The position numbers were made by a program, and so were the translations under genes. 64,000 nt of DNA from Rugalucina vietnamica (Eukaryota; Mollusca; Bivalvia; Lucinida; Lucinidae): positions 14,255,957-14,319,956 of the forward strand of contig OZ024874.1 of NCBI GenBank assembly GCA_964017185.1. The letters are read 5' to 3'. This document shows, piece by piece, positions 1 to 64,000 of this stretch (within the stretch, counting starts at the first letter, position 1; every line of letters begins with the position of its first letter). Under the pieces are notes generated by a model that saw only the letters and a list, made by a program, of their open reading frames with translations, had not been told where the DNA came from and made no database searches.

Positions 1-560
1 CAGTTTATCGGCCACACTCAAATGGATAAAAAAATCAGCATGTGCCTATTGTATTTTCTTTATATAATAGACGATAATCAAACCATCCTTTTTTCATTAT
101 ATTCCCACACAACCAAATTTGAATGTTTCTCTCGGATAGACAGAAGAACGAAGAAAACAGTAAAGCTGCAGTTGTATCCCTTGGTCAAATCAAATCAGAC
201 TGGTTTAAAAGATTAATCGATCACCATTACTAGACGCTTGCAAGGGAGCGATGAGAATAAATGGACAGAAAAACGGCTCGACAGCATGAGTTTATTTGAG
301 CCATGTATCCACATTTTTAGGGTAAATAAATAGTGATGCTTTCGTGAATGTGGAAACAAAAAGTGCTTCCACATTTTCAGCCCAGACTATTAAATCATGA
401 GGGTTTCCAAGTGTGGAAACAATGTGGAAACAGATGCATGTTCGAGCTAACATATTAGTCAATATGGCCGACAATGAAAATATCGACACCTACCAGTATA
501 AACTGTATTCTGACACCTTCCACATTGGCCCAGGCGTTTAAATCTCAGTTTGGTTTTGGA
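1..560. other. Unassigned flank or intron sequence
   Basis: No coding exon or known repeat is recognised. Between about 310 and 640 the word TTTCCACATT and its complement recur at irregular spacing, which suggests a decayed repeat. This lies downstream of the last visible DAGL exon and is probably the start of that gene's next intron. Confidence 0.4.
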
Positions 561-1010
561 GAGGAAAGATAGATCTACAATTTAGTAAAAATGTTTCCAC
601 ATTTCTCTGCCTATAAGGGACGTTTCCACAAAGGGTCATTTATTTATAGATTAAGCCGTTGACCTTGCCAAAAAATAGGTCAAGGTCACCAAAGGGTCAT
701 GTTTTATATATACATTGTAGTACTTGAGTCATCCATACTTCATGCAAAGTTTCGTTGAAATCGGTTCAGCGGTTCTGGAGAAGAAGATATTTTAAGGGTT
801 TTTACCATATATGGGCATGGCGGCCATCTTGGTCATGTGATCTGGATTATTTATACATAAATTGGTTCCCACTTCCTATAGATGCTTCATATAAAATTTG
901 GCTTTGATTGGCCAAGTGGTTTCAGAGAAAAAAATCTTTGAAAAGTGTGTATGGACGACAGACCGGCCAAGGTCAAGAGATGACCTTGACCTAGTAAATT
1001 AATCATATAC
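560..1010 (+). repeat. Solo core unit of HINE-like family A
   Basis: One diverged ~450-bp unit of the family seen complete at 1814-3360 and 9584-12035. It carries the same order of landmarks: a gaccttg/caaggtc pair, the ATGGGCATGGCGGCCATCTT block and the GATTGGCCAAG block. It ends in a decayed GACG-type stretch without the usual 3' hairpin. Confidence 0.7.
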
Positions 1011-1059
1011 CTTCATCTAATCCATTAGTTGTTTGCATCTACCACTTTTCAGCTCTCAG

Positions 1060-1800
1060 GCTGCAATAGTTTTCAAAAAATAGCTAATTTCCACTTTTCC
1101 CATTATAAGTCTATGGAAACTTAAAGTTACCATAGCAACCAGAGTTCTTATCCGACTGGAATAAAAAACACAAATTATGTAGAGGCTACTGTCAGGAACA
1201 TGTATACAAAGTACAGGATTCATCCACTTGACAGTTTCTGAGGAGAAGATTTTTGAATGTTTTTTTCAAAATTTTGCCCTTTATGGGGCCCCAGCAACCA
1301 ATCAAAATAAAGGATTAGGACAAAACTCGCAAGAAATATCAAACACTACTCAATAAACATTTCTGCAAAAACAAAATTCAAATGTCTGCAATTTTAGCGG
1401 AAAAATAGCCTATTTCCACTTTTCCCATTATAAGTCTATGGAAACTTTAAGTTGCCATAGCAACCAGAGTTCTTATCCGCCTGGAATAAAAAACACAAAC
1501 TATGTAGAGGCCACTGTCAGGAACATGTATACAAAGTATAGGCTTCATCCCCTTGACAGTTTCAGAGAAGAAGATTTTTGAATGTTTTTCGAAATTTTGC
1601 CCTATATGGGGCCCCTGCAACCAATCAAAATGAAGGATTAAGACAAAAGTCACATGAAACGTAGAGGACTACTCAATAAACATTTCTGCAAAAACAAAAT
1701 TCAAATATCTCCAACAAGACAGCAAAAACTGGCAATTTTCACTATTTTCCATTATAAGTCTATGGGAAGCATAAGTTGCCATAGCAACCAGAGTCCTTAT
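1060..1800 (+). repeat. Three degenerate ~330-bp tandem units
   Basis: The segment CATTATAAGTCTATGG followed by GCCATAGCAACCAGAG occurs three times at intervals of about 330 and 320 bp, with AATGTTTTTC and ATGGGGCCCC blocks between. This core differs from the family A unit. It sits directly upstream of a family A element and may be the body of a related outer element. Confidence 0.65.
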
Positions 1801-1813
1801 CTGATCAAAACAA

Positions 1814-3360
1814 ACCAGAGGACCAATGGTCCTGTAAACGCTCACCTGAGATCAGCTGCATATACCAATAAACATGTTTGAATATTATGGTATTTAACTC
1901 CAGTGCAGGGGCAGATAAGCCCTTGGGCCATTTTCTTTTTTCAGAATCTTCAATATTCTGTCCATTTGCCAATTTCCTGTTGGCTTTTTCCTTCAAATGA
2001 CATTTTAACAGTTTTCCCAATTCAGATGCACAGGCAACCCATGTTGACCTTGCCATAAACTTGGTCAAGGTCATCACAGGGTCATGATTTATATATACAT
2101 TGGAGTACTTTAGCCATCGATGCCTCACGCCAAGTTTCCTTGAAATCAGTCTATTGGTTTCAGAGAAGATGATTTTTGATGGGTTTTTACCATATATGGG
2201 CATGGCGGCCATCTTGGTCATGTGACCTAGATTATTTATATACACATTGATTCCCCCATTCTATAGATGCTTCACTTAAAATTTGGCTTTGTTTGGCCAA
2301 GCGGTTTCAGAGGAGAAGACGTTTGAATATTATGGAAATATACATGTATATTGCCCCGGGGTGGGGGCACATGAGCCCCTGGGGTCCAATTTTTTTCAGA
2401 ATCATTAATATCCAGTCCTACTGCCCATTTCCTGCAAGACTTTCACTTTAAATGACATTTTAAAAGTTTTCCCCATTCAAATGCATTGGTGACCTATGTT
2501 GACCTTCCCGTAAAATAGGTCAAGGTCATCACAGGGTCATGATTTATATATACATTGTAGTGCTTGAGCCATCGATGCTTCGTGCCAAGTTTCGTTGAAA
2601 TCGGTCAACCGGTTCTGGAGAAGAAGATTTTTGAAGGGTTTTTACCATATATGGGCATGGCGGCCATCTTGGTCATGTGACCTGGATTTTTTATATACAT
2701 ATTTGTTACCCCTTCCTATTGATGCTTCACATAAAATTTCGCTTTGATTGGCCAAGCGGTTTCAGAGGAGAAGATGTTTGAATATTATGGAGATATACAT
2801 GTATATTGCCCCGGGGTGGGGGCGGATGAGCCCCTGGTGCCCAATTTTTTTCAGAATCATTAATATTCAGTCCTACTGCTCATTTTCTGCAAGATTTTTC
2901 CTTTAAATGACAATTTAACAATTTTTCCCATTCAAATGCATTCACGACCTATGTTGACCTTGTCGTAAAATAGGTCAAGGTCATCATAGGGTCATGATTT
3001 ATATACACATTGTAGTGCTTGAGCCATTAATGCTTCATGCCAAGTTTGGTTGAAATCGGTCCAGTGGTTCCGGAGAAGAAGATTTTTGAAGGGTTTTTAC
3101 CATATATGGGCATGGCGGCCATCTTGGTCATGTGACCTGGATTATTTATATACACATTGGTTCCCCCTTCCCATAGATGCTTCATGTAAAATTTGGCTTT
3201 GATTGGCCAAGCGGTTTCAGAGGAGAAGATCTTTGAAAATGGTGGACGACGGACGACGGACGGACGACGGACGGACGGACGGACGGACGACGGACGGACG
3301 ACGGAGCATGGGTATACTATAAGCTCACCTTGTGAGCCTGACGGCTCAGGTGAGCTAAAA
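1814..3360 (+). mobile_element. HINE/pearl-like element, family A, copy 1
   Basis: The 5' end has CCAGAGGACCAATGGTCCTG followed by GCTCACCTGAG. Three core units of about 455 bp follow, each with ATGGGCATGGCGGCCATCTT. Then comes a (CGGA)n microsatellite at about 3243-3305 and a 3' hairpin made by GCTCACCT and AGGTGAGC, followed by TAAAA. Satellite core, ACGG microsatellite and 3' hairpin match the pearl/HINE architecture described in bivalves and flies. It has no coding capacity, so it is non-autonomous. Confidence 0.75.
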
Positions 3361-3547
3361 ACACAATTATTCTTTCCCCCTACCTGTAGATGGTGTATGT
3401 GTAATATGAGAACAATCGGCCCAGCGGTTTCAGAGAAGATCTTTGAAATTGTGGACGACGACGGACGACGGACGGACGACGGACAGACGCCGGAGCATGG
3501 GTATACTATAAGCTCACCTATGAGCCTTCGGCTCAGGTGAGCTAAAA
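3361..3547 (+). repeat. Second 3' end of family A element
   Basis: Right after the hairpin and TAAAA of the preceding copy comes a second, shorter 3' part: the CAGCGGTTTCAGAGAAGAT block, another (CGGA)n run and another AGGTGAGCTAAAA hairpin end. Either the copy at 1814 inserted into an older element whose tail this is, or two elements stand head to tail. Confidence 0.65.
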
Positions 3548-3637
3548 ATCAGTTGGTTTACAGTCTATTTGAGATACATCTTTTGGAAGTAACGTCTTTA
3601 GGAAGTAACTTTTTTTTCTTCTACTCTAGCTCATTAC

Positions 3638-3780
3638 CTGAGCAACCCCCCTGGTGGACTGTAGGAGTAACAGTGTAGATCTGTATACTCCTGTTGTAAC
3701 ATTATGGCTAAAATAGCTGCTGTTCCCGCACCCAGGGAATGTCCTACTAGCACCAAACCATACTTCTCTGAACTTTTCTC
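3638..3780 (-). CDS. DAGLA: Diacylglycerol lipase exon: nucleophile GHSLGAG
   Basis: Most downstream exon visible. It translates to 47 codons plus 2 nt and contains [18 protein letters not shown], the GxSxG nucleophile elbow of the lipase; its serine corresponds to Ser472 of human DAGL-alpha. It ends with [12 protein letters not shown], closely like the vertebrate [11 protein letters not shown]. The Gly-Ala after the motif (GAG, not GGG) favours the alpha over the beta paralogue. The acceptor is a TTTTTCAG and the donor is GTAATG. It joins the 4667 exon in phase 0. The enzyme cleaves sn-1 of diacylglycerol to give 2-arachidonoylglycerol at the plasma membrane. The catalytic Asp and His should lie in later exons outside the window. 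A family A element ends 90 bp downstream and a fold-back MITE starts 30 bp upstream. Confidence 0.93.
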
Positions 3781-3809
3781 CTGAAAAACGAAATCAAAAA
3801 TGCTTTATT

Positions 3810-4005
3810 TGAGCTGCCACATGGGAAAACCAACAATCTGCATAGGCGAAAACAAAGGCTTTGTTTTCGCTACATGAATGGTACAATTCCTCTACTTTCT
3901 AAATCCAAAATTTCCCGTCTCCAGCCATCTTCTGTGCTTGTACAGCTTGGTTTGTGTCAGACCTGGTCGGAAACCACATTGTTGGTTTTCCCACAAGGCG
4001 GCTCA
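3810..4005 (+). mobile_element. Fold-back MITE, central hairpin lost
   Basis: The ends are TGAGCTGCC..GGAAAACC and GGTTTTCCC..GGCGGCTCA. The central GATCAGC hairpin is missing, leaving AACAAAGG joined directly to CTTTGTTTTCGC. It starts 30 bp upstream of the 3638-3780 exon's acceptor. Confidence 0.8.
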
Positions 4006-4079
4006 TTTATTAACATGTAGCTTATGATGTTTTTATTTTCACGAGTTGTTCCAAGAGCTTATACGATTTTAAAGTGTTT

Positions 4080-4180
4080 TTATTGTCACCTCCACTTGAC
4101 CAGTTTTGTCCCATTTAGTTTTGTTGACGGAACATGGAACCAAAATGACCTTTGCCACAATATTTTTACAGATAAAATAC
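4080..4180 (+). repeat. Dispersed repeat, also near 24246-24350
   Basis: The segment with CACCTCCACTTGACCA, TTGACGGAA and ACCAAAATGACCTTTGCCAC recurs in the same orientation near 24246-24350. Its nature is unknown and the ends are not defined. Confidence 0.55.
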
Positions 4181-4666
4181 TTTGACCATGCTGCTTGAAC
4201 TCACATGACTTGATCAAGCATATATTGTTATTCAGACACATATGTGATAGACTAGTCCTACAGTCATGTTGTTCTCTTCTCTTCCTACTTCTTGATATTT
4301 TCATATCACATAATATGGCAAAACTGAAGCCTATAATAAATTCAAACAATCTCCATATCAAGTCACCAATAAACAGCCAATGTCGCGTCTCAACTGCGGT
4401 CGTCCTACAGCCAATTTTTCTTGGAGCTGGTTAACTAGCACAGTTATTTGTTCATAAAATCAAGCTATGGCTACATCTACTGAAAATAGCCATAGAAAAT
4501 AGTTTCTACAGCATTTATATAACTGATTGACGTAACACTAAATGCCATGATGGTGTTCTAATTTAGACTGATTAAATTCCAGTTTCTTACACATGCTGGA
4601 TTTAAAGAATTCACTTGCATGGACATGGCCTTTCGTCATAGTTATATGGGTGCATGTTTTACCTAC

Positions 4667-4747
4667 CTTAGATTTTTCAAAAGCTTTTGTGAGAATATGA
4701 TCTTCTTTGAGCTTCTTCTTGATATAGATTGCTGCCTGCACCATACC
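4667..4747 (-). CDS. DAGLA: Diacylglycerol lipase exon: helix before nucleophile
   Basis: Exactly 27 codons, reading GMVQAAIYIKKKLKEDHILT followed by KAFEKSK. This matches the vertebrate stretch HKGM..A.YIKKKL....LSQAF between the hydrolase beta-strands. The acceptor is CCTTTCAG and the donor is GTAGGT. It joins in phase 0 on both sides: the upstream exon ends in HK, giving HKGMVQAA, and the downstream exon begins with EKSSEKYG. It belongs to the alpha/beta-hydrolase core. Both borders and the neighbouring protein sequence agree, so the call is firm despite its shortness. Confidence 0.92.
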
Positions 4748-4910
4748 CTGAAAGGTTAGGAAGAAGATGGCAGATAAGTCTTGGGAATTGGTAAGCAGTG
4801 CAGAGCCAAGGAATGACTGACCTCGAGGTCCTCAATCACTCTGCATTCCATGAGAAAGGGGGATTTCTTGTAAAAAGAAAATCCTCTTTGGTTTGTCTGT
4901 CTGTATGTAC

Positions 4911-5684
4911 TAGAGCTGTCATTGATATCGCTGATATTGATGTATCGATAAAAATGAGCTTCGATATTCATATCGATACAGAAAAGAGACATATCGATAT
5001 TGGAAAGTGTTACATGTATATAGTTTAATACAGACAAGGACATATAGAATTTCACATTAATTTTCCCCAATATTTTCATAAAATGATAGTTTGTATGGTA
5101 TAAATTAAAGATGTCTAATTAGATGTATATATATTTACATAAAACATGAGGCAGTGTTATTAAATACCCACTGCACAATGTTTTCAAACGTTTAAACTGA
5201 GTCTAACCATTACCTTAGGGTTGGGTTTAGCTCTTAACAGCACATTTTTTTGAGAAATTACATTCATATCATCAAATACCCATCCTTAATTTTTAGCAAT
5301 GTCAATTTGTCAAATTGCCAGACACAGGCAACATTCATTCAGATTAGGCTAGTTATGATATCATGTCCATTAAAATTTAACTTAAGTAATCTATGTCTCT
5401 CCTCTTTTACGAATTAAATTTAAAATGATGTTTAAACTTTATCTTACACTTATTTTTGGTGAGACTAAATTCTTCAAAGGTTAAAGAAGGCTAGGGAGTT
5501 TTATATTGTATACATACAAATTTAAAGTAGCATAAGAAAACAATATGGTTCTATTAAAGTTACAAAACACTTTGTTGAAAAATTACTGGTATATTAATAT
5601 TGTATATCGATATTTGTATCGATATATCACAATAATTCCCACCGATATATCGATATGTAAAATGCCCAATCAATGACAGCTCTA
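4911..5684. mobile_element. hAT-like MITE with 8-bp duplication
   Basis: The inverted ends TAGAGCTGTCATTGAT are flanked by the 8-bp direct repeat GTATGTAC (4903-4910 and 5685-5692), the target size of hAT transposons. Subterminal regions on both sides are full of ATCGAT and ATATCGAT words. No transposase is encoded, so this is a 774-bp non-autonomous element. Confidence 0.88.
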
Positions 5685-5692
5685 GTATGTAC

Positions 5693-6426
5693 ACACATAC
5701 TGACTACAACAATTTCAGATGACTAAATATGGAAAATACTGCAAAGGTTGGGAACATTGGTTTAAACAATATTGCGCTCTGGGATAATTTTGTTTATTTC
5801 TCCATAAAACATCTGACCAGCACCAACACATAGCATGAGAATAATTCACTGGAGTGCATCAAAAAGTGTTCTTTAAATTATGTCCCAGTCAATATTCTTG
5901 CATTGCCTCGAAATAAGTTATCGCTCCAGATTGATCCATCTGGCTTACAATCACAGCATTCCATTTTGCCAAGAGTTGTGTGATGTTGCATTAATCCGCC
6001 CCGTAATGAACTTGGCTGCATCATGGGTATACAGGGTGTCTGTTTCATCATGTCAAAAAAAAAAAAAAAAAATAGCCATGTTTTCACTAACAAAATCAGG
6101 GTCGGTAGATAGGGAAATCTTTTTATTTTTTCTTTAATTTTTATTTGTTGAAAACAGGTAAAAATTTATAATATGCAACTTAATTCATCTCAAACACTAG
6201 AAAATGACAGACATTGAGGTTTAAAATATAAAGAAAGTTAAAGTGACTTTAAATATTATTTTTGCAGTTTATACGTCTATTTACCTGAAAGTTTCAAGGG
6301 TCAGTAGGAATGAAAATCTTTTTATTTTCTTTTAAAATGGCAATAAAAACTGCAGGTTCCGGCACAAAAAATCAGGGTTAAACACAGCTATTTTTTTTTC
6401 GGCCTAAAGGACAAACAAATTCCCAC
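5693..6426. other. DAGL intron remainder, nothing recognised
   Basis: Apart from an A-run at about 6055-6071, I see no exon or known repeat here. It lies between the 4667 and 6427 exons. Confidence 0.5.
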
Positions 6427-6588
6427 CTTATGTCCTATCCAATCTTCTTTGACAGGATCTAGGGGTAGAGTCTCAGCATCAGCCTTCAAGTCTGTGAGCA
6501 CGTCCTGTAGGGAGAGGGTCCCTCGTACACATATCACAACCTTCTTGTACTTGTTGTCTAGGGCAACATAAAAAGGTGTCTCTCCTAT
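6427..6588 (-). CDS. DAGLA: Diacylglycerol lipase exon: hydrolase strand region
   Basis: Exactly 54 codons. It begins IGETPFYVALDN, then KKVVICVRGTLSLQDVLTDL, and ends DWIGHK. These match the vertebrate ETPFYVA.DH...KVV..RGTLS..D.LTDL..DAE..P..GHKGM. The RGTLS segment contributes to the active-site pocket of the class-3-like lipase fold. The acceptor is CCAATTCAG and the donor is GTGGGA. It joins in phase 0 upstream to ..YHVD and downstream to GMVQAA. The LQDVLTDL wording is closer to DAGL-beta, whereas the surroundings are closer to DAGL-alpha, as expected of an invertebrate sequence. Confidence 0.94.
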
Positions 6589-6589
6589 C

Positions 6590-7086
6590 TGAATTGGAAA
6601 GGGAAAACTATGTGCATGCAAGAGAGAATCCTTAAACCACACAGCATCAAACACAATGTTGTTAGTATTTTTTTTTCTTTTTCTCTCTTCCTTTCATTTT
6701 ATGTGCATGTATTTGCTCAACATTTGTTGTGACTCTGTTTGTAATTGTACATGTTATGAACAATAAAGGAGTATAGCATAGTATATCATCAGCCACCTAA
6801 CGCACCAGTTACACAACGTCGTCGCATTGACAAAACATAACGGCGAACAGTGTTCTGAGTAATGCCTGCCCATTCCTGCCTGAGAGCAATTTCCAATTGG
6901 CGGATAGTCTGTGGTTGCATGAACTGGGCGAGCATGGAGTGGCCACACCCGCTATTGAGAACTCTATCCATTTCTCTGTGGTGTGTCTCTAAGCTAATCG
7001 TGCGATTTTATTCTTGAGACAGTTATTCTCCAAGTCAATACATCATTAACTCTAAAGACTAGAATTTGTTTTCTATGTGAAAACTG
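6590..7086. other. DAGL intron remainder, nothing recognised
   Basis: I see no exon or named repeat. Short open frames on the minus strand (6754-6971) have no recognisable motif. Confidence 0.45.
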
Positions 7087-8298
7087 ATGTCTCCCCCCTT
7101 TCTACGTGCATGTCCAAAATATGCAAGCAAGAGTTATAGTTCTTGTGCATCACATATCCTGTCATTCTGTTTTATAAGTGTACCAAGTTTCATTGAAATA
7201 TCTCTTACGGTTTTCAAGTTATAGAGCGGGCACGAAATTGTATGGAAAATAATCAAAGGGAAATAACTCCAACGATATGAAAGCAAGAGTAATGATTTTT
7301 GTGCATCATGCTTTATAAGTGTACCATGTTTCTCTAATGGTTTTTGAGTTATAGAGCAAACACAAAATTGTACGAAAAATAATCAAAGGGAAATAACTCC
7401 AAAGATATGCAAGCAAGAGTTATGGTTCTTTAGCATGACACATCATCTCATCATGCTTTATAAGTGTACCAAATTTCATTGAAATATTTCTTATGGTTTT
7501 CAAGTTATAGAGTGGACATGAAATTGTATGGAAAAATAATCAAAGGGAAATAACTCCAAAGATATGAAAGCAAAAGTTATAATTCTTGTGCATGACACAT
7601 CGTCTCATCGTGCTTTATAAGTATACCAAGTTTCACTGAAATTTCTCTTACGGTTTTCAAGTTATAGGGTGGACAGGAAATTGTATGGAAAATAATCAAA
7701 GGGAAATTACTCCAAAGATATGCAAGCAAGAGTTATGGTTCTTTAGCATGACACATTATCTCATCCTGCTTTATAATTGTACCAAGTTTCATTGAAATAA
7801 CTCTTACAATTTTCGAGTTATAAAGCGGACACGAAATTGTATGGAAAATAATCAAAGGGAAATAACTCATAAAATACTCAAGCCAGAGTTATGGTTCTTG
7901 TGCATGACACATCGTCTGATCATGCTCAATAAGTGTACCAAGTTGTATTGAAACGGTTTTCAAGTTATACAGCGGACACGAAATTGTATCGAAAATAATC
8001 AAAGGGAAATAACTCCAAAAATACTCAAGCCAGAGTTATGGTTCTTATGCATGACACATCGTCTCGTCATGGTTTACAAGTGTACCAAGTTTCATTAAAA
8101 AATCTTTAACGGTTTTCAAGTTATACAGCGGACACGAAATTGTATCGAAAATAATCAAAGGGAAATAACTCCAAAAATACTCAAGCTAGAGTTATGGTTC
8201 TTGTGCATGACACATCGTCTCGTCGTGGTTTACAAATGTACCAAGTTTCATTGAAAAATCTTTAACGGTTTTCAAGTTATAGAGCGGACACGATTTGT

Positions 8299-8337
<39 letters not shown>

Positions 8338-8397
8338 GGACAGATGCACGGGGAAAAACAATATGTCTCCCGACCCTGTCGGGGGGAGACATAATTA
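7087..8397 (+). mobile_element. HINE/pearl-like element, family B
   Basis: It starts with TGTCTCCCCCC. About seven core units of roughly 130-157 bp follow, each with AATCAAAGGGAAATAACT and GTGTACCAAGTTTCATTG. A (GACA)n microsatellite lies at about 8300-8338. The 3' hairpin is made by GTCTCCCGAC and GTCGGGGGGAGAC, then ATAATTA. The layout is that of family A although the sequences are unrelated. It is non-coding. Confidence 0.75.
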
Positions 8398-8399
8398 GG

Positions 8400-8671
8400 T
8401 TTGTGAATTTTGTAAATGACCCCTACCTTTAATCTTACTTAATTGCTGATAGTCGTTTGATTGAAAAAATTAGATGTTTGCATGAAATGGTAGAAAAATG
8501 ATTTGTCTTAAATGTGGTATAAACCAGATTTCCATTGTGCACTTGTTTTACGGATTTTTACCCCCCAAAGTAAGTGTCGGGTTTCTTTTGTCGGTCAGTA
8601 TATAATGGACACCCCAGGCAGTTCCAATGCACTGGGGGACAAATCAAAGGTGAAAGTCTTGCTCAGTTCCA
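8400..8671. other. DAGL intron remainder
   Basis: I see nothing recognisable between the family B element and the MITE that begins near 8672. Confidence 0.4.
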
Positions 8672-8924
8672 AGGATATGCATACCCCCTAATATACCCAA
8701 CTTTTTTATAGTAAAACTGGGGTATGCAGGGGTATACCTATTTTTCGTATTTTTTGCTTCAAAACATAGGTTGTGTGTACTCATTAGAACCCCCTCGGCA
8801 AGGCGGTTCTAATGTGTACCCACAATCTATGTTTAGAGCAAAAAATTGGAATGTCAAAAATTTTCTTCTTAAAATTTTCACTTTCTACAACGAAAATTTT
8901 TACAACTTAGAAAAAATCAATATA

Positions 8925-11900
8925 CACTTCAGACCCGTTATAACGCGCTGGTCGGGGTCCACAAGTCACATGCGCGTTATAGGTGAGGCGCGTAATGCAA
9001 ATCTACTGAGTCGGACCAGGCTGATCGCAGTTTCTGTAGTGTATTGGTGGGTGGGGAACCTATACGACGTGTGTATTGGCTTAACCGAGCTTGGCCGTTT
9101 ATCGCAGAGTCCTTGTAAAATGGAATGAACAAAAGTGAAGTATTGCGTGTTCACAGCTTTATCAGTTAAAAACGATCTACAATGATAAAATTTGTTTATT
9201 TACAACGTACGATTTTATGTGAAAAGAGCGTCCATGACACCGGGCTTATGTTGCTGTTGTATTGTAGAGTTCCGCCTTTGACTTATTGGTGCACCCGGAT
9301 ATTTAACGTGGACATGTAAGAGTCTTTTGCCGATACCGTATTTACAGTTATTTTAATTCGCCTTTCTTAATTGAATTTTCTGATCGGATAGAATTATACA
9401 AGATATAGGTGTCCCAATGCTTAGACAATCTTTGGTTTGTGTCGCCGTCGAAAATGAGCAACGTTGCGTAACAGGTGTCATCAATAGCCTACAGCAACCT
9501 GTGTTTACGGTCTCGTTACGGTCTATCGATAATTCTCTAGCTCATTGGGCTTATTTTCACAACTTTTATGGCTTATCTTAAGACCAGAGGACCAATGGTC
9601 CTGTAAACGCTCACCTGAGATCTGCTGCATATACCCATAAACATGTTTGAATATTATTGTATTTAACTCCAGTGCAGGGGCAGATGAAGCCCTTGGGGCA
9701 TTTTCTTTTTTTAGAATCTTCAATATTCTGTCCATTTGCCAATTTCCTGCTGGCCTTTCCCTTCAAATGACATTTTAACAGTTTTCCCAATTCAAATGCA
9801 TAGGCAACCCATGTTGGCCTTGCCATAAACTTGGTCAAGGTCATCACAGGGTCATGATTTATATATACATTGGAGTACTTTAGCCATCGATGCTTCACAC
9901 CAAGTTTCCTTGAAATCAGTCTATTGGTTTCAGAGAAGAAGATTTTTGATGGGTTTTTACCATATATGGGCATGGTGGCCATCTTTGTCATGTGACCTAG
10001 ATTATTTATATATACATTGATTCCCCCACTCTATAGATGCTTCACATAAAATTTGGCTTTGATTGGCCAATCGGTTTCAGAGGAGAAGACGTTTGAATAT
10101 TATGGCAATATACATGTATATTGCCCCGGGGTGGGGGCACATGAGCCCCTGGGGTCCATTTGTTTTTCAGAATCATTAATATTCAGTCCTACTTCCCATT
10201 TCCTGCAACACTTTCACTTTAAATGACATTTTGAAGTTTTCCCTATTCAAATGCATTGGTGACCTATGTTGACCTTGCCGTAAAATAGCTCAAGGTCATC
10301 ACAGGGTCAGGATTTATATACACATTGTAGTGCTTGAGCCATCGATGCTTCATGCCAAGTTTTGTTGAAATCGGTCCATCGGTTCTGGAGAAAAAGATTT
10401 TTGAAGGGTTTTTACCATGTATGGGCATGGCGGCCATCTTGGTCATGTGACCTGGATTTCTTATATACACATTGGTTCCCCCTTCCTATTGATGCTTCAC
10501 ATAAAATTTGGCTTTGATTGGCCAAGCGGTTTCAGAGGAGATGATGTTTGAATATTATGGTAATGTACAGGTATATTGCCCCGGGGTGGGGGCACATGAG
10601 CCCCTGGGGTCAAATTTTTTTCAGAATCATCAATATTCAGTCCTACTACCCATTTCCTGCAAGATTTTCACTTGAAATGACATTTTAAAATTTTTCCCCA
10701 TTCAAACGCATTGGTGACCTATGTTGACCTTGCCTTTAAATAGGTCAAGACCATCACAGGGTCACGATTTATATATACATTGTAGTGCTTGAGCCATCGA
10801 TGCTTCATGCCAAGTTTGGTTGAAATCGGTCCACTGGTTCTGGAGAAGAAGATTTTTGAAGGGTTTTTACCATATATGGGCATGGCGGCCATCTTGGTCA
10901 TGTGACCTGGATTTCTTACATATACATTGGTTCCCCCTTCCTATTGATGCTTCACATAAAATTTGGCTTTGATTGGCCAAGCGGTTTCAGAGGAGATGAT
11001 GTTTGAATATTATGGTAATGTACAGGTATATTGCCCCGGGGTGGGGGCACATGAGCCCCTGGGGTCAAATTTTTTTCAGAATCATCAATATTCAGTCCTA
11101 CTGCTCATTTCCTGCAAGATTTTTACTTGAAATGACATTTTAAAATTTTTCCCCATTCAAACGCATTGGCGACCTATGTTGACCTTGCCGTAAAATAGGT
11201 CAAGGTCATCACAGGGTCACGATTTATATATACATTGTAGTGCTTGAGCCATCGATGCTTCATGCCAAGTTTGGTTGAAATCGGTCCACTGGTTCTGGAG
11301 AAGAAGATTTTTTAAGGGTTTTTACCATATATGGGCATGGCGGCCATCTTGGTCATGTGACCTGGATTTCTTATATATACATTGGTTCCCCCTTCCTATT
11401 GATGCTTCACATAAAATTTGGCTTTGATTGGCCAAGCGGTTTCAGAGGAGATGATGTTTGAATATTATGGTAATGTACAGGTATATTGCCCCGGGGTGGG
11501 GGCACATGAGCCCCTGGGGTCTAATTTTTTCAGAATCATCAATATTCAGTCCTACTGCTCATTTCCTGCAAGATTTTCACTTGAAATGACATTTTAAAAT
11601 TTTTCCCCATTCAAACGCATTGGCGACCTATGTTGACCTTGCCGTAAAATAGGTCAAGGTCATCACAGGGTCACGATTTATACACACATTGTAGTGCTTG
11701 AGCCATTGATGCTTCATGCCAAGTTTCGTTGAAATCGGTCGAGTGGTTCCGGAGAAGAAGATTTTTGAAGGGTTTTTACCATATATGGGCATGGCGGCCA
11801 TCTTGGTCATGTGACCTGGATTATTTATATATACATTGGTTCCCCCTTCCCATAGATGCTTCATGTAAAATTTGGCTTTGATTGGCCAAGCTGTTTTAGA

Positions 11901-12574
11901 GAAGAAGATCTTTGAAAATGGTGGACGACGGACGACGGACGGACGGACGACGGACGGACGACGGACGGACGGACGCCGGATCATGGCCATCCTATAAGCT
12001 CACCTTGTGAGCCTGACGGCTCAGGTGAGCTAAAAACAATGTGTCATCCACGCTTCGCGAACGGTGGATTGTGTTAAGTCTAAAAATTACTGACATGGCA
12101 ATTATCACTCTTGAATATACACGCAGCCGACACGGTTCGTAAACACATTATGCTTTCTATAAGAAAACCTGTTCTTTCAGTTTTAAATATGCAAAAGATA
12201 ATTAACATTAATTGTTCTCAATGTATAATATAGAGAAACTGTTAGAAAATAGCACCTTGGCAAACGCCTGACAACTGCTTTTAATTTTTTTCTCTCGAGT
12301 ACCATAAAGAGAAACTGTAAGAAAACTGAACCTTGTTGAATTCCCTGCAAACGATCTTTTTAACAGTGAATTCATCCGCACATAAATGCCTTAAACTGTA
12401 ATACAATAAAGGAATATATATAAGAGTAAAACGGCGCCTTCGCGTCGCCACAATTTTTTTTTTTTTTTTTTTTTTTCCTCAAAAGTGGGTGGGCAAAATT
12501 TTGGGATCCAAGGTGCCCTCGCGTTATATCAAACACCGCGTTAATTCAAGGCTCGGTATAGCGGGTCTGTCCTG
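8925..12574. mobile_element. pogo/Tigger-like element carrying a family A element
   Basis: The inverted ends read CTTCAGACCCGTTATAACG at the left and, in complement, CAGGACAGACCCGCTATACC at the right. Both sides are flanked by TA. The TIR style resembles pogo/Tigger elements and matches the short copies at 32188-32366 and 38282-38470. About 1.2 kb is its own sequence; the rest is the family A element at 9584-12035. I see no transposase. Confidence 0.65.
9584..12035 (+). mobile_element. HINE/pearl-like element, family A, copy 2
   Basis: The 5' end CCAGAGGACCAATGGTCCTG and GCTCACCTGAG is followed by five core units of about 455 bp. The ATGGGCATGG block falls near 9965, 10420, 10875, 11332 and 11785. 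A (CGGA)n run lies at about 11925-11980, and the 3' GCTCACCT..AGGTGAGC hairpin is followed by TAAAAA. The third and fourth units are almost identical, which suggests recent unit amplification inside the element. Confidence 0.8.
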
Positions 12575-12607
12575 TACTACATAGGCATGCTTTTGTAATG
12601 GACTTAC

Positions 12608-12758
12608 ATCTACATGGTAGGTGACATAGATAAGGTCTGTATTCTTGAGTCCCCCGATCTTTCTGAGAGCTGCCAGATTACACTCGCAACAGTTGTCTGA
12701 GACTACAGGGTCTGAAGGGTCCTCTTTCTTGGAGCAACAATTCTTACAACAGCAGCAA
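12608..12758 (-). CDS. DAGLA: Diacylglycerol lipase exon: Cys-rich segment
   Basis: A 151-nt exon starting with one base that completes a codon from the 32430 exon, and ending in phase 0 at YHVD before a GTAAGT donor. It encodes CCCCKNCCSKK, then DNCCECNLAALRK and NTDLIYVTYHVD. Vertebrate DAGL-alpha has a matching Cys-rich stretch and DNCCGCN..A followed by D.VY.S.H..VYETPF. The acceptor is CTGTTCCAG. The Cys cluster could be palmitoylated or bind metal, but this is inference. A MITE ends 7 bp past the donor and another of the same family starts 16 bp before the acceptor, so nearly all flanking intron sequence is transposon. Confidence 0.92.
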
Positions 12759-12774
12759 CTGGAACAGATATTAA

Positions 12775-13041
12775 CATCAGGAAAACATGTCCATGAAAAG
12801 TATACCCCCTTGAACCCAACTTTTATATAGGAAAAACTGGGGTTTGCAGGGGTATACATGTTTTTCTTATTTTTGTTCCAAAACATAGATTGTGGGTACC
12901 CGTCGCCTCAGTTCTATGTTTTGAGCAAAAATAAAAATTTCAAAAATTTTCTACTGAAAATGTTCATTTTCATTTTTAACAATTTTCATTTTTTACAACT
13001 TTAAAAATCTCTGTATAATGCATGGGCATGTTTTCATAATG
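12775..13041 (-). mobile_element. CATTACG MITE
   Basis: It runs from CATCAGGAAAACATGTCC to GGGCATGTTTTCATAATG, with the inner GGGGTATAC and TTGTGGGTAC blocks. The central GGCGGTTCTAA palindrome is shortened. Its CATCAGG end lies close to the polypyrimidine region of the 12608-12758 exon's acceptor. Confidence 0.85.
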
Positions 13042-13217
13042 TTATTGACTTGATACCATGCAGTCTTAAAATCTCACATCTCAAGAGTACATGGCTATAT
13101 ATTATCCTCCTTACTTTCTTAAAAGAGACAGCAATGATCAGAAACTTGTGTAATCAGAACCAGTCTGTTACTAAAACGGAGATGGTAAACAACCAAACAA
13201 ATAGGTAATATCACATA

Positions 13218-13454
13218 TGAGCAGTGACGCAAGAAAACCGGTCTTCCAGGTTTCCCACCAGGACTGACACAAACTGGCCTGTGCAGCTACAGAAGATGGA
13301 TAGAAGCTTGAAATTTCGGATTTAAGAAGAAGAGAAATTGTACTATCCGTGTAGCAAAAACAAAGGCGCTGATCAGCTTCGCAGTTACTGCGAAGCTGAT
13401 CTGCACCTTTGTTTTCGGATAGGCAAAAATCCAGTTTTCTCGAGTCGCGGCTCA
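13218..13454 (-). mobile_element. Fold-back MITE (intermediate hairpin type)
   Basis: It has TGAGC..GAAAACCGG and GTTTTCTCGAGTCGCGGCTCA ends, flanked by TA on both sides. The central hairpin is AGCTTCGCAGTTACTGCGAAGCT, paired along its full length and intermediate between the two main stem types. Confidence 0.85.
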
Positions 13455-14107
13455 TATGACAAGCTGATGAAGCAGCAGTTAAGATTGTGAATGTTCATTA
13501 GAACCATCTCATTGATGCACAATTCTTACCAAAGCAAACATCTTAAGAATTCACCTTGCTTATATGCATATATAGTAAAAATATTGTTGAAATGAACAAG
13601 CATATCCTTTCTCATGACTTGGTTTGCATGTCATGCCTATGGCAGTTATAAGTGACAGACATTTTTCCTACTTTTTCCTGATGTCATGCTAAGATCTCAT
13701 TAATTGTGCACTGTTATAGTAGGCAATTCAATTGTCTCTTTCACATAATTGCTCACCAGACAACCATAACGGCTCCCTGCTCACCTTCTACAGCAACTGA
13801 TCAATCAGCTTTTTATAATCACATAACAGACAGACGACTTTCTCCACCAATCTCCCCCAATTTTGGGTTTCTCAAATCCCCCTTATCTCAACAGCTCTTG
13901 CAGTTTAATTAGCTTCAGTTTAAATCTACTTATAAGACAGGTAGTATTACAACCACTCTGCTGCTTTTAACATCACTCTTTTACTATCATGTAGTTACAT
14001 ATAAACAAATCACTGCGGATTTGATGATATATGACCAGTTTATCAAAACTCTCTTGCAGAGAAGTGTAGAGCTCTAGATAAGTCAAATTGGAGAAAGTCG
14101 TCTGTCT
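13455..14107. other. DAGL intron, nothing recognised
   Basis: AT-rich intron between two MITEs. I see no exon or known repeat. Confidence 0.45.
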
Positions 14108-14373
14108 GATAACGAAAATTTGCCCATGCAATATATGGAGAATTTTTGGAAAATTTCACTGGGAACATTTTGGTATTTTCAATATTTATTCTCAAAACAT
14201 TGATTGTGGGTACACGTTAGAACCGCCTCACCGAGGCGGTTGTAATGACCCACAATCTTACTGTTTTGGATCAAAAATAAGAAAACAATTGTATACCCGT
14301 GTATACCCCAGTTTTACTTTATAAAAGTGGGGTTTAAAGGGGGTATACATTTCATGGCCATGTTTTCGTGATG
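14108..14373 (+). mobile_element. CATTACG MITE
   Basis: A diverged copy: an ACGAAAATTTGCCCATGC-type left end, the GAACCGCCTCACCGAGGCGGTT palindrome at the centre, AGTGGGGTTT and GGGGGTATACAT, and CATGTTTTCGTGATG at the right end. Confidence 0.8.
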
Positions 14374-15307
14374 AAAGATAATTCTTGTACAGAAAGACAG
14401 TGCTGTCTTTAATGGAATATGGTTAAATTTCAAATTTTCTTGGTACTGCGGGGACAATGCAGAAGCAAAACACTGCATTTAAGCGCTATATTAGGGAGCG
14501 ACCATTTGATTATTAGAATTCCAATGACTCAGGTACATGATGGCATGATCATTGCTGACTTGTGAGATGAAATCCAAATTCTTATTTAAGCTGGCAAAGA
14601 AAATGACCTACATTTTTTGCTCTATTGGCACTAATGATGCTACGTTTTCACAATGACTGTCATCTTAGGCAAAAGAATGCCAGCCTTGGGAATGGCTTAA
14701 GCTCACCAGTTTAGAAAAGTATAATCAAGCGTCTCATTGAAAGTAAGACAATTAATTCCCCAATTTCCAAACAAAATGGACCATATGATCTTTCCAAAGA
14801 CCATGTAAAATGTCTTTAATGGCAGATCAAAAATGGTTATTTGCAACTTCATCTTGAGAACAATAAAATGCAAATATGTGGAAGATGCTGTTTGGAAAAT
14901 GTTCTTAAATATTCCCATGACAAGCCTTAGATAAACTTCCATCATAATCTTCAGTTTCAAGACAGCTACCATTAAGACTATAATAAAATCTATACTTATA
15001 CTTTTAATAAAAACAAAAAATTGTCATATCATTTGCACAAATGTAGCTTGGCTCAATTTTTAAATGCTTAAGGTTGCAACTTTTGTGGTGCAGTTTGTCC
15101 AATATGCCAGTTTAAAGAAGAAGTCTCTTGCTGGACGTATCACATTTAGCACACCATGGTTTCCATCTCTATATTTTAGGAAGATAACATATCTAGCTTT
15201 AATGCCAGTCTTACATATGGTCCTCCAGTGAACACCATCCCTCAAAATTGCTATATCTATTGTTAGACACTCTAAATGCTGTAATTTATGAACACTTCAA
15301 CACTAAT
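14374..15307. other. DAGL intron, nothing recognised
   Basis: No exon, known element or strong repeat is seen. Confidence 0.45.
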
Positions 15308-15544
15308 TGAGCCGCATCGTGAGAAAACCGGATTTTTGCCTAGGCGAAAACAAAGGCGCAGATCAGCTTCGCGGTAACCGCGAAGCTGATCAGCGCCTTT
15401 GTTTTCGCTACACGGATAGTATATTTCCTCTTCTTCTTATATCCGAAATTTCAAGCTTCTAGCCTGCTTCTGAGCTTGTACAGGCCGGTTTGTGTCGGAC
15501 CTGGTCGGAAATCCCGAAGACCGGTTTTCTCGCGTCGCGGCTCA
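15308..15544 (+). mobile_element. Fold-back MITE, near consensus (stem type 1)
   Basis: Clean copy. TGAGCCGC..GAGAAAACCGG and CCGGTTTTCTCGCGTCGCGG form the outer ends. The inner hairpin is AGCTTCGCGG-TAA-CCGCGAAGCT between AACAAAGGCG and CGCCTTTGTTTTCGC arms. An asymmetric ~130-bp right arm contains AATTTCAAGCTTCTAGC and GGTTTGTGTCGGACCTGG. Confidence 0.9.
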
Positions 15545-15763
15545 ATTAAAGAGTAGAGCGACAAAGAGATGCAGCCCAATGGCCCTGAACAGACTCCTCC
15601 CATCTCATTGGGGTCGGCATTATCTGTTCAAAAGCTTAGGATAATTTTAGTGCCTTAATCACTCATTTCAAGACCACTTTAAAGGAAGAACTCGGTCCTT
15701 AATTTGTCTGGAATAGTTCCTAAAAATTCTTTAATAACTTCTCAGATTACAAGAAAAACAAAA

Positions 15764-15995
15764 TGAGCTATTACGAGAGAAAACCAACAATCTGAGCTTC
15801 CGACCGAGTCTGACACAAAACTGGCCTGTACAGTCACAGAAGCAGAACCTTGAAATTTCGGATTTAGGTAGAAGAGGAATTGTACTATCTGTGAAGCAAA
15901 AACAAAGTTGCTGATCAGCTGTGCAGTTACTGCACAGCTGATCTGCGTCTTTGTTTTTGCATATGCAGAATGTTAGTTTCCTGGCGCGGCGGCTC
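15764..15995 (-). mobile_element. Fold-back MITE (stem type 2)
   Basis: Same layout in reverse orientation. The central stem reads AGCTGTGCAGTTACTGCACAGCT, the second stem type, with all changes matched on the other arm. Confidence 0.88.
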
Positions 15996-17109
15996 ATATC
16001 AGATGACTCAAATCTAGAACCAATCAATTTCTTTTCTCTTTTTGTCCTACCTGTATGCATTTTAAGGATTTAATGACAAGAAATCAATGAGATGCCTAAT
16101 TGAAAACAATAATGCATCTTGTTATTTGTAGCATGAGATTTCTGTTTTGTTATGCCACAAACCAATTAGCTGTATCAGGAGTCGACTGTTTAAGCTAGGG
16201 GAATAAGCATGCACTTTACACTCATCAATCCTTTAAAAATGAAATTATTAATGAAATAACAAGGTGGATCATAGAAATGTTTTGTTTTTAAACATAATTC
16301 TATGCAATCCCATGAAGATCAAATTTGACCCTAAATTTAATGAGAGGGAAAAGCAAAAAAAAAAAAAAAAAAATAGAGAAAATGAATTTATAGTCATTTA
16401 ATATAGAAAACTCAAACTTTTCTCGAAAAAAAAAAAAGAAAAAAAAAGAAAGAAAAGAAAACATTACAAAACAAAACACAACACCCTAAACTTGATGACC
16501 AGCTATATCTGATAGATTCTTGGACCGAACAAATGGATCAGGTGCCAGTAAGCTAGAATCCTGGTCAGTAGACAAAACACGGGCTCCATAATATGAGCTG
16601 TAACATTCTTGTTTGGATTTTTCAAGAAGTACTAAGTCCCAGACATTCATCTCTCCATTCCCATAGATTTCTCAGAAAGTACAAAGTTGCAGACATTCAC
16701 CATTTGATTTCAATCTACCTAATGTCAACTGACACATTGTCTCTCCCGCCAGTGATTTAGAGGACAGCTCAGGTGAACTAACACAAGATGAGTCTAATTA
16801 AATAAGACAACTTTGCCAGAAATCAATAACCTTGTCTTTCTTTTCATTTTCTAAGAAACCTTTTGAGAATAAGTCATAGTCAAGTGGCAGAAATAACATT
16901 CATTCTCAAATACTTAGGAAAGACATCTTACCCACTTAGTTTGTTATAGGCTGGAACAGAAATTGTGAGCAATTTCTATTTTTTTTTCTTTTTTTTAAAT
17001 CACAACAGACTATGGACGAGGATTGGGGCCCTGCAACATGGATTTAAGCCCTCCTGCGTTTTCTTTACTGACTGTTCCAAGATGGTTCTGTCATTTTTTT
17101 ATTGATGTT
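15996..17109. other. DAGL intron with A-rich runs
   Basis: No exon is found. It contains A-rich tracts at about 16350-16375 and 16425-16460 and otherwise ordinary AT-rich intron sequence. Confidence 0.45.
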
Positions 17110-17335
17110 GTTGTTTATTCTGTTTACCTCTCTGCTGTACTCGTCACCTTTGCATTTGGTTGAGGCTAGCAGAATGGCTACCTTGTTGGGAAAGAGCTAG
17201 ACATCTTGTCTTCATGCGTGCTGCAACATTTTTGTGATGTTTTGTTTTCCTTCCTGGTGTATAGGCTGGGATTTTAAAATTTGTATCACGTCCCATGCAT
17301 TCTATTCTTACTTTTTGATACAGGGGAAAAGTGAT
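17110..17335 (+). repeat. Dispersed repeat, pair with 20757-20980
   Basis: The segment containing ACCTTGTTGGGAAAGAGCTAG and TTTTGTTTTCC..CCTGGTGT resembles 20757-20980 in the same orientation, at moderate identity by eye. The family is unknown. Confidence 0.6.
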
Positions 17336-17524
17336 ATACATGTACATATATAATGACAAAAATGTCATCTTTTGTCAGCACAATAGATTTTGCTTCAACT
17401 GTTTAGCTTCAGAAGTGCTGTCCTTACAATCTATATTGCGTTTTCATTTAGTATTGAGTTTTCTGAATGTCTTTTATTTCATAAACTGGTACACTCAACT
17501 GTTGCCATCTATCACCATGCTTTA

Positions 17525-17737
17525 CATTATGAAAACACGCCCATTCACTATACAGAGATTTTTAAAGTTGTAAAAAATAAAAAATTTTGGTAGAAAAATT
17601 TTGATATTTTTCTTATTTTTCCTAAAAACATAGATTGTGGGTACACGTTAGAACCGCCTCGGCGTGTATACCCCAGTTTTACAACAGAAAAGTGGGGTTT
17701 AAGGGGGTATACTTTGCATGGACATGTTTTCCTGATG
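17525..17737 (+). mobile_element. CATTACG MITE, centre partly deleted
   Basis: It runs from CATTATGAAAACACGCCC to CATGTTTTCCTGATG. Half of the central GGCGGTT palindrome and the block after it are missing, so the left arm joins TGTATACCCCAGTTTTAC directly. Confidence 0.85.
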
Positions 17738-18259
17738 AACATATCAGATATTATCTGCAATCTACAACACATTACAAATGAAGATGAACATGCCACCATA
17801 GAAACTCTTTTGCTGTTGTACAAATCAAGATCAAATCTTTGAATAATTGAAATTGAAGATTCTCGTGAAGATGCACTTTAATACGATTCGGGAACATTAA
17901 GCCACTGCTAATATGCTCATTTATCATTATTTAAAGTGCATTTTGAAAGCTATCTGATGGTTTAAAAGAAACAAATTGCTGAAATTCTGCAACTAAGTGC
18001 AGTCAGCACGACTAAGTAAAGTCAGCATTTTATAATGATTACATACCTCGTTGGACTAGCAATTTGAGTTGCGTCTAATTGAGATCTATTTCTAAGCTAA
18101 GATGCAACCTTGAAGCAATTTGGCATCAGGTAGAGACTTGAAGGGAGGGCAGGTTGACCTGCTTTTCTAGAAGATTGAACAACACTTTGGTTGTGCATGC
18201 ACTTTATGCATAATTAACAAAGTTTTCCAAGTCTTGATGGAAGGACTCTGTGCAATTAT

Positions 18260-18493
18260 TGAGCCATCTCGTGAGAAAACCAACAATCTGCATAGGCGAA
18301 AACAAACGCGCAGATCAGCTTCGTGGTAACCGCGAAGCTGATCAGCGCCTTTGTTTTCGCTACTCGGATAGTACAATTCCTCTTCTACTTAAATCCGAAA
18401 TTTCAAGCTTCTAGCTCTTTTCTGTGACTGTACAGCCTGGTTTGTGTCGGACCTGTTTGGAAACCACAGTTGGTTTTCCCACGAGGCGGCTCT
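18260..18493 (+). mobile_element. Fold-back MITE (stem type 1)
   Basis: It has TGAGCCATCTCGTGAGAAAACC and GGTTTTCCCACGAGGCGGCTC ends. The central stem AGCTTCGTGGTAACCGCGAAGCT has one G-T type imperfection. Confidence 0.87.
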
Positions 18494-18530
18494 ATTAATG
18501 CTGATTTAAACATTGTATTACTAAAGTTTG

Positions 18531-19147
18531 CATATATGGCCCTTATGCCTTAAATTGCATACATGGCCCTTATGCCTTAAATTGCATACATGGCCCTTAT
18601 GCCTTAAATTGCATATATGACCCTTATGCCTAAAATTGCATACATGGCCTTTATGCCTAAAATTGCATACATGGCCTTTATGCCTAAAATTGCATACATG
18701 GCCCTTATGCCTCAAATTGCATATATGGCCCTTATGCCTAAAATTGCATACATGGCCCTTATGCCTTAAATTGCATACATGGCCCTTATGCCTTAAATTG
18801 CATATATGGCCCTTAAGCCTAAAATTGCATACATGGCATTTAAGCCTAAAATTGCATACATGGCCATTATGCCTAAAATTGCATACATGGCCCTTGTGCC
18901 TTAAATTGCATATATGGCCCTTATGCCTAAAATTGCATACATGGCCCTTATGCCTTAAATTGCATACATGGCCTTTATGCCTTAAATTGCATACATGGCC
19001 CTTATGCCTTAAATTTCATAGATGGCCTTTATGCCTAAAATTGCATACATGGCCCTTATGCCTTAAATTGCATATATGGCCCTTATGCCTTAAATTGCAT
19101 ATATGGCCTTCTTGCCTAAAATTGCATACATGGCCCTTATGCCTTAA
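18531..19147 (+). repeat. 27-bp minisatellite, main block (~23 units)
   Basis: Tandem units of TTGCATACATGGCCCTTATG plus CCTTAAA, with scattered substitutions but no change in length. Because 27 is a multiple of 3 and the unit lacks stops in some frames, long open frames exist on both strands (HTWPLCLKL and its reverse-strand counterpart). These are by-products of the repeat, not genes. The block ends in TTAA, where a piggyBac-like MITE inserted. Confidence 0.95.
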
Positions 19148-19662
19148 CCTTTAGCATGCTGAGCAATATAGTGAAATCGATATCGCAGCCCACTGACGTT
19201 TTTTCCAATTTTTTTCCGTGTTTTCTTAATTTTTGAGCCATAAAAACAGCTGAATAAATTCAACAAACGCAGTAAACAAATCTACTTTCGGTTTCGGAAG
19301 TCTTTGTTACGCCGATTTCTAGCGTAAAAATTCATCATACGTACCGTTACGATGTCATATTTCGGGTGTAAATGCACCCAATTTTCCATTTACCAGCGAA
19401 AAAAGCGCTGAAAATGCATTTCTAATGCAAAAATAACGAAAATCCGATCAAAATCGGCCGACAAATCGGTCCCAAAACCACAAGCCGCCATGTTGTTTTC
19501 ATGCGCAACTGTCTGGGCATCGCTCATTAATATTCATAAGTAGGCAGTGGGCGAAAAGTGCGGGAAATTTGAAAGCGGTTTTTCTTGTCGACCGCAGTCG
19601 CCTCTAGTTGGCACAGATAGGTATTCCACGGTCGACCGCAGTCGCCTACAGCATGCTAAAGG
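19148..19662. mobile_element. piggyBac-like MITE in the minisatellite
   Basis: The inverted ends CCTTTAGCATGCTG are flanked on both sides by TTAA, exactly duplicated from the minisatellite unit (GCC-TTAA-ATTGC). TTAA targets and ends starting CCY are the hallmark of piggyBac elements. Its 515 bp are non-coding. CGACCGCAGTCGCCT occurs twice near the right end. Confidence 0.9.
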
Positions 19663-19765
19663 TTAAATTGCATACATGGCCTTTATGCCTAAAATTGCAT
19701 ACATGGCCCTTATGCCTTAAATTGCATACATGGCCCTTATGCCTTAAATTGCATATATGGCCCTA
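19663..19765 (+). repeat. 27-bp minisatellite, second block
   Basis: About four more units continue in register after the piggyBac-like insertion, so the array predates that insertion. It breaks off where a 350-bp dispersed repeat begins. Confidence 0.92.
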
Positions 19766-19778
19766 AATGTTATGAACC

Positions 19779-20128
19779 ACTGCAGAAGCTGAGGGTGAGG
19801 TTATGGCCATGTAAAACCGGTTTAGCCCGCCAGTAACTTTGTGTTACTGATCGTTCCAAGTCGATACTTCTGTGGTGGTTCTTTTTGTTTTGTGTCTTGG
19901 TGTATAAAAAAATTTTTGTGCTGTTGGCGCCTTATGTATGTTTTCATATTTTTAGTTAAGTTAAGGTAACTGAGTGGCCACCTATTGGGAAAATAGCTGC
20001 TCATTCGGCTTACGATATGTTTCATGGTATAAGTTCCTGATTGTTAGTTTGGTTTTTTCCCACCTCGGTTTTTGGAGTGGGAATCTTTTTCTGATTGCGC
20101 CTTTTCCTGATCTTTGCCTACTTGTACC
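19779..20128 (-). repeat. 350-bp dispersed repeat, inverted partner at 53284
   Basis: The reverse complement of 53284-53632 with few differences by eye. Landmarks are AACCGGTTTAGCCCGCCAGT, GAGTGGCCACCTATTGG and CTTTGCCTACTTG. It interrupts the minisatellite. No inverted ends or coding frame are seen, so the family is unknown. Confidence 0.8.
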
Positions 20129-20130
20129 TT

Positions 20131-20205
20131 CTTATGCCTAAAATTGCATACATGGCCTTTATGCCTTAAATTGCATACATGGCCCTTATGCCTAAAATAC
20201 TCCGA
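20131..20205 (+). repeat. 27-bp minisatellite, third block
   Basis: Nearly three units in the same phase direction follow the 350-bp repeat, the remaining right edge of the array. Confidence 0.9.
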
Positions 20206-20452
20206 ACTGGAGGTATATCCATGTTGATCAGTACAAAAAAGAAGAGCTAGCTGATTTTTGCTTCTCAAGACAATGTAGATGGTTCCTTCATGAACAAGTC
20301 TTTATGTTTCTGCTCATATTATTTGACTGCAAAAGTTTTTTAGGACATGAAGAAACATGGATATTCAACATGGGATTAAATTTCGTTTATTCATGACAAA
20401 GTTTATGAGTTGTAAATATCTTGGTCATTATCGGCATACTGCTGAGTTTAAG

Positions 20453-20590
20453 GTAGCCAAGAAATTTAGGGAGAAGTTTCTCTCTCCCAAAGAAAATGGG
20501 AGAAGTTTGATTTCTCCCTCAGCTGAAAATAGGGAGAAGTGTGTTCATTTAGGAAGACTATTTCTCCCTAGTTGCCCTGTAGCTGATACC
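20453..20590 (+). repeat. GGGAGAAG dispersed repeat
   Basis: Contains repeated GGGAGAAGT and TTCTCCCT words that can pair. A related copy lies in reverse orientation at 44225-44412. The type is not known. Confidence 0.6.
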
Positions 20591-20756
20591 CTGAAACGTC
20601 CTAAACTAGGAGGTTGCATGCTCCATTCCAAAGTCTTGCATAAAGACTTTGCATAAAGCCATTGTAAGTAACTGTGAGAGGTGATATCCTGCCTAAGGGG
20701 AAGTGGAAAAGATAACTATGCTTTCTTTTAGTAACATGTATTTGCATACATCTTCT

Positions 20757-20980
20757 CTTTATTGTGTCTGCCTCTCTGTTGTGCTCTTTGGTTTTGGTTC
20801 AGACTAGCCGGACAGCTACCTTGTTGGGAAAGAGCTAGTCATTCTGCTCTTCGAGCGTGTTGGCAGAAAAATGTGTTTTATACATTTTGTTTCCCACCTG
20901 GTGTCAATGTTGAGAATGTAAATATAATTGCATCGATTCCTGATCCCTCTATTCTTACTTTTCGTAATGATGCTGTTCCA
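20757..20980 (+). repeat. Dispersed repeat, pair with 17110-17335
   Basis: Shares ACCTTGTTGGGAAAGAGCTAG, the following TCTTCGAGCGTGTTG region and TCTATTCTTACTTTT with the copy at 17110. The family is unknown. Confidence 0.6.
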
Positions 20981-21559
20981 TTATGCCAGATCTTGTCTAT
21001 CATCTCTGTATTATTCATAACAAGCGCACAGTTCAAAACACCCCATCTATCTCCTAAATCCCTACAGACAACTTATCACAGGCCAACATAACAAAACTGA
21101 GTAGGAAGGTGCTAGAGTATTATGGAAATTAATTCATCTAATAGTGCCACACACAGAACAACTTCAAGAACAAAATGCAGATTCATTCTTGTGTTGTAGT
21201 ATATTAGGACAGTGAAATTTTCCTTTTTATTGGAAAAAGGTTAAACAAAAGGGCCAGTCAAGCAGAAAGGAAAGAGAGAGAGAGAGCACCTTCTTAACCA
21301 TCTTAACCACCGTTAAATGGTAATGCAATTACACAAACAGTAACTACATGTTTTTGCTGTTTTAGTCTGTAATAATCATCTAAAGTTACTGATGATACCC
21401 ACGATGAGCACCCGAGATTCCACAGTCACCCCTGCTCCAACTTGGGTCACCCATCCAGCCACTACCCAAGTTCAACGTTGCTTAACTTGCAACACTATCC
21501 AGACGCACTCTGCATTGCTGTAAAAGCTAGCTCATACAGCAAGGCTGTATATGTGTCTG

Positions 21560-21735
21560 ATATACCTGTGGCAGCCCAGCCATTACACATCTGTCTTAGA
21601 ATCCTGACTAACGATGTAAACTCGTCTTGTAAACCAAGGAGCACGAGTTCAAACCCAAATTTCTCAGCTGAGGCTTTAAACCAAGGTCCTGTCTCTACGT
21701 GACCTTAGCTGTTGAGTGGGATGTAAAATAAGAAC
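21560..21735 (+). mobile_element. tRNA-derived SINE, diverged
   Basis: A B-box-like GAGTTCAAACCC is followed by the shared core GGTCCTGTCTC..GACCTTAGCTGTTG and the GTGGGATGTAAA tail also seen in the other SINE copies (38831, 52975, 57036). The 5' part is diverged. Confidence 0.65.
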
Positions 21736-21960
21736 ATCACCCCTAACTTTCTTTCACAGCCCTAGCATTTTCTATGATCATCTGTTGTAACAGACACAAG
21801 ATTGAATATAGGGATCAATCATGGTTTTCAGTATTCCCATTCCTCGTGATCCAGCGAATGTTTGAACACTGAAACAAACCATGGTTGATCGCTATTCTTG
21901 CATTTTGACTCTAATCAACTTAAAATCTGTTGAAAATAATATAAACAACGTAAACACTTG

Positions 21961-22040
21961 TCGAAACCAGTGGAGCTTCTTCAATGTTAGCTATTTTGTT
22001 TCGAAACCAGTGGAGCTTCTTCAATGTTAGCTATTTTGTT
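21961..22040. repeat. Exact 40-bp tandem duplication
   Basis: Two identical adjacent 40-bp units beginning TCGAAACCAGTGGAGC and ending TATTTTGTT. Exact identity suggests a recent slippage or repair event, or an assembly artefact. Confidence 0.95.
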
Positions 22041-22826
22041 TCTACAAAACACATGACGTCATGTCGCATTGACCTATGACGTTGGCCAAAACCCATATTC
22101 AAACGGCACATGAATTTCATGATTTGAACATGGGTTTTGCCTTTTGCACACCGCTTTCTACCATTTGAAAACGACTTCAAACAGCTACGCACATAGATAT
22201 CGTATGCAAGAATGTGGGTTCCTACTAACTTCAAATAGAACCATGTCTATTTAGTTCTATTAGCTGTGATGATGAGCATGTTTTTGAGACTTTTGAGAAT
22301 ACTCCAATAAATTTTTCATGAAGACAAATTCAGCAAAACAGCAGAATAATTCTCAAGGCGATATTTATTGTTTTGTGTTGGAGGTGATCAATCTTCTTAA
22401 CTCATATTTAGTTCTGCAAAATTAGGAGAGAAATTCCCCTCGGCGACAAAATTGATTTGAACACATCGAAAGTAAAAACAAGAAGATTAAGCCTGAAAGT
22501 TTTACCAATATGCAAAGAACCGAGAACTGAGATGACAACCTAAAACACTAAAATCTGATCAGCACCATATACACATATAAACGCTTTAGTTTCTACAACC
22601 AGCTGGCCCTGAGGTTATAAAACTTTTTCAAGCTCAGCTCAGCTGAGCCTGAAATTTCAACTGCTCATAAATGTTGAAATAATCAAAATTAGTGGAAAAT
22701 TCAGGTTTAAAACTCAAAAACTAGTAATTCATCCTGCTCATAAATGTTAAAATGCCAACAATTGTTGGCATTTTAACATTTATGAGCAGGATAAAGGCGT
22801 AGGTGCACGAACCGTCGAAATCGGCC

Positions 22827-24240
22827 CTGTAAACGCGGGAAAAATCAAAATTAATTATGATTAGGTATGTTGATGTTAGTCACACATTCAAACATTCTAG
22901 TTTCAGAAACCGTTTAAATTTTCAGGCTGCGTCCATTGACATGCATGTAGTATGCCCTCAAAGTTACCTAGGTTAGGGCATTTTTGTGATTTTCCGTCGA
23001 TTTCGGGCCATTTGGGACTTAAACAAACATAGAGCGCATCGAGGTTACAACACCATTTTTTCACAGTCAAGTCCATTTATCGATAGAAACCGGTAGCCAA
23101 AATATAAAATTGTAACCTACATGCGCTCATAGTTAAAAAAAAACTTTTCCCATATTTTTCCGTCTATTTCAGCACACGTAACGTTACAAACGGTGCGGAA
23201 AAATAACGCGCTAATAATGGACGTCACGCGATATTATAATTGACGTCAGACTCACGTTCACGCACCTTGCGCACCTTATGATAAGAAAGTATTGATAGAA
23301 AGATAATGTTTGCCGTATATACCTACCATCAGGTAGAGAATTCTGTCTTTCTTTTGTCTGAGGTGTTTTTCGTTCGATCCATGATAGTTACTTTCTTATC
23401 GCAAGGTGCGCGATTTTTAATTGTTTTCTAAAACCATCGCAAAATATGCTCCTGTCTATGATTTGAGAAACACACTTCAATGTAGCTTTACAAAATCACC
23501 ATAAAGGCTTTTTAACGAAACTTTTACTCAAACTCAATAACTAGAAACAATATGTTCATTGTCAGTGCGCCCATTGCTACAAAGACAGATTGCTGCTACA
23601 CGATCACCAATTTCGTGATTTTACTGCTTAGTTTACGCCTCGGATACATTTGGCCTAAGATTAATTTGCAATGATCGTACGATGCCTTTTTTTGTGCTGT
23701 CTCCTCCGCAGTGTGACCCTACGATGCCCCTACGATTCTATGGCTTCCTACGATCTCCGTAGCCTCTACGATTTTGTAATAGTCTGCATTTTGACAATAG
23801 TTTAAAAATCATACAACGGTAGCCCGTAGTGGCATAGCACGGGTGCCGTACAGAGACCCTGCGATGATCTTGCAGTCACCGCACGATTTTTGTATTTTGA
23901 TTTTGGGACAAAAATCGTACGACGGTCGTAGGGAGACCGCAAGGGTTCAGTCAGCATTCATAGGGACTCCGTACCGGGACATCGCACGGGCTCCGTACGA
24001 TCGCCACTTAAAGTGTGCGGAGACCATACGATTACCGTACGATCTCGTTGCGATTTTGTCAGAGAACTTCGACGAAAACCACAACAAGAAATCGAAGGCA
24101 CACGATGCCTGTGTGTATTGTTACCACAGACGTCGTAGCACAAAGACACCTACGATGTATACACTTGACACTCGTACGGCGGTAGGGGCATGCAACCTAG
24201 GTATAAGCCATTGCATAAACACAATGTCTTGGTACAGTGG
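22827..24240. other. Left interior of the 8-kb block
   Basis: No gene is recognised. A 24-bp inverted pair (GCGCACCTTATGATAAGAAAGT type) at about 23268-23290 and 23388-23411 encloses about 100 bp and could be a small insertion. From about 23660 to 24200 the words TACGAT, ATCGTA and CGTACG recur densely without a fixed period. The 178-codon open frame there (23843-24379) has no recognised motif. Confidence 0.5.
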
Positions 24241-24245
24241 TCGCA

Positions 24246-24350
24246 TTGTTTATTATCACCTCCACGTGACCAACATTGTCCCGTTCATCTGTTTAATTGA
24301 CGGAAGACGGTACCAAAATGACCTTGGCCACGATACGTATTGGCATTATA
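24246..24350 (+). repeat. Dispersed repeat, partner of 4080-4180
   Basis: Shares CACCTCCACGTGACCA, TTGACGGAA and ACCAAAATGACCTTGGCCAC with the copy at 4080, in the same orientation. Confidence 0.55.
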
Positions 24351-24695
24351 CCACGCTTCTAGTCTTAACTAACTTGTAAGTTATGCATGACACCGTATTG
24401 GCGAAAATTATATACAAAATGAAACAAAACTGTCCCACTGAAATCACATAGATATTTCACCAAAAGGAAAAATATCATTTGCAAATAATTGAATATTGAA
24501 CACAACAAAACAACGAAAGCTGTTTCGTTCCCTACTTCTTGGTGTTAAGGAAACAGTTTGAGATATGATTGGTGTGCGTACGTGCGATGGTTTGCTCTTG
24601 TCTCACATTTATCGAAACCATCCATAAAACTACGCGTCATGTCACTTGATCGGCTGGTTGAACAACTTTTTGTTTTATTGAATGTTTTGTAAATA

Positions 24696-24826
24696 ACTAG
24701 CGCCTTTGTTTTCGCTATACTCTTCTCGTTAAATCTGAACTTCTAAACGCTTCTAGCTGTTTTCTTTGGTTGTACAGCCTGGTTTGTGTCAGGCCTGATC
24801 GAAAACCTAGATTGCTGTTTTTTTTC
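24696..24826 (+). mobile_element. Fold-back MITE fragment (right half)
   Basis: Starts at AGCGCCTTTGTTTTCGC and keeps the CTTCTAGC, TGTACAGCCTGGTTTGTGTC and GAAAACC blocks. The left arm and hairpin are absent. It is the only fold-back copy inside the 8-kb block. Confidence 0.75.
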
Positions 24827-24974
24827 TGAATTAGATTAACAAGTGTCATAGAAAAATGTTCAGTGTCTATGACCATCCTCGGATGGGCCGTAAGACTTTT
24901 ACTTGTTAATAATTTTCAAGGGAGGCAATAACTATCTCTAAAAGAATGTGTTACAAAGTGAACTAGAAATGCGT

Positions 24975-26475
24975 GTTTGTAAAACACTATGCCCCCAACT
25001 GTATGCTTGTGCCTAAACTGGCAGTTTGTATGATTCATTTATTTCATTCGAATGCAGTCAAATTTAATTTCCTGAAGAAGCTGTTCGGTTGTGTCTGTTT
25101 TGACCTTGATCCAGAAACAGAATGTAAGCTTTTTTGCAGGCGAGTTAGAAATGAAGTAAAAATTTAAAAAATGAGTAATTTTGTCAAAATTTGACAGAGA
25201 GTCCTCAAACGTTAATCAGGTGATCTTCTTCTCAGCCCCAACCAGCATACCAAATATGAAGGCTCTAGCTTGCTAGCTCAAATAAGTTTTGAGATATCTT
25301 GCACACAAGATTTTCAAAATTTCTTTTAAAAGGGACATTATTCCAACAAGGGGCATAACACGTACATGAAAAAAATACAGGCCAACTATTTTTTTCATGA
25401 GGAATCTGTATATGAAATTTCAAAACCCTATAATTCACCGTTCAAAGGTTTTAAATTTCACCGAAAAGTGGAAAAATCAATCAAAATTTCAAAATTCTGT
25501 ATTTTTGTAAAAATGTGACAGAAAGTTCTCAAAAGTTAATCAGGTCATCTACTTCTCAGCCCCAACAAGTGTACCAACTATGAAGGCTCTAGCTTTAATA
25601 CTTTTTGAGATATCTTGCACACAAGATTTTCAAATTTTGTTTTCAAAGGGACATAACTCACAAAAGGGGCATAACTTGGCCATACAAAAAAATACGGGTC
25701 AACTATTTTATCATAAGGAATGTGTATATGAAATTTCAAAACCCTAGCATTCACCGTTCAAAAGTTTCAAATTTCACCGAAAAGTGGAAAAATCAATCAA
25801 AATTTCAAAATTCCGTATTTTTGTTAAACATTTGGCAGAAAGTTCTCAAAAGTTAATCAGGTCATTTACTTCTCAGCCCCAACAAGTTAACCAAATATGA
25901 AGGCTCTAGCTTCAATACTTTTTGAGATATCTTGCACACAAGATTTTCAAATTTTGTTTTCAAAGGGACATAACTCAAAAAAGGGGCATAACTTGGCCAT
26001 ACAAAAAAATACGGGTCAACTATTTTATCATGTGGAATGTGCATATGAAATTTCAAAACCCTAGCATTCACCGTTCAAAAGTTTCAAATTTCACTGAAAA
26101 GTGGAAAAATCAATCAAAATTTCAAAATTCCGTATTTTTATTAAAACTTGACGGAAATGTCCCAAAAGTTAATCAGGTCATCTACTCCTCAGCCCCAACA
26201 AGTGTACCAACTATGAAGGCTCTAGCTTAAATACTTTTTGAGATATCTTGCACACAAGATTTTCAATTTTTGTTTTCAAAGGGACATAACTCAGAAAAGG
26301 GGCGTAACTCGGACATGAAAAAAAATACGGGTCAACTATTTTTTCATGAGGAATGTGCATATGAAATTTCAAAACCCTAGCATTCACCATTCAAAAGTTA
26401 ACACACACACAGACACACAGACAGACAAGCCGAAAGCAATATGCCCTTCCAACTTTTTCAAAGTTGGGGGCATAA
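24975..26475 (+). mobile_element. HINE/pearl-like element, family C
   Basis: The 5' motif ACTATGCCCCCAACT is followed by four core units of about 316-325 bp, each with AATCAGGTCATCTACTTCTC, TTGAGATATCTTGCACAC and GGGGCATAACT. A (CA/GACA)n stretch lies at about 26400-26430. The 3' hairpin is made by CCAACTTT and AAAGTTGG inside ATGCCC..GGGGGCATAAAA. It has the same layout as families A and B with unrelated sequence. Confidence 0.75.
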
Positions 26476-26479
26476 AAAT

Positions 26480-27358
26480 GTATGTTAAAATGCTGTACAT
26501 ACTGGTATATATAAATAAAATCGTTAATAAAAAATGAGCTAGATAATAATTTAGAAGAACCTAGAGCTTTGGACGATCATATGTGAACAATCCATTTACC
26601 TTCACCATTTTCATTGGAAAACCATTTTTGTGAAGACTATTAAAAAGGGAAACAATGTAACTCAGCTTGCTATATCTCGGTTGAGTTTACGGGTGCTCCC
26701 GGACACAACAAACAGCTTCCTACTACGGTCAACACAGGAATAGGTAAAAGTAAGCATTATATAGCATCTCACCATGTTTGTATTTACATGTAGCTGCAAA
26801 CTGTCAGTTGGAAGTACATTACATAGATCAAACATTCCACTGAACTCAATGTCAAGAATACCGGTATTTGGATGAAGACGCGTTGTTTCTGGATTTGTGA
26901 TAGCTGTGATGACAACTCAAGTTCTCTTTGTCAAGATTTTAGTTACTATACGAGTATTGCGCAGCTTCGTTGATGTATTTAATTTTTACTCACGAGTCAA
27001 AAATCATGTTTGGCATGTGCACAAAGAGTGATACCATATTATTGCATAAATACCCGCGTCACACGATATCAACAGCCGTTTATTAATGAAGAGAGAGTCA
27101 TGCATTAATATTGCAATTCACGCGCACACGTGCTGTTAAACATGGCTTTTACTCATGCTCGTTACCGGGCGCCAAGCAAAGCACGTGCTAGTACTGAGAA
27201 ACTGAAGTCCGCCCGGAACGGGCATAAAAAAGAAAGCGTTTACGCGTATGAAAATGTGATGAGGCTGTAAAATATATAGTGCACCATATTTCTTTTCGTT
27301 TCTGCACTCGTTTCTGCACTCGTTTCTGCAGAATTTAGGCAATAATAGCGATCAAAAA
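26480..27358. other. Interior of the 8-kb block, nothing recognised
   Basis: No coding region or known element is seen. CTCGTTTCTGCA occurs as a short direct repeat near 27308-27332. Confidence 0.4.
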
Positions 27359-27480
27359 TGATTTTGTCATTCATTAACATTCGCTAGGTCCCTCGGGGAG
27401 TGATGAAAACCTCGGGCTACGCCCTCGGTTTTCAACACTCCCCTCGTGACCTAGCAGATGTTAATGAATGGAAAATCATG
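27359..27480. repeat. Long palindrome with ~60-bp arms
   Basis: ATGATTTTGTCATTCATTAAC with CGCTAGGTCCCTCGGGGAGT pairs with its near-complement on the right (GACCTAGCAGATGTTAATGAAT), around a GGGCTACGCCC tip. It looks like a small fold-back element or the stem of a larger one. Confidence 0.8.
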
Positions 27481-27672
27481 TTTGATCTCTATAATGACAT
27501 TAGCCGGAACATGACAGGCATATGCCAGTTTTTAAATCACCACCGAGTATATCTATGTAAATGCTCCAATACCCGACAGCAGCCGGAGTTGAGCAGGTAA
27601 TCTTGAATAGACAAAGTAAACAGTAAGGACTATGTCTAGTCACAGGAACCTTACCGTTTATATATTATAATA

Positions 27673-28712
27673 TACTCATCAAAAGAAGTTTTGCACCATT
27701 TAGATTTTTTCATATTTTTAAGTGACATTTTAACTAACAAATTTTAAAGTTAGCTTTTTGAATTTGCACAGTCTGAAAAAGTTTGATAATGTGCGTGATA
27801 AGACCAAGAGTTGTTGCGGAAACGATTTGAGGAAAAATTGAAAATTCCAATTTTCTGTAAATGCTGAAAATTGGAAAATCGAAAAAATTCCACAAAAAAT
27901 GCCACAGCATCAAGAACACATTTTTGTTTCCAAATTTACACACAAGAGCTCCAAAGCTAATGATTAAGCCTAAAAACAATTTAAAAAATCTCAAAATTTT
28001 AGTAAAAATTCATTTTTTGACAAAATTGCAATTTTTGAGAAAAAAATGATAAAGATTGGTAAAAATGAGTAAAATCGAAATTCATTTCAATTTTTGATTA
28101 TTATGAGATGTTTTGACACCAGAAGTTGCCGCCTGTTTTCTTTCTGTTAAAGGCAATCTCATGTCAAAGATGTTGCATGAGGACTTTTTTGACATGCAGC
28201 TTTTTAAAAATTCTGAATTTGGATGAGTTGAAAACCAGTACTTTCAGTTAAACATTAATGGGTGCTGCATGCTGTGTTTGAAAGAAAAACAACCCATTTT
28301 ATTGGAGAGATGAGTTACTAAGCTTTATCTGAGAATTTAAACAAAATCTCAAAAATCGTTATTTTTGGTCAAAAATAGTGTTTTTGTCAAAAAAAAATCA
28401 ATTTTTAGTTTTTTGCTTTAAATGATTGCTTTCAGTATCCCGAATGAGGATGTGAAACGAATTCGGGGTTGGAAGCCCAGAAATAAAGATATGGGCTTTT
28501 TGCTGCATCCCAAATTTTGGTGTTTTCAAAAACATGCATTTTTGCACATTTTTATTTAATCTTTTTTAGAAGAAATATTGATTTGTCATTCAGGAAGTCC
28601 AGCCCTTTAAGATGGTATTCAGTTTTAAAAGTTTATTTGAAAAATGTCTATACTAGACATTATTTTAAAATGAGAAAAATATTAACTGGTGCAAAACTTC
28701 TTTTGATGAGTA
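27673..28712. mobile_element. mariner-like MITE, 1,040 bp
   Basis: The 25-bp inverted ends TACTCATCAAAAGAAGTTTT (then GCACC) are identical at both termini and flanked by TA. A TA target and ends of this kind fit the Tc1/mariner superfamily. The interior is very A/T-rich with no transposase. Identical ends suggest it is fairly recent. Confidence 0.88.
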
Positions 28713-28767
28713 TACATCGGATTAACTTGAGTGCTTCGAAAGGGCTTAGAACTACAGTGTTTGTTTG

Positions 28768-28835
28768 GTCGATTTTGGATTGAATGTCCCACCAACATCT
28801 AAGGTCATACAGAGACGAAACCGGATTAAAGTAAC
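28768..28835 (-). mobile_element. SINE 3' fragment
   Basis: In complement it reads CTGTATGACCTTAGATGTTGGTGGGACATTCAA, the shared core and tail of the tRNA-derived SINE family. The head is missing. Confidence 0.55.
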
Positions 28836-29727
28836 AAATCTTCCAGACAATGTAGGCATTTTAAAGTTTTTTTCAGTCAGCGTTGAGAATTTACGCCAGA
28901 CCAAGAGATTGCGATGTGGTCGTCTTAAAGCATGATTGTCGTCATTTATACATGTATACATGTACTTCCTGAAAAAAAGAGGTGCGATTGGAATCTCTGA
29001 AGTGATCGTATCTATACCAGTCAGCATAGATGACCACACCATTAAAGCTCTGCTAGTGGCACGGATAATTCTCCATGATAGCGGTTCTCTCCTTTGCAAA
29101 TCTCCATTTAGGATTTGTATGTTTCTATTTGCTTTGCTGCAATGAAGCTGTCTTGTCATGATGCGAGAACGGAGCGCCGGTTGCAGGAATCAATCGTACA
29201 GGCAAAAATCATGATTAAAGCTGAGCACGAGAATAATGAGAAAAGCACGATACGTCAGAACTGGTGTTAGTCTTGTTTGGCAGAGCAAATACTTGTTGTA
29301 TCTTCTTCTTTACCTGATACTCCGTAGGAAAAAGAACAAAGCACAACGCTTTTTCAGCGCTTTTACAATGATTTTATTAGAATATGGACCCGATGACTAC
29401 TTTTAAGAACACCATTATAACGCTTTTAATATTTCAAGTTTTAAAGTCAATATGGTGAATATTAAACACAACTTAGACAGTCATTACTTCAGGGTTCGTC
29501 TGTCCAGTTATAAACATATTGTTTTAAAGTTTTAATGATAATTAGGGGCCTTAATAAATTAATTTAGCCCTTTGACAATATATCAACATCATGAAAATGA
29601 ATGTGACCACAAATTTTACTACAAGGGGAAAAACTCAACAAGACAATCAAAAGTCAAGAAACGTTTTTTACAAAAAGAGGGAATACTCCTACATGTAGGC
29701 CTATGCAGTAAACAATAATTATTCGAT
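28836..29727. other. Interior of the 8-kb block, nothing recognised
   Basis: Two overlapping open frames on opposite strands (about 28750-29160) show no recognisable domain. No known repeat is seen. Confidence 0.4.
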
Positions 29728-29845
29728 CATCAGGAAAAGATGTCCGCTAAAGGTATAAACTTATATAAAATAAAACTGGGGTTTACAGGCGTATTATATA
29801 TTTTTCTTACTTTTGCTCGGAAACATAGATTGTGCGTACTCATAT
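29728..29845 (-). mobile_element. CATTACG MITE, one half
   Basis: Begins CATCAGGAAAAGATGTCC, keeps AAAACTGGGGTTTAC and ACATAGATTGTG, and then stops before the central palindrome. Confidence 0.7.
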
Positions 29846-29938
29846 ATACTGTATATTGTATGAAAACATATAGCCGCTTTTCGAGGACCGCATCTAAAGA
29901 TTGAGAAAGAAGGTGACCCTTGATTTGTTATCATCTTC

Positions 29939-30005
<67 letters not shown>

Positions 30006-30006
30006 A
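29939..30006. repeat. (AAAT)n microsatellite
   Basis: About 17 uninterrupted AAAT units. Confidence 0.97.
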
Positions 30007-31194
30007 TTAAAAACGAACAAAAACATATGACATAAGGCACCCCATTTTATGCAATTGTATACTGTACCTGCGTGCGACGACTGATGGGTGGCCTACAATA
30101 CTTGCTTTCAAAATGATTAATTTTTTACGCCATTCCGGCAAGACGCTATCTGAACCCTACACAGCGATGACTTAGATGAGACTGCGTAGATTATAAGAAT
30201 TATTTTGCTAACCGCAATTATTTTGACTACGGAATGGTTGCCGTGTCCCTGTACATGTCCGCGCAACCGAGTCTGTCATAATTTAGAAACGTGACAACAG
30301 AATTATAAGAACGTTTAAACTATCCTCATATTCTCCATTTTATTAATAAATTGTACGGATGTGGGTGTGAACATGTATGGGAGCGTCGGAAGTTCAACGG
30401 TAATCAGGAAACATTGCAAAAATCGACTGAAAAATAAATGCTTCTGTTGGGGCACTTTTAAAGGCGGGTAGGGCTTATCGATCAGGGTGCTGGCGATCAT
30501 CTCACGCCAACTGTAAGCATTTCGCCAAAGTCTTGATTCCTCGCAGACACTTTAGTATCGGTTATTGTGCCGAATCACAAATGAACCTTCGTAACGTCTA
30601 TGACGTTAACATTTACACTATATACATTACGTTATTTTACGTCACAAAAATGGATAGGGGTATGTCTCTTTGTAACACCGTAGCTCTAACAATTTAAGTG
30701 CAATTTCAATAAAACAAGCATTTTTCTCCATCAAATTGACCCCCTTAACACATATAAAGAAAATATGCATTTCTGAGACAAGGCCGATTTCGACGGTTCG
30801 TGCACCTAGGCCTTTTAGACTCAGTTCAGCTGAGCATGAAATAAGTTTTATAACCTCGGGACCAGACCGTTGAAATCTCACGACTGTCTTTGTCGGAAAA
30901 AAGTCTGGTGTTCTTTACACGTTGGCGAACATAAAAGCCAAGAGTTTTCGGGTGACAAGATTCATTTTTTTTACATAAACAAGCTATAACCAATTAACAA
31001 ACATTTAAAAGTAAAATGAGAATGCAACAGGGACATCTCTTTAGCTGAAATGCTCGGAAACACTCATTCACTGAGTTTTAGAGCAGATATGCCATTAACA
31101 CCAACAATGCCAAAATTCATCAAGATTCAGAGCCAAGAATTTAGCAGATCAGAACCATTTTGAAGTGAGCCAACAATAACAGGAACCAGTGCCC

Positions 31195-31419
31195 GAGGTT
31201 ATAAAACTTTTTTCATGCTCAGCTGAGATTAAAATTTATCCTGCTCATAAATGTTAAAATGCCAATATCTGTTGGCATTTTAACATTTAGGAGCAGGATA
31301 AATTACTAGTTTTTGAGGTTTGAACCGAAGTTTTCCACAATTTTTGACTATTTCAACATTTATGAGCAGTTGAAATTTCATGCTCAGCTGAGCTGAGCTT
31401 AAAATAAGTTTTATAACCT
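31195..31419. mobile_element. Palindromic GAGGTTATAAAAC MITE, complete
   Basis: Ends GAGGTTATAAAACTTTTTTC and GTTTTATAACCT, subterminal CTCAGCTGAG, and the central palindrome TTAAAATGCC..GGCATTTTAA. It serves as the reference for the copy split at 22796. It stands only about 340 bp from that copy's distal end and in reverse internal orientation. Confidence 0.87.
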
Positions 31420-31628
31420 TAAAGCTGGCAAAGACAATGGGGGATACCAAACTGGAGAAAATCATCGAATGTCTTTGTTTTGATGTCTGCAATCAAATAT
31501 ACAACATTGAGTGTGCTAAAAAGTAAGTGGAGAGCAGTATACATCCCAGAGGATCATTGTAGACTTGTCTACTGTTATACATGAAATGAATGTATTTGAC
31601 CAACCAATAGGAGCAGGCGTGTCATTCA

Positions 31629-32173
31629 CAGGCCTAGAAAAATCCACACGTCCGCTCGTACTTACGAGTGAAAGTTCGATACGGGCGAGTGGAAATTTAC
31701 CCTGGCTCGCCTGACAGGACGAGTAGCATTTTTTTAGACTGACTCGAGGCAGTAAATGTCCGTAAATGCAAAATCAGCTGAAGATTTCGTTTTCGATTGT
31801 CAACCGGATGTTTGCACTACGTCACTGGTCCGCAGTAACTCAAATTCAATAAAATCCGGTACATGGTCCAAATACCGGAAAGCAATGGTCATTTTATTCA
31901 CGGCGCGCCGTACTATCGAGACTTAAGACGTCCCGGGTTTTATCTCCATGTGATAAAACGGCTTACACCAAAAGTCAAATAATCGAGTATTTCCATTTTG
32001 ATATCGAAAGTAGACAAAAAATGTCGAAGCAGGGCGACATTAGTTTTTGATGATTTTTGTCTCTTTTGAAATCCAGATTTTAAGGACGAGTGCACCAGCA
32101 GTAAGGACGAGTGAAAATTGTTTACAACTCGCCCCACAGGACGAGTAGGTCCTCAGAAAAATTTCTAGGCCTG
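31629..32173. mobile_element. CAGGCCTAG MITE with CATTCA repeats
   Basis: The inverted ends CAGGCCTAGAAA and TTTCTAGGCCTG are flanked by CATTCA on both sides (31623-31628, 32174-32179). ACGAGTG and CTCGCC words recur near both ends. The CAGG start is hAT-like, but only a 6-bp repeat is visible. Confidence 0.75.
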
Positions 32174-32187
32174 CATTCATATTTATA

Positions 32188-32366
32188 CAACCTCATTATA
32201 ACGCTATCTGGGTCCATAGAAACAGACCGTGTTATAAGTGAACCGTGTTATAATGAGGTTATTTACTATAGACATATAGCAAAATAATCAACTTGGGAGT
32301 CATGACATGGCCGTGTTATATTGAAAACTGCATTATAATGAGGCGCGTGATAATGAGGTTGAAGTG
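32188..32366. mobile_element. pogo/Tigger-like MITE
   Basis: CAACCTCATTATAACGC at the left and ATAATGAGGTTGAAGTG at the right are inverted ends flanked by TA. Short relatives stand at 38282-38470. Confidence 0.8.
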
Positions 32367-32429
32367 TAACAGTAAATCTGTGACGAAAGTCTACTACGAT
32401 CGTCTGGGATCTATAGCAATTTTCCCTAC

Positions 32430-32632
32430 CTGAGATAAGGCATGAGTTTACACAGTCCAGTCCCCGTATTCATCATCATAAAGATTGGCCAACCATAGGC
32501 AGCCATAGCAAACTTCATGTAGTGTAGTACTAGCTGATACTGTTGCAGAACCTCTGGTTGACTAAGCTGTAGAAACTGGGTTCTAGGAGTGACAGGAATC
32601 CCAGAGAGATAGCGGTATGTGTCGTTGTTGTC
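32430..32632 (-). CDS. DAGLA: Diacylglycerol lipase exon: linker and amphipathic helix
   Basis: 67 codons plus 2 nt. It begins DNNDTYRYLSGIPVTPRTQF, continues through a VLHYMKFAMAAYGWPIFMM segment and ends GLCKLMPYL. Human DAGL-alpha has NND..FLSGMPVT...Y, then YYM.FALAAYGWPMYL and GLCQL at this place. The HYM..A.AAYGWP signature is diagnostic of DAGL enzymes. The acceptor is GGTTTTTACAG and the donor is GTAGGG. Phase 0 joins the 33655 exon, and the trailing AG is completed by the first base of the 12608 exon across a 19.7-kb intron. The segment lies on the cytoplasmic side, at the start of the lipase domain. Confidence 0.95.
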
Positions 32633-33391
32633 CTGTAAAAACCAGTAACGTAAATAGACGTGGCAAACTAGGTACAAGATCCTAGGTCCGACCAGACACA
32701 TAACAGTATGGGACATAATTGTGTTATATAGAGAATTTTTCATTACTTCACAAATTAATCATTGTGAAGAAAATTCCGTCCAGGTTTCACAAGCAAAAGC
32801 CATACTTAAGCGAGTGAACTGCTTATTTGTGATCATTAATTCTGAAGTTCTGACCTGATTTCAAAATTACCCCTTCTAGAAACAAGCAAATTGAAAGATA
32901 TATATATTTAGCCAAAGACTTGGCATGTCTCCTTGCCAGAATCAAATTATGTTTCAGTTTAACTGCAGATAATTTGAATTTTCTTGCAGAATCAATGAAA
33001 TGTCTGCCTTTAACTGTCCTAGGGCAAGCTTTTACTGAAAATTAAAATTTAGCTCCTAGGATAGCTTTCATGAACCATTCTATGACTCAGAGAGAAGAGA
33101 GAATCCTGCCTCTTGTTAATGTCAGCACATCTATCGAGAAAACATCTGTGAGGGTACATGAAAGTATAAGATGACAGAGTCTGAAAGCCTATAGAATTTC
33201 AAATGAAAGGCCATTTTAATTTTGCATTGTTGCTGTTGTGTGTGACATAGTGTGATATTTCATCTTAATGCAAAACAAATATTATAATTTCCAGATGCTT
33301 ATTGTAGTCAAGTAAGGAAAGATTATTTCTGTGTTTGTGGATTAGATTACATAATTAATGACAAAAAGCAACATGCCTACATTTCATGACT

Positions 33392-33627
33392 TGAGCCCCC
33401 TCGTGAGAAAACCAACAATGTGGTTTCTGAACAGGTCCGACACAAATCAGGCTGTACAGTCACAGAAGCAGATTAGAAGCTTGAAATTTTGAATTTAAGA
33501 AGAAGAGGAAGTGTACTATCTGTGTAGCGAAAACAAAGGCGCTGATCAGTTTCGCGGTTACCGCGAAGCTGATCTGGGTCTTTGTTTTCACATATGCAGA
33601 TTGTTGGTTTTCTCATGAGGCGGCTCA
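33392..33627 (-). mobile_element. Fold-back MITE (stem type 1)
   Basis: TTGAGCCCCCTCGTGAGAAAACC and GGTTTTCTCATGAGGCGGCTCA ends, with a central AGTTTCGCGGTTACCGCGAAGCT stem. It ends 27 bp downstream of the donor of the 33655-33789 exon. Confidence 0.88.
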
Positions 33628-33654
33628 CTTTCTGGTCAAGAGCAACAGTCTTAC

Positions 33655-33789
33655 CAGCTGACAATAATGCTGCATGCGTAGTTTCTGGTAGCGACGTAGA
33701 AGAACAAGTCCTGCAATTACGTCCGACGGGACCACATCGAGGTCTCGGAAGAATTCTGTGAACAGCTGGGCTATCTCTGACATAGAATT
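33655..33789 (-). CDS. DAGLA: Diacylglycerol lipase exon: FFRDLDVVPSD segment
   Basis: Exactly 45 codons: NSMSEIAQLFTEFFRDLDVV, then PSDVIAGLVLLRRYQKLRMQ, then HYCQL. The vertebrate counterpart SEIA.LFAEFFRDLDIVPSD followed by IIAGLVLLRQ is nearly the same, one of the most conserved DAGL segments. The acceptor is TATTTTCAG and the donor is GTAAGA. It joins in phase 0 to VERKGRNK upstream and DNNDTY downstream. It follows the membrane domain in the cytoplasm. Fold-back MITE sequence lies 27 bp away on one side and about 28 bp away on the other. Confidence 0.95.
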
Positions 33790-33817
33790 CTGAAAATATA
33801 GACTATAATTTGACCTG

Positions 33818-33880
33818 CGGTGCGAGAAAACCAGTCGTCGGGGGTTTCCGACCAGGTCCGACACAAAATGGCCTGTACAC
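33818..33880 (-). mobile_element. Fold-back MITE terminal fragment
   Basis: Only the end remains: GAGAAAACCAGTCGTCGG, then TTTCCGACCAGGTCCGACAC and GGCCTGTAC. It begins about 28 bp upstream of the acceptor of the 33655-33789 exon. Confidence 0.75.
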
Positions 33881-33985
33881 ATACTGCAAACTTTTACTGT
33901 AGGAAGGAAAGGAAAAAGACTGAAAATGGCTTTGTATTCCGCCATCTGAAAGTGTTGTCCTTATATAGATTGTCTCAGACCTCTT

Positions 33986-34258
33986 CATTGCAAAAACATG
34001 CCCATGCAATATACAGAGATTTTTGAAGTTGTGAAAAATGAAAACACTTTCATTGGAAAAAATATTTTTTATTTTTGCTCAAAACATAGATTGTGGGCAC
34101 ACGTTAGAACCGCCTCGCAAGGCGGTTCTAACAAGTACCCACAATCTATGTTTTGGAGCAAAAATAAGAAAAATAGGTATACCCCTGCAAACCCGAGGCC
34201 AGTATAACTATACATAGGTTTAAGTGGGTATACATTTCACGGACATGTTTTCCTGATG
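33986..34258 (+). mobile_element. CATTACG MITE, near full length
   Basis: CATTGCAAAAACATGCCCATGC to ACGGACATGTTTTCCTGATG, with the central GAACCGCCTCGCAAGGCGGTTC palindrome and TTGTGGGCAC/GTACCCACAA arms. Confidence 0.88.
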
Positions 34259-34582
34259 TGGTAACCTAATTTGTTCAAGTTCTGGACAATTTAGTTAAAA
34301 CAAGGCCTTGGGGTCAGACAGAAAATTGTGTAAGTGACCATATAGACATGTTTATTGATCTAATTATAGCAATCAATCCAAGAATCCGAGGCAAATTCTG
34401 TGACAAATTCAGCAAACTACAGACAAATGTATGTTGATTTGATTTATTATTCACTCAAGTCACAAAATTGTCAACCCTGTGGGATTTAAAGATGTAAAGT
34501 TCAACAATTTATGCATGTATCACACCAGTTATCCCAAGACAACCAACATGACAGAGACAATACAGAGTAAATACATGCCAGA
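34259..34582. other. DAGL intron, nothing recognised
   Basis: Short AT-rich stretch between two MITEs. Confidence 0.4.
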
Positions 34583-34822
34583 GCCCAGTTGTTCAAAACT
34601 TTGTGAGCTGAACATCATCGTTAAAACCTCAACTTGTTAAGTAAATGCCGTCTACATAAGCAAATACACTGTTATTTTTTGTTGAAAAAATGTGAGAATC
34701 CTTTGCATGGCAAAGGATTCTCACATTTTATCAACAAAAAATAACAGTGTATTTGTAATATTGCCATTTGAAATTTTAACACATCGTTAACTAACAACAT
34801 CATTAATCTGGAACAACTGGGC
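34583..34822. mobile_element. GCCCAGTTGTTC MITE with long central palindrome
   Basis: The ends GCCCAGTTGTTCAAA and GAACAACTGGGC enclose AACG-type words and a nearly perfect palindrome of about 95 bp (34661-34755) with arms such as AATACACTGTTATTTTTTGT. A second copy is at 52712-52951. Confidence 0.87.
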
Positions 34823-35037
34823 CTTGTTTGGGATCAGAATTATCAATGGCAAGTCTGTTCCCAGACAGGTATTTGCGTCTTACAGCCTTATATAATGACT
34901 TAAATTGGACCAATTACGTACAGATTGATCCCAGTCCCTTACTCGGAAGTCATGAGGAACTGTGTTTCTTGTTCTCAATCACACTTGTTGTCCCTGGATA
35001 ACCAGTGTGTGTATTAATCCAGCAATTCCAGGGATCA

Positions 35038-35270
35038 GTTTAACCCATATTTGACGAATGGATTCTCCCATCATTATCAATTGGACGAGTCCACTTTCAT
35101 TTTAAGGAGCTGCAGGTGTGATTTTAAAATGTTATTCCATTTTTCGATAAAATTCCTGTGAGCAAACAGAATAGACCCAGATGGGAAGCCTTATTCTGCG
35201 GCGTCACATCTGGGGCTATACTGTTTGCCTATGTCCCACAAAAGGGCCGCAAGGCTTAATTGAGTTAAAC
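35038..35270 (+). mobile_element. TTTAACC MITE, copy 1
   Basis: Starts GTTTAACCCATATTTGAC and ends TTGAGTTAAAC, with inverted TTTAAC termini. Interior landmarks are GGACGAGTCCACTTTCATTT and GCGGCGTCACATCTGGGGCT. Relatives lie at 37045, 39775 and 43191. Confidence 0.8.
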
Positions 35271-35294
35271 AAGGTGATACATCAAACTATGAAA

Positions 35295-35450
35295 TGAGCC
35301 TAAGCATGAGATAAACAACAATTTGGGTTTCCAACCAGGTCTGACAAAATTGTAGTATCCCTGTAGGGTGCTGATCGGCTTCGAGGTTACCTGGAAGATG
35401 GTCTACGCCATTGTTTTCGCATATGCAGATTGCTGGTTTTCGGTGGCTCA
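35295..35450 (-). mobile_element. Fold-back MITE, internally deleted
   Basis: TGAGCC and GGCTCA ends are kept. The middle (CTTCTAGC block) is lost and the hairpin is diverged. Confidence 0.75.
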
Positions 35451-36189
35451 AATGCTTTCATCAGAATAACCCTGTGTCCATACTTTGCTAGAAAGACAGG
35501 CCATTGTTCCATCTATGGCTATTCCTATCAAAATTGCCCAATATCTAGATAATGTCTCAATTCCCAGAAACTGCTGGAAAATTAACCAATTCAATAGAAA
35601 AGCTAACTTGTATCATGAAAGACATTTCTTTATTGCCTATATTGCCAAGAAGAAATGGAAATCCGCCAGTCAGATGTACTTGCCCTATTTGGCTCACTTG
35701 TCTATTTGACAGCTAATTTAAAGCAGAATTGCCTTCACCATTAAGATGGGATGCAAGCCAAAGAAAAGAAAAATAAGCGATTAAACTAACACAGAAATAA
35801 TATCAACTTAATGAATAAATTTGTCCACCTGCTACCTAATCTGTATTGATTGATCATATGTGCATTAGTGGAGCTGGAAATGTCAGGATTTTGAGACAAT
35901 CCTGCATTTCCGGATACAAGCACCTTGAAAATTGCATTAATTTTGATTGGATAATGAGAAAATTTCAAATAGTTCATGCTTATGAACACATCTGCCAAGT
36001 TTCATGCTTGTATCCGAAAGTGCAGGATTCATGTCACTTTCAGCTCTACTACATGCATGAACCTCTATTGTGCAAACTGATATTGTACTGCTCGCATGAA
36101 GAGAATGCATTTTCAGAATCTGATCAGCATCATGTTACAAGTAATTACAAATTTTAAAGTTAGATGACAACAATATTAACCCAATTATT
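35451..36189. other. DAGL intron, nothing recognised
   Basis: Open frames on both strands near 35786-36157 overlap and show no domain. GCTTGTATCCGGA/CTGCATTTCCGGATACAAGC words at about 35900-36020 occur in inverted order and may be the arms of a decayed fold-back. Confidence 0.4.
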
Positions 36190-36590
36190 TTAAGTCATGG
36201 GACAGAGCCACCTCTTCCTGTGTACTTAACACAAGTAAGGCAGTACAACCAAGTGTCTTGCTCGAATTCATGATGTGAGGATCGCACCGTATTAGCGGCA
36301 ATCATGAACAACCAATTTGATAAACAAAAAGAGTTCTAGGTTGCCATAAAAAGGCATTTCAGATTGCCAAAATGACCATGTAGAACATAAATTGAACGTT
36401 CTCGATTGCCAACACATGCTTTTTGGCAATCTTACATGCCTTTTTTGGCAGTCGGGAACAAAGCTTTGTATAAAATCACATGTTCTACATTGCTGCTAAT
36501 ACAGTGTGAGGATGGTAGGTTCAGAACCCCTGTCTGGAGTCTGACATGATCTGACATCCTACCCAATGAGCCACCCATATCCTGCTCTAA
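36190..36590 (-). mobile_element. tRNA-derived SINE split by a small MITE
   Basis: In complement the head reads GGTGGCTCATTGGGTAGGAT (A-box-like) and GGGGTTCTGAACC (B-box-like). The body continues left of the insertion at 36283-36504 with CGAGCAAGACACTTGGTTG. It does not fold as a proper tRNA gene. Its family differs from the other SINE copies. Confidence 0.5.
36283..36504. mobile_element. Small MITE with TATTAGC ends
   Basis: GTATTAGCGGCAATCATGAAC and, in complement, GTATTAGCAGCAATGTAGAAC form imperfect inverted ends. TGTGAGGAT stands on both sides (36274-36282 and 36505-36513) and is probably the target duplication, so the exact left edge is uncertain by a few bases. Confidence 0.65.
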
Positions 36591-36671
36591 TTTGGAAGAC
36601 GGGAACATTACATTGCTTTTGTGTTATTCGAAGTACTCAATTATGTAAGACTGGAAGAACCCAATCATTAC

Positions 36672-36823
36672 AGAACACTGATTGTGGGTAAATGTTAGAA
36701 CCGCCTCAGCGAGGCAATTCTAACAAGTACCCACAATCTATGTTTTGGATCAAAAATGAGAATAAATTTATACCCCGGTGGGGTTTAAGGGAGTATACAT
36801 TGCACGGACATATTTTCTTGATG
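36672..36823 (+). mobile_element. CATTACG MITE, left arm missing
   Basis: Starts in the TTGTGGGTAAATG block, keeps the GAACCGCCTCAGCGAGGC palindrome and ends ACGGACATATTTTCTTGATG. Confidence 0.8.
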
Positions 36824-37044
36824 TTACATGCAAGTCAATTTGATGGTCAAAGACAGACTAAGCCCCACAATATTTTTCCATACATCTATTACGTGTGTCT
36901 GCAGACCTAGTTATTTTGAAGCAGAATTCAGACTGTAGTCCTAGCTTTTATAGTCGAGAACAAAATACACCATTAGGCATTAGGAGTTTGATCTGTAGCA
37001 CTCTTTCTCGGACATCAATATAGTTTGTCACTCACATTAAGCTT

Positions 37045-37281
37045 GTTTAACCCAGATTTAACAAATGGATTCTCTCATCATTATCAATTGGATGAGTCCA
37101 CTTTCATTTTTAGGGGTGTTAGGAGTGATTTTTAATTCTTATCTAATTTTTTGATAAAATTCCTCAAAGCAAAGCAAACAGAATAGCCCCAGATGGGCCG
37201 CCGCGTTCTGCGGCATCACATCTGGGGCTATTCTGTTTGCCTTTGTCCCACAAAAAGGACGCCATGCTTATATGAGTTAAG
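37045..37281 (+). mobile_element. TTTAACC MITE, copy 2
   Basis: Same landmarks as the copy at 35038: GTTTAACCCAGATTTAAC, GAGTCCACTTTCATTTTTAG, GCGGCATCACATCTGGGGCT and GAGTTAAG. Confidence 0.8.
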
Positions 37282-37950
37282 CAAAGATTTTATTCACAGA
37301 TCTGGGCATTATTTCAGCATTTTATGTCCTGTAAGGGGATGGCTATTGATTGATTCCATATGGGACATTTTCTAGGCTTCTGAATAAAAAAAAGTTTAAT
37401 TATGGAAAAAGCTTTTTTTCTGTACATAACAGGTTTCTCCTATATGTATTTATGATCATTTTTAGGCGGTTTGGTGGGCCGGCCTCATAAGTTAAGAGCG
37501 CAGCACCAGATAAGACTGTTTTGATAATCACTTAATAATTTTTTTTTTCTATTTTATTGCTATATAAATTGTTAAAAACATTGCCATTTTGATGATTTAA
37601 ACAATGTTCTCATGCAAGATAATACGAGATACTAATACTAATACGAGATACTAATACTAATACGAGATATGGCTAAGCTTGCTTGATTCTAATTCTGGTT
37701 CTGATAGTTCTAAAATCAGCAAACCTGCAATAGTGCACGTGGTCAGTCACTTGAGGTACAAACACAGAATATCCAAAATAATGCATGAACAGTGTGTATC
37801 AATGCAATCAAACAATTTTCAATTGTGAGTTTATACTTAACAACTCATTTTTTCTGTTCTGCTTTTGAAATTTTGCAGACATCTTTCTTTCTTGTCAAAT
37901 TGATGATGACATCAGTTTTTATGCTCTTATTCCATTACCATGATATTTTG
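37282..37950. other. DAGL intron, nothing recognised
   Basis: Only a short tandem ATACGAGATACTAATACTA run near 37621-37670 stands out. Confidence 0.45.
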
Positions 37951-38178
37951 TGGCTCTGTTGGGAAACCAGATTTTGGCCTATGCAAAAACAAAGGCGCAG
38001 ATCAGCTGTGCAGTAACTGCACAGCTGATCAGCGCCTTTGTTTTCACTAGACAGATAGTACAATCCCTCTTCTATATCTGAAAGTTCAGGCTTTTAGTCT
38101 ACTTCTGTGACTGTACAGGCCGATTTATGTCGGACCTGGTTGGAAACCCATAAGGCCTGTTTCTCGCGTCACTGCTCA
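37951..38178 (+). mobile_element. Fold-back MITE (stem type 2)
   Basis: Outer ends are diverged (TGGCTCTG..GGGAAACC and CTGTTTCTCGCGTCACTGCTCA). The central stem AGCTGTGCAGTAACTGCACAGCT is perfect, flanked by AACAAAGGCG and CGCCTTTGTTTTC. Confidence 0.87.
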
Positions 38179-38281
38179 TATTTTGAGGCTCTGTGGGGAA
38201 ACATAAGGTCTAATGTCACTCTTGTCCTCTAAGATTAATGCCATATTCTGGAAACATAGGCCAATACCCAATTTACATGTA

Positions 38282-38470
38282 CAGTTCAACCTCATTATAG
38301 CGTGCCTCAATGTAAGGCTGTTTTCAATATAACACCGCCATGATATGGCTCCCAAATTGATTATTTGCTATAATATGTTTAATGATAGTAACCTCATTAT
38401 AACACGGTTTCACATCTTAAAGGTCTGTTTGTATGGACCACTAAGATAGTGTTATAACGAGACTGACCTG
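38282..38470. mobile_element. pogo/Tigger-like MITE
   Basis: CAGTTCAACCTCATTATAGC and, in complement, CAGGTCAGTCTCGTTATAAC are the inverted ends, flanked by TA on both sides. The interior resembles 32188-32366 in reverse orientation. Confidence 0.82.
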
Positions 38471-38540
38471 TACATCTTTATTTGGATGTGCTCATTAGAC
38501 AGGATTTGTCACTGCAAGTTGTTTTTATACTGTAACTGAA

Positions 38541-38819
38541 CATTACGAAAACATGCCCATGCAATATACAAAGATTTTTAAAGTTGTAAAAAATGAAGAT
38601 TTTCAGCAGAAATTCTTTGATATTTTTCTTACTTTTGCTCAAAACACAGATTTTGGGTACACGTTAGAACCGCCTCGGCGAGGCGGTTCTAACGAGTACC
38701 CACAATCTATGTTTTGGAGCAAAAATAAGAAAAATAGGTATACCCCTGCATACCCCAGTTTTACTATATAAAAGTGGGGTATAAGGGGGTATACATTTCA
38801 CGGACATATTTTCCTGATG
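38541..38819 (+). mobile_element. CATTACG MITE, full-length reference copy
   Basis: A complete 279-bp copy: CATTACGAAAACATGCCC at the left, GAACCGCCTCGGCGAGGCGG palindrome in the middle, AAAAGTGGGGTATAAG and GGGGGTATAC on the right, ending GGACATATTTTCCTGATG. Confidence 0.92.
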
Positions 38820-38830
38820 ATTTCTTTCTA

Positions 38831-38970
38831 GAAGCCTCAACAGTGTAGTGCATAAGCCATTGTGACTTGTCATGTAAACCAGAGGTCAAGGGTTTAATTC
38901 CGGGCTTCTCCAGTGGAGGTCCCATCTCAGTATAACCTTAGTTGTTGGTGGGATGTTAAACCCCAAATCA
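38831..38970 (+). mobile_element. tRNA-derived SINE
   Basis: The head GTGTAGTGCATAAG has an A-box-like start. GGTCAAGGGTTTAATTCC is the B-box region. The core AGGTCCCATCTC..ACCTTAGTTGTTGG and tail GGGATGTTAAACCCC follow. Confidence 0.75.
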
Positions 38971-39007
38971 AACTAGCTTTCATACTGAAAGGACTTTGTT
39001 CACATGA

Positions 39008-39267
39008 CAGGGCTTTTTCTGACCTTTTTGAAAATATTTGGTATTAATAAAATTGGGAAATATACTGACCATAATTTTTGGGAAAAAAATAACACAATTT
39101 TGGGTGAAAAAATGCAATTTTTAGTCAAATTGGGAAAGTTTACCTTTCAAATTGGGATTTTTCTACTTGGGAATGCTTACGGTCAATTGGGATTTTTTTT
39201 CAGCCAATTGGGAAAAAAATTTGGTACTGGAAACTGGACCCAGTTTTGTATAGGAGAAAAAGCCCTG
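39008..39267. mobile_element. CAGGGCTTTTTC MITE
   Basis: The inverted ends CAGGGCTTTTTCTG and, in complement, CAGGGCTTTTTCTCC enclose an interior dominated by TTGGGA words. The ends are hAT-like but no clear 8-bp duplication is visible. The 91-codon open frame across it is not a gene. Confidence 0.7.
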
Positions 39268-39774
39268 CAAGATATATGATCACTCTTAAATATTACACCG
39301 ACAACAAGAGAGTATTATTTCCAATGTAGTCCATTCATGCAAGATTTCCCAAGCCGCCAGATATAAGTTCGTCTGATGCTTCAATGATTCAAATTTATGT
39401 GCTTTTGATGCAGACAGGGGGAAAATGCTGATTGATTTTCTCTAAAATAGTTCGAAATTATTCACATTCTCGCCAAGTTGGCAACATTCATTCCCTTTCT
39501 CTTAACTGATATTGAAATACGAAAGATGACATCAACCTATTAGGATTTCTAGAAATGTCTCAAGCAAAATCACAGAATAATACAAAACTTCTGTTTACAA
39601 GAAGTTTCATGCATACTGATTATTCAAAAGCATTGAGGAAGTTAATATTGAGTTAAATTATTTGTTGGCATGAAAAGAAAGGTAGCATTTTGCACATGTG
39701 CAAATACACAACACGATCAAATGTGAGTGCAGTCACATCAGCTGTTTGCCCCAACTTTTATTATAATGGCAAAA
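39268..39774. other. DAGL intron, nothing recognised
   Basis: I see no exon or repeat. Confidence 0.4.
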
Positions 39775-40004
39775 TTTAACCCATATTTGACCAACGGATT
39801 TTCCCATCATTATCATTTGGGTGAGTCCACTTTCATTTTTAAGGGCTTCAGGTAGGATTTTCAAATTTTATTCCATTTTTCGATAAAATTCCTCTAAGCA
39901 AACAGCATAGCCCCAGATGGTATGCCGCATTCTGCGGTGTCTCATCTCGGGCCATTCAGTTTGCCTATGTCCCATAGAAAGGACGCCAGGCTTAAATGAG
40001 TTAA
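39775..40004 (+). mobile_element. TTTAACC MITE, copy 3
   Basis: TTTAACCCATATTTGACCAA, GTGAGTCCACTTTCATTTTT, GCGGTGTCTCATCTCGGGCC and TGAGTTAA landmarks appear in order. Confidence 0.8.
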
Positions 40005-40543
40005 TGCTGGACTTTATCCTTATCCATATTCAGCTTTGGTTGTATCTTTGAATGAAACAGGCTCCTTCTGTAGTGTTTCTAACCCAATTCTTCTTCTCTG
40101 TAAATTGGTCTTATTGAAATAACAAGAAACTAGCATTAATCAATTTGGAATATGGAAAAGGAAATGACGTTTGCATTAGTTTGAATTCTGAATAACAAGA
40201 TAATTTTGAAAGAAGGTACATCACATAATCATTCAATGATCAGCAGTTTTTGGAGGTTTCTCTGTCAGAAAAAATTGATAATGTCCCACTGGGTCTGGTT
40301 AAAATCTTAAAATACAATGTAATGGCATCATTTTCATAATAAATTTGTTAGGGCTTTCGCAAATGCATTCACCCAAGGCTTTTTCTTATAGTCCATTTGC
40401 TATATTGTCAAGTTTGTGAAAAATGCTAAGGATCGAAAAAAATAGCCTAACTAAAATTTTACATGAACGCCTAAAGATCATTAGCCAATGCAGTGATCTG
40501 ATCTCAGTAAAAGAAGTGTACACTGATTCATATAGACAAACAA
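40005..40543. other. DAGL intron, nothing recognised
   Basis: I see no exon or repeat before the short family A element. Confidence 0.4.
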
Positions 40544-40809
40544 AAGGACCAATGGTCTTGTACATGCTCACCTGAGATCTGCTATTTATACCAATAAACA
40601 TGTTGGTCATGTGACCTGGATTATTTATAAACACATTGGTTCCCACTTCCTATAGATGCTTCATGTAAAATTTGGCTTTGACTGGCCAAGCAGTTTCCGA
40701 GAAGATCTTTAAAAATGGTGGACGACTGACGACAATGGACAGACAGAAGCCGGGTGCCTGTCTATTCTATAAGCTCACCTTAGAGGCTTTGTCTCAGGTG
40801 AGCTAAAAA
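40544..40809 (+). mobile_element. HINE/pearl-like element, family A, short copy
   Basis: 5' GGACCAATGGTCTTG and GCTCACCTGAG, less than one core unit, a decayed GACGACTGACG stretch and the 3' GCTCACCT..AGGTGAGC hairpin followed by TAAAAAG. This minimal copy shows that both termini occur without the satellite amplification. Confidence 0.8.
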
Positions 40810-41489
40810 GCAAGGGTGACAAGCAGCTAAAGTCTTCTGCCACATTAAACAAAGCCTAGGACAAACTCTGCAATATTGTTCTAATTGTCTGTCAGTTTGT
40901 CGTTCCAATCAAACCGAAACATTCATTAACTGTTCTGCAATTTCCGAGAAGCGCTTGCAAATTATTTTCTGCAGACAAAACGTGATGAAGCACAAAATGG
41001 AGACAGTAAATTTCTGACATCTGAGACCAAAATGTAATACCATGTCATAAATATTTTATGCCATTCAAGTACGGTATTGAGAAAAAACCGTTCAGAACGC
41101 ATGAAGAACCCAGATGAAGAGCAAACAACCTGTGCAGCTTGTGTGCAGTTTAATCTACGTACACCTCTATTCATGATTGTCAAAGTTTCTTAATCTGAAT
41201 AAATCGAGATGAAAGTTAAATGTAAATTATATCTAGGCCTGCAGGCTGGATGAAACCAGATCTGTTACTTGTAAGATTTTCTGGCACCAAAGGTGTACTT
41301 ATCTCTAAGAGTAATGTTCAGTGTAGGAAGAGACAGATCAACAAGATTACAAAACAGCAGACATTGTAATCGCTTTGTGACATTATTCTCCACTCACAAA
41401 TTGCAGGAAATAAATTATCAGAGCAGACATTGCACATGTTATGGACTCTACCAATTATGTTTATCAAACATTTTCTTTTCAATCCTGCA
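40810..41489. other. DAGL intron, nothing recognised
   Basis: No recognisable exon or element. Confidence 0.4.
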
Positions 41490-41555
41490 CTGGGGTTTCC
41501 AGTAATGACCTTATAGCTGTTAAGTGGGACATCAAACACAAAATCAACCTACCAG
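41490..41555 (+). mobile_element. SINE 3' fragment
   Basis: TAATGACCTTATAGCTGTTA and GTGGGACATCAAACACAAA resemble the core and tail of the tRNA-derived SINE family. Confidence 0.5.
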
Positions 41556-41679
41556 CCTTCTGGTATGTTTGTACTTTGTACTTTAATAATACATCTCCTC
41601 TGTGTATGGCCCAAGTTACAATATATAATAAAATAATGTGACAGAGTTACAACCTTCATGTATGGGCTTTAGAAATTTT

Positions 41680-41890
41680 GACCACAAAACAGCACTTGGG
41701 GTTCATGACAAACTCCAACACAAACCACCCTTATTACAATCACATTAGGAGGCTATAGACCTTGAAGTTTCAGATTAGCCAAGAAGCGAAAACAAAGGCA
41801 CTGATCAGCTGTGCAATTACTGCACAGCAGATCTGTGCCTTTATTTTCGCCTAGGCAAAAATCATTCAGTTTTTCTTTTGATGTGGCTCA
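41680..41890 (-). mobile_element. Fold-back MITE (stem type 2), diverged
   Basis: The central AGCTGTGCAATTACTGCACAGC stem and the TTTTCTTTTGATGTGGCTCA end are clear; the other end is eroded. It ends 11 bp from the donor of the 41902-41986 exon. Confidence 0.78.
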
Positions 41891-41901
41891 TAATCATTTA
41901 C

Positions 41902-41986
41902 CTTATTTCTTCCCTTTCTCTCCACACAACAACACATCAGTTGTAATCTTCTATCCCAGCTCTCTTCATATGCACGGAAAGCTTTT
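41902..41986 (-). CDS. DAGLA: Diacylglycerol lipase exon: Trp-Arg-Arg/Cys3 linker
   Basis: 85 nt: one base completing an Arg codon, then 28 codons reading KAFRAYEESWDRRLQLMCCC and VERKGRNK. The place and pattern match SW.RR...FLCC of vertebrate DAGL-alpha, between the last membrane helix and the FFRDLD segment. The Cys triplet is a likely lipid-anchoring site (inference). The acceptor is CTGTTTTTCAG and the donor is GTAAATG. Phase fits both neighbours: the 56585 exon ends with AG and the next exon starts at NSMSEIA. It is recognised from the phase fit and the conserved W-x-RR and CCC residues. Confidence 0.87.
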
Positions 41987-42344
41987 CTGAAAAACAGAAT
42001 TCTTTCTAGTTAAAATTTGCAGTTTAGAAACAAAACTTGTCTCGTTTTTGACTGTGTTTTAGCTCTTTACAATAGAGAGGAGATATAAATTATGGGCAAG
42101 GGAAACAATTTGTTTGAAATCCATCAAACATCTGGTCCATCTTTTCTTATTTTCCCTGTTTCATGAAGGGATTTTCGCTTTTGTGTGACAAGGCCTTTAA
42201 ACACATCAGTCGGAAAAACAAGATGGAAGTGCACAAAAATCAGCACACCGATGTAAACAAACTGCAGAATTCTGTGATTAATTCTACGAGACAGCCTGCA
42301 CAATTAGACCTCATTCAGGCTGCCCTGTCAAAAACAATTACATA

Positions 42345-42566
42345 CGAGACCACCGCATCAGAAAACAAACAATTTGCATATGCGAAAACAAACATGCAGA
42401 TCAATTGTGCAAATTGTGCAGTAACTGCACAACTGATAAGCGCCTATGTTTTTGCTACACGGATAGTAAAATTCCTCTACTTTCTAAATCCAAAATTTCT
42501 AGCCTGTGCTTGTACAGCTCCATTTGAACAGACCTGTTCGAAAACCACATTGTTGATGCAGCTCAT
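42345..42566 (+). mobile_element. Fold-back MITE (stem type 2), diverged
   Basis: GAAAACAAACAATTTGCATATGCG at the left, a stem with duplicated AATTGTGC around GCAGTAACTGCAC, and GATGCAGCTCA at the right. Open frames across it are not genes. Confidence 0.78.
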
Positions 42567-42952
42567 ATAATAACAGGATTGATGCAGAAAACAGAAGCTG
42601 CTGCCAGTTAGTGTGACAAAAAGTGTAAAGAAAACAATTACAGCCATGTTCCACTATAATTTACTACCAAAGAGTGTCAATTCCAGTTACACTCATCAAC
42701 AGAAAAAGTTTTTAATACAAGTCCTAAATCTGACATTTTTAGACAATTATCTACGCAGCATTACCAGCAGACATTTTAAAGTAAAAGCCAAATAATGACC
42801 AAGAATGGCATAAATATAACCAAAACCATGTCAAAAAAACAATGCCTGTGGATTGTGGGGACAAGCCCGGGGGACAAGGCACTTGTGCTGAATATCATGT
42901 TATTGCTTTTACAGTGCCATGTACTGTGCGAGAAATTGCCTTTTAGATTCAA

Positions 42953-42953
<1 letters not shown>
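42567..42953. other. DAGL intron, nothing recognised
   Basis: No exon or repeat is seen before the (TAAG)n run. Confidence 0.4.

Positions 42954-42993
<40 letters not shown>
42954..42993. repeat. (TAAG)n microsatellite
   Basis: About ten uninterrupted GTAA units. The unit is the complement of the (TTAC)n tail of the LINE at 57655, but no LINE 3' sequence adjoins it. Confidence 0.95.
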
Positions 42994-43190
42994 TGCGAAA
43001 CAAACAATTTCATAGAACTCCTGCATATATTTCCAACCATTATGTCTAGCTTCATTAAAGATATTGATCAATTTCAAGGCTATACATGTACGCATTGTCA
43101 CCTTAAAACATTAATTTATAAGAAATCTGTAACACATTGACAGCAGATGTTTCAACAAGTTGCCTAGAAACCTAGTTGCCTAGTCAACTC

Positions 43191-43360
43191 GTTTAAGCCA
43201 AAGAACGTGACGTCTCATCTGGGGCTATTCTGTTTGCTCAAAGAAATTTCAACGAAAGACGAAATAAAATCTTAAAATCACCCCTGATGTCCCTAAAAAA
43301 GGTAAGTGGACTCTCCCAATTGATCATGATGCATCATGATTCATCATTAACGGGTTAAAC
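43191..43360 (-). mobile_element. TTTAACC MITE, copy 4 (partial)
   Basis: GTTTAAGCC at one end and GGGTTAAAC at the other. ACGTCTCATCTGGGGCTATT and AAGTGGACTCTCCC are family landmarks in reverse orientation. Confidence 0.75.
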
Positions 43361-44224
43361 AAGTGTCCCTTAACGTCTTAGAAATTAGCCTTTCGTGTCA
43401 AAATAGTGCCATCTCCATGTGCTTCTCCAGAGGATAAAACTTTCCGATGACAAGCAGAGGTGCCAATGCCACAGTGCATATTTGCAACTGCCACCTTGCA
43501 AAACTAAAACCTTGTCCAACTGAAAAATGTGAACGAATTGAGATAATTCTTAAGTTAACCCACAATGTGAAAGCAAATCTTCAAACAAAATATCCTTAAA
43601 TACGATGCTGCTCATGTGATATCTGATTAATGTATGAGTGAGTATATTGTTAGTAATGTGCTAATTACAAAAAGATATATTGCTATGGTGCAAAACGGTA
43701 GAAAAATAAGTGTGGTGGGTTAGCAGAGTGACTGTTAGGTGCAGGGAAGAGTCCCTAAGTGCAGTGCACATGAAGGTTTATTATGCCAATCTTCAATGTA
43801 TTGGTAAAAAGAAGAGTGATATAACATTAATTCTTTGGGATTTATCTGGATGAAAACTGTAAAGAATTCACATGTATGACAAAGCAACATTGATGAACAT
43901 TTATGCAGAGCCACTTTAGGTTTAAATTTTTTCATTGGTTTAGTAGCTTATGCGTTGTGTTATGTCTTATCTTCTTGTGAGTGAAGAACAACTTACAGCT
44001 GTGGTCAACTTGCTCATGAATACTGATGAAGCAAAAGAAGGGGTGATCTATATGTCTAGTGCTAAACAAAAGAAAAGAATGAACATGTAATTCTATCAAA
44101 CATAAGAATCAAAAGATCTAACCTAACAGGAAATGCAAGGCTAACCCCCTTCAGCCAGAATCTTTAACTAAAAATATCTAAAAATCATTGGAAGACTTGA
44201 TAAAGCATCAGCGATAACCAGGGA
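43361..44224. other. DAGL intron, mostly unassigned
   Basis: I see no exon. The last ~40 bases (about 44186-44224) resemble the fossil at 44735-44830. Confidence 0.4.
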
Positions 44225-44412
44225 ATAACCTACAGGGCGACTACGGAGAAATAGTCTCCATAAATGAACAAACTTCTCCCTATTTCAAGCTGAGGGAGAA
44301 GTGAAAATGTATAGATTATATAGGAAAACCTGAAATTCAGTTCCCAACTTCTCTCAAATTTTCTTTGAGAGAGAAGAAACTTCTCCCTAAAATTCTAGGC
44401 TAGGTTGAACCC
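44225..44412 (-). repeat. GGGAGAAG dispersed repeat, reverse copy
   Basis: TAGTCTCCATAAATGAAC, ACTTCTCCCTATTT and AGCTGAGGGAGAAG correspond in complement to the copy at 20453-20590. TTTGAGAGAGAAG adds a longer right part. Confidence 0.6.
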
Positions 44413-44433
44413 TGATAACATTAGCTGTGCCTC

Positions 44434-44720
44434 CATCACGAAAACATGTCCATGTAATGTATACCCCCTTGAACGGTTGAACCCCACTTTTATATAGCAA
44501 AACTGGGGTATGCAGGAGTATACCTATTTTTCTTATTTTTGCTCCAAAACATAGATTGTGGGTACTCGTTAGAACCGCCTCGGCGAGGCGGTTCTAACGT
44601 GTACCCACAATCTATGTTTTGAGCAAAAATAAGAAAAATATCAGAATTTTTCTATTGAAAATTTTCATTTTTGACAACTTTAAAAATCTCTGTATATTGC
44701 ATGGGCATGTTTTCGTAATG
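44434..44720 (-). mobile_element. CATTACG MITE, full length
   Basis: CATCACGAAAACATGTCC to GGGCATGTTTTCGTAATG with a perfect central GAACCGCCTCGGCGAGGCGG palindrome and both TTGTGGGTAC arms. Confidence 0.9.
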
Positions 44721-44734
44721 TCTCCAGTGCAATG

Positions 44735-44830
44735 TCACTTAATCCTTGGAAGACTTGATAAAGCATCTGCAATAACATTAACTGTACCCCTCCAGTGCAA
44801 TGTCACTTTAGAACTGGAGAGCACATTTTA
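44735..44830 (-). other. Short retroelement fossil (RNase H-tail-like)
   Basis: The minus strand carries a short stretch with a NVIADALS-like signature, as found at the end of the RNase H region of gypsy- or DIRS-type retroelements. A second partial copy lies at about 44186-44224. It is a small, old, non-functional remnant and the family is uncertain. Confidence 0.35.
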
Positions 44831-45059
44831 ATGTTATAAATAATTAGTGCTAGCTAATAAAGCAAAGACCACTGATAAATTTAATGCAGGAAATTTTGCT
44901 TCTTGTTTTTATTTGGCTTAAGGGGATTCTGATAGAGAGTCAAGCCATGAGAAATCCTGCTTTTTTACATTTTGATTTATAAGCAAAACAAAGTTCAAGG
45001 TCATAGACCTACTTTCTGAACTTTCGAAAGGGTAAACACTTTCTAGAATTTCTACCCTA
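44831..45059. other. DAGL intron, nothing recognised
   Basis: No exon or element is seen. Confidence 0.4.
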
Positions 45060-45137
45060 GAGCTGTCGTAAAAGAGTCGGCTTTCGCTGAGCTTGGTCAG
45101 AAACTCTGAAAACAGGTTTTCTCATGAGGCAGCTCAT
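45060..45137 (+). mobile_element. Fold-back MITE end fragment
   Basis: GGTCAGAAACTC, AAACAGGTTTTCTCATGAGG and CAGCTCA are the right end of a fold-back copy. It directly abuts another copy. Confidence 0.65.
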
Positions 45138-45345
45138 ATGAGCCGTGACCCCAGAAGACCGGTCTTCCAGGTTTCCGACCAGGTCTGACACAAACTGGTC
45201 TTTGCAGCCACAGAAGATGCCTAGAAGCTAGAAATTTTGGATTTTAGAAGAAGAAAAATTATACTATCCATGTGGCGAAAATAAAGGCGATCTGCGTCTT
45301 TGTTTTGGCATAGGTGAAAATCAGGTTTTCTTATGACGTGGCTCA
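45138..45345 (-). mobile_element. Fold-back MITE, stem shortened
   Basis: TGAGCCGTGACCCCAGAAGACC and TTTTCTTATGACGTGGCTCA ends flanked by TA. Most of the central hairpin is lost (AATAAAGGCGATCTGCGTCTTTG). Confidence 0.8.
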
Positions 45346-45906
45346 TATGTAAAGCAGTGAAAGGCCAAATTAGGCAAACTTATTACCTCTCCATTTTTTC
45401 ATAAAAGTACCGATGAAGCAAACTCCTGTTTAAAATAAAACAAAGGCTAAAAACAATAAAATACTAAACAATACAAAGCATGCTTGATTATATTCTACAT
45501 GTCAATGAACAAAATAACATTTTTTAACATAAATCACTTTCTCCAAACAAATAATAACCATGTTTATTCTATTTACATGTATATGTACCTATAATATAAC
45601 CTTTAATGCACAAAAAGATGTTTGTGATATAGCACAAATATAACATGCATGGCCAAAGATCATTCTGTTTATGATGTTGTACACTATTTGACACTGAATG
45701 ATTTTTTTTTCCAGTGGTGTCAGAAAAGTTCATATTCAAGGGTTTGTTTTTTTTTACAACCAACATAAGAACAACTCTTACTTTGGCAGTCTGCATGCAT
45801 GTTTGAAGCATTTTATTTCTATAACAATTTTGGAAACAATTTTGGAAAAGCCTGGTATATAGAATGATCATGGCTACATACAACTTTAGACATTACAGAA
45901 GACATG
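45346..45906. other. DAGL intron, nothing recognised
   Basis: AT-rich with T-runs near 45700 and 45750. No exon is seen. Confidence 0.4.
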
Positions 45907-47309
45907 TGAGCCGCGACACGGAAAACTGGTCTTCAGGGTTTCTGACAAGGTTCGACACAAACCAGCCTGTACAGACACATAAGAAGGCTAGCAGCTTGAA
46001 ATTTTGGATTCAAGAAAAAAAAAAGATTGCACTACCCTTGCGAAAATTAAACGCGGCTCTGTATAAAAGCTGCAGAAAAGCCGGCTTTTCTGCAGCTTTT
46101 CTGCGTTTCTTTTCCAAAGCTGTAGAAAAGGCGCGTTTCTATTTTAGACCTGCGTTTTAGCTGCGTTTTTTTCAGTGAGCTGCAGAAAAGCTGTACTTTT
46201 TTTAAGTGAGCTGCGTTGAAGCTGTATATTTAATTTGGATATCTGAAAAAGCCGCGTCTTTAGGTATAGAAGCTGTAGAAAAGCTGGATATTATCTTTTT
46301 TTTCAAAACAGGTTTAATCTACAGCTCTTGAAAGCTGTAGAAAAGCTGCGTATTAGTGAAATTTCAAATCAGACTATTAAAAAACATTAAGACGCAGCTT
46401 TTCTACAGCTTTTTGAAGCCGCGTATTAAACTTTTCAATAAAGCTTCTGTATAGTATTACAGCTCTTCTTGAAAGCTTTGTAAAAGCTGGCCTTTCTCCA
46501 GCTTTTCTGCATTTATAAATAGGGGCTGTAGAAAAAATTAACTTTTTTAACTTAAGGTGGCATGCAGAAAAGGTGTGTCTTTTTCAAATAGCTGTGTTTC
46601 TTCATTTATTAGCTGTCGAAAAGCTCGATAATTCCTGTTCTTTCAAATTTGAAATAATTTGAGCTGAAAATGAATAATACGCAGCTTTTACGCAGAGCTG
46701 CGTATTTCTTCAACCATAGTCAGGTCTTATGTAATATTAAGCAGTTTTATCTTGTTGCTATGGCAATTTTACCTGAGGGGGGCATCTGGCAAAGAAATCT
46801 GTTTCGAAAACACTTTTGAGCATCATTTATAGGCTGACAATTGAAGAGAAAAGGAGTGATTTTTAAATTTTATACATAATGTTTGAAATTGCTGTGGATT
46901 CTCAGGTAAGAAATTTATTTACTTCAGCTATTTCAGTGAACTTTATTATACATTTTACTTACATGTAAGACCAAAAAAAAACAACACACACATGAGCTGG
47001 AATATGATGTTTCCCTGCTAAATACAGAATCAATTGTATTTGTTGATGTTGAATAACTGTGGAGAGATTCTCAGATCAACAGTGAAATAATATCCTTTTA
47101 TTCCCAGTTATTCATACATAGTATAGATGTGTTATTCCAGCAGACTATCAACTACAATTAAGGTATGTATCTGAAAAAGTATTCCTTAAGTAATGTTTGG
47201 CTTCAAACTTCCCTTCCTAATTGCCACTTAACTAGTTCAATAAAGATTAAAATCTTGTACCAAAGGATGCAACACAATGTCACAAACCTTCTACCACTCA
47301 CTCTGGCTC

Positions 47310-47345
47310 TTTATGCTCTACCACTGAGCCAGGTTGCTGATCTAC
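47310..47345 (-). other. tRNA-like A-box fragment
   Basis: In complement, TGGCTCAGTGGTAGAGC matches a tRNA D-arm/A-box, but no B-box or cloverleaf follows. Probably a SINE remnant carried by the 2-kb element. Confidence 0.35.
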
Positions 47346-47707
47346 TTCAGGAAGGTAAGCATGATCCACAAACATAAGCATCATCCACAAACATAAAAAA
47401 TTTACATGTGCTTATTTTGTTTTCTTTTCAAACTTGTGTTTGTCTGTTCTTATTTGCTAGTATGTTTTTTAGTCACCTGTCTGATGTTACTTTGTCACTT
47501 TTTTTTTTTTTATCCAGTTCTGTTCTTTTTATATTAAAATTTTATTTGATATTGTTTCAAACCTTTTTGAAATTTTTGTTTGTCTGTTCATATCCAGATT
47601 TTTTTAAAAGACGCAGGTTTATTAAAAGCCGCGTTTACGCGGCTGTATTAAAAGCCGCGTAAACGCAGCTTAGAAACGCGGCTTTTATAAAAGTCGCGTT
47701 TCTTAGC

Positions 47708-47786
47708 CGCGTATACGCGGCTTTCTGCGTATACGCGGCTTTCTGCGTATACGCGGCTTTCTGCGTATACGCGGCTTTCTGCGTAT
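47708..47786. repeat. 18-bp tandem repeat in the 2-kb element
   Basis: Four successive GCGTATACGCGGCTTTCT units. Each contains the palindrome GCGTATACGC. Confidence 0.93.
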
Positions 47787-48221
47787 GTAAGCTTCGCAAA
47801 AGCTGTAGAAAAGCCGGCGGTATTGGCACCTGCGTAAAAGCCGGCTTTTCCGCAGCTTTCTGCGTTAACGCAGCTAGCTGCGTTTACGCGCCTTTCTGCG
47901 TTAAAGCTTCGCAGAAGCTTCGCAAAAGCCGGCTTTTCTACAGCTTTGTCAATATACCTGCGTAAACGCGGCTTTTCCGCAGCTCTGCGGAAAAGCTAGC
48001 TTTTCTACAGCAAATACGCAGGTGCCAATACCGCCGGCTTTTGCGAAGCTTTCGCGAAGCTTTTAAAGCTGCGCAGAAGCTGTAGAAAAGCCGGCTTTTT
48101 TTCGCAAGGGTATCTGTTTAGCAAAAGCAAAGGTGCTGATCAGCTGTGCATTTACTGCACAGCTGATGTGCGCTTTTGTTTTCGCACAGGCGAAAATCCG
48201 GTTTTCTCATGGCGTGCATCA

Positions 48222-48559
48222 TGTACGACATAGTAAACAGCTCTTTCCACATTAAGTGGTCTATTTGTTTGCTGCCTTGACTCGACAAAATTATCTTCAC
48301 ACGAAAGCTGAATGCAAGCAGCAAAAGCAAGTAGAAATCATAGCAGTAGTACAGCCTAAACTGGCCAGCAATAATGTACTTGGGAGGACAAACCAGGCAA
48401 AGCTTCTAAACGACAGACCAACCATCTGATTGCAGGTTAACCACTCAAGTCTGAGCCTGCCCAGGAAAAGTGGTTTAGTTGAAGCATCCATAAGTATAAG
48501 CCTTAATGGTTTGCTTGGGTGGTTATATTTATAAAGCACATTTTGTGTGTCATGAGATT
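48222..48559. other. DAGL intron, nothing recognised
   Basis: No exon or element is seen. Confidence 0.4.
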
Positions 48560-48650
48560 CTAATGTTGGGTAAAAGTCCCATAAAATGGAAGCAAAGTCC
48601 TGACATAACCATTGCTGTTGACTGGGATGTAAAGCATCAATTCAAACACA
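48560..48650 (+). mobile_element. SINE 3' fragment
   Basis: AAGTCCTGACATAACCATTG and CTGTTGACTGGGATGTAAAG correspond to the SINE core and tail. Confidence 0.55.
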
Positions 48651-49140
48651 CAAAACCTTGGAAAGAAAAGGCAGTTTATGTTACTGTATCACATACAATA
48701 CTGAATGCCCATACCAAATTCAGTACTCAAAATAACTAAGTCGACAATGACTTAACATTTTTACTTTTCTAATTTCTAAAAATCTTTTAAGATTTATCAT
48801 TTGAAACAATGTTAACATGAATAACACAAACAGCATGCACCAAAAACGTGCCAAACAGTGCATCTGGACTAGAGACAACATCACCCAACAAAAAATGGAA
48901 GATTGAATTGCTCGCTCTTGAATCCCTTCTCTTTCTTTGTGCAAACCTAGTTAAGCACTTTTCCAGCCAAGGAAAAGTTGTATTTATGGAGCAAAAAAAA
49001 AACTTAATTACAATTTTAGCATTTAAAAGCCTGAAGCAATGACAGCATTATTATTCAATTCCATTAAAAATTTATATCATTTCAAGATTATCTAAGAACA
49101 ATGGTTTTATTGATCTGTTAGCAGATTCATTCAATATAAT
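48651..49140. other. DAGL intron, nothing recognised
   Basis: No exon or element is seen. Confidence 0.4.
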
Positions 49141-49322
49141 TTGAGCAGTGTCACGAGAAAAACTGCTTCCTGAAAACACAAAGATGCTGATCAGCTGCTG
49201 TGTAGTGACCACACACGGCTGACAAAGCAAGCTCAATGTGACTACTTCTTAAAACTGAAATTTTCAACATCTCTTTACTTTCCTAGTTCTCCGAATGACA
49301 GGTTTTCTCACAATGTGGCTCA
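49141..49322 (-). mobile_element. Fold-back MITE, highly diverged
   Basis: TTGAGCAGTGTCACGAGAAAAAC and GTTTTCTCACAATGTGGCTCA ends remain. The hairpin is eroded to GATCAGCTGCTGTGTAG..CACACACGGCTGAC. Confidence 0.7.
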
Positions 49323-49339
49323 ATCCACAGGAAAAAATA

Positions 49340-49562
49340 AGCCATGACGCAAGAAAACCGGTCTTTGGTGTTTCTGATCAGGTCCGACACAAACCGAGCT
49401 GTACGAGCACAGAAGATGGTTAGAAGCTTGAAATTTCGGATTTAATTGTACCATCCGTGTAGCGAAAATAAAGGCCAAGATCAGCTATGCAGATACTGCA
49501 CAGCTGATCTGCGCCTTTATTTTCGCATAGGCAAAAATCTGGTTTTCTCACAACGCGGCTCA
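49340..49562 (-). mobile_element. Fold-back MITE (stem type 2)
   Basis: GCCATGACGCAAGAAAACCGG and GGTTTTCTCACAACGCGGCTC ends, with a central GATCAGCTATGCAGATACTG..CAGCTGATC stem. It lies 17 bp after another copy. Confidence 0.85.
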
Positions 49563-50132
49563 ATTATTCCTGTCTCTCTCCAGAAAAAAATCATCCAGAT
49601 GCAAAAAATGGCAAAACCCCCATGTTTAAATGCCAGCAATTATATGGGAAGGAAAGAATTATCTCTGCAACAATACAAGCTAATTAACTAATGTCTATCA
49701 AGTGTTGCATCCATAACATTCCAACAGCCATGCATTAATCGGCCTACACAATTTCAAAATGTCCTGATTTACAGATTTTGCAATGAAGTTTTCGGCAGCA
49801 ATAATTTCAGAAGTACATCAGGTCCCAAATTTTCCCATTTTGATACAAAATCAGGCAAATAAACTACATGTATTATCAAAACAAAATGTTTTCAAATTTC
49901 TCTAATTAAGGACACTCACGCCAGGACTTAACCCGCAAGAAAATTGGTTTCTTTTCTTTAGCAATAAATTGAAAATCATTTATGATACATATCATAACTT
50001 CAAAAAAAAATTAGAATATTTAGTAACTCTTCTACAGAATTCTTGTTATTCTGAAAAAAAAATTCCCACTTTTGAAAATACAATCATGTACAATTTCTTT
50101 CTCAGGAGTCAAGCCAGGTGACAGGCCACACA
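49563..50132. other. DAGL intron, nothing recognised
   Basis: AT-rich. No exon is seen. Confidence 0.4.
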
Positions 50133-50369
50133 CATCAGGAAAACATGTCCGTGTAAGTATACCCCCTCAAACCCCACTTTTAAATAGTAAAACTGGGGTA
50201 TGCAGGGGTATACCTATTTTTCTTATTTTTTTCCAAAACATAGATTGTGGGTACTCGTTAGAACCGCCTCGGCAAAAATAAGAAAAATATTGAAAATTTT
50301 CTACTGAAAAGTTTCATTTTTTACAACTTTAGAAATCACTGTATATTGCATGGGCGAGTTTTCGTTATG
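50133..50369 (-). mobile_element. CATTACG MITE, half palindrome deleted
   Basis: CATCAGGAAAACATGTCC to GGGCGAGTTTTCGTTATG. The central palindrome is cut to GAACCGCCTCGGC, then AAAAATAAG. Confidence 0.87.
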
Positions 50370-50389
50370 TAATAATAAACTTAACTGTT

Positions 50390-50649
50390 CATTACGAAAA
50401 CACACCCATGCAATATTCAGGGGTTTTAAAGTTGTAAAAAAACGAAACTTTTCAGTAGAATTATTTTCATATTTTTCTTATTTTTGCTCAAAACATAGAT
50501 TGTGGGTACACATTAGAACCGCATAGCCTCGCCGCATAGCCTTTTTGGAGCAAAAATAAGTAAAATAGGTATACCCCTGCAAAGCCCAGTTTTACTAAAT
50601 AAAAGTGGGGTATAAGGGGGTATACATTTCATGGCATGTTCTCCTGATG
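50390..50649 (+). mobile_element. CATTACG MITE, opposite orientation neighbour
   Basis: CATTACGAAAACACACCC to GGCATGTTCTCCTGATG, 20 bp after the previous copy. The central palindrome is rearranged to GAACCGCATAGCCTCGCCGCA. The pair forms a head-to-head array. Confidence 0.87.
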
Positions 50650-50836
50650 CATAGTGCCAGGAACATTTTCTTCAAGTAAACAAATTTTGTTATTTATTTT
50701 TGTGGACAATTTTATTTAAGGTTCTTGGGATGAAAGTGTTAAACATTAAAACATTTAGATTGTTGTTTCACAATCAATACTAGAAACAATCAGCAGCGAT
50801 CAGAAAAACAAATTAGTCTCCACATGCAACACAATT

Positions 50837-51074
50837 TGAGCCGCGACACGAGAAAACCAGTCTTCGAGGTTTCCGACCAGGTCCGACACAAACCGAGCTG
50901 TACAATCACAGAAACAGGCTAGAAGCTTGAAATTTTGGATACAAGTAGAAGAGGAATTGTATTATCCATGTAGCGAAAACAAAGGCGCTGATCAGCTTCG
51001 CGGTTACTGCAGACCTGATCTGCGCCTTTGTTTTCGCCTATGCATGTTGTTGGTTTTCTTATGCGGCGACTCAA
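50837..51074 (-). mobile_element. Fold-back MITE (stem type 1, one arm altered)
   Basis: TTGAGCCGCGACACGAGAAAACC and GGTTTTCTTATGCGGCGACTCA ends. The stem AGCTTCGCGGTTACTGCAGACC is matched on one side only. Confidence 0.85.
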
Positions 51075-51694
51075 TTTAATTTGAGCTGCATGATAGGCAG
51101 CATAAAACAGGACCTGCCAGAAAGCTGACTGTATAGTCTGAGAAAATGACTGAATATTTACAAAGAAGAGGAACGTTAACTGAGAAAGTGCACAATATGC
51201 AAAACATGGTTGCTGATCATTCGAACATCATTCAGACCCTCAAGGAAAACAGGTTGTCATATGCCGAAGTTAATTAAGACTATTTCATGCAAAGCCTTCA
51301 CAGAAATCAATTTAGCAAGTAGTCATGTGAATGAATGTTTGATGGCAGTAACTAAGGCTTTGGGAAGTGGTATCTTTCTGTTTTGAAGACCTATGTCATG
51401 TTGATATAATGAAACATGTCTAGGTTTGCGACTGGACTGAACCGCTTATCAAACTGCTCCATAAACTGCTTGATGGAGCAGTTTGATAACAAACAAAAGC
51501 ATGAAGAAATGAGTGTCAGATGGCCAATGCAAAAAATAAGTCAGCTTAGGTTATCCATGACTTACTACATCTTATTACTTGTAAACAATAAATAAAACAT
51601 CTAGAATGACACCTGAGTAATAATAATTGCATATTACCACTGGGAATAACTAGGATAATTGTTTTTCCTGAAATTCCAGGCCACAAGACTAATA
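51075..51694. other. DAGL intron, nothing recognised
   Basis: A local inverted repeat around 51450-51490 (TATCAAACTGCTCCAT / ATGGAGCAGTTTGATA) is the only notable structure. Confidence 0.5.
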
Positions 51695-51920
51695 TGAGCC
51701 GAGACGCAAGAAAATCGGTCTTCGGGTTTCCGACCAGGTCCGACATAAACCGGCCTGTACAGTCACAGAAGATAGCTAGAAGTTTAAATTTCGGATGAAT
51801 GAAGAAGAGGGATTGTACTATCCATGTAGCGAAAACAAAGGCGCTGATCAGCTTCGCGAAGCTGATCTGCGCCTTTGTTTTTGCATATGCAAAATGTTGG
51901 TTTACTCATGATGCGGCTCA
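51695..51920 (-). mobile_element. Fold-back MITE, hairpin tip deleted
   Basis: TGAGCCGAGACGCAAGAAAATC and ATGATGCGGCTCA ends flanked by TA. The stem is reduced symmetrically to GATCAGCTTCGCGAAGCTGATC and still pairs perfectly. Confidence 0.88.
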
Positions 51921-52124
51921 TATGTGTTTATAAACACTTCTGGTCTGGAGGATTTCCAAAATGCTTTAATACAATATTGATATGAACCATTCACTTTCAA
52001 TCATATAACATAAGAAGAAATCCTGAATCACTTTGAAGGAAAAATCTGCCAAATTAATCCAACAATTTTTTTAAGGTTGCAACTTTGGACCCATTGCTCT
52101 ATTGCTTTGAGTGTTTCCTCAGGC

Positions 52125-52426
52125 ATAATGCACTAGTCATTTGTAACCATGGCACCCTAGCCCAGGGGAATAGCGGGGACTTTGACTTCTGGTCCAGCAA
52201 AAGCCCCACCCTGCGGGGACTGCTCGTTGGTAAAACCACTGCTGTTTTTCTCCGCAGCCTGCTATCTTTTCATTTCACGGCACTTTTTGCCCATATAAAG
52301 CAAAGCCCGGGTATTTACCCCGCACTGCCATGGCAAAACTTTTGTCAAAGGCCCGCTCATTTCCACGGCTATCCCCTGCCCTCCCCCGGGGGTGGGGGGC
52401 CGTGGTTACAAATGATAAGTGCATAA
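52125..52426. mobile_element. GC-rich MITE with CATTTGTAACCA ends
   Basis: TCATTTGTAACCATGGC at the left and, in complement, TCATTTGTAACCACGGCCCC at the right are inverted ends within an outer ATGCACT pair. The interior is GC-rich (CCCTGCGGGGAC, CCCCCGGGGGTGG), unlike the AT-rich intron. Open frames on both strands here are not genes. Confidence 0.72.
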
Positions 52427-52711
52427 ACTGATAAAAGGCATTTTTAAGGAAAAAATATCTAAATGCCAAACATTTTATCATCAATACTGTACTTAAAAGA
52501 TTTCCTAGAGAAGAGAGAAGATCTGGTAAACACATCAAAGTATATAGATCAGCTGTCTGAGCATTAATCTGATTAGAAAATATAAAGGAACTTTTTGTTT
52601 TCTAGGTTGTTTCAATTACAAATGGATAAGATATTATTCTTGCTGTTTGGCTACCATCCATCAATACTCCAAAAAGCCACTGAATGATGAATGTTTCATG
52701 TCAAGAACTGG
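52427..52711. other. DAGL intron, nothing recognised
   Basis: Short unassigned stretch. Confidence 0.4.
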
Positions 52712-52951
52712 GCCCAGTTGTTCAAAATTAACAATGTCGTTAGTTAACGATTCGTTAAAATTTCAAACATGAATATTACAAATACACTGTTATTTTTTGT
52801 TGAAAAAATGTGAGAATCCTTTGCACTGCAAAGGATTCTCACATTTTTTCAACAAAAAATAACAGTGTATTTGTTACTTTAGCTGATATTTGCTTAACAA
52901 ATTTATGTCTTAACGATATCGTTAAGCTAACGATGCTTTGAACAACTGCGT
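52712..52951. mobile_element. GCCCAGTTGTTC MITE, second copy
   Basis: GCCCAGTTGTTCAAA and TTTGAACAACTGCG ends. The central palindrome (about 52778-52874) is perfect, with TGAGAATCCTTTGCA arms the same as in the copy at 34583. Confidence 0.87.
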
Positions 52952-52974
52952 CCAGTACTGAATATTTAAAGAAA

Positions 52975-53145
52975 ACTGCCTATTGGTTAATTTGGGTTTG
53001 AACATTTCGCCAACAGCTAAGGTCATATGGGGACAGGACCTCGGTTTAATCTCCTCCGACAGACTGGAGAAGCCTAGGAGTGAACCTGCAGCCCCTGGCG
53101 AGAAACATAACCACTGCACCAAGGAAGCTTCTGAAAATCACTTGC
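52975..53145 (-). mobile_element. tRNA-derived SINE, near full length
   Basis: In complement: CTTGGTGCAGTGGTTATG (A-box-like), GCAGGTTCACTCCT (B-box-like), CTTCTCCAGTC, then core GTCCTGTCCCCATATGACCT and TAGCTGTTGG, with tail GTTCAAACCC. The most complete SINE of the window. Confidence 0.8.
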
Positions 53146-53283
53146 CATGCTTGTGAAGTGGTTAAAAAACAAAGTGTGTTTGACTTTAAAGCTATGTGTC
53201 TCTGTTTGGTCCTGAACACCTCCTCTAGTCTAGTGAATTGAGCATCCATTATAGTGACAAGCCAGTTAAGTTTAAACACACAA

Positions 53284-53632
53284 AGGTACAAGTAGGCAAA
53301 GATCAGGAAAAGGCGCAATCAGAAAAAGATTCCCACTCCAAAAACCGAGGTGGGAAAAAACCAAACTAACAGTCAGGTACTTATACCATGAAACATATCG
53401 TAAGCCGAATGAGCAGCTATTTTCCCAATAGGTGGCCACTCAGTTACCTTTACTTAACTAAAAATATGAAAACATACATAAGGCGTCAACAGCACAAAAA
53501 AAAATTTAAACACCAAGACATAAAACAAAAAGAACCACCACAGAAGTATCGACTTGGAACCATCAGTAACACAAAGTTACTGGCGGGCTTAAACCGGTTT
53601 TACATGGCCATAACCTCACCCTCAGATGGTGT
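53284..53632 (+). repeat. 350-bp dispersed repeat, inverted partner at 19779
   Basis: Begins CAAGTAGGCAAAGATCAGG and ends near AACCGGTTTTACATGGCCAT. Few differences from the complement of 19779-20128 are seen by eye. Confidence 0.8.
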
Positions 53633-53635
53633 CAT

Positions 53636-53850
53636 TTGAGCCGCGTCATGAGAAAACCAGATTTTTGCCTATGGGAAAACAAAGTAACTGCACAGCCGAT
53701 CAGCGCCTCTATTTTCGCTACACAGATAGTACAATTCCTCTACTTTCTAAATCCAAAATTTCCAGCCTCTAGATATCTGTGACTGCATAGGCCGGTTTGT
53801 GTCGGACCTGGTCGGAAACCCGAAGACTGGTTTTCTCGCTTCGCAGCTCA
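53636..53850 (+). mobile_element. Fold-back MITE, left stem arm lost
   Basis: TTGAGCCGCGTCATGAGAAAACC and GGTTTTCTCGCTTCGCAGCTCA ends. Only the right stem arm (GTAACTGCACAGCCGATCAGC, type 2) remains. Confidence 0.85.
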
Positions 53851-54436
53851 TTTATACTGTGATCAAGTGAGATACAAATTGATCAGGTTGATGCTCAGCA
53901 ATTCATATTCAGTAATTTTATTGGCAATGAACCTGCAAAAGTCTGATCAGATTGCCAGGATACCTCTGAGTATTAAGCTACTAATAATATTAATATATTT
54001 AAGGTATTCTTGTTCTGGTTGCAGTGGTTCACAAGGTTTTTGGCACCACCACTTGGCATGCAAACTGTCCCCAACTCACTAGCTAGATAATAAATGTTAA
54101 GTGGTCCATAAACTTAAACTTGACACTACACGTATTTCATAAGTCATGCAATGATACAATTTCATCTCAAACCACGATCCATGTAAATAAAACTTCAATC
54201 ATCTCATCACCAACATGCAAGTTATGTGTTAGCACCTCCGTACCTTTGGTCCCTTAATCTGTTAGTGAGAGAAAAAAATGGGATTCATACCTAGGACTCT
54301 GAAACCCTGGACAGGGGTTTCTAAACACTTCTTAACAGGAATCTATGGGGGTTTCCAATAAAATGAATTCTCAACATGCAAAAATATGGGAGTTCAATCA
54401 ATTTTTCAAACATTTGTTGTCAATATTGGTATAATA
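53851..54436. other. DAGL intron, nothing recognised
   Basis: No exon or repeat is seen. Confidence 0.4.
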
Positions 54437-54667
54437 TGAGCCGCCTCATGGGAAAAACAACAATTTGCATAGGCGAAAACAAAGACGCAGATCAGCTTCG
54501 CGGTAACCGCGAAGCTGATCAGCGCCTTTGTTTTCGCTACTCGGATATTACAATTCCTCTTCTACTTAAATCCGAAATTTCAAGCTTCTAGCTTTTGTCT
54601 GCGCTTGTACAGGCCGGTTTGTGTCAGACCTGTTTGGAAACCACATTGTTGGTTTTCCCACGAGGCT
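54437..54667 (+). mobile_element. Fold-back MITE (stem type 1)
   Basis: TGAGCCGCCTCATGGGAAAAAC and GTTGGTTTTCCCACGAGGC ends, with a perfect AGCTTCGCGGTAACCGCGAAGCT stem. The last bases of the right end are replaced. Confidence 0.88.
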
Positions 54668-54700
54668 GGGTGGGTGATGGGTGCTAAAATAAAAGCATCA

Positions 54701-54940
54701 TGAGCCTTTGCATGCGAAAACCAACAATTTGGGTTTTTAACCAGGTCTGACACACACACTGGTTCATACACTCACAGAAGCAGGTTAAAAGCTTGAAATT
54801 TTGGATTTAGTAATAAGAGGCACTGTACTATCTATGGAGCAAAAACAAAGACGCTGATCAGCTGTTCAGTTACTGCACAACTGATCTGCATCTTTGGTTT
54901 TGCATATGTATTTTGTTGTTTTACTTATGCGGCGGTTCAT
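54701..54940 (-). mobile_element. Fold-back MITE (stem type 2, diverged)
   Basis: TGAGCCTTTGCATGCGAAAACC and TTACTTATGCGGCGGTTCA ends, stem AGCTGTTCAGTTACTGCACAACT. It follows the previous copy after 33 bp. Confidence 0.83.
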
Positions 54941-55080
54941 ATTATAAAACTCATTGCTCTAGAAGCTTTCTGCCACATAAGGTAATGACATCGAAGCCCA
55001 TTATGGAATAAATCTTTTCCTACAGATCCATGACAAAACTTACAAGGTTTCAATAATACTGGAAAACATCTCTGTGAATA
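54941..55080. other. DAGL intron, nothing recognised
   Basis: Short unassigned stretch. Confidence 0.4.
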
Positions 55081-55107
55081 CAAATGAGGGGCATCTGCAT
55101 CCTAGAA

Positions 55108-55326
55108 CCCCAACAAAATGCTTAGGCGAAAACAAAGGCGCAGATCAGCTGTGCAGTAACTGCACAGCTGATCAGCGCCTTTGTTTTCGCTACACAGATA
55201 GTACAATCCTTCTTCTACTTAAATCTGAAATTTCAAGCTTCTAGCCTGCTTCTGTGACTGTACAGGTCGGTTTGTGTCAGACCTGGTCGAAAACCCAAAT
55301 TGTTGTTTTTCTCATGCGTAGGCTCA
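55108..55326 (+). mobile_element. Fold-back MITE (stem type 2) in a 26-bp duplication
   Basis: The left terminal ~20 bp are missing; the copy begins near AACAAAATGCTTAGGCG. The stem AGCTGTGCAGTAACTGCACAGCT is perfect and the right end is CTCATGCGTAGGCTCA. CAAATGAGGGCATCTGCATC with CTAGAA stands on both sides (55081-55107, 55324-55349). Confidence 0.86.
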
Positions 55327-55349
55327 AATGAGGGCATCTGCATCCTAGA

Positions 55350-55796
55350 AAATCTGTCTTTGTATTAATTAGCCTACATCAGCTGTACATGTCCAGGGGT
55401 TGTGACTTTGTGCTTAGAAATGAGATGAAAGCAAAGACGCTGCTAAGCTCGTCTCTCCCAGAGTCTGCTGATCATATATTTTGTTCAACATATGCTCAAT
55501 CAAACATAATGATCCAAGTCATTTTTGTCTAAAGTCTGATCTTATTTAAAAGTGGGCCATGCAAGCATAAGAGGGTTGCAAAGCCACAGACAGATATTCT
55601 ACCTGAAAATGCACTTAAATAGATCAAAACTTGGGATGTAACAATGTGCGGGGAAGATCTGAAGCAAAAGCACAAGTAAGTTAAAACAAGTTCTTCATGT
55701 TGCAATCTATACATATGTTACCTGCCATAATGACATTTATTTTTTTTTTTTTCAGAATTACTTCATGCAAATTTAAAAGATGACATAAGGATATCA
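55350..55796. other. DAGL intron, nothing recognised
   Basis: No exon or element is seen. A T-run lies at about 55740-55753. Confidence 0.4.
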
Positions 55797-55799
55797 TCG

Positions 55800-55839
<40 letters not shown>
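55797..55839. repeat. (CAT)n microsatellite
   Basis: About 14 CAT/ATC units. Confidence 0.96.
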
Positions 55840-55977
55840 ATCCGTTTTATAGTCTGTTGTCCTCTACTGAGGGATAGACCTTTTTCTTGCACATGGTAAA
55901 TTCCAGTAAACTTATATTCAAGCAAACTGACAGTATAAGAAGTGACATTGACAAATTGACAATTCTAAACTGACATT

Positions 55978-56213
55978 TGAGCCGTCTCATGAGAAAACCA
56001 ACAAAGTGGTTTCTGACCAGGTCTGACACAAACAAAGCTGTACAAGCACAGAAGATGGCTAGAGGCTGGAAATTTTGGATATAGAAAGTAGAGAAATTGT
56101 ACTATCCATGTAGCGAAAACAAAGGCGCTGATCAGCTTCGCGGTTACCGCGAAGCTGATCTGCGTCTTTGTTTTCGCATATGGATAATTTTTATTTTCCC
56201 ATGACACGGCTCA
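55978..56213 (-). mobile_element. Fold-back MITE (stem type 1)
   Basis: TTGAGCCGTCTCATGAGAAAACC and TTTTCCCATGACACGGCTCA ends with a perfect AGCTTCGCGGTTACCGCGAAGCT stem. Confidence 0.88.
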
Positions 56214-56584
56214 TTTCTAGACAACAGCTAAAGCATCAGGAGATTGAATCTGCAAACAGCTCTCATTTCAAGCAATGCAAGAAGCTTTATGTTACTTTTA
56301 CTTGAGCTCCGCCAGGGGAAAATAGGTTTATTTTAAATCCCTGCCATATAAAACACAAATCAGACTGCAAGTCTATGAAGACCAAAAAAGGCATGAAAAT
56401 GTTTTTTACCAGAATCACCAGATTTCTCCACATGCAATAAACATCCAGTGTTACAATGTGTAAGCTGATCTGCGCTTTCAATTGCCATAAGAATGTCCCT
56501 CAGGTTTGGAAAGAATCTAATATACATGTACAAGAAAAGGCTACTAGGAAGGGGTTGACTTTAAATTCCTCACCAACTACCCAC

Positions 56585-56756
56585 CTTTGTCTCCAATTTC
56601 GTCTTGCGCTTCCCGAGCGTCGAGATCTATGTGTTTTCTCTTTCATGCTCTCTTGGTATTTTTTCATCTTGACCCACTTTCTGCCGGCCGTATCGAATGC
56701 ACAACATAGGGTAATCATAGACAGAATCATCATACAAATCTGAAAGATGTTCACTC
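56585..56756 (-). CDS. DAGLA: Diacylglycerol lipase exon: last membrane helix and basic loop
   Basis: Most upstream exon visible, 172 nt. Two bases complete a codon, 56 codons follow, and AG is left for the next exon. It encodes the hydrophobic VNIFQICMMILSMITLCCAF, then DTAGRKWVKMKKYQESMKEK and a basic RSRRSGSARRNWRQ. In human DAGL-alpha the fourth membrane helix ends V.C.FDPTGR.FVK.R at this place, so this is the end of the membrane domain followed by the basic cytoplasmic loop. The acceptor is CTTTTTCAG and the donor is GTGGGTAG. Earlier exons (start codon and the preceding helices) are not found between here and the window end and probably lie beyond it. A fold-back MITE starts 28 bp upstream. 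Confidence 0.9.
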
Positions 56757-56783
56757 CTGAAAAAGATGCAAATTTATTTGACA

Positions 56784-56992
56784 CTTAGCATGAGAAAAAA
56801 CGACAATCTGGGTTTCCAACCAGGTCGGACACAAATCAGCCTGTGCAGTTACACAAAATATTTAGAAGCCTAAAATTTCATATTTAGGTTCAGGTGAGGC
56901 ATCATACTAGCAGTGGGGCGAAAACAAAGGCACAGTTACTGCACAGCTGATCTGCGTCTTTGGTTATGCATATTCAGAATGTTCAGGCTCTT
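56784..56992 (-). mobile_element. Fold-back MITE, eroded
   Basis: GAGAAAAAACGACAATCTGG, TTTCCAACCAGGTCGGACAC, GCGAAAACAAAGGC and the half stem CAGTTACTGCACAGCTGATC are kept. The outer ends are diverged. It starts about 28 bp upstream of the 56585-56756 acceptor. Confidence 0.75.
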
Positions 56993-57035
56993 TTTGTGTT
57001 AGATGGGTCTTAGATTAACATAGCTGTAGATACAA

Positions 57036-57460
57036 TGGTTCAATTTTATGTCCCACTAAAGTAATGGTCATATGAAGACAGGATCTCTGTTTGAAATCTC
57101 ATCCAAGACATTACGAAAACTTGTCCATGCAATATACAGAGAGCTTTTTCAGCTTTCAAAATTGAAAATTTTCGATATTTTTAATATATTTGCTCAAAAC
57201 ATAGGTTGTGGGTACACGTTAGAACCGCCTCGGCGAGGCGGTTCTAACGAGTACCCACAATCTATGTTTTGGAGTAAAAATAAGAAAAATAGGTATACCC
57301 CTGCATACCCCAGTTTTGCTATATAAAAGTGGGGTTCAAGGGGGTATACATTACACGGACATGTTTTCCTGATGAGACTAGAGAAGCCACCAATTCAACC
57401 ATCTACCCCTAGTTTACAAGGCGAACGGGTTAAACACTACACCACGAAGGCTTCAACAAT
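57036..57460 (-). mobile_element. tRNA-derived SINE split by a MITE
   Basis: In complement the head is GCCTTCGTGGTGTAGTG and GGTAGATGGTTGAATTGG, ending GGCTTCTCTAGTCT. After the MITE at 57109-57374 it continues with GGATGAGATTTC, AGATCCTGTCTTCATATGAC and GTGGGACATAAAA. The order matches the intact SINE at 52975. Confidence 0.78.
57109..57374 (+). mobile_element. CATTACG MITE inside a SINE
   Basis: CATTACGAAAACTTGTCC to ACGGACATGTTTTCCTGATG with a perfect central GAACCGCCTCGGCGAGGCGG palindrome. AGA flanks both ends, a possible 3-bp target duplication. Confidence 0.88.
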
Positions 57461-57660
57461 ATACTGCGATTTCTGGAGGTACAAATGACAATTATTAAAC
57501 TAAAAATCACAATACTTTATTTATTTTGTTCAAAAACATAGAATTTGAGCTGCTGTTGGCACTGCTTAATTGAGGGAATTACAATGTCAAAATTATGTTT
57601 GGAGCAAAGCTTGCTGATGACCGAACTACACTTAGCTGCTCCACTGCATAGTCATAAAAC

Positions 57661-57759
57661 AATCACGATACTAAGAGTTGTAGACATAAGAACCAGTTAA
57701 AATGTTTTCACTGTGGATTCTTAGGCCACAAGTCTGGACGATGTCTTCAATATGTCTAG
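57661..57759 (+). pseudogene. LINE ORF1 remnant with CCHC knuckle
   Basis: In the same frame as the following ORF2, codons read KCFHCGFLGHKSGRC, a CX2CX4HX4C nucleic-acid-binding knuckle, followed by a TAG. Upstream the frame soon meets stops and no further ORF1 is visible, so this is the last part of a gag-like ORF1 left after 5' truncation. The N-terminal body is absent. Confidence 0.65.
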
Positions 57760-57789
57760 GAACTCGGCAATGATGCCTCAATACCAACT

Positions 57790-59157
57790 ATGGACTCACC
57801 TGTTACCTTATCAAACAGGTTTTCTTGCTTAAGCTCTTTTTGTGAAGTATGTGATTTACATTTATGTGACTGTAGCAGTCTTTTTAATGAAACTGCTATT
57901 TTTCCATCAGTGACACAAAACGAAGACATGAATACATCAGTTAACTCTTTTTCAGAGTCAGTAAATATGGTAGCAGCTCAGCTGCAGGACACACAATATA
58001 CTTGTGATGATTTACATAATTTTGATTCCATGAGGCCCACACACTCTGGTATTGATAACACATTGTTGTCTTCAGACAGTAATTTAATTAATGATACTTG
58101 TGTAAGGTCTTTGTCATTTTCATGTGCAGAAAATCCTGCAAATAATCAGACACCTACAGAGCAAGAGGACCGGATATATAGTAACACCTTATCTACAGGT
58201 AGTGACCAAAGCTCTACTATGTATTCATCTCAGTCACTAGATAACACAACATCAACACAGCATGATGTGTCTGAGGTTACAGAGTCTGACCAGTTTGATA
58301 CAAACCAATTACTTGATCTTGGATTGAAATGTAAGGGCTTTAGAATGGGCCACATGAATATACAAGGCTTGAGCAACAAAATGGACCAGGTTCGCCTATT
58401 ATTACAATCTGACAAAAATGAAGTTCATGTCCTAGGCTTAAGTGAGACCAAATTGAATGTCATTCATCCCAATACAGTTTTTGAAGTTAATGGATTCCAA
58501 AAACCATTTAGGAAAGATAGATTGGCTAACTCTGGAGGTGGTGTTTTAGTCTATGTTAAAGAGGGTATTTCCTGTACAAGAAGGTCTGACTTAGAGCAAG
58601 AATCCCTTGAATGTGTATGGCTTGAAATAAAGCCAGTAAACAGTAAATCTTTTTTATTAGGTAACATATATAGACCTCCTAACTCAACCATTCAATGGAA
58701 TGAAAATTTTGAAGACTGTATAGAAAATGTCTTACAGGAAGACAAAGAAATTTATTTAATGGGGGATATCAACAGAGATCTTTTAAATAATCAAATTAAA
58801 AATGTCTGGACGGAATATATGGAGCCCTTTGGTTTAACTCAGCTAGTACCTGAAGCTACTAGAGTTACTAGTGATTCTAGCACTTTGATAGATCACATAT
58901 ACTCAAATTGCCCAGAAAATGTTAATTCTCTTAATGTACCCAAGATCGGGCTCAGTGACCACTTCCCTATATTTATCACACGAAAAATGCATAATCAACC
59001 CCCAAAGAATTGTAACTTTACAATTTCTTATAGAAGTTTCAAAAATTTTGATGAAACTAAATTTATTGAAGACCTTCAAACTGTTCCATGGGAAACCATA
59101 AAATTATTTGAAGATACTGATGACATAATGGATGCTTGGATAGATTTGTTTTTATAG
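57790..59157 (+). CDS. LINE ORF2, endonuclease part
   Basis: 455 codons up to an in-frame TAG. The first ~180 residues are Ser/Thr/Asn-rich with an early Cys cluster (CEVCDLHLCDC). The apurinic-type endonuclease follows: MGHMNIQGLSNK (catalytic Asn), LGLSETKL (Glu), GGGVLVYVK, NIYRPP, LMGDINRDLL (Asp, Asn), LIDHIYSN and LSDHFPIF (final Asp-His). All catalytic positions look present. The enzyme nicks target DNA to prime reverse transcription. The start codon is the first Met after the ORF1 stop. The stop at 59155 divides this from the reverse transcriptase in the same frame. Confidence 0.88.
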   Translation: MDSPVTLSNRFSCLSSFCEVCDLHLCDCSSLFNETAIFPSVTQNEDMNTSVNSFSESVNMVAAQLQDTQYTCDDLHNFDSMRPTHSGIDNTLLSSDSNLINDTCVRSLSFSCAENPANNQTPTEQEDRIYSNTLSTGSDQSSTMYSSQSLDNTTSTQHDVSEVTESDQFDTNQLLDLGLKCKGFRMGHMNIQGLSNKMDQVRLLLQSDKNEVHVLGLSETKLNVIHPNTVFEVNGFQKPFRKDRLANSGGGVLVYVKEGISCTRRSDLEQESLECVWLEIKPVNSKSFLLGNIYRPPNSTIQWNENFEDCIENVLQEDKEIYLMGDINRDLLNNQIKNVWTEYMEPFGLTQLVPEATRVTSDSSTLIDHIYSNCPENVNSLNVPKIGLSDHFPIFITRKMHNQPPKNCNFTISYRSFKNFDETKFIEDLQTVPWETIKLFEDTDDIMDAWIDLFL

Positions 59158-59220
59158 GTAGTCGACAAACATGTCCCAATAAAACAGCACAGAGTAAAAC
59201 ACAAAAATCAACCGGAATGG

Positions 59221-61170
59221 ATGTCATCAGAAATACTTGTGGCCATTAAGTGTAGAGATAGGCACAAATCACTAGGAAATGAAAATGAATACAAGAGCTG
59301 GAGAAATAAAGTAATTAAACTTATTCATAATTCAAAAAAGGTTCAATACCAACAATTCATAGATAATAATAAAGGTAATCCCAGCAGTATTTACAAAATC
59401 TTTAAGGAAGTGGGAGCCGGTAAAGGTCTAAGCAAACAGTCTGCTGCAACATCAATTAAAGTTGGAGATGCTCTAATAGAGGATCCAACAGATATGGCTA
59501 ATGAGTTCAACAACTTTTTTGTCAATATAGCGTCAAAGGTAAAAGAGCCAACCATTAACACAAACCATGAAAAACTAAGAGAATTTTGTCAATCAAAGCT
59601 TCCTGCTGATACGAAGTTCATAATTCCTCCAGTCAGTAACGAATATGTTTCTAAGTTTCTTTCTAATATAGACATAAATAAAGCTACAGGTACTGACAGA
59701 ATTGGGCCACGCCTCCTTAAGCTAGCGGCATCATACATCACCAATGAAATTACATTCATATGCAATCACAGTATTAACACGTCAGTTTTTCCCAGTAAAT
59801 GGAAAGAGGCAAAAGTAGCCCCTCTTCATAAAAGTGGTACTCATGAGGAACTAAACAATTATCGCCCTATCTCAATTTTGCCAGTCCTATCAAAAGTACT
59901 TGAAAAGCATGTACATAAAAGTCTATCAGAGTTTTTACATGAACATTCATTGTTGCACAAAACCCAATCTGGCTTCAGAGCAAAGCATTCCTGTGAAACT
60001 GCACTCGTCAATATGGTAGATCTATGGCTTGATGCTATGGATAATGGTCAAATGGTTGGTGTTGTACTGGTTGATTTCAAAAAAGCTTTTGATCTTGTAG
60101 ATCATGAAATTTTATTAAACAAATTGGAAATATATGGTATAAAAGATGAAGCTCTGAGTTGGTTTAACAATTATCTTACCAACAGGAAGCAGCAAGTTAC
60201 AATAAATAATAATCAGTCAGAAATGAAGAATATATCATACTGTGTCCCTCAGGGGTCTATTTTGGGGCCACTGTTATTTTTACTTTTTATAAATGATCTG
60301 CCTTTATACACAAACAATGTTTTTACTGATCTCTATGCTGATGACACAACTTTATATATTATTGGGGATTCCATGGAACAGATTGAAAATAACCTTCAGG
60401 CTGCATTGAACAATCTACATGTTTGGTGTAAAAGTAATGGAATGGTTCTTAATTCCGCGAAAACCAAGGTTATGCTAGTGACTACAAATCAAAGGCGAAA
60501 AAGACTTGATCATGATAGCTTAGATCTTAAATTTAACAATGATGATCTTAATATGATATCTAAAGACAAAATTTTAGGTGTATTTGTTGACCACAATCTG
60601 ACATGGTCAGAACACATAAAACATTTAACAAAGAAAATTGCTTCAAGCACATGGCTTTTATCCAAAATTAAAAGATTCTTATCTACAGAACACAGGGTTC
60701 AGTTCTACAAGTCTTATATCCAACCACATGTAGACTTCTGCAATATTGTTTGGGGAAGCTCTTCTGAGTCCAATAAATCAAGAATATTCAAACTACAGAA
60801 AAGAGTTTGTAGGGTTATCTTAGATTATAACGTAGATGATTGTGATGAAGCTATGAAGTCTTTAAAGATTATGTCAATATATGATCGACTCTATCTACGC
60901 AAAGCGAAATTTATGTTTAAAGTTTACAATAATGAGGCTCCTAGGTATATTTCTGAAAACTTCACTTTAAGAGACAATATAAATACAAGTATTAATTTGA
61001 GATCAACTTCCAGTGGGTGTTTTATACCACCTAAGCCTAGGACAGAATTCTTTAAGCATAGTATGAGGTACTCCGGATGTCTGATTTGGAACAGTCTTCC
61101 AGATGAGGTAAAAAGTGCTGAGACTATTGAGACCTTTCATAACAGATGTTTACAATGGCTGATTGAGTGA
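59221..61170 (+). CDS. LINE ORF2, reverse transcriptase part
   Basis: 649 codons from an internal Met. The frame is open from 59158 on, directly after the amber codon, so the whole ORF2 would be about 1,126 codons with one stop. Reverse transcriptase blocks in order: KVAPLHKSG and NYRPISILPVLSKVLEK, QSGFRAKHSCETAL, VLVDFKKAFDLVDH (first Asp), CVPQGSILGPLLF, DLYADDTTLYI (catalytic Asp pair), KTKVMLV and KILGVFVDHNLTW. The C-terminal part ends IWNSLPDEV and a short tail with FHNRCLQWL. No RNase H domain is seen. The near-open state suggests a young insertion. Confidence 0.9.
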   Translation: MSSEILVAIKCRDRHKSLGNENEYKSWRNKVIKLIHNSKKVQYQQFIDNNKGNPSSIYKIFKEVGAGKGLSKQSAATSIKVGDALIEDPTDMANEFNNFFVNIASKVKEPTINTNHEKLREFCQSKLPADTKFIIPPVSNEYVSKFLSNIDINKATGTDRIGPRLLKLAASYITNEITFICNHSINTSVFPSKWKEAKVAPLHKSGTHEELNNYRPISILPVLSKVLEKHVHKSLSEFLHEHSLLHKTQSGFRAKHSCETALVNMVDLWLDAMDNGQMVGVVLVDFKKAFDLVDHEILLNKLEIYGIKDEALSWFNNYLTNRKQQVTINNNQSEMKNISYCVPQGSILGPLLFLLFINDLPLYTNNVFTDLYADDTTLYIIGDSMEQIENNLQAALNNLHVWCKSNGMVLNSAKTKVMLVTTNQRRKRLDHDSLDLKFNNDDLNMISKDKILGVFVDHNLTWSEHIKHLTKKIASSTWLLSKIKRFLSTEHRVQFYKSYIQPHVDFCNIVWGSSSESNKSRIFKLQKRVCRVILDYNVDDCDEAMKSLKIMSIYDRLYLRKAKFMFKVYNNEAPRYISENFTLRDNINTSINLRSTSSGCFIPPKPRTEFFKHSMRYSGCLIWNSLPDEVKSAETIETFHNRCLQWLIE

Positions 61171-61672
61171 GTGTATCTATTTATTATTATCTTACAAACA
61201 TGATTTGCATGCAGATGATACACATATTTTTATTCTTGTATAAATAGAGTTGCAAATACATATTTATTCTACACTAAGCATATGCTTTGTGCATCCTAAC
61301 TTGTCCATAGTTTAAGTATAAATAATTGCAAATATTGTACTACCTATTCCTTACTGAGGAAATGATCTGTACATCTTGCCTTTTCTACATTTTGTTTCAT
61401 TATAAATACATAACAGTATAAACCATTGTGTTTACACCTTTTTCGGTTTTTGTATTTGTCTGTGCTTGTGTATTATTATGTTAATATGTATATACTGAGG
61501 GCCTCATGGAAGATTAGCTTATTACATGTATTTATGCATGTGCTAAATGATGTCACCCTCGTTAAATAAAGTCTTTACTTACTTACTTACTTACTTACTA
61601 TTTATTGAAGATATGGAATGGTCTACGAACTACCGGTACACTTGGAGATAACAGAAAACAAATCCTGTAAAT

Positions 61673-61881
61673 GAGTTGTATCATGAGAAAACCAAATTTG
61701 TCCCTATAGTACACAAAAAAAAAAAAGATCAGCACCTTTGTTTTCGCTACATGAATAGTACAATCTCCCCTCTTGTCAAATCCAAAATTTCGAGCTTCTA
61801 GCCTTTTTCTGAGACTATATAGGCCGGTTTATGTTGAATCTGGTCGGAAACTTCGAAGACGGTTTTCGTAAGTCACGACTC
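61673..61881 (+). mobile_element. Fold-back MITE, left stem arm replaced by A-run
   Basis: TGAGTTGTATCATGAGAAAACC and GGTTTTCGTAAGTCACGACTC ends. AAAAAAAAAAAAG stands where the left stem arm should be, then GATCAGCACCTTTGTTTTCGC. Confidence 0.8.
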
Positions 61882-62404
61882 TAACAGTAATTTCTAGTTA
61901 CAGTGTGTGCTATATATTTCAAAATCTGAATCAGAACATAAATCCATCTAATAATCAAAATATCATGATCTTTATTACATGATTTTGTACTAATACTATT
62001 TGATTAAAAAGATTTCATGACAATATTCATAATAATAGAGTATAATTCCAGAAAATCCATAAAGTAAACAGACATTAAAGCCCCAGCATCATCATACAAT
62101 CTTTATCCGATTAAAACCAGAGACACAACTTTGTCACTGAAATGCATGGATCATCTTTGCATGTTAAAGCTGAATAAATAGTATAATTATATGTCTAGTT
62201 TACCAAACCTAGTCTTGGCAGTGTATACCGGTACTAGTTTGAATGGTAAATGGTCAGATGCCTGTAAGACAGATTTTCTCTCAGTAGATTATTTATTTTT
62301 CTGTCTCTCTTGTCCAAAGCTTGAATAACTATCCACTGGACAGATCAATGGTAGAATCCTCATGAAAAAAAAAAAATGTCTGCAGGAGTCTCAGACCAGG
62401 TCCT
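61882..62404. other. Unassigned intron
   Basis: No DAGL exon or known element is seen. Confidence 0.4.
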
Positions 62405-62635
62405 AAGGTTATAAAACTTTTTTCATGCTCTACTCAGCTGAGACTAAAATTTATCCTGCTCATAAATGCTAAAATGCCAACAATTGTTGGCATTTTAACA
62501 TTTATGAGCTGGATAAATTTCAAGCTTTGGAGTTTTGAACCTTGATTTTCCACTTATTTTGACTATTTCAACATCTATGGGCAGTTGAAATTTCATGCTC
62601 AGCTGAGCTGAGCTTAAAACAAGTTTTATAACCTC
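62405..62635. mobile_element. Palindromic GAGGTTATAAAAC MITE, complete
   Basis: AAGGTTATAAAACTTTTTTC and GTTTTATAACCTCG ends, a central TTAAAATGCCAAC/GTTGGCATTTTAA palindrome (62468-62505) and CTCAGCTGAG at both shoulders. It is in the same orientation as 31195-31419. Confidence 0.88.
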
Positions 62636-63735
62636 GGGACCAGGTTCCATGGGGTAAGCTGGACCACTGGTGAAGAAGTGAAATGTCTAGGAAAGTCAAA
62701 AAAACTATCTTGATACAGGCACAACATAGTTACTTATCACTGACAGGCCTCTTGAGTCAATCTGCACTTTTGCTATCTGCTTTTACCATGGATGCTTTAT
62801 AACACAGTCTTCAAGAAAAGTGCCGGTCTGTCCTTCAAATTCAGCAACATTTCAATCTGACTGACAAAATATTTTATTCTGTCAGACAAATGTCCAGCAA
62901 AAATTACCACAAATACAATGATAACATATAGAACTGTCCTACAAAATTGGTTTTTGTCCAACAAAAACTTGCAGTCTGCCAGACAGCTGTCCTGCAACTG
63001 AAAAAAGATTTTGTGAAGACTGATAACAGTGTCATCTTCATCTGTTGAATAGTTTTATACCCCAAGATTGTCTACATGGCTATGTCATTGGAAAACATAT
63101 CATCGTTTGTGGTATCTGGATGAACAGTGTGATGTGCATATTTTGATTCCAAGATATTCAAAAACTGATCTGACAAACTGTAATAAACTCAGGAAAAGCT
63201 AGGATACATGAAAACTAGACATGTTTTCTTGTGAAAATACTCAAGTCTCAAGCAAACAAATAATTGAGAGGCTGCACTATAGTCTGTTGACACAGTCTAA
63301 TCTCTGTCTATCACTGAACAAGATATTATTCTCAGACTGTTGACATAAATGTCAGAAAATTCAATATTGTGAGGGGAAATCTTTAATAAATTCCTCGTCT
63401 TTTAAGTGACATGCAACGAGTTGGAATGTGACGCAATGCCACAGTAACATGCTACATGTAGGATGCAAGACTCAAACCAGTAAAGGCTGTCAAGAAGGGC
63501 TAAAACTGAGCTATGAACTATCTTCAGTTGAAATAATATTAGTTCTCCGATTAAAAGCTTGGAATCATAAACCAGTGTCTTTATTACTGCTCAGATCAGA
63601 ACGAATGTCCCTATAGCATGTATAGGTTTAACTGTCTGCTGGAATAGAAAAAGACAAAATTGATTGCAAGCTTGTGGTCACTGATGTAACTCATCTTGCC
63701 AAAGAGTCTCAAGAAAACAGGGGGAGATCATCATA
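62636..63735. other. Unassigned intron
   Basis: No exon with DAGL similarity is seen on the minus strand. The open frame at 62797-62997 (minus) and that at 63428-63616 (plus) have no recognisable domain. Confidence 0.4.
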
Positions 63736-63971
63736 TGAGCCACCTCGTGGGAAAACCAACAATGTGGTTTCCGAATAGGTCGGACACAAACCAGCCTGTA
63801 CAAGCACAGAAAAGAGCTAGAAGCTTGAAATTTCGGATTTAATTAGAAGAGGAATTGTACTATCCGAGTAGCGAAAACAAAGGCGCTGATCAGCTTCGCG
63901 GTTACCGCGAAGCTGATCTGCGCCTTTGTTTTCGCATATGCAGATTGTTGGTTTTCCCACGAGGCGGCTCA
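63736..63971 (-). mobile_element. Fold-back MITE, near consensus (stem type 1)
   Basis: TGAGCCACCTCGTGGGAAAACC and GGTTTTCCCACGAGGCGGCTCA ends pair along at least 20 bp. The inner stem AGCTTCGCGGTTACCGCGAAGCT is perfect between AACAAAGGCG and CGCCTTTGTTTTCGC. Confidence 0.92.
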
Positions 63972-64000
63972 CATGAGCATAGCTGCTTACTGGCCTCTCA

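Follow-up and report, generated by a model that had tools for sequence, protein, structure and literature searches.

A large, non-coding element of the bivalve Rugalucina vietnamica that is very probably a non-autonomous Spy transposon

Introduction

The founding description of the Spy transposons is reportedly that of Han et al. in 2014. As defined in print, these elements insert within AAATTT and leave no target duplication, and they are placed together with PIF/Harbinger and ISL2EU in PHIS (PMC4482050). Integration at AAATTT-type sites without duplication is also reported for cgSpy in human cells, in a study that describes Spy elements across animal phyla; among the five that it tested, the terminal inverted repeats (TIRs) range from 15 to 467 bp and the transposase has about 700 amino acids (PMC11304231). 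ISL2EU elements are described as producing 2-bp AT duplications (PMC4482050); Repbase is said to file Spy under ISL2EU, and the two are reported to cluster together (PMC12730594). Judged by titles and abstract openings, none of the papers that literature searches returned was recognised as dealing with large non-autonomous Spy families.

The element described here lies in a 64,000-nucleotide stretch of the R. vietnamica genome (assembly GCA_964017185.1, contig OZ024874.1, positions 14,255,957 to 14,319,956), the whole of which we call the window. An initial annotation noted a block with inverted ends that splits a MITE, remarked that such ends without a target duplication are unusual, and offered two readings, an undescribed large non-autonomous element or a block moved by recombination; it counted as contrary outcomes a lack of other copies of the ends in the genome and empty sites showing a duplication. 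We conclude that the block very probably belongs to a family of large cut-and-paste transposons of the Spy group (PHIS), non-coding and non-autonomous, which would be mobilised by a Spy transposase encoded at other loci.

Results

Both end positions of the window element (Table 1) were confirmed. Its terminal form is GG...CC, and the ends, which in the window family read AAA/GGCCTAGGTGCACGAACCG...GGCCCTGTA (the slash marks the junction), pair as inverted repeats except at position 4 (G versus C) and position 32. The repeat had first been given as 31 bp with one base of difference; that base is the one at position 4, and the repeat extends to 35 bp. Chance matches to a 20-bp end averaged 0.00 in 100 shuffles of the window. 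At the insertion site the left flank reads ...GGATAAA and the right flank TTTTAG.... The joined flanks match two further MITE copies in the window, one at 62399-62643 (89%, gapless around the junction) and one at 31192-31419 (90%, with a 5-bp gap that starts 5 bases into the right flank). Because these two copies run through, the site originally read AAATTT; the junction shows neither duplication nor loss of sequence, in agreement with the initial annotation.

Table 1. Positions in the window of the putative Spy-type element, its parts and its host site
Feature	Position	Strand	Basis
Putative non-autonomous Spy-type transposon, 8,017 bp (family core of about 5.5 kb plus two nested insertions)	22796..30812		Ends, pairing, family, junction
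Left terminal inverted repeat, 35 bp, 33/35 paired with right end	22796..22830	+	End pairing
Right terminal inverted repeat	30778..30812	-	End pairing
Target, left half (AAA)	22793..22795	+	AAA/TTT in 31/32 copies
Target, right half (TTT)	30813..30815	+	AAA/TTT in 31/32 copies
Host MITE, left part	22611..22795		Joined flanks match 31192-31419 and 62399-62643; outer limit from the initial annotation
Host MITE, right part	30813..30857		Joined-flank match; outer limit from the initial annotation
Nested insertion 1, about 1.5 kb; contains four tandem units of 316-317 bp	24963..26473		Alignment breakpoints, limits approximate
Nested insertion 2, about 1.04 kb; its inverted ends start with TACTCATCAAAAG and TA flanks it on each side	27673..28711		Alignment breakpoints, ends read

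The ends recur throughout the genome. A 34-base pattern (AAA plus the end), with up to 3 mismatches allowed, matched 132 places (68 + 64) in the 1.09-Gb assembly and none (0 + 0) in a reversed control. Pairs were analysed on 100 listed places out of the 132, and 72 of these form 36 inward-facing pairs at variable spacing (451-13,727 bp, median 6,426, among the places listed); the only other neighbours closer than 15 kb were one "--" and one "-+" pair, and 28 of the 100 lie outside any pair closer than 15 kb. Neither the proposed search for further pairs nor the genome-wide count thus returned the first of the contrary outcomes. The first 2 kb of the element likewise have many genome copies, the nearest at 95-98% identity (a lower bound, from the best 40 of 3,385 candidates). 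From the places listed, 35 loci (L001-L035) were taken around ends or matches. Both ends are present in 31 of them, which with the window copy make the set of 32 copies used below; the one-ended loci L028, L031, L032 and L034 are excluded from it. In its left part the window copy differs from 24 loci by 1.4-2.4% and from 8 by 10.8-12.5%, where L017, L027 and L035, whose matches are too short, are omitted from the count. The family is best read as recently active and the window copy as young. The initial annotation had recorded neither the abundance of the ends nor the nested insertions nor the AAA/TTT junction.

When the ends of the 32 copies were located by a pattern that lacks the AAA (L035 by reading), 31 proved to be flanked by AAA/TTT, the exception being L019 with TTG/TTC. 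Empty sites were sought by comparing joined flanks with the sequences in the analysis, at an identity of at least 78% and with the junction spanned by 25 bases on each side. Paralogous sites that lack the element passed this filter for 8 of the 32 copies, and at 7 of the 8 the site is AAATTT with nothing duplicated, so that the second contrary outcome did not appear either. Sites without a gap within 12 bases of the junction were found for the window copy, L006, L013, L018, L027 and L033; that of L007, also gapless, is only 63 bp long and lies in the locus's own flank, and that of L012 is gapless but reads ATACTT. Some paralogues of L006, L027 and L033 carry another hexamer, and the paralogous sites of L006, L012, L033 and, in part, L018 lie in tandem repeats of the copy's own flank. 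Since 31 of 32 junctions read AAA/TTT and seven loci have gapless AAATTT sites, we take it that insertion duplicates nothing. The clearest empty site is that of L018 (96% over 401 bp, junction exact). This locus sits in the 316-bp tandem repeat that also occurs, as a nested insertion, inside the window copy; insertions into a MITE and other repeats are what provide the clean empty sites.

A genome search with DDE_Tnp_4 (PF13359), in which 150 of 415 candidates were scored, pointed to an element of 6.5 kb on C17 that has two frames of 724 aa. The protein of this element has at least 68 matching stretches in the genome; as 64 of 262 candidates were scored, a transposase may have been missed. Among these stretches are some twenty copies of a two-part transposase gene, with 363-514 bp between the parts (12 measured), which suggests an intron; in three copies a single open frame spans both parts (845-872 aa). 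The partner transposases match DDE_Tnp_4. The C17 protein has the D, D and E motifs, whose roles here we assume to be the usual ones, and so does L041, where they are divided between the two parts. A search of solved structures with the C17 transposase returned no match.

The ends of these transposase-bearing relatives, AAA/GGGCTAAGTCCACGAATGG...GCCCTGTA in L040 and AAA/GGGCTTGGTTCACAAATGG...GGCCCTGTA in L041, stand in the same register as those of the window family. Partner ends, of which there are four kinds, agree with the window left end at 20-25 of 37 bases; among AAAGG sites in the sequences analysed, with ends of these families excluded, the closest one agrees at 18. The palindromic elements on C17 and C8 were set aside as partners, their ends being identical at 12 of 37 bases, near the background mean of 10.7. 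With one mismatch allowed, AAAGGGCTNGGTNCACNAA retrieves both end groups, at 82 places versus 5 in the control: 32 of transposase type, 46 of window type and 4 others. A search for partner ends with 3 mismatches gave 156 places and its reversed control 1,266; because the control exceeded the real count, we used from it only near-exact places and right-end places beside known transposases. One end from this source joins the 32 to make 33 transposase-type ends, and when proximity was scored against all 68 stretches, 29 of the 33 had a transposase match within 9 kb inward. No match lay within 15 kb of any of the 46 window-type ends from the AAAGGGCTNGGTNCACNAA search or of the 100 listed ends from the 34-base pattern. 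The related autonomous element that the initial annotation wished to see sought is therefore there in part: relatives with a transposase and related ends exist, and none was found with ends identical to those of the window family, the nearest differing at about one third of the 37 bases.

Both junctions are in hand for six transposase-bearing copies, and all six read AAA/TTT; as L040 and three two-part copies were located by patterns containing AAA or TTT, only those on C17 and C8 are independent. The C17 element, L013 and L040 all occupy copies of one dispersed repeat and interrupt it at the same AAATTT. The right junction of L040 has TTTTTT where 21 of 21 paralogues have TTT, and slippage in the T run would be a simple explanation of the three extra T, which strictly duplication-free insertion does not predict. 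A copy on C1 at 97.36 Mb has 17 paralogues, every one with a gap within 12 bases of the junction; the best two differ by an additional A that lies three bases away from it.

Alignment to other copies places the core of the window element at element positions 1-2167, 3679-4877 and 5917-8017. Taken in pieces of at least 100 bp, nested insertion 1 lies inside the element in none of L001-L034, and no piece of nested insertion 2 lies within these copies. The longest open stretch, 192 codons at 23801-24376, is open over at least 130 codons in several other copies. In 24 copies, the window's included, its substitutions fall 42:43:44 over the codon positions, and stops interrupt the frame as cut in 17 of the 24 (an imperfect measure, since the cut was not forced into frame); with no coding signature in the substitution pattern, we rejected it as a gene. 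Of the open stretches, 44 reach a length of 55 aa, and between them they match two Pfam families, once each and marginally (E 0.0038 and 0.0045). At E up to 10, tblastn with the C17 transposase gave no match in the window or in L001-L035. With the transposase pieces of L037, L040 and L041, at E up to 1, the same sequences gave a single match (E 0.43) in L034, a one-ended locus. No transposase was found in L001-L035, including the smallest divergent pair (L035, 4.1 kb), and the earlier statement that the block holds neither a transposase nor a long coding frame holds good.

Discussion

We place the window element putatively in Spy by its ends and target only: with the Spy elements described, cgSpy and cvSpy among them, it shares TIRs, insertion in AAATTT and the lack of a duplication (PMC4482050; PMC11304231). 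A DDE transposase of its own is missing from the window copy and from the non-autonomous loci, which makes it non-autonomous, and relatives in the same genome carry both matching ends and a DDE transposase of about 700 aa, the length given for Spy (a transposase nearby at 29/33 of their ends versus 0/100). Because ends and target agree with Spy and the gene is absent, we file the element as a non-autonomous Spy. The window family differs from Spy as described in having no transposase gene and in being large for a non-autonomous element (median listed spacing 6.4 kb). For cgSpy and cvSpy a solitary open reading frame is reported (PMC11304231), whereas most partners here read as two open stretches; the partner transposases probably fall in the Spy clade. 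Of the initial "undescribed large non-autonomous element", size and lack of autonomy are upheld by the pairs, the empty sites and the absence of a transposase. "Undescribed" does not apply to the kind of element, whose signature, that of Spy, is in print; the family itself may be new.

Helitrons, like the window family, leave no target duplication and insert at an A/T junction. They have TC...CTRR ends and no terminal inverted repeats of the kind seen here, and we rejected them since the ends of the window element are inverted repeats, GG...CC.

Membership of another PHIS group, with duplications that have since decayed (AT in ISL2EU, TWA in PIF/Harbinger), is very improbable. ISL2EU shares the superfamily and the domain type of the partner transposases (the DDE_Tnp_4 model fits both groups), it clusters with Spy (PMC12730594), and a terminal GG is described as usual in the group treated just before Spy, apparently ISL2EU (PMC4482050). 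It differs in its AT duplications (PMC4482050), of which the window family has none: the 2-bp AT and the 3-bp TWA duplication were both tested for and are absent. Decay could hardly have given one and the same outcome, AAA/TTT at 31 of 32 junctions and gapless AAATTT sites at seven loci, in copies just 1.4-2.4% apart.

A spliced or unfamiliar protein encoded by the element itself, which would make it autonomous, is more improbable still. The 192-codon stretch does stay open over at least 130 codons in several copies, and much of the interior is retained across subfamilies about 11-12% apart; against this stand the even spread of substitutions over codon positions (42:43:44), the stops in 17 of 24 copies, imperfect as that measure is, the two marginal Pfam matches from 44 open stretches, and the transposase searches, which across the window and L001-L035 gave no match for the C17 protein (E up to 10) and, for the L037, L040 and L041 pieces (E up to 1), a match in L034 only (E 0.43). 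Least credible of all is that recombination, gene conversion or an assembly join, and not transposition, put the block in place, even though the window site has no duplication and 28 of the 100 places listed lack a paired end within 15 kb. The 36 pairs among these 100 places carry the same ends at different sites, one hexamer flanks 31 of 32 copies, and the host MITE is intact across the junction. With dozens of copies at different sites that share both ends and the target hexamer, the second of the two initial readings, a block moved by recombination, falls away.

The anatomy of the copies, together with the cgSpy experiments, suggests how a non-autonomous Spy element of this kind would move. 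Spy transposase produced elsewhere in the genome would act on the ends, about 35 bp long, of window-type elements and cut the element out, and the excised element would then be joined into the middle of an AAATTT hexamer with no duplication left; the way the strands are cut we infer. The partner transposases, or a close relative not found here, would mobilise the window family in trans. The window copy would have jumped into a MITE holding ...GGATAAATTTTAG..., and the two smaller insertions would have entered it after its own insertion. An unlikely extension is that the large non-coding Spy elements form a long-lived lineage, in which an interior of about 5 kb has been retained in at least two other subfamilies (about 11-12% from the window copy), perhaps because mobilisation requires parts of the interior outside the 35-bp ends or because these parts yield a functional RNA.

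On the Spy reading, the oddity of inverted ends without a target duplication is accounted for by a known group of transposons, and the Spy-type elements of this genome would include large non-coding derivatives. Annotation that demands target duplications or a transposase gene would overlook such derivatives, and the clean empty sites offer a direct natural test of duplication-free integration.

Nested Repeats and Insertion Sites

The non-autonomous Spy-type element of the window carries two nested features: a tandem repeat of four units, which bears the inverted motifs TATGCCCCCAAC...GTTGGGGGCATA, and an insertion with inverted ends TACTCATCAAAAGAAG, flanked by TA on both sides, whose structure points to a Tc1/mariner-like element and in which no coding sequence was recognised. 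A repeat of the same tandem kind, present in the flanks of L018 (a non-autonomous copy of the same family), is the insertion site of that copy. The non-autonomous copy at L013, its transposase-bearing relative at L040 and the palindromic element on C17 are each inserted in the dispersed repeat ATCCGAAATTTCAAGCTTCTAGC, at the same AAATTT. At its right junction (after base 7222), L040 has three more T than each of the 21 paralogous sites found.

Coordinates of the elements and repeats
Feature	Location	Size
Tandem repeat	window 24963-26473	4 units of 316-317 bp
Insertion in window element	window 27673-28711	1.04 kb
Dispersed repeat ATCCGAAATTTCAAGCTTCTAGC	window 3859, 13249, 15308, 18275, 33402, 54441 and others	
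Spy-like palindromic element	L036 1463-7960 (G000:C17:12734500-12743900)	6.5 kb
Second palindromic copy	G000:C8 ~32671.3-32678.0 kb (L038, L039, L056)	
Paired partner ends	G000:C2:69795641-69795715	~75 bp
Paired partner ends	G000:C6:36547061-36547136	~75 bp

Related Elements Elsewhere in the Genome

Two short places, on C2 and C6, each carry two kinds of partner ends (the ends of transposase-bearing relatives) facing inward; they were drawn from a search that allowed three mismatches and had a noisy control, and are possibly minimal Spy MITEs.

The palindromic element on C17 has two near-perfect 3.1-kb arms separated by a 355-bp spacer, with one 724-aa transposase frame in each arm, and its junctions (AAA joined to GGACTAGTC, GACTAGTCC joined to TTT) are the same at the C8 locus. 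At C8, the match to the spacer region extends along 1,049 bp with 96% identity, but one of the two genes there is broken; the entire palindrome thus appears to have moved as a single unit.
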